Below, piece after piece: positions 1 to 13,218 of a stretch of 13,218 nucleotides of DNA. The position numbers and the translations under genes are program-made. The DNA comes from Minisyncoccota bacterium (GTDB lineage Bacteria > Patescibacteriota > Minisyncoccia > Phycocordibacterales > GCA-2747955). The notes under the pieces were generated by a model. That model saw only the letters and a program-made list of their open reading frames with translations, made no database searches and was not told where the DNA came from. The DNA lies in contig JAGLGQ010000035.1 in assembly GCA_023143935.1 (NCBI GenBank), positions 1 through 13,218 of the forward strand. Direction: 5' to 3'. The first letter of the stretch is position 1. Each line of letters starts with the position of its first letter.

Positions 1-18
1 TCTAAGGACATATGGCGG
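1..18 (+). other. Truncated right end of a tRNA-associated element
   Basis: The bases AGGACATATG at 5-14 also occur at 3389-3398, just before the direct tRNA-Trp 3'-end copy of the element described at 3238. The window may therefore open on the last bases of another such element whose tRNA gene lies upstream. This rests on a 10-base match only. Confidence 0.3.
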
Positions 19-22
19 AAAG

Positions 23-57
23 TTAATATAATATTAAAAAAATAATATTATTTTTTT
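23..57 (+). terminator. Possible intrinsic terminator
   Basis: AT-only inverted repeat (AATATAATATTA then TAATATTATT) ending in a run of T. It could end a transcript entering from the left. It is weak because the whole stem is A/T and imperfect. Confidence 0.3.
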
Positions 58-58
58 A

Positions 59-98
59 AACGACGCAAACTTTTGCTATAGCAAAAGTTTGCGTCGTT
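59..98. repeat. 40-bp perfect palindrome
   Basis: Two 20-base arms match exactly as reverse complements with no spacer, centred on CTATAG (arm core CGACGCAAACTTTTGC). It can extrude as a cruciform. It abuts the GGTCC hairpin that starts at 99. No gene is associated with it. Confidence 0.85.
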
Positions 99-193
99 GA
101 GGTCCGACTTTGGAAAATTTGATTATAAAGTTAATTTTTTTTTAAAAATTAACTTTATTCAAATTTTTAAGTCGGACCTCTTAAAAAACGTCC
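99..193. repeat. GGTCC-bounded hairpin element, copy A
   Basis: GAGGTCCGACTT (99-110) and AAGTCGGACCTC (169-180) are perfect inverted arms. The AT-rich interior continues the pairing (AAGTTAATTTTT with AAAAATTAACTT), giving an ~80-base stem-loop. It is followed by the tail TTAAAAAACGTCC (181-193), which recurs with one or two changes after copies C and D. It resembles a REP or MITE-like dispersed palindrome; no such family is named here. Confidence 0.75.
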
Positions 194-212
194 GCGTCAT
201 CGTCTGTCGTTG

Positions 213-269
213 AGGTTGTTCCTCGTCTGAACAAAGTGAAGATGAGGTGGGACCTTTTAAAAAACATCG
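213..269. repeat. GGTCC-family hairpin element, copy B
   Basis: AGGT (213-216) pairs with ACCT (252-255), and CCTCGTC (221-227) with GATGAGG (241-247). The loop is TGAACAAAGTGAA. The tail TTTTAAAAAACATCG resembles the tail of copy A. The loop is purine-rich with a GAA..GTGAA pattern like the hairpins next to the tRNA genes. Confidence 0.55.
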
Positions 270-302
270 TTATTTATTTGTTTGCCTAGCACTTCATAAA
301 AA

Positions 303-328
303 ATAGTGTCCCCTATAGGGGACACTAT
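303..328. repeat. 26-bp perfect palindrome upstream of arfB
   Basis: ATAGTGTCCCC-TATA-GGGGACACTAT is a perfect inverted repeat. It lies about 35 bp upstream of the arfB -10 box. It could be an operator, or a hairpin end for transcription from the left, but it has no T-run. It is followed by AGGACCTT, an echo of the GGTCC elements. Confidence 0.7.
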
Positions 329-361
329 AGAGGACCTTAAATAAAAAAAAATTTGAGATGA

Positions 362-367
362 TATAAT
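362..367 (+). promoter_or_regulatory. -10 box of arfB (leaderless type)
   Basis: TATAAT ends 6 nt before the ATG at 374, so transcription would begin at or next to the start codon. No Shine-Dalgarno sequence is present. No clear -35 was found. Confidence 0.55.
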
Positions 368-373
368 AATAAT

Positions 374-808
374 ATGGAAAAAGATAGTTTAAAAAAATAT
401 ATTTACGAAATTTTGAAAAAATCAGAAGATGCTTTAGAGTATAAATTTTCTCGTTCATCTGGTGCGGGAGGACAATCTGTAAATAAATCTAATTCAAAAG
501 TCCAACTTTTTTTTAATATTAACAATTCAAGTTTTTTAGATTCTGAAAAAGAAAAAATAATAAAAAAGGTAGATAATTCTCAAATCATTATTGAATCTCA
601 AGAAGAAAGAAGTCAAATGCAAAATAGGAGTAGCAGTATAGAAAAATTAATTGAGATTATTTTAGAAGCATTACTTATTTTAAAAGAAAGAAAAGAAAGT
701 AAAGTTTCTAGGTTACAAAAACACAAAAGACTTGAAAATAAAAAAAAAAATTCTAGAAAAAAAGAAAGCAGAAAATTTAGTTTGAAAGATGATTCTAATC
801 TGTTATAA
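374..808 (+). CDS. arfB: ArfB/YaeJ-type peptidyl-tRNA hydrolase (ribosome rescue)
   Basis: Class I release-factor-like protein of 144 aa, close to the ~140 aa of E. coli YaeJ/ArfB. The catalytic GGQ motif is at residues 32-34 in the context SSGAGGQSVNKSNSKVQL, matching the ArfB/ICT1 domain. The C-terminal tail (about 105-144) is extremely Lys/Arg-rich, as expected for the tail that enters the empty mRNA channel of a stalled ribosome. There is no codon-recognition domain, which excludes RF1 or RF2. By family knowledge it hydrolyses peptidyl-tRNA on ribosomes lacking a stop codon. The start is set by the TATAAT box 6 nt upstream. The last codons overlap the -35 and -10 boxes of the downstream T-box promoter. 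A small prfH-like factor is less likely because of the length and tail. Confidence 0.9.
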   Translation: MEKDSLKKYIYEILKKSEDALEYKFSRSSGAGGQSVNKSNSKVQLFFNINNSSFLDSEKEKIIKKVDNSQIIIESQEERSQMQNRSSSIEKLIEIILEALLILKERKESKVSRLQKHKRLENKKKNSRKKESRKFSLKDDSNLL

Positions 809-809
809 T
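782..809 (+). promoter_or_regulatory. Promoter of the serS T-box leader
   Basis: TTGAAA (782-787), a 16-bp spacer and TATAAT (804-809) form a near-consensus promoter inside the end of arfB. Predicted transcription start is about 816-817, immediately before the T-box leader. Confidence 0.65.
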
Positions 810-815
810 TTTTTA

Positions 816-959
816 TATCAGTGAAACTTTAGCAGAGTGGAGATAAGTTTAATACAGAAGAGAGTGTCCAGTTTTCTGGAAAGTAGGGTGGCACCGCGGT
901 TAACCAAAAATCGTCCCTAATAAAATTATTAATAAGTAGTAATTTTGTGGGGATTTTTT
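816..959 (+). promoter_or_regulatory. T-box riboswitch with terminator (serine type, short)
   Basis: The T-box sequence AGGGTGGCACCGCGG is at 885-899 and its antiterminator partner CGTCCCT at 912-918; both are hallmarks of T-box leaders. Stem III is visible just before (TCCAG-TTTT-CTGGA, 867-880). The terminator pairs TCCC..AAAATTA with TAATTTT..GGGGA and ends in T6 (954-959). The bulge UGGC would pair with a tRNA ending GCCA, that is discriminator G73, which fits tRNA-Ser. The specifier region is only ~50 nt (816-866), far shorter than a canonical stem I. Candidate serine codons are AGC (831) or AGT (836), with possible stem AAACTT (824-829) and AAGTTT (845-850). The specifier assignment is not settled. 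Uncharged tRNA-Ser should promote readthrough into serS. Confidence 0.85.
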
Positions 960-1067
960 AAAAAAAAATATAAATTTCTCTATAAAATAAACTTTATTTT
1001 TTTAAAAGTTAATAAAAGTATACAGGATCTGATTTCACCTTTTTACAAAAAAATTTGCATTTGTATT

Positions 1068-1162
1068 AAGGTCCGATTTGTGGGCGAAATGGTCGTCGCG
1101 TCAAGGTCCGATTTGTGGGATTTCGCAAAATCCTATTAGTCGGACCTTCTGAAAAACGTCCG
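1068..1162. repeat. GGTCC-bounded hairpin element, copy C, with a partial copy
   Basis: The main hairpin at 1103-1148 has outer arms AAGGTCCGA and TCGGACCTT, an inner stem GGATTT/AAATCC and a CGCA tetraloop. The tail CTGAAAAACGTCCG follows. A partial left end, AAGGTCCGATTTGTGGG, also lies at 1068-1084. The block sits between the serS T-box terminator and the serS start, so it would be transcribed as part of the serS leader. TATCAGTTCAATCCCC at 1173-1188 echoes a sequence in the repeats at 8011 and 9181. Confidence 0.75.
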
Positions 1163-1249
1163 TCGTTGTTCGTATCAGTTCAATCCCCCAAAAAACGCAC
1201 TGTGTTATCATTAAAGTTTAGAAAAATTTAAAGTAACTTAAATAAAATC

Positions 1250-2515
1250 ATGTTAGATATAAAATTTATAAGAGAAAATTTGCAAACAGTAAAAGACGGA
1301 GCAAAAAAAAAGCATATTGATATTGATTTGGATAAATTGATAGTTTTAGACGATGAAAGAAAAGAACTGCAAAGTAAATTAGATGAAAAAAGAGCAGAAC
1401 AAAATAAAATTTCTGCAGAAATTGCTAAATTAGACGGAGATGAAAGACAAGAAAAAATTAATTCCGTATCTGGTCTTAAAAAAGAAATTCAAGATTTAGA
1501 AGAAAAACTAAAACCAGTTAAAGAAGAATGGAAAAAGTTAATGTTACAAGTACCACAAGTACCAGATTTTACTGTACCTAATGGAGCAAGTGATGAAGAA
1601 AATCAAGAAATAAAAGTATGGGGAGAAAAAACAAAATTTAATTTTAAACCAAAATCTCATATAGAGCTTATGCAAGATTTAGGTATGGTTGATTTTGAAA
1701 GAGGTTCAAAGATACATGGTTTTAGGGGATATTATTTAATGGGGGATGGAGCGAAACTTTCATGGGCTATTTGGAATTATGCCAATGAATTTTTTGGAAA
1801 TAAAGGTTTTATACCAATGCTTCCTCCTGCGATTGTGCGAGAAGAAAATTTATATGGTACTGGACATTTACCAAATGATGCTGAAGATGTGTATCATACT
1901 CAAGATAACGATTATTTAATAGGAACAGCTGAAATTCCAGCAACTGGATATCATGCTGGAGAAGTTTTACAAAAAGAAGAATTGCCAAAAAAGTATTTAG
2001 GATTTTCTCCATGCTATAGAAGAGAAGCAGGTTCATACGGAAAAGATACAAAGGGATTAATTCGTGTACATGAATTTTACAAAATGGAACAGGTAATAAT
2101 ATGTGAAGCTTTAAATGAAGAATCTGTAAAAAATCATGAATGGATAAATAGAAATACAGAAGAATTTATTGAAACTTTAGATATTCCTTATCATACGGTA
2201 ATAAATTGTGGGGGAGATTTAGGTCAGGGACAAGTTAAGAAGTATGATATTGAGCTTTGGGTACCGGGGGAAGAAAAATATAGAGAAATTTCTTCTGCAT
2301 CTTATTTTCATGATTTTCAAGCAAGAAGATTTAATATTAAGTACAAAGATAAAGATGGAAAGTTAAAATTTGTACATACTTTAAATTCTACCGCTATTCC
2401 TACACCAAGGATTTTAGTTTCTTTGGTAGAAAATTTTCAAACAGAAGACGGAAAAATCAAAATACCAAAACCATTACAAAAATACATGGGAGGAAGAGAA
2501 TTTATTGAAAAATAA
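1250..2515 (+). CDS. serS: Seryl-tRNA synthetase
   Basis: Class II aminoacyl-tRNA synthetase that charges tRNA-Ser with serine in the cytoplasm. Its 421 aa is the normal length. Residues 1-110 form the long antiparallel coiled-coil arm that contacts the tRNA-Ser extra arm (Glu/Lys/Gln-rich heptads). The catalytic core carries GTAEIPATGYHAGE, motif 2 (CYRREAGSYGKDTKGLIRVH) and the class II motif 3 (TAIPTPRILVSLVENFQ). Motif 3 is divergent from the usual GLAVGRTLVAILENYQ pattern but keeps the Arg. The start MLDIKFIRENLQTVK is typical of the family. The T-box leader at 816-959 controls it, but a ~290-bp stretch with a hairpin repeat separates the two. An intrinsic terminator follows at 2542, so the gene appears monocistronic. 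Confidence 0.97.
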   Translation: MLDIKFIRENLQTVKDGAKKKHIDIDLDKLIVLDDERKELQSKLDEKRAEQNKISAEIAKLDGDERQEKINSVSGLKKEIQDLEEKLKPVKEEWKKLMLQVPQVPDFTVPNGASDEENQEIKVWGEKTKFNFKPKSHIELMQDLGMVDFERGSKIHGFRGYYLMGDGAKLSWAIWNYANEFFGNKGFIPMLPPAIVREENLYGTGHLPNDAEDVYHTQDNDYLIGTAEIPATGYHAGEVLQKEELPKKYLGFSPCYRREAGSYGKDTKGLIRVHEFYKMEQVIICEALNEESVKNHEWINRNTEEFIETLDIPYHTVINCGGDLGQGQVKKYDIELWVPGEEKYREISSASYFHDFQARRFNIKYKDKDGKLKFVHTLNSTAIPTPRILVSLVENFQTEDGKIKIPKPLQKYMGGREFIEK

Positions 2516-2541
2516 TTTCAAGAATTTTAAAGAAAATTTTT

Positions 2542-2566
2542 AAGAAGGTTCGACCTTCTTTTTTTT
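2542..2566 (+). terminator. Intrinsic terminator of serS
   Basis: Perfect 8-bp stem AAGAAGGT-TCG-ACCTTCTT running straight into a T-run, 26 nt after the serS stop. Confidence 0.85.
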
Positions 2567-2587
2567 CCATATTTTTTTTAAAATTAC

Positions 2588-2653
2588 CAAACTCTCAGCA
2601 AATTCTCACCAAACTCTCATCAAACTCTCAGTAAACTCTCATCAAACTCTCAT
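2588..2653. repeat. Six tandem 11-bp repeats (CAAACTCTCAT)
   Basis: Six consecutive 11-bp units of CAAACTCTCAN with few changes, at 2588, 2599, 2610, 2621, 2632 and 2643. The unit length is near one DNA helical turn, so the motif is phased on one face. The same unit occurs at 2828-2860 and, in reverse orientation, at 8390-8422 and 11983-12015. It ends where the GGTCC repeat block (CGCGTCCGCGTC) begins. Confidence 0.85.
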
Positions 2654-2664
2654 CGCGTCCGCGT

Positions 2665-2749
2665 CAAGGTCCGATTTCCGTCCGCGTCGTGAGGTCCGAT
2701 TTGTGGGATTTCACAAAATCCTACTAGTCGGACCTCTTGAAAAACGTCC
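2665..2749. repeat. GGTCC-bounded hairpin element, copy D, with a partial copy
   Basis: The hairpin at 2691-2736 has arms GAGGTCCGA and TCGGACCTC, an inner stem GGATTT/AAATCC and a CACA tetraloop. The tail TTGAAAAACGTCC is at 2737-2749. It differs from copy C at only a few positions, some of them compensatory (A-T to G-C at the stem base). A partial left end, AAGGTCCGATTT, precedes it at 2666. The 475-bp gap between serS and rpmG holds only this, the tandem repeats and the hairpin at 2775. Confidence 0.75.
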
Positions 2750-2774
2750 ACCGTCCGCGTCTGTAAAATTTTAC

Positions 2775-2803
2775 TTTTGCACGACATCCAATGTCATGCA
2801 AAA
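2775..2803. repeat. 13-bp-arm inverted repeat
   Basis: TTTTGCACGACAT (2775-2787), a 3-nt loop CCA, then ATGTCATGCAAAA (2791-2803), with one mismatch in the stem. There is no T-run, so a terminator is doubtful. Function unknown. Confidence 0.6.
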
Positions 2804-2827
2804 TTATTAAAAATTACTTTTGAATAA

Positions 2828-2860
2828 AAATTCTCAACAAACTCTCAGCGAACTCTCAAC
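2828..2860. repeat. Three 11-bp tandem units, second block
   Basis: AAATTCTCAAC, AAACTCTCAGC and GAACTCTCAAC in a row, the same family as the six units at 2588. About 80 bp upstream of the rpmG promoter. Confidence 0.65.
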
Positions 2861-2939
2861 AAACTTACAATAATTTAAATTTAATAAAAGCATTAAATCT
2901 TAAATAACCCAATAAATATAATCATTTTTAAAATTTTAG

Positions 2940-2968
2940 TTGATTTTTTAGTCATTTTCAGGTAAAAT
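2940..2968 (+). promoter_or_regulatory. rpmG promoter
   Basis: TTGATT (2940-2945), a 17-bp spacer and TAAAAT (2963-2968). Predicted start is near 2975, giving a ~16-nt leader without a Shine-Dalgarno sequence. Confidence 0.5.
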
Positions 2969-2990
2969 GTGTCAACTTAATAAAAATATT

Positions 2991-3146
2991 ATGGCTCAGA
3001 AACATTTAGTAAAATTAAAATCAACTGCAAGTAAGCACGTGATCAGAACAAGAAGAAATAAAAAAACAACTTTAGAAAAGTTGAAATTAAAAAAATTCGA
3101 CCCCGTTGTAAGAAAAAGAGTTGAATTTAAAGAAATGAAAAAATAA
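2991..3146 (+). CDS. rpmG: 50S ribosomal protein L33
   Basis: A 51-aa basic protein of the L33 family (bL33), a component of the large ribosomal subunit near the E site. The family signature is clear: KLKSTASKHVIRTRRNKK, then LEKLKLKKFDPVVRKRVEFK. It lacks the zinc-binding Cys pairs found in one L33 subtype, so it is the Cys-free type. A promoter lies ~25 bp upstream and no Shine-Dalgarno sequence is visible. The intrinsic terminator overlaps the stop codon and ends one base before tRNA-Trp, so the ribosomal protein and the tRNA gene are packed with no gap. L33 next to tRNA-Trp is a common arrangement in bacteria. Confidence 0.93.
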   Translation: MAQKHLVKLKSTASKHVIRTRRNKKTTLEKLKLKKFDPVVRKRVEFKEMKK

Positions 3147-3166
3147 TCTATGTAGATTATTTTTTT
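3142..3166 (+). terminator. Intrinsic terminator of rpmG
   Basis: AATAATC (3142-3148), loop TATGTA, GATTATT (3155-3161), continuing into a T-run that ends at the base before tRNA-Trp. tRNA-Trp must therefore rely on readthrough or an unseen promoter. Confidence 0.7.
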
Positions 3167-3237
3167 GGGTGATTAGTTAAATGGTATAACAGTGGTCTCC
3201 AAAACCACCATTAGGAGTTCGATTCTCTTATCACCCG
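3167..3237 (+). tRNA. tRNA-Trp (anticodon CCA)
   Basis: Complete cloverleaf. The acceptor GGGTGAT (3167-3173) pairs with ATCACCC (3230-3236), and the discriminator is G. The anticodon stem is GTGGT/ACCAC with loop CTCCAAA, anticodon CCA. The T-loop is TTCGATT. The 3' CCA is not encoded. CCA reads only TGG, which supports the standard meaning of TGA. The last 13 bases of the mature 3' strand are repeated in inverted (3285-3297) and direct (3405-3416) orientation just downstream. Confidence 0.93.
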
Positions 3238-3416
3238 CAAAGTACCTAAATAAAAGCGAAGCTTTTATTTAGTTGTACTTTGCAGGGTGATAAGAGAGTA
3301 CACAAGACAAGCGAGAGCGAGTGCTTGTCAGTGAGGCATGGTGAGAGGCCCAAAGTTTTTAGCGAATGAAATGAGCCTTAAAACTTTGAGGACATATGAC
3401 CGATTCTCTTATCACC
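3238..3416 (+). mobile_element. tRNA-Trp-associated hairpin element bounded by tRNA 3'-end copies
   Basis: CGATTCTCTTATCACC at the tRNA 3' end (3220-3235) is repeated exactly at 3401-3416, bracketing 165 bp. In order: a hairpin joining CAAAGTAC..AAATAAAAGC to GCTTTTATT..GTACTTTG; an inverted tRNA end GGGTGATAAGAGA (3285-3297); hairpin 1 GACAAGC/GCTTGTC (3306-3329); hairpin 2 CAAAGTTTT/AAAACTTTG (3351-3388); then the direct tRNA copy. The inverted end can pair 12-13 bp with either the tRNA or the downstream copy. There is no coding capacity. It may be a non-autonomous insertion at a tRNA gene or a structured RNA. The mobile-element label is inference from the direct repeats. Confidence 0.55.
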
Positions 3417-3440
3417 AAAAAAGTGTAATATATAAATATT

Positions 3441-3509
3441 ACCGGATCGTCTAATGGTAGGACATCTGGTTTTGATCCAGACAATCTAGGTTCGAGTCCT
3501 AGTCCGGTA
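3441..3509 (+). tRNA. tRNA-Gln (anticodon TTG)
   Basis: The acceptor ACCGGAT (3441-3447) pairs with GTCCGGT (3502-3508), and the discriminator is A at 3509. The anticodon stem is TCTGG/CCAGA with loop TTTTGAT, anticodon TTG. The T-arm is CTAGG-TTCGAGT-CCTAG. No encoded CCA. TAATAT at 3426-3431 may be its -10 box. Copies of its 3' end occur inverted at 3557-3577, direct at 3720-3741, and in degenerate form at 8014 and 9184, which marks it as a probable integration site. Confidence 0.93.
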
Positions 3510-3520
3510 GCTAGAAATAA

Positions 3521-3548
3521 AAAAAACAAAGCGCATGCTTTGTTTTTT
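3521..3548 (+). terminator. Intrinsic terminator of tRNA-Gln
   Basis: Perfect 12-bp stem AAAAAACAAAGC / GCTTTGTTTTTT with loop GCAT, ending in T6. It is also the tip of a longer palindrome in which the tRNA-Gln 3' end pairs with its inverted copy (3491-3577). Confidence 0.75.
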
Positions 3549-3741
3549 ATTATTTCGCTACCAGACTAGGACTCGAAAAAAGGGAAGCTATGTAATTTGA
3601 TGAAAAATTACGAAACGAAGTGAAGTAAATTTTTCTTAAATTACGCGACCCGGAATGGCTAAGGCTCTAAAAAATTAAGGAGTGATAACGACTATAATTT
3701 TTAGAGAGGTTAGCAGAATGTCCTAGTCCGGTAGCTAGAAA
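3549..3741 (+). mobile_element. tRNA-Gln-associated hairpin element bounded by tRNA 3'-end copies
   Basis: Same plan as the tRNA-Trp element. A 22-base direct repeat of the tRNA 3' end and its flank is at 3496-3517 and 3720-3741. An inverted copy at 3557-3577 has one mismatch to the tRNA and can pair either with the tRNA or with the downstream copy. Between them are hairpin 1 (GTAATTT and GAAAAATT against AATTTTTC and AAATTAC, 3592-3644, loop CGAAACGAAGTGAAG) and hairpin 2 (CTCTAAAAAATT / AATTTTTAGAG, 3665-3706). No ORF. Internal sequence is largely unlike the Trp element, while the order of parts is the same. Confidence 0.55.
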
Positions 3742-3744
3742 ATT

Positions 3745-3774
3745 AGAAAACTACTTCGCATGAAGTGGTTTTCT
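3745..3774 (+). terminator. Hairpin after the direct tRNA-Gln end copy
   Basis: AGAAAACTACTT / AAGTGGTTTTCT, a 12-bp stem with one wobble pair and loop CGCATG. The same stem-loop follows the degenerate tRNA-like ends at 8011 and 9181. It resembles an intrinsic terminator but the T-run is short and lies within the stem. Confidence 0.5.
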
Positions 3775-3796
3775 ATAAGAAGATTAAATTTTTAAA

Positions 3797-3841
3797 AATA
3801 ACATGTGGTATAAGGCTGCAAAATTATTACAGTATGTTATT
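3797..3841. promoter_or_regulatory. Inverted repeat upstream of the methyltransferase
   Basis: AATAACAT (3797-3804) and ATGTTATT (3834-3841) are 8-bp arms around 29 bp, ending 11 bp before the start codon. It covers the likely promoter. It could be an operator of the restriction-modification pair or a chance AT-rich match. Confidence 0.3.
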
Positions 3842-3852
3842 ATTTAAGTAAT

Positions 3853-4806
3853 ATGAATTTTATAGATTTATTTGCTGGTATTGGTGGTATAAAAATCGGT
3901 TTTATTCAAGCAGGTTTTAGTTGTGTATATTCGAATGATTTTGATATAAATGTAAAAAAAACTTTTGATTTAAATTTTTCTTGTCCAATGGTACTCGGAG
4001 ATATTACAGATATAGTAGATAATAAAATGGATACAATACCAAAGTTTGATGTACTTGTTGGCGGTTTTCCTTGCCAACCATTTTCAATTGCAGGATATAG
4101 ACAGGGATTTAATGATAAAAATGGAAGGGGTAATTTATTTTATGACATAGTAAAAATACTTAAGACAAAAAAGCCAAGAGCTTTTTTGCTTGAGAATGTA
4201 AAAAATTTAGAATCTCATGATGATGGACACACAATGAAAGTTATTTATAGGGAACTTGAAAAAATAGGTTATAAAAATAAAGTTATACATAAAGTATTAA
4301 ATACAATGGAATATGGGAATGTTCCACAAAATAGAGAGCGTATATATATTATAGGATTTTTAAATCAAAAAAATTTTGATAAATTTGAGTTTCCTAAAAA
4401 AATAAAACTCACAAAAACAATACAGGATTGTTTAGAGATTGGGGAAATCAATGAAAAATATTATTATAACAAAAAACCTTTATTTAATAAATTAAAAAAT
4501 GATGTTATAAAAAAAAATACGGTATATCAGTGGCGTAGAAAATATGTAAGAGAAAATAAAAGTAATGTATGTCCAACACTTACTGCAAACATGGGTATGG
4601 GTGGACATAATGTACCAATTATATTAGACAATAGGGGGATAAGAAAATTAACACCACGAGAGTGTGTTAATTTTCAAGGTTTTCCTAATGATTATAAGTT
4701 ACCAGATATAGCTGACTCATGTTTATATAAACAATTTGGTAATTCTGTTTCCGTGCCAGTAATTAAAAGAATCGCAAAAAATATTTATAAGGCATTAAAT
4801 AAATAG
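3853..4806 (+). CDS. DNA (cytosine-5)-methyltransferase of a type II R-M system
   Basis: Transfers a methyl group from S-adenosylmethionine to C5 of cytosine within a recognition site, protecting host DNA. The protein is 317 aa, similar to small C5 enzymes such as M.HhaI. Motifs in order: motif I FAGIGGIKIGF (7-17), motif IV GGFPCQPFS with catalytic Cys74, motif VI ENV (114-116), motif VIII QNRERIYIIGF (159-169), a target-recognition region at about 190-265, motif IX RKLTPRECVNFQGFP and motif X GNSVSVPV. All key residues are present, so it is probably active. The recognition sequence cannot be read from the protein. The next gene, the nuclease, starts 2 bp after its stop, an R-M operon with the methyltransferase first. 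The pair follows directly after the duplicated tRNA-Gln end, suggesting island cargo. Confidence 0.95.
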   Translation: MNFIDLFAGIGGIKIGFIQAGFSCVYSNDFDINVKKTFDLNFSCPMVLGDITDIVDNKMDTIPKFDVLVGGFPCQPFSIAGYRQGFNDKNGRGNLFYDIVKILKTKKPRAFLLENVKNLESHDDGHTMKVIYRELEKIGYKNKVIHKVLNTMEYGNVPQNRERIYIIGFLNQKNFDKFEFPKKIKLTKTIQDCLEIGEINEKYYYNKKPLFNKLKNDVIKKNTVYQWRRKYVRENKSNVCPTLTANMGMGGHNVPIILDNRGIRKLTPRECVNFQGFPNDYKLPDIADSCLYKQFGNSVSVPVIKRIAKNIYKALNK

Positions 4807-4808
4807 TT

Positions 4809-5927
4809 ATGTTTTTTAAAAAACAAACAGAAAATGAACGTATAAAATATGAAAAATTTTTAAAAATAACTGGTGCTTTGTCTGGTTTATTTTCAGATTC
4901 AGAAGTGCCATATTTAAATTATAGAGTAGCTGAAAGAATATTTTGTACGGCTTTTTCTGCTCAAGATTTATCAAGAGCGGATGTGTCAGCAGATGCAAAA
5001 AAAGATGGAGTGGGCATAGGATTAAAGACATTTCTTGCAGGTAATCATAAATCTTTACAAAAAGTAGCAGAGTTTAATAGTGCTAATTCATTATATAATA
5101 AGTTAACGCCACGTAGGTTGGTAAAAAAAATTTCAGAATTAAGAAATAATAGAATTGATTTCACAGAAAAAGTATATGCTCTTAATACTTCAATATATCA
5201 TTGTGTTGTTAGAGAAGCTGGAAAATTTAAAATTTTTGAGGAACCTATGGAGCGTGTGGATATAAATAATATTTCCAATATAGAAGTAAAGAAAAATATA
5301 ATAACTTTTAATGACGGTAAAAATGATTATTCATTTTCTCAAACAAAAAGTACATTGTTAAAAAGATTTATTACTCCTGACATTGTGTTTGAATTCGATA
5401 TACAAATTTTAGAAGATCCTTTTGCTGAATTAAGTAAGTTTATTGAAAGTGGTAAATTTATGATACAAGATGATGTAAGTGCAATAGATACTATATTTTT
5501 ACCACTTTATGGGAGAAATAAAAAAGTTTTTTCAAAAAGTGGTTTAAATCAATGGAATGCTAGCGGAAGAATGAGAAATCCAAATGAAGTATATATAAAT
5601 ATACCAGCAAAAGTTCGTTTTTTATTTCCTGATTTTTTTCCGTCAAGAGATATTGTATTTAATTTAAAATTTCCTGACGGAGAAATTATTGAAGCAAGTG
5701 TATGTCAAGACGGCGGAAAGGCGTTAATGACAAATCCAAATAGAAAATTGGGGAAATTAATTTTAAGAGACGGACTTAAGCTTAAACACGGAGAAATTGT
5801 AACTTATGAAAAATTGCAATTTCTTGGTGTAGATTCTGTTAGAATTGATAAAATTAATAATTTTGATTTTGAAATAAATTTTGCAAAAAATAATAGTTAT
5901 GAAGATTTTATTACATCATTTAATTAA
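4809..5927 (+). CDS. Type II restriction endonuclease with NgoFVII-like C-terminal domain
   Basis: Protein of 372 aa, 2 bp downstream of the C5 methyltransferase, so almost certainly its cognate endonuclease. Residues about 245-355 (NPNEVYINIP, FPDFFP, VCQDGGKALMTNPNRKLGK, LRDGLKLKHGE) resemble, from memory, the B3-like DNA-binding domain of the NgoFVII/NgoAVII family. The N-terminal half does not show the HxK motif of the phospholipase-D-type nuclease found in that family. It carries DVSADAKKDGVGIGLKTF (58-75), a charged segment followed by an alternating strand ending in Lys. This suggests a divergent PD-(D/E)XK-type nuclease, but the acidic residues cannot be assigned with certainty. Start: the first ATG after the methyltransferase stop, with no Shine-Dalgarno sequence. 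AT-rich hairpins follow. Confidence 0.8.
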   Translation: MFFKKQTENERIKYEKFLKITGALSGLFSDSEVPYLNYRVAERIFCTAFSAQDLSRADVSADAKKDGVGIGLKTFLAGNHKSLQKVAEFNSANSLYNKLTPRRLVKKISELRNNRIDFTEKVYALNTSIYHCVVREAGKFKIFEEPMERVDINNISNIEVKKNIITFNDGKNDYSFSQTKSTLLKRFITPDIVFEFDIQILEDPFAELSKFIESGKFMIQDDVSAIDTIFLPLYGRNKKVFSKSGLNQWNASGRMRNPNEVYINIPAKVRFLFPDFFPSRDIVFNLKFPDGEIIEASVCQDGGKALMTNPNRKLGKLILRDGLKLKHGEIVTYEKLQFLGVDSVRIDKINNFDFEINFAKNNSYEDFITSFN

Positions 5928-5941
5928 GAATTGAAAAAATT

Positions 5942-5977
5942 AAAAATTATTTATTTTTTTTTAAATAAATTTTTTTT
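5942..5977 (+). terminator. Possible terminator of the R-M operon
   Basis: All-A/T stem (AAAAATTATTTA against TAAATAAATTTTT, one bulge) followed by T-rich sequence, 15 bp after the endonuclease stop. Confidence 0.4.
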
Positions 5978-5988
5978 ATAATTATTTT

Positions 5989-6029
5989 TTAATATGGTAT
6001 AGAGTAAAAAATTAGTTAAACCATATTAA
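5989..6029. repeat. 41-bp inverted-repeat element, copy 1
   Basis: TTAATATGGT and ACCATATTAA are perfect 10-bp arms around a 21-bp spacer (ATAGAGT..GTTAA). The whole 41 bp recurs at 8212-8252 with a single difference. Copies 1 and 2 flank the AAA-TOPRIM gene. Spacer conservation suggests a protein-binding site, promoter or structured RNA start rather than a simple hairpin. Confidence 0.75.
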
Positions 6030-6032
6030 TAT

Positions 6033-6068
6033 AAAAATCTAATTTAAATATTAGGTTTTTGTTTTTTT
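6033..6068 (+). terminator. Intrinsic terminator
   Basis: AAAAATCTAAT, loop TTAAAT, ATTAGGTTTTT (11 bp with one wobble) then T5GT7. It lies four bases after the inverted repeat, so any transcript starting in that repeat would be under 70 nt. It may instead terminate the R-M operon. Confidence 0.65.
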
Positions 6069-6146
6069 ATGACTTACTAACAGATTTATGAGACTTTTAG
6101 TTATTTAATATTTCTATTAAAAAATAAAAGGTGTAGAATTAAGATT

Positions 6147-7973
6147 ATGAAAATTAAATCATTAAAAATTACTGATTATCCACCCATGAGAGAATTTGAA
6201 ATTGGTGACCTTGGTAATTTCGTAGTTATTGCTGGAGCAAATGGTTCTGGTAAAAGCAGATTGCGTGGTGCAATAATAGACTCTTTTCGTGACACTCCTC
6301 AGGTTGATATGGTTCTGGAATCAACACGGGAGGAAGAAAAGATAAAGTATTTTTCAGGTAAAGATGAAATAGAAATTAAAAAAGGACAACCCAATACTGA
6401 ACTGCAGGGATATATAAACAGCAGAACAGGGGGAGCTCTATATGTAGGTTCAGTTGTTCAGATTGATTCAGATAGGTCAATACAAAATATTAAATATAAT
6501 CCAGTTAACTGGTTTCAGCCCGATCCAGATGAAAACGGAGGACTTAGGTCTTTTTTTATGACACCATTTTCTAACAGGTGGCAGGACTTAATGAATTACA
6601 TACATCAAAAAATAGCTTCAAGAGATAAGAAACTTTCTGATGCGGTTAAAGATTTTAAAGAGAATCGTGAATTATCTCAAAGTCAGATTTTAAATAAATA
6701 TCCAGATCCATTTCAAAAATATCAGGATTTATTCCGTAGTATTCTCCCTAATAAAAAATTAATGAACATTGACCCCAGAAGTCCACGAGAATTCTTTTAT
6801 GAAGATGAAAGGGAAAATAAGTTGTCATTTACAACATTGAGCTCTGGAGAGCAAGAAGTAATAAAAATTTTATTTGATGTAGCCAGAAAAGATATTAGAC
6901 ATTCCGTTGTTATTGTAGATGAACCGGAGTTGCATTTACATCCCAATCTTACCTTTAAACTCATAGAAGCGTTAAGAAGCATTGGGGATAATACAAATCA
7001 ATTTATATTTCTTACACATTCAGCCGACTTAATATCAACTTATTATTCCCTTGGAAATGTTTACTTTATTGATGGACAACGTGAACAAGGAAATCAAGCA
7101 AGGAAAATAAGTGAATTACAGGAATACCATTCAGAACTTCTAAATCATATGAGTGGAAATTTAGGGGTTTTTGCTGTAGGGAAAAAATTCCTTTTTGTTG
7201 AAGGAAAAGCTGGAAGTACAGATAAACTTATTTATCAAAAAATTGCACAAAGCCTTGGTTTAGATTTTACTTTAGTTCCTTTGGGTAGTGTGAAAAATAT
7301 AAATACGTTAAAGATTGTAAGCGAACAGTTAAATAATTCCATATTTGGTATAGACTTTTGCATGATAAGAGATAGAGATGGTTTAACTGAAGGAGATGTA
7401 AGAGAGTTAGAAGAAAATAGCAGATTTAGATGTTTAAAAAAGAGACATATTGAAAATTATTTTCTTGATGCAGAAATTTTAGCAAAGGTTGCAAAATACT
7501 TTCGTGCTGATGATGAATATCGTGATCAAGCAAATTGTGAAAAAAAATTGAAAGAAATTGCTAAAACATCTCTTGGCATTAATGTGATTAAAAGTTTTAA
7601 AGAACGACTGGCCATGAATAGTTCTATTGAGATACCGACTGTTCCTGATGCTATAAAAAAAGAAGTTAAAGATATTACAAAAGAGTTTGTTGAAGCTGTT
7701 AATAAAAAAACCATACAATTTAATCAGGGATTAGATGATGTAAAATCATCATTACCATCACTTTCACAACAGTTATTGTCTGACTTAGAAAATGGTGAAT
7801 GGAAAAATACTTTTCATGGTAAATTTGTGTTTAAATACTATTGTAAAGAAGTATTAGAAACTGATGAACAAAGAGTAAAGGATGTGTACATAGATATAGC
7901 AATAAAGGAAGAAAAAACTTTAAATGACATTAAAAACATTCTGCAACATTTTTATACTCAAGATCCATCATAG
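6147..7973 (+). CDS. AAA ATPase-TOPRIM (OLD/PARIS-like) defence-type protein
   Basis: Fusion protein of 608 aa. The N-terminal SMC/ABC-like ATPase has Walker A GANGSGKS (30-37), signature LSSGEQ (231-236), Walker B VVIVDEPE (254-261) and switch THSAD (290-294). The C-terminal TOPRIM-like part has VEGK (351-354, Glu352), RDRDG (408-412) and RHIENYF (433-439), the last reminiscent of DUF4435. ATPase plus TOPRIM in one chain is the layout of OLD nucleases, and resembles PARIS systems in which AriA (ATPase) and AriB (DUF4435) may be fused. Both are anti-phage by family knowledge. The role here is inferred, helped by the adjacent R-M operon. Its codon use (CAG, CGT, CCC, CTG) looks less AT-extreme than its neighbours, hinting at later acquisition. 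Start: the ATG with AAAGGTG 12-13 nt upstream. No partner such as GajB is visible. Confidence 0.8.
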   Translation: MKIKSLKITDYPPMREFEIGDLGNFVVIAGANGSGKSRLRGAIIDSFRDTPQVDMVLESTREEEKIKYFSGKDEIEIKKGQPNTELQGYINSRTGGALYVGSVVQIDSDRSIQNIKYNPVNWFQPDPDENGGLRSFFMTPFSNRWQDLMNYIHQKIASRDKKLSDAVKDFKENRELSQSQILNKYPDPFQKYQDLFRSILPNKKLMNIDPRSPREFFYEDERENKLSFTTLSSGEQEVIKILFDVARKDIRHSVVIVDEPELHLHPNLTFKLIEALRSIGDNTNQFIFLTHSADLISTYYSLGNVYFIDGQREQGNQARKISELQEYHSELLNHMSGNLGVFAVGKKFLFVEGKAGSTDKLIYQKIAQSLGLDFTLVPLGSVKNINTLKIVSEQLNNSIFGIDFCMIRDRDGLTEGDVRELEENSRFRCLKKRHIENYFLDAEILAKVAKYFRADDEYRDQANCEKKLKEIAKTSLGINVIKSFKERLAMNSSIEIPTVPDAIKKEVKDITKEFVEAVNKKTIQFNQGLDDVKSSLPSLSQQLLSDLENGEWKNTFHGKFVFKYYCKEVLETDEQRVKDVYIDIAIKEEKTLNDIKNILQHFYTQDPS

Positions 7974-8010
7974 TTTATTGGATAACAAAATAGTTTTTTC
8001 TATTTACATA

Positions 8011-8130
8011 TTTCTGTTCGAACCTCGTTCCATACTGCTAGCTAGAAAATTAGAAAACTACTTTACATGAAGTAGTTTGAATAAGTAAATTAAATTAATT
8101 AAATATCAGTTCAAACCCCACCCCACCAAC
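8011..8130 (+). repeat. Island repeat R1 with degenerate tRNA-Gln end
   Basis: About 90% identical to 9181-9301. It opens with GTTCGAACCTCGTTC..GCTAG, resembling a decayed tRNA-Gln 3' end (GTTCGAGTCCTAGTCC..TAGCTAG). It continues with the same GCTAGAAAATTAGAAAACTA and stem-loop that follow the real duplicate at 3731-3774, and closes with TATCAGTTCAAACCCCACCC, itself similar to a tRNA 3' end. It begins 38 bp after the ATPase-TOPRIM stop. The sequence to 8211 holds no gene that can be recognised. Confidence 0.7.
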
Positions 8131-8211
8131 AAACTTCCTTATTACACAACACCCCACACAACAAACAATTTACACCAAGTTTCAGCATTCGTTTTTTATT
8201 ATAAATATTTC

Positions 8212-8252
8212 TTAATATGGTATAGAGTAAAAAATGAGTTAAACCATATTAA
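8212..8252. repeat. 41-bp inverted-repeat element, copy 2
   Basis: Identical to 5989-6029 except one base in the spacer. It ends one base before the ATG of the 40-aa protein, so it is probably the promoter/operator of that gene. At copy 1 the matching position reads ATA instead of ATG. Confidence 0.75.
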
Positions 8253-8253
8253 C

Positions 8254-8376
8254 ATGAAAATAAAATACTTAAATCTTTTAATTCCGAAAGAAAAAATAGG
8301 CGGACACAAAAAGGGTAGAGTTTGGGTGGGTACTAAAGAAGAGATAGAAAGGTATATAAAAGAAAAAGAAAGATAA
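8254..8376 (+). CDS. Small basic protein, 40 aa, possible DNA-binding remnant
   Basis: Not recognised with certainty. The product is 40 aa, Lys/Arg-rich, and ends in GRVWVGTKEEIERYIKEK. That pattern (basic strand with Trp, then a short acidic-basic helix) resembles the wing and last helix of MerR/excisionase-type helix-turn-helix proteins, where K..GR.W.....EEIERYI is usual. The recognition helix expected before it is missing, so it could be a truncated excisionase-like gene or a genuine micro-protein. It starts one base after a 41-bp inverted repeat that is duplicated elsewhere, which is the best argument that it is expressed. A conserved repeat block follows 13 bp after the stop. Confidence 0.45.
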   Translation: MKIKYLNLLIPKEKIGGHKKGRVWVGTKEEIERYIKEKER

Positions 8377-8389
8377 AAATTTATTGTAA

Positions 8390-8446
8390 GTTCGTTGAGA
8401 GTTCGATGAGAGTTCGCTATAGGTTTTAAGCAGGTCCGGCCTGCTT
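8390..8446. repeat. 11-bp tandem units plus AAGCAGG hairpin, copy 1
   Basis: Three 11-bp units (GTTCGTTGAGA, GTTCGATGAGA, GTTCGCTATAG), reverse complements of the family at 2588, are followed by the perfect hairpin AAGCAGGTCCGGCCTGCTT (8428-8446). The same order recurs at 11983-12030. An extra AAACCTGCTT after the hairpin is absent from the copy at 11808. Confidence 0.7.
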
Positions 8447-8457
8447 AAACCTGCTTA

Positions 8458-8471
8458 AAAAACCGTTAGTA
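8458..8471 (-). promoter_or_regulatory. Operator-like motif upstream of small-RNA copy 1
   Basis: AAAAACCGTTAGTA matches, with one change, the inverted form of the TATTAACGRTTTTT motif found five times before the fic gene. It lies 33 bp upstream of the -35 box. The second small-RNA copy has AAAAATCGTTAGTA at the matching place (11828-11841). Confidence 0.45.
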
Positions 8472-8504
8472 AAGTTTTTTATATATAAAATAATTCTATA
8501 ACTC

Positions 8505-8532
8505 TTGCATAAAGTTAGATAAAGTATATAAT
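8505..8532 (+). promoter_or_regulatory. Promoter of small-RNA copy 1
   Basis: TTGCAT (8505-8510), a 16-bp spacer and TATAAT (8527-8532). Predicted start is about 8539-8540. The sequence is conserved in copy 2 with one change in the spacer. Confidence 0.65.
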
Positions 8533-8539
8533 ATTGAAT

Positions 8540-8598
8540 GTAAACCTATAGAATTTATTCTATAGATGGGGCCATCTTTTCGGAGGTGGTCTTTTTTT
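8540..8598 (+). ncRNA. Candidate small RNA, copy 1 (~60 nt)
   Basis: Between the promoter and a T-run lie two hairpins. Hairpin 1 is CTATAGAA-TTTA-TTCTATAG (8546-8565). Hairpin 2 is GGCCATC/GGTGGTC (8570-8591, loop TTTTCGGA), followed by T7 as an intrinsic terminator. An alternative small hairpin AGATG-GGGC-CATCT competes with hairpin 2. No known family is recognised. It could be a free small RNA or an attenuating leader of the NYN gene 25 bp downstream. The second copy is not followed by a homologous gene, which favours an independent RNA. Confidence 0.6.
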
Positions 8599-8609
8599 AG
8601 TTTTATTGT

Positions 8610-8615
8610 TATCAT
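8610..8615 (+). promoter_or_regulatory. -10 box of the NYN gene (leaderless type)
   Basis: TATCAT ends 7 nt before the ATG at 8623 and lies just after the small-RNA terminator, giving the gene its own start. Confidence 0.4.
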
Positions 8616-8622
8616 GTTTCTT

Positions 8623-9180
8623 ATGAAAAAAGTTATTTGTTACATTGATGGATATAATTTATTCCATGCACTTGAAAATAATCCATCTGCAAAAATTAAC
8701 TTACTGTCTTTAGCAAAATCTTTAGTAAATGAAGGACATAAGCTTGTTGAAGTCTACTACTTTTCTGCATACGCCACATGGAAACCTGAAAATATGATAA
8801 AACACAGAGAATATGTAAAAATTCTAGAAGAAACTGGTGTAAAAGTAGTTATGTCACATTTTAAAAGAAAAGATATGAAATGTAATAATTGTAAATCTGT
8901 ATGGGTTACACACGAAGAAAAAGAAACTGATGTTAAATTATCTCTTCAAATTTTAAAAGATGCAGAAGATGATAAATTTGATGTTGCGTATTTATTGAGT
9001 GGTGATTCTGATATTGTTCCAGCTATTGTTGATGTAAGAGAAAGACATCCCGAAAAAAGAATATTAGCTGTTTTACCAAAATTTCAAGTGAGACATGCTA
9101 GAGATATTATAGCAAATACGCATGGATTAGTGGCTTTAGCTTCATCAAAAATTAAGAAGTATTTGTTTGAATGTAATTAG
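8623..9180 (+). CDS. NYN domain (LabA/DUF88-like) nuclease
   Basis: Protein of 185 aa with a PIN-like NYN fold. By family knowledge these are metal-dependent RNases, some of them toxins or RNA-processing enzymes; the substrate here is unknown. The strand-1 motif YIDGYNLFHAL (7-17) supplies Asp9 and Asn12. Asp103 (EKETDV) and the pair Asp128/Asp130 (LSGDSDI) complete the acidic site. A CNNC knuckle (87-90) precedes EKETD, as in the zinc-containing LabA/DUF88 members. The reading frame stays open back to 8566, but that extension would be read from the small-RNA terminator. The motif begins at MKKVICYIDG, so 8623 is the start. The gene ends directly at repeat R2, and no antitoxin-like partner is adjacent. 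Confidence 0.85.
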   Translation: MKKVICYIDGYNLFHALENNPSAKINLLSLAKSLVNEGHKLVEVYYFSAYATWKPENMIKHREYVKILEETGVKVVMSHFKRKDMKCNNCKSVWVTHEEKETDVKLSLQILKDAEDDKFDVAYLLSGDSDIVPAIVDVRERHPEKRILAVLPKFQVRHARDIIANTHGLVALASSKIKKYLFECN

Positions 9181-9301
9181 TTTCTGTTTGAACTTCGTCC
9201 TACAATGCTAGCTAAAAAATTAGAAAATTATTTCACATGAAGTAGTTTGAACAAGTAAATTAAATTTATTTAAATATCAGTTCAAACCCCACCCCACCAA
9301 C
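9181..9301 (+). repeat. Island repeat R2 with degenerate tRNA-Gln end
   Basis: Second copy of R1 (8011-8130), about 90% identical, starting at the base after the NYN stop. It contains GTTTGAACTTCGTCC..GCTAGCTA, the stem-loop region, and TATCAGTTCAAACCCCACCC. R1 and R2 are 1,170 bp apart in direct orientation and bracket the 40-aa gene, the small RNA and the NYN gene. Confidence 0.7.
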
Positions 9302-9348
9302 CAATCCCCCAAAGTTTTCCAATACCCCCCCCCAACAACAAACCCCCC
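9287..9348. other. C-run cluster (G-quadruplex potential on the minus strand)
   Basis: Five C-runs lie in 62 bp: C4 (9287), C4 (9292), C5 (9306), C9 (9325-9333) and C6 (9343-9348). This is striking in such AT-rich DNA. The minus strand could form a G-quadruplex. The C9 tract could slip during replication. Confidence 0.5.
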
Positions 9349-9398
9349 TGTTACGTAACACGCTGCATAACAAGTATTTTTTTGTAGCGTGGTTTTTT
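9349..9398 (+). terminator. Palindrome and terminator-like hairpin
   Basis: TGTTACGTAACA (9349-9360) is a perfect 12-bp palindrome. CACGCT (9359-9364) pairs with AGCGTG (9386-9391), followed by T6. It is 180 bp after the NYN gene with no gene between, so it may end readthrough before the GNAT gene. Confidence 0.45.
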
Positions 9399-9435
9399 AA
9401 AACAAACCCCAAAGATATGTTAAAATAAATTTATT

Positions 9436-10326
9436 ATGAAAATTTTATTTAAAAATATTGATTTTTGTGTTGAAAAAATAAAAAAAATAAAAAATGATTA
9501 TCAAAAAATGTTTGGTGATTTGGGTGTTTATGGAAATTTTTTTCAAGATAAGAAAAATGGGAAATTTTCAAAAGTTATTTTTTTAGATTCTAATATTATT
9601 GGATATTATTCAATTTGGAATAATAAGAATCATCCTGAGGTTCAGTATTTTACAATTATTTTAGAAGAAAAATATCAAACTAAATTAAATTATAATTTTA
9701 TTTTTGAAGAAATGTTTAAATATTTAAATAATAAAAAAATCCAAACTGCTTTTTTAGATTCTGAAGTTAAGAAAAAAAACTTTTTAAAAAAAAAAGGTTT
9801 TAATGTTGTAAATATTTGTAAAACTGGAAAAATAAAAACAAAAGAAATAAAAGTTATAGAAAATAAAATTAATAAAAATAATTATAAAGTAATATCTTTG
9901 GATAAAGTAAAAATTTCTAAAATAGATTTTTTTAAACTTTTAAAAAATGGATATTATAATACACATTTATATAATCCGCCTTTTATTTTAGAAAATAAAT
10001 TTAATATAGATTTTTTTAATGATAATTTATATAAAAAGGGGAGTTTTTTAATTTATAAAAACAATAAGATTGTTGGGTTTTTTATATCTAGGCATGAAGA
10101 TAATAATGAAATTTGGTTGGGGGATTTTTATTTGGAAAATACTGATAATATAGAAGTTCTAAACCTGTGTTTAAAAGAATTTATTGATATTGTAAAAATT
10201 GATAATAATATTTCTATAATTAGTTATGAAATTGATTCTGTAAATAAATATGCAAGTTTTATTTTTGATAAAATGAATTTGTCTAAAAAAATAAATAATT
10301 TAAATTTATGTCAGAATGATTTATAA
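9436..10326 (+). CDS. Divergent tandem GNAT-like acetyltransferase
   Basis: Protein of 296 aa, very Lys/Asn/Ile-rich, probably two GNAT folds in tandem. The first (about 1-135) has a central strand SNIIGYYSIW, and AFLDSEVKKKNFLKKKGFNVV, which resembles the last GNAT strand-helix (N..A..Y.K.GF). The second (about 180-290) has FLIYKNNKIVGFFISRHED, then a helix and ISYEIDSVNKYASFIFDKM. The acyl-CoA loop (Q/RxxGxG/A) is not evident in either half, so catalytic activity is uncertain. Family knowledge: GNATs transfer acyl groups from acyl-CoA to amines, and some modify RiPP peptides. It is followed within 75 bp by a peptide gene and then a YcaO gene, which suggests but does not prove a shared role. 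TAAAAT at 9421-9426 is a possible -10 box. No Shine-Dalgarno sequence. Confidence 0.55.
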   Translation: MKILFKNIDFCVEKIKKIKNDYQKMFGDLGVYGNFFQDKKNGKFSKVIFLDSNIIGYYSIWNNKNHPEVQYFTIILEEKYQTKLNYNFIFEEMFKYLNNKKIQTAFLDSEVKKKNFLKKKGFNVVNICKTGKIKTKEIKVIENKINKNNYKVISLDKVKISKIDFFKLLKNGYYNTHLYNPPFILENKFNIDFFNDNLYKKGSFLIYKNNKIVGFFISRHEDNNEIWLGDFYLENTDNIEVLNLCLKEFIDIVKIDNNISIISYEIDSVNKYASFIFDKMNLSKKINNLNLCQNDL

Positions 10327-10340
10327 TTTTTAGTGTGGGG

Positions 10341-10368
10341 TTGATATTTTCAATAAGTAATGTATAAT
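10341..10368 (+). promoter_or_regulatory. Promoter of the small peptide gene
   Basis: TTGATA (10341-10346), a 16-bp spacer and TATAAT (10363-10368). Predicted start is about 10375. This gives the peptide its own transcript, ended by the terminator at 10550. Confidence 0.65.
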
Positions 10369-10399
10369 AAATAAAATATTATTAATTAAATAAAATATT

Positions 10400-10537
10400 A
10401 TGGGAGGAAAAAGAACAGAAATGACTTTAAAAGAAGTTTTCGGAAACGTTAATGGATCAAAAAAGGAGAGTTTTGGTGGTTCAACTGATTTAAAAATAGC
10501 ATCTTTAACTGCGATGTTATTAGTATTAAAAAAATAA
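10400..10537 (+). CDS. Candidate RiPP precursor peptide, 45 aa
   Basis: Short ORF of 45 aa (38 aa if the ATG at 10421 is used). A GGGAGG at 10402-10407 sits 13 nt before that second ATG and is one of the few Shine-Dalgarno-like sequences here, so either start is possible. The first half is charged (MTLKEVFGNVNGSKKES). It is followed by FGGS, a double-Gly pattern often used for leader removal, then STDLKIASLTAMLLVLKK, a hydrophobic tail with Ser/Thr and no Cys. It has its own promoter and intrinsic terminator, as abundant precursor transcripts often do, and sits between a GNAT-like gene and a YcaO gene. The precursor role is inferred from context only. A non-RiPP micro-protein is the alternative. 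Confidence 0.55.
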   Translation: MGGKRTEMTLKEVFGNVNGSKKESFGGSTDLKIASLTAMLLVLKK

Positions 10538-10549
10538 TTTTTAATAATT

Positions 10550-10577
10550 AAAAAATAGGTGCGTAGCCTGTTTTTTA
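10550..10577 (+). terminator. Intrinsic terminator between peptide and YcaO gene
   Basis: AAAAAATAGG, loop TGCGTAG, CCTGTTTTTT: a 10-bp stem with one wobble ending in T6. It separates the peptide transcript from ycaO, which has its own -10 box. Confidence 0.75.
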
Positions 10578-10583
10578 GTTGTT

Positions 10584-10589
10584 TATAAT
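10584..10589 (+). promoter_or_regulatory. -10 box of the YcaO gene
   Basis: TATAAT ends 10 nt before the ATG at 10600, implying a leader of only a few nucleotides. An upstream in-frame TTG (10579) would overlap this box and is not needed. Confidence 0.5.
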
Positions 10590-10599
10590 AATTTATTTT

Positions 10600-11802
10600 A
10601 TGATAGAAAATATTTCATCAAAACCTTTTGAAAGAGATTTTAAAATATCGGATTCAAGAAAAAAAATAGAAGCGTGTTTAAAATTAAAAAATTTTAAAAA
10701 AAAAGTAACCGAAACGGATTCTTCTACAGAAACTTCTTTTTGTGAAATTTTTGATAAAAAAGGTAATATGATATCAGGGGGTTGTGGAAAAGGAGAATTT
10801 TCTTCTGTTTCTTGCGTTGCAGAAGCATTGGAACATTATTATACATGTAATTTTTCTAATCTAGTTTTAAAAGATATTGATAAAGTATTTTCAAAGGATC
10901 CCACCTCTTTTATTGCAAAAGAATATAATTTTAAAAAAATTTTGTCTAGAGAATATAAAAATATTAGGGATCCCAAAAAAACTTTGTGGGTTCCAGCAAT
11001 AATTTCTAATCCCAATGTGTATAATATTAATTTTTTTAGTAAATTAAACGAAAAACAATTAAATCCATATGGTACCAACAGTGGTTCAGCTATAGGTTGT
11101 AGTAGAAATGAAGTTTTAATACATGCTATTAATGAAGTAGTAGAACGAGACGCTTTATCAATTTTTATAATTAAACATTTTTTTAATAAAGAAAAAAATA
11201 GTGTTAAGGTTTTGGAAGAGGGCAGTATCCCCAGAAATTTAAAAGATAAATTAAATTTAATGGAAAAAAAATTTATATCTAAAATTAAAATTTTAGATAT
11301 AACTACTGATTTAAATTTTCCAACTTATGTGACATTTTTAGAAAAAAAAATAAATCAAACTCATCAATATGGAGTTGGTACTTCTTTAAATAAATATCAT
11401 GCTCTTTATCGTAGTATTACAGAAATGGCACAATGTGTAAATATGTATGATGCAGAAGAACAAAATTATGATAAAAAAATTATTGAAAAAGTGGAAGAAT
11501 ATAAAAAATGGAAAGATATAATTCAATTTAATGTGAATTTTAATGAAAATTTTAAGAAAATTGAATTTAAAGATGATAAATCAGATGTTTTAAATGTAAC
11601 AGAATTGATTTTGAAAAAAATGCTAAAAAAGCTTGAAGATAAAGGGTTTAGTGCTTTTTATTCTCAAACAATAAAATATCCCAATGGTATAGAGTCAGGA
11701 CATGTATATATTCCTTATTTAGAAAGATTTCATATATTAAAATCTGGTAATTTAGTATCACCAGGAAGTAGGGGGAAAGAAATTTTAAATGAAGTTTTTT
11801 AA
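10600..11802 (+). CDS. YcaO-domain protein (stand-alone cyclodehydratase-like)
   Basis: Protein of 400 aa. YcaO enzymes use ATP to activate a backbone amide, giving azolines, thioamides or amidines in RiPPs. The family signatures are SCVAEALEHYY (71-81, with Glu75 and Glu78), NSGSAIGCSRNEVLIHAINE (160-179), VERDAL (181-186), and RSITEMAQ (271-278). The C-terminal SGHVYIPYLERFHIL...SPGSRG (366-391) matches the YcaO end. The acidic residues that bind Mg-ATP are retained. The usual C-terminal PxPxP of azoline-forming YcaOs is absent, and no E1-like/ocin-ThiF partner or TfuA is visible. It may therefore act alone, as bottromycin-type YcaOs do, or with a distant partner. The substrate is plausibly the 45-aa peptide encoded just upstream. 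RimO-associated E. coli-type YcaO is less likely given the peptide neighbour. Confidence 0.85.
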   Translation: MIENISSKPFERDFKISDSRKKIEACLKLKNFKKKVTETDSSTETSFCEIFDKKGNMISGGCGKGEFSSVSCVAEALEHYYTCNFSNLVLKDIDKVFSKDPTSFIAKEYNFKKILSREYKNIRDPKKTLWVPAIISNPNVYNINFFSKLNEKQLNPYGTNSGSAIGCSRNEVLIHAINEVVERDALSIFIIKHFFNKEKNSVKVLEEGSIPRNLKDKLNLMEKKFISKIKILDITTDLNFPTYVTFLEKKINQTHQYGVGTSLNKYHALYRSITEMAQCVNMYDAEEQNYDKKIIEKVEEYKKWKDIIQFNVNFNENFKKIEFKDDKSDVLNVTELILKKMLKKLEDKGFSAFYSQTIKYPNGIESGHVYIPYLERFHILKSGNLVSPGSRGKEILNEVF

Positions 11803-11807
11803 TTTTC

Positions 11808-11826
11808 AAGCAGGTCCGGCCTGCTT
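11808..11826. repeat. AAGCAGG palindromic hairpin after ycaO
   Basis: AAGCAGGTCCGGCCTGCTT, 7-bp perfect arms, 5 bp after the ycaO stop. It is the same as at 8428-8446. It starts the repeated block that carries the small RNA. There is no T-run on the + strand; on the minus strand the T-rich flank is on the far side. Confidence 0.7.
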
Positions 11827-11827
11827 A

Positions 11828-11841
11828 AAAAATCGTTAGTA
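11828..11841 (-). promoter_or_regulatory. Operator-like motif upstream of small-RNA copy 2
   Basis: AAAAATCGTTAGTA, the counterpart of 8458-8471 with C changed to T. It belongs to the motif class found five times at the fic promoter. Confidence 0.45.
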
Positions 11842-11874
11842 AAGTTTTTTATATATAAAATAATTTTAGAACTC

Positions 11875-11902
11875 TTGCATGAAGTTAGATAAAGTATATA
11901 AT
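11875..11902 (+). promoter_or_regulatory. Promoter of small-RNA copy 2
   Basis: TTGCAT (11875-11880), a 16-bp spacer and TATAAT (11897-11902). Predicted start is near 11910. Confidence 0.65.
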
Positions 11903-11909
11903 ATTGAAT

Positions 11910-11969
11910 GTAAACCTATAGAATTTATTCTATAGATGGGGCCATCTTTTCGGAGGTGGTCTTTTTTTT
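11910..11969 (+). ncRNA. Candidate small RNA, copy 2 (~60 nt)
   Basis: The transcribed part is identical to copy 1 at 8540-8598: hairpin 1 at 11916-11935 and terminator hairpin at 11940-11961 with T8. The 148 bp from 11821 show only four differences from 8451 onward, none in the predicted RNA. The next gene, fic, starts 270 bp further on with its own promoter, so this copy looks like an independent transcription unit. Confidence 0.6.
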
Positions 11970-11982
11970 GATTTTATTGTAA

Positions 11983-12045
11983 GGTTGCCGAGAGTTTGCT
12001 GAGAGTTTGCCGTAGGTTTTAAGCAGGTCCGATCTTCTTAAAAAC
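11983..12045. repeat. 11-bp tandem units plus GGTCC segment, copy 2
   Basis: GGTTGCCGAGA, GTTTGCTGAGA and GTTTGCCGTAG are followed by GTTTTAAGCAGGTCCGATC, the same order as at 8390-8440. Here the hairpin arm after GGTCC has diverged (ATCTTCTT instead of GGCCTGCTT). Confidence 0.65.
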
Positions 12046-12052
12046 TTGCCCC

Positions 12053-12219
12053 AAAAACCATTAATAAACCATTTTTTTTAAAGTTATTAACGGTTTTTTA
12101 GTAGCAAATCGTGAAAAAGTGCCAAAAAAGGGTAGTTGTTCACGATTTCATTGACAAAATCGTTAATAACGCGTTTATTGTGTGTATATTAACGATTTTT
12201 CTTGCAAAAACCGTTAATA
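12053..12219. promoter_or_regulatory. Operator array upstream of fic
   Basis: Five copies of TATTAACGRTTTTT or its complement: 12053-12066 (minus, AAAAACCATTAATA), 12085-12098 (plus), 12155-12168 (minus, 13 of 14), 12187-12200 (plus) and 12206-12219 (minus). The last overlaps the -35 box and spacer of the fic promoter. The last two pairs face each other as inverted repeats. A second inverted repeat, AAATCGTGAA (12106-12115) and TTCACGATTT (12139-12148), lies within. The layout suggests cooperative repressor binding; the regulator is not in the window. Confidence 0.65.
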
Positions 12220-12229
12220 TATGTATAAT
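12202..12229 (+). promoter_or_regulatory. fic promoter (leaderless type)
   Basis: TTGCAA (12202-12207), a 16-bp spacer and TATAAT (12224-12229). The ATG at 12237 is 7 nt after the -10 box, so transcription should start at the start codon. Confidence 0.7.
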
Positions 12230-12236
12230 ACATAAT

Positions 12237-13112
12237 ATGTTATCAAAAAAATATACAGATAAAATCAAAAAACTTAAGGATGAATTTAATAAATTAAAAA
12301 AAGGGAAAGAGTCACTTTTAAAAATATTAAATGAAGTGGAAATTCCCGAAGCGGTTTATAATTCAAATGCTATTGAAAATTCTACTTTAACTATTGACGA
12401 AACTGAAAAAATTTTATTGGATTTAGAAATATCTAGAAATGTTTCATTGAGAGAGGTTTTTGAAGCTCGTAATTTGGGTGTTGTTACAGAGTATATTTAT
12501 AATAATAAAAAAAGATTAGAAATAGATATTGAAACAATTTTACTTTTACACAAAATGCTTATTTCAAATATCAATGATAAAATTGCTGGAAGATTTAGAC
12601 AGGCGGGGGAGTATGTAAGAGTCGGTAGATATATTGCTCCAGCTCCAGAAAAAATTCAATTTTTATTAGATGAACTTTTGGAAAAATATCAAGATAGTGA
12701 CGAACATGTTTTAAATAAAGTTTCAGAATTTCATTTATTATTTGAAAAAATCCATCCCTTTATTGATGGGAATGGAAGAATCGGAAGAATTTTAATAAAT
12801 TTAATGTTATTGCAGAATGGTTTTCCCCCTATAATTATTAAAGATTCAGAAAAGCAATATTATTATGCATCTTTTAGATTATATGACCAAGACAAAAAAC
12901 AAGAGGCACTAAATGATTTTTCTAAAATAATATTTTTACAACTCTCAGAAGCTTTTAACAAGAGAATTGCTTATTTAAAAGCTCAAAAAATAGTATCTTT
13001 ATCAGAATATTCTAAAAAGAAAAAAGAATCAAAAGAAACAGTTTTTAATAAAGCAAAAAGACAAACTATTCCAGCTTTTCGAGAAAAAGGAGTTTGGAAA
13101 ATTGGAGTATAA
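12237..13112 (+). CDS. Fic domain protein, class II (self-inhibited)
   Basis: Fic enzymes transfer AMP, or another nucleotide or phosphate group, to a hydroxyl side chain of a target protein. The core motif HPFIDGNGRIGR (173-184) matches HxFx(D/E)GNGRxxR in full, so activity is expected. The N-terminal SNAIEN (43-48) fits the inhibitory helix (S/T)xxxE(G/N), placed before the Fic core as in class II proteins. Glu47 would block productive ATP binding, so no separate antitoxin is required. The protein is 291 aa; the C-terminal ~40 residues are basic and may bind nucleic acid or partners. The frame is open back to GTG 12111, but that stretch is the operator array, and the TATAAT box 7 nt before 12237 fixes the start. 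Target unknown. Confidence 0.9.
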   Translation: MLSKKYTDKIKKLKDEFNKLKKGKESLLKILNEVEIPEAVYNSNAIENSTLTIDETEKILLDLEISRNVSLREVFEARNLGVVTEYIYNNKKRLEIDIETILLLHKMLISNINDKIAGRFRQAGEYVRVGRYIAPAPEKIQFLLDELLEKYQDSDEHVLNKVSEFHLLFEKIHPFIDGNGRIGRILINLMLLQNGFPPIIIKDSEKQYYYASFRLYDQDKKQEALNDFSKIIFLQLSEAFNKRIAYLKAQKIVSLSEYSKKKKESKETVFNKAKRQTIPAFREKGVWKIGV

Positions 13113-13191
13113 AATTAAATTTTTAAATAAAAGTGTCGCAACTAATTTTTGAATTTAGGATATCATAGCTTTGTTTATTTCATTTTTTAGA

Positions 13192-13197
13192 TATAAT
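13192..13197 (+). promoter_or_regulatory. -10 box of the next gene
   Basis: TATAAT ends 7 nt before an ATG at 13205, the same spacing as at fic and the NYN gene. No clear -35. Confidence 0.4.
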
Positions 13198-13204
13198 TAT
13201 TTGT

Positions 13205-13218
13205 ATGAAATTTTTTGT
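13205..13218 (+). CDS. Start of a further gene, cut by the window end
   Basis: Only four codons (MKFF) are visible. The call rests on the TATAAT box 7 nt upstream, matching the leaderless spacing of other genes here. Nothing can be said about the product. Confidence 0.3.

Follow-up and report, generated by a model that had tools for sequence, protein, structure and literature searches.

Background

In integrons, crossover at attC takes place at G|TT of the GTTRRRY core, and the CTX phage is integrated in single-stranded form by XerC/XerD at dif. Y1 transposases work on hairpin single-stranded DNA and recognise their targets by pairing. The integron integrase is described in PMC3053210 as binding the folded bottom strand of attC, with extrahelical bases important for recognition, and recombination of the attC kind, between a single-stranded and a double-stranded partner, is described in PMC4792948 as needing replicative resolution. 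The locus analysed here shares with these systems a strongly folded site, but it lies behind a tRNA gene and is bounded by copies of the end of that tRNA.

Elements behind tRNA-Trp and tRNA-Gln(TTG)

The window, i.e. the whole stretch of 13,218 nucleotides that was analysed, is contig C59 of genome G000 (630 kb in 129 contigs, 88.1% complete). X' denotes the inverted copy of a tRNA 3' end, X the direct copy, and T hairpin the first hairpin past the tRNA. The features of two successive elements are as follows.

3167-3238, + strand: tRNA-Trp (CCA), docking gene of the first element (ARAGORN; Rfam tRNA, 65.2 bits)
3239-3283, + strand: T hairpin behind tRNA-Trp, running on into X' (fold; alignment of both arms)
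3284-3297, + strand: X' of tRNA-Trp, acceptor and T-stem part (sequence; inverted-end score 13)
3298-3400, + strand: body of the Trp element, with a variant first hairpin and a second hairpin (fold)
3401-3416, + strand: X of tRNA-Trp, interpreted as the original tRNA end after displacement (sequence)
3440-3511, + strand: tRNA-Gln(TTG), docking gene of the reported element (ARAGORN)
3512-3556, + strand: T hairpin with loop c(GCAT)g, centre of a long palindrome (fold; loop class)
3557-3577, + strand: X' of tRNA-Gln (20 of 21 bases, inverted relative to 3491-3511)
3578-3581, + strand: A-rich linker, part of a recurrent GAARARAG motif (curated elements; order-wide pattern)
3582-3651, + strand: hairpin 1, tip C(GAA)G (folds)
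3658-3714, + strand: hairpin 2, of the type GGAATGGCTAAGGC..GAGGTTAGC (folds; covariation)
3720-3741, + strand: X, a direct copy in 22 of 22 bases (repeat of 3496-3517, covering the tRNA end and the first bases of the T hairpin)
3742-3777 (start approximate), + strand: second T hairpin, resembling the one behind tRNA-Gln(CTG) (repeat and sequence comparison)

The order that an earlier note on this DNA had claimed for tRNA-Gln is exact: the tRNA is followed by a hairpin, by X' (an inversion of TTCGAGTCCTAGTCCGGTAGC, the sequence of 3491-3511), by a hairpin, linker and hairpin, and by X. The lone mismatch in X' is the base present in tRNA-Gln(CTG), the other glutamine tRNA of the genome. X is read as the displaced original end of tRNA-Gln, and the junction of the unit is proposed, from a comparison of junctions over 42 elements, to lie inside the T-loop at C56/G57. 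The folding energy of 3512-3745 is -81 kcal/mol, compared with -41.3 (sd 4.1) for 200 dinucleotide shuffles (z -9.68). The stretch 3239-3420 behind tRNA-Trp, where alignment of the arms places an extra TT and an extra A on the right side of the T hairpin, gives a z of -8.31 against dinucleotide shuffles. The two elements had been described as differing in sequence, and they do, yet both seem from their sequences to belong to one family; the first hairpin of the Trp element (GTACACAAGAC..GTGCTTGTC) resembles that of elements of other genomes (L158, L174, L175; by eye, unscored).

Positions 1-30 of the window (AGGACATATGGC) resemble GAGGACATATGACC, with which the Trp element ends on its right; they may be what the contig border has left of another element. 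The stretch 820-960 (AGAGTGG..GGTGGCACCGCGG), ahead of seryl-tRNA synthetase, is presumably a T-box leader, judging from its appearance; it has no match over the Rfam gathering score.

Occurrence among tRNA genes and genomes

The tRNA scan covered 134 tRNAs in stretches of six genomes, five of one genus (G000-G004) and one of the same family (G007); for G001-G004 and G007 these stretches surround only part of the tRNAs. An inverted copy of the tRNA's own 3' end (score at least 13, within 200 nt) was found at 30 of the 134 tRNAs, some of them bearing remnants, compared with 48 of 16,808 for swapped tRNA ends and 0 of 134 for upstream sequence; true elements with a hairpin inside X' can score below 13, as at Lys(TTT) with 12.5. 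The scan, which the earlier note had set as the test of its proposed class, thus returned neither just two cases nor the control rate. Inverted ends occur at 8 of 22 tRNAs in G000, 9 of 24 in G001, 4 of 42 in G002, 1 of 19 in G003, 8 of 18 in G004 and 0 of 9 in G007. In G000, whose whole genome has 22 tRNA matches, complete or decayed elements are present at Gln(TTG), Gln(CTG), Val (two in tandem), Trp, Lys(TTT), Ser(TGA) and Phe, tRNA-Gly has the inverted end alone, and remnants, inverted or direct, are found at Arg(CCT), Glu(CTC) and Thr. Two further tandem units with Lys-like ends lie at a contig end, the tRNA itself being beyond the contig.

A layout pattern, GTTCRANYC-N58-88-GRNTYGAARARAGS, describes a tRNA T-arm followed by an inverted T-arm and the A-rich linker. 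It is present in 19 of 397 genomes of the order, in 11 of 179 genera (backwards-read control, 0), and in none of 362 genomes of the phylum sampled outside the order; a phylum-wide draw of 379 genomes gave two matches, G000 and one genome of the order. The pattern is strict, so that the counts for order and phylum are lower bounds. At 19 loci outside the genus, where the inverted T-arm part is fixed by the search pattern itself, the acceptor part of the tRNA's own X' scores at least 9 in 5 of 19 cases (swapped, 0 of 342), and the own direct copy does so in 9 of 18 (swapped, 4 of 324); the direct copy is therefore the more general feature. A long, near-perfect X' is, as judged from these scores, typical of the genus, and outside it the acceptor half is often imperfect.

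The exact pattern of hairpin 2 was found in two GTDB contigs, both of genome JALUMP01, and in no IMG/VR sequence. Of the 89 matches to the layout pattern in IMG/VR, 80 were examined and none of these has a matching X' (best score 9). In Rfam 15, tRNAs were the only matches over the gathering score, both in the window and across nine related loci searched at a relaxed threshold, and the remaining matches at that threshold are taken as chance. A literature search, to which subscription journals were mostly outside the coverage, met no such element named in titles or abstract openings. The class of tRNA-end-bounded structured elements that had been proposed is supported by the tRNA scan, by 42 curated elements and by the 19 genomes of the order: it is a real family, unmatched to a known one, and at the level tested neither chance nor a known Rfam family accounts for it.

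Anatomy and fold

Forty-three anchors, picked by eye from the fetched loci, were tried in assembling the curated set of 42 elements from five families (26 of the genus, 4 more of its family and 12 of four further families), which leaves out elements with inserts in hairpin 1. Their common layout is X', a GAARARAG-like linker, hairpin 1, a linker, hairpin 2 and X, with RCC mostly preceding X. The unit measures 183-246 nt in 38 of 40 cases, both shorter units being partial; among the incomplete elements are G004_Gln, which is short, and the LysC1 unit, whose tRNA side is cut off by the contig end. The bodies, at 46-154 nt, are too short for an integrase gene. In an alignment of seven sequences, 17 of 33 pairs have changed on both sides yet remain paired, which none of 500 shuffles reaches and for which slid partners give 1-4 pairs; further pair types in this test were not beyond the shuffles (49 of 500).

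Hairpin 2 is of at least three sequence types, and one type of hairpin 1 is combined with each of the three (LysC1, GlnCTG, G002 Arg). A second class of elements has an extra hairpin inside X', at the border of acceptor and T-stem (Lys, Val2, Leu). The tip of hairpin 1 can carry extra sequence (G001), and in G002 genes come after its left arm, in a stretch that stops short of the right end. At three G001 loci (L089, L090, L096) a nested module of about 100-150 nt, CCRAGCACCACTTTTG..CAAAAGTGGTGCTYGG, was noted at the tip of hairpin 1.

In 39 of 40 units the more stable fold is that of the tRNA-sense strand, whether DNA or RNA parameters are used, and the commonest 2x2 internal loop of the curated set is GA/GA (32 times). 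This strand asymmetry and these loops give the strand, not the molecule, and the asymmetry fits RNA as well as DNA. An extra base lies opposite step 73/72 in 20 of 41 palindromes, being A in 16, and extra bases lie 7-12 nt into the T hairpin, on the X' side, in 25 of 41; these counts are from related sequences that are not independent, and their chance level was not computed.

A second kind of tRNA duplication was also observed, consisting of partial copies that are broken in the D-loop or start near the anticodon, with hairpins between them, beside intact tRNAs. It occurs at Thr (L086) and Met (L089) of G001, Asn of G002 (L128, L032) and Gly of G004 (L110), and has the appearance of a sister element that uses a different loop for docking.

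Proposed docking site and cassette

In most curated elements the tRNA sequence at the right end takes up again at C56 or G57 of the T-loop, and the TT is not duplicated. The unit is read as the tRNA remainder from the T-loop, a hairpin, X', hairpin 1 and hairpin 2, inserted at T-loop 56/57. The bodies at a Lys-like end and at Ser(TGA) are identical in 128 of 138 positions (93%), each is 79-81% identical to the one at Tyr of G002, and the acceptor parts of X' in the Lys-like, Ser and Tyr elements differ (5 of 14, 6 of 11 and 3 of 11 positions alike). The earlier note had offered two possibilities, that the element acquires the end of its target or that it evolved for that tRNA; the similar bodies at Lys-like, Ser and Tyr ends fit acquisition better. 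Its companion claim, that each element carries the end of its own tRNA, stands for the tRNAs found in the scan, with the limit that even in the genus some X' fit a sister tRNA better: that of Gln(TTG) is one case, and the X' at Trp of G002 matches the Trp end of G000 better than its own. Tandem units are present at Val and at Lys-like ends, and the occupied tRNAs vary among genomes in a patchy manner. A search of orthologous loci gave no clean, usable empty site, so that movement is only inferred, the elements being likely mobile.

The preferred reading, with a rough probability of 0.48, is that of a non-coding, non-autonomous integrative element, a folded single-stranded DNA cassette that docks at tRNA genes and is moved in trans. 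A unit would insert into the T-loop of the tRNA gene at C56/G57; as it would start with a copy of the tRNA remainder and a hairpin, the tRNA would stay whole, and as it would end with X', hairpin 1 and hairpin 2, the displaced tRNA end would become X. This displaced end could accept the next unit, giving tandem arrays. The order of an integrated unit would be GAGTCC, X, T, X', hairpin 1, hairpin 2, C, and an excised circle would have one X facing one X' per unit. One strand could then fold to a closed rod, composed of the T hairpin, a stem of X paired with X' that carries extrahelical bases, and a three-way junction from which hairpins 1 and 2 branch; the rod would offer a double-stranded copy of the docking site capped by the T hairpin, its extrahelical bases marking the strand. 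The folded single-stranded DNA would be the substrate of a recombinase acting in trans, for which a Xer-type tyrosine recombinase is one candidate, following the logic of integron cassettes and attC with the tRNA gene playing the part of attI. The single-strand nature of the cassette is plausible. Against the cassette reading, the acceptor stem would become chimeric whenever a unit docked at a different tRNA, and outside the genus the acceptor part of X' often pairs poorly. More tentatively, the elements may amount to a second, independent cassette system, in which gene-less single-stranded DNA cassettes dock at tRNA genes genome-wide and the recombinase reads the shape of DNA, not its sequence, any universal T-loop serving while the docking arms are re-matched for each tRNA.

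DNA or RNA

A functional RNA seems unlikely, though it must be weighed: the tRNA transcript would read through into the body and X' would pair with the second X, regulating maturation of the tRNA or acting as a decoy. The strong covarying fold, stabler on the tRNA sense strand, is in favour of such an RNA, as are the single mismatches in the bodies of the curated set, where G-T (12) exceeds A-C (5), the commonest being G-G (26) and T-T (18). The mismatches of the X:X' helix speak otherwise, since they comprise 19 G-T and 17 A-C among 1323 pairs, whereas 63 G-T and 4 A-C occur in the acceptor stems of the tRNAs at these loci (p 1.7e-6 versus X:X'; the register of the tRNA stems was set by Watson-Crick pairs only, with the same outcome when G-T was counted as a pair). 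A helix kept as RNA should favour G-U, and the lack of a G-T excess in X:X' therefore argues against RNA.

Loops of the kinds cGNNAg and cGNABg and GNA triloops are exceptionally stable in DNA. T-hairpin loops of the class c(GNA/GNYA/GNAB)g were found in 20 of 33 cases with an inverted end and in 4 of 63 without, with a p of 1.4e-8 that is optimistic because the sequences are related; this count omits 22 tRNAs scoring 9-13 and the hairpin-less ones (7 with and 56 without an inverted end). None of the 33 T-hairpin loops with an inverted end is GNRA or UNCG. Among 89 body loops, of which 26 are of at least 8 nt and uninformative, 23 are of DNA-stable kinds (7 of 628 in mononucleotide shuffles), 2 are GNRA and none is UNCG, a scarcity that is again unfavourable to RNA. 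The terminator-like hairpin standing between tRNA and body, the patchy presence among tRNAs and genomes, and the lack of a match to any Rfam family likewise count against it. Loops, X:X' mismatches and extrahelical bases all point to DNA over RNA.

Candidate enzymes and further alternatives

None of the enzyme families tested (Xer-type recombinase, integron integrase, Y1 transposase and reverse transcriptase) tracks the elements. Of 60 genomes, 58 have a Xer-type match, whether they show the layout pattern or lack it, and no Xer-type match was found in G000 (88% complete), where PF00589 has no match either, or in G280 (90%). Both of these genomes are carriers, which slightly weakens the cassette reading; with its near-universal presence, a Xer-type recombinase is a possible mover. 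The integron integrase model TIGR02249 was over its cut-off in 0 of the 60 genomes. The closest protein, in G002, scored 218 bits (cut-off 265), and an integron-integrase-like recombinase stands out only in G001 and G002, where the model matched in two stretches with a gap.

A fold-back by-product has a small probability; here, once the T-loop had been cut, the terminator hairpin would have served as its own primer for copying (by DNA repair or reverse transcription), leaving a functionless X'. Such copying would account for the fact that tail, hairpin and X' form a single continuous palindrome ending at the T-loop, and that X' within the genus is the end of the tRNA itself or of its sister. 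It does not sit well with the recurrence of the extrahelical A at one place (16 of 41) or with the second class having its own hairpin inside X', and its reverse-transcription version is further disfavoured by PF00078, which has no match in 6 of 10 carriers checked (G002, G004, G006, G333, G175, G387); G280 is over the cut-off for this family, and G000, G001 and G007 are below it.

Little probability attaches as well to the idea that the element is non-autonomous DNA served by an HUH (Y1) transposase, as in IS200/IS605 or REP systems, in which X' would act as a long guide that base-pairs with the cleavage site. The affinity of these enzymes for hairpin single-stranded DNA and for targets recognised by pairing would suit the element, and Y1_Tnp has matches in all five genomes of the genus. 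Across the genomes, however, it is not tied to the layout pattern, being matched in 13 of 19 with the pattern (no match in the other six) and in 27 of 41 without, the latter including G003 with its one remnant. To our knowledge, moreover, IS200/IS605 and REP-type elements do not duplicate a target end of 20-50 bp.

Ordinary double-stranded site-specific integration at tRNA 3' ends, with the element as a shrunken island remnant and its folds incidental, would agree with the direct repeat of the tRNA end, the junction in the T-loop and the defence genes on the right between tRNA-end-like copies, but it is improbable, as it leaves to be explained why five families should share a gene-less unit of much the same size whose fold covaries and whose loops are of the DNA type.

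Gene neighbourhood and significance

To the right of the Gln element, the window contains two blocks of genes, each followed by a tRNA-end-like sequence.

3853-4806, + strand: C5 DNA methylase, right of the Gln element (Pfam)
4809-5927, + strand: NgoFVII-like restriction enzyme (Pfam, PADLOC-DB)
6147-7973, + strand: AriAB-like ATPase (Pfam, PADLOC-DB)
8020-8080, + strand: tRNA-end-like, apparently decayed sequence with a T-hairpin copy, behind the first gene block (repeat)
8626-9180 (start in the ORF list, 8566), + strand: NYN nuclease, HEC-09-like, second gene block (Pfam, PADLOC-DB)
9190-9250, + strand: second tRNA-end-like, apparently decayed sequence with a T-hairpin copy (repeat)

A comparable tRNA-end-like stretch lies where an AbiD gene behind Gln(CTG) ends. 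It looks as if gene-bearing DNA may have used the same docking site repeatedly. A repeated tRNA-end-like sequence, CAGTTCAAACCCCACCCCACCAAC, was also noted behind each gene block (8087-8133 and 9258-9304); on visual comparison it agrees with no 3' end among the 22 tRNAs of G000. A direct repeat of 155 bases, 96% identical, is present at 8450-8604 and 11820-11974, upstream of the NYN and Fic genes.

Nine genes of the window stop at TAA or TAG and have no in-frame TGA. In G002 (L134, L039), reading frames continue with TGA as tryptophan, and ARAGORN reports tRNAs with the anticodon UCA in G001 (L095) and G003 (L125). A UGA-to-Trp reassignment is described in PMC13092985 for the Patescibacteriota family JAKLIH01.

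The very small genomes of such bacteria are thought to be poor in mobile DNA; despite this supposed poverty, 8 of the 18 tRNAs sampled in G004 have an inverted copy of their own end. If the elements are moved as folded single-stranded DNA, they constitute a cassette system outside integrons for which tRNA genes are ready docking sites, with defence genes adjoining in the window. The elements are a natural series of retargeted sites for one family, and if the cassette reading is true, the origin of shape-reading recombination becomes testable.

Comparison with known systems

With the primer-binding site of retroviruses the elements share an inverted copy of a tRNA 3' end, but X' is without the CCA complement, the copy runs on into the flank of the gene, and PF00078 is unmatched in most of the carriers checked. 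IS200/IS605-derived hairpins and REP sequences are likewise non-autonomous hairpin DNA acted on in trans; they are without duplication of a tRNA end, and the elements are not associated with Y1 genes. As in the integration of CTX phage by XerC/XerD, a folded single strand would serve as a Xer recombination site, but the phage targets dif, not a tRNA, while the elements are without phage genes and two carriers are free of Xer matches. Genomic islands at tRNA genes, ICEs, prophages and tycheposons resemble the elements in inserting in the 3' part of a tRNA gene, in restoring the tRNA with an end that they carry and in leaving a direct repeat on the far side; the elements differ from them in being of about 200 nt, without an integrase gene, and in having an inverted tRNA end and a conserved fold. 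From integron cassettes the elements differ in docking at a tRNA T-loop instead of attI, in having gene-less bodies with two side hairpins, and in a junction at C56/G57 instead of G|TT; with another core, another docking site and no IntI over the cut-off in the 60 genomes, they are not members of the integrons. What they have in common with the integron cassette and its attC is the order of units in arrays, a hairpin site with extrahelical bases on one strand, and a junction within one arm.
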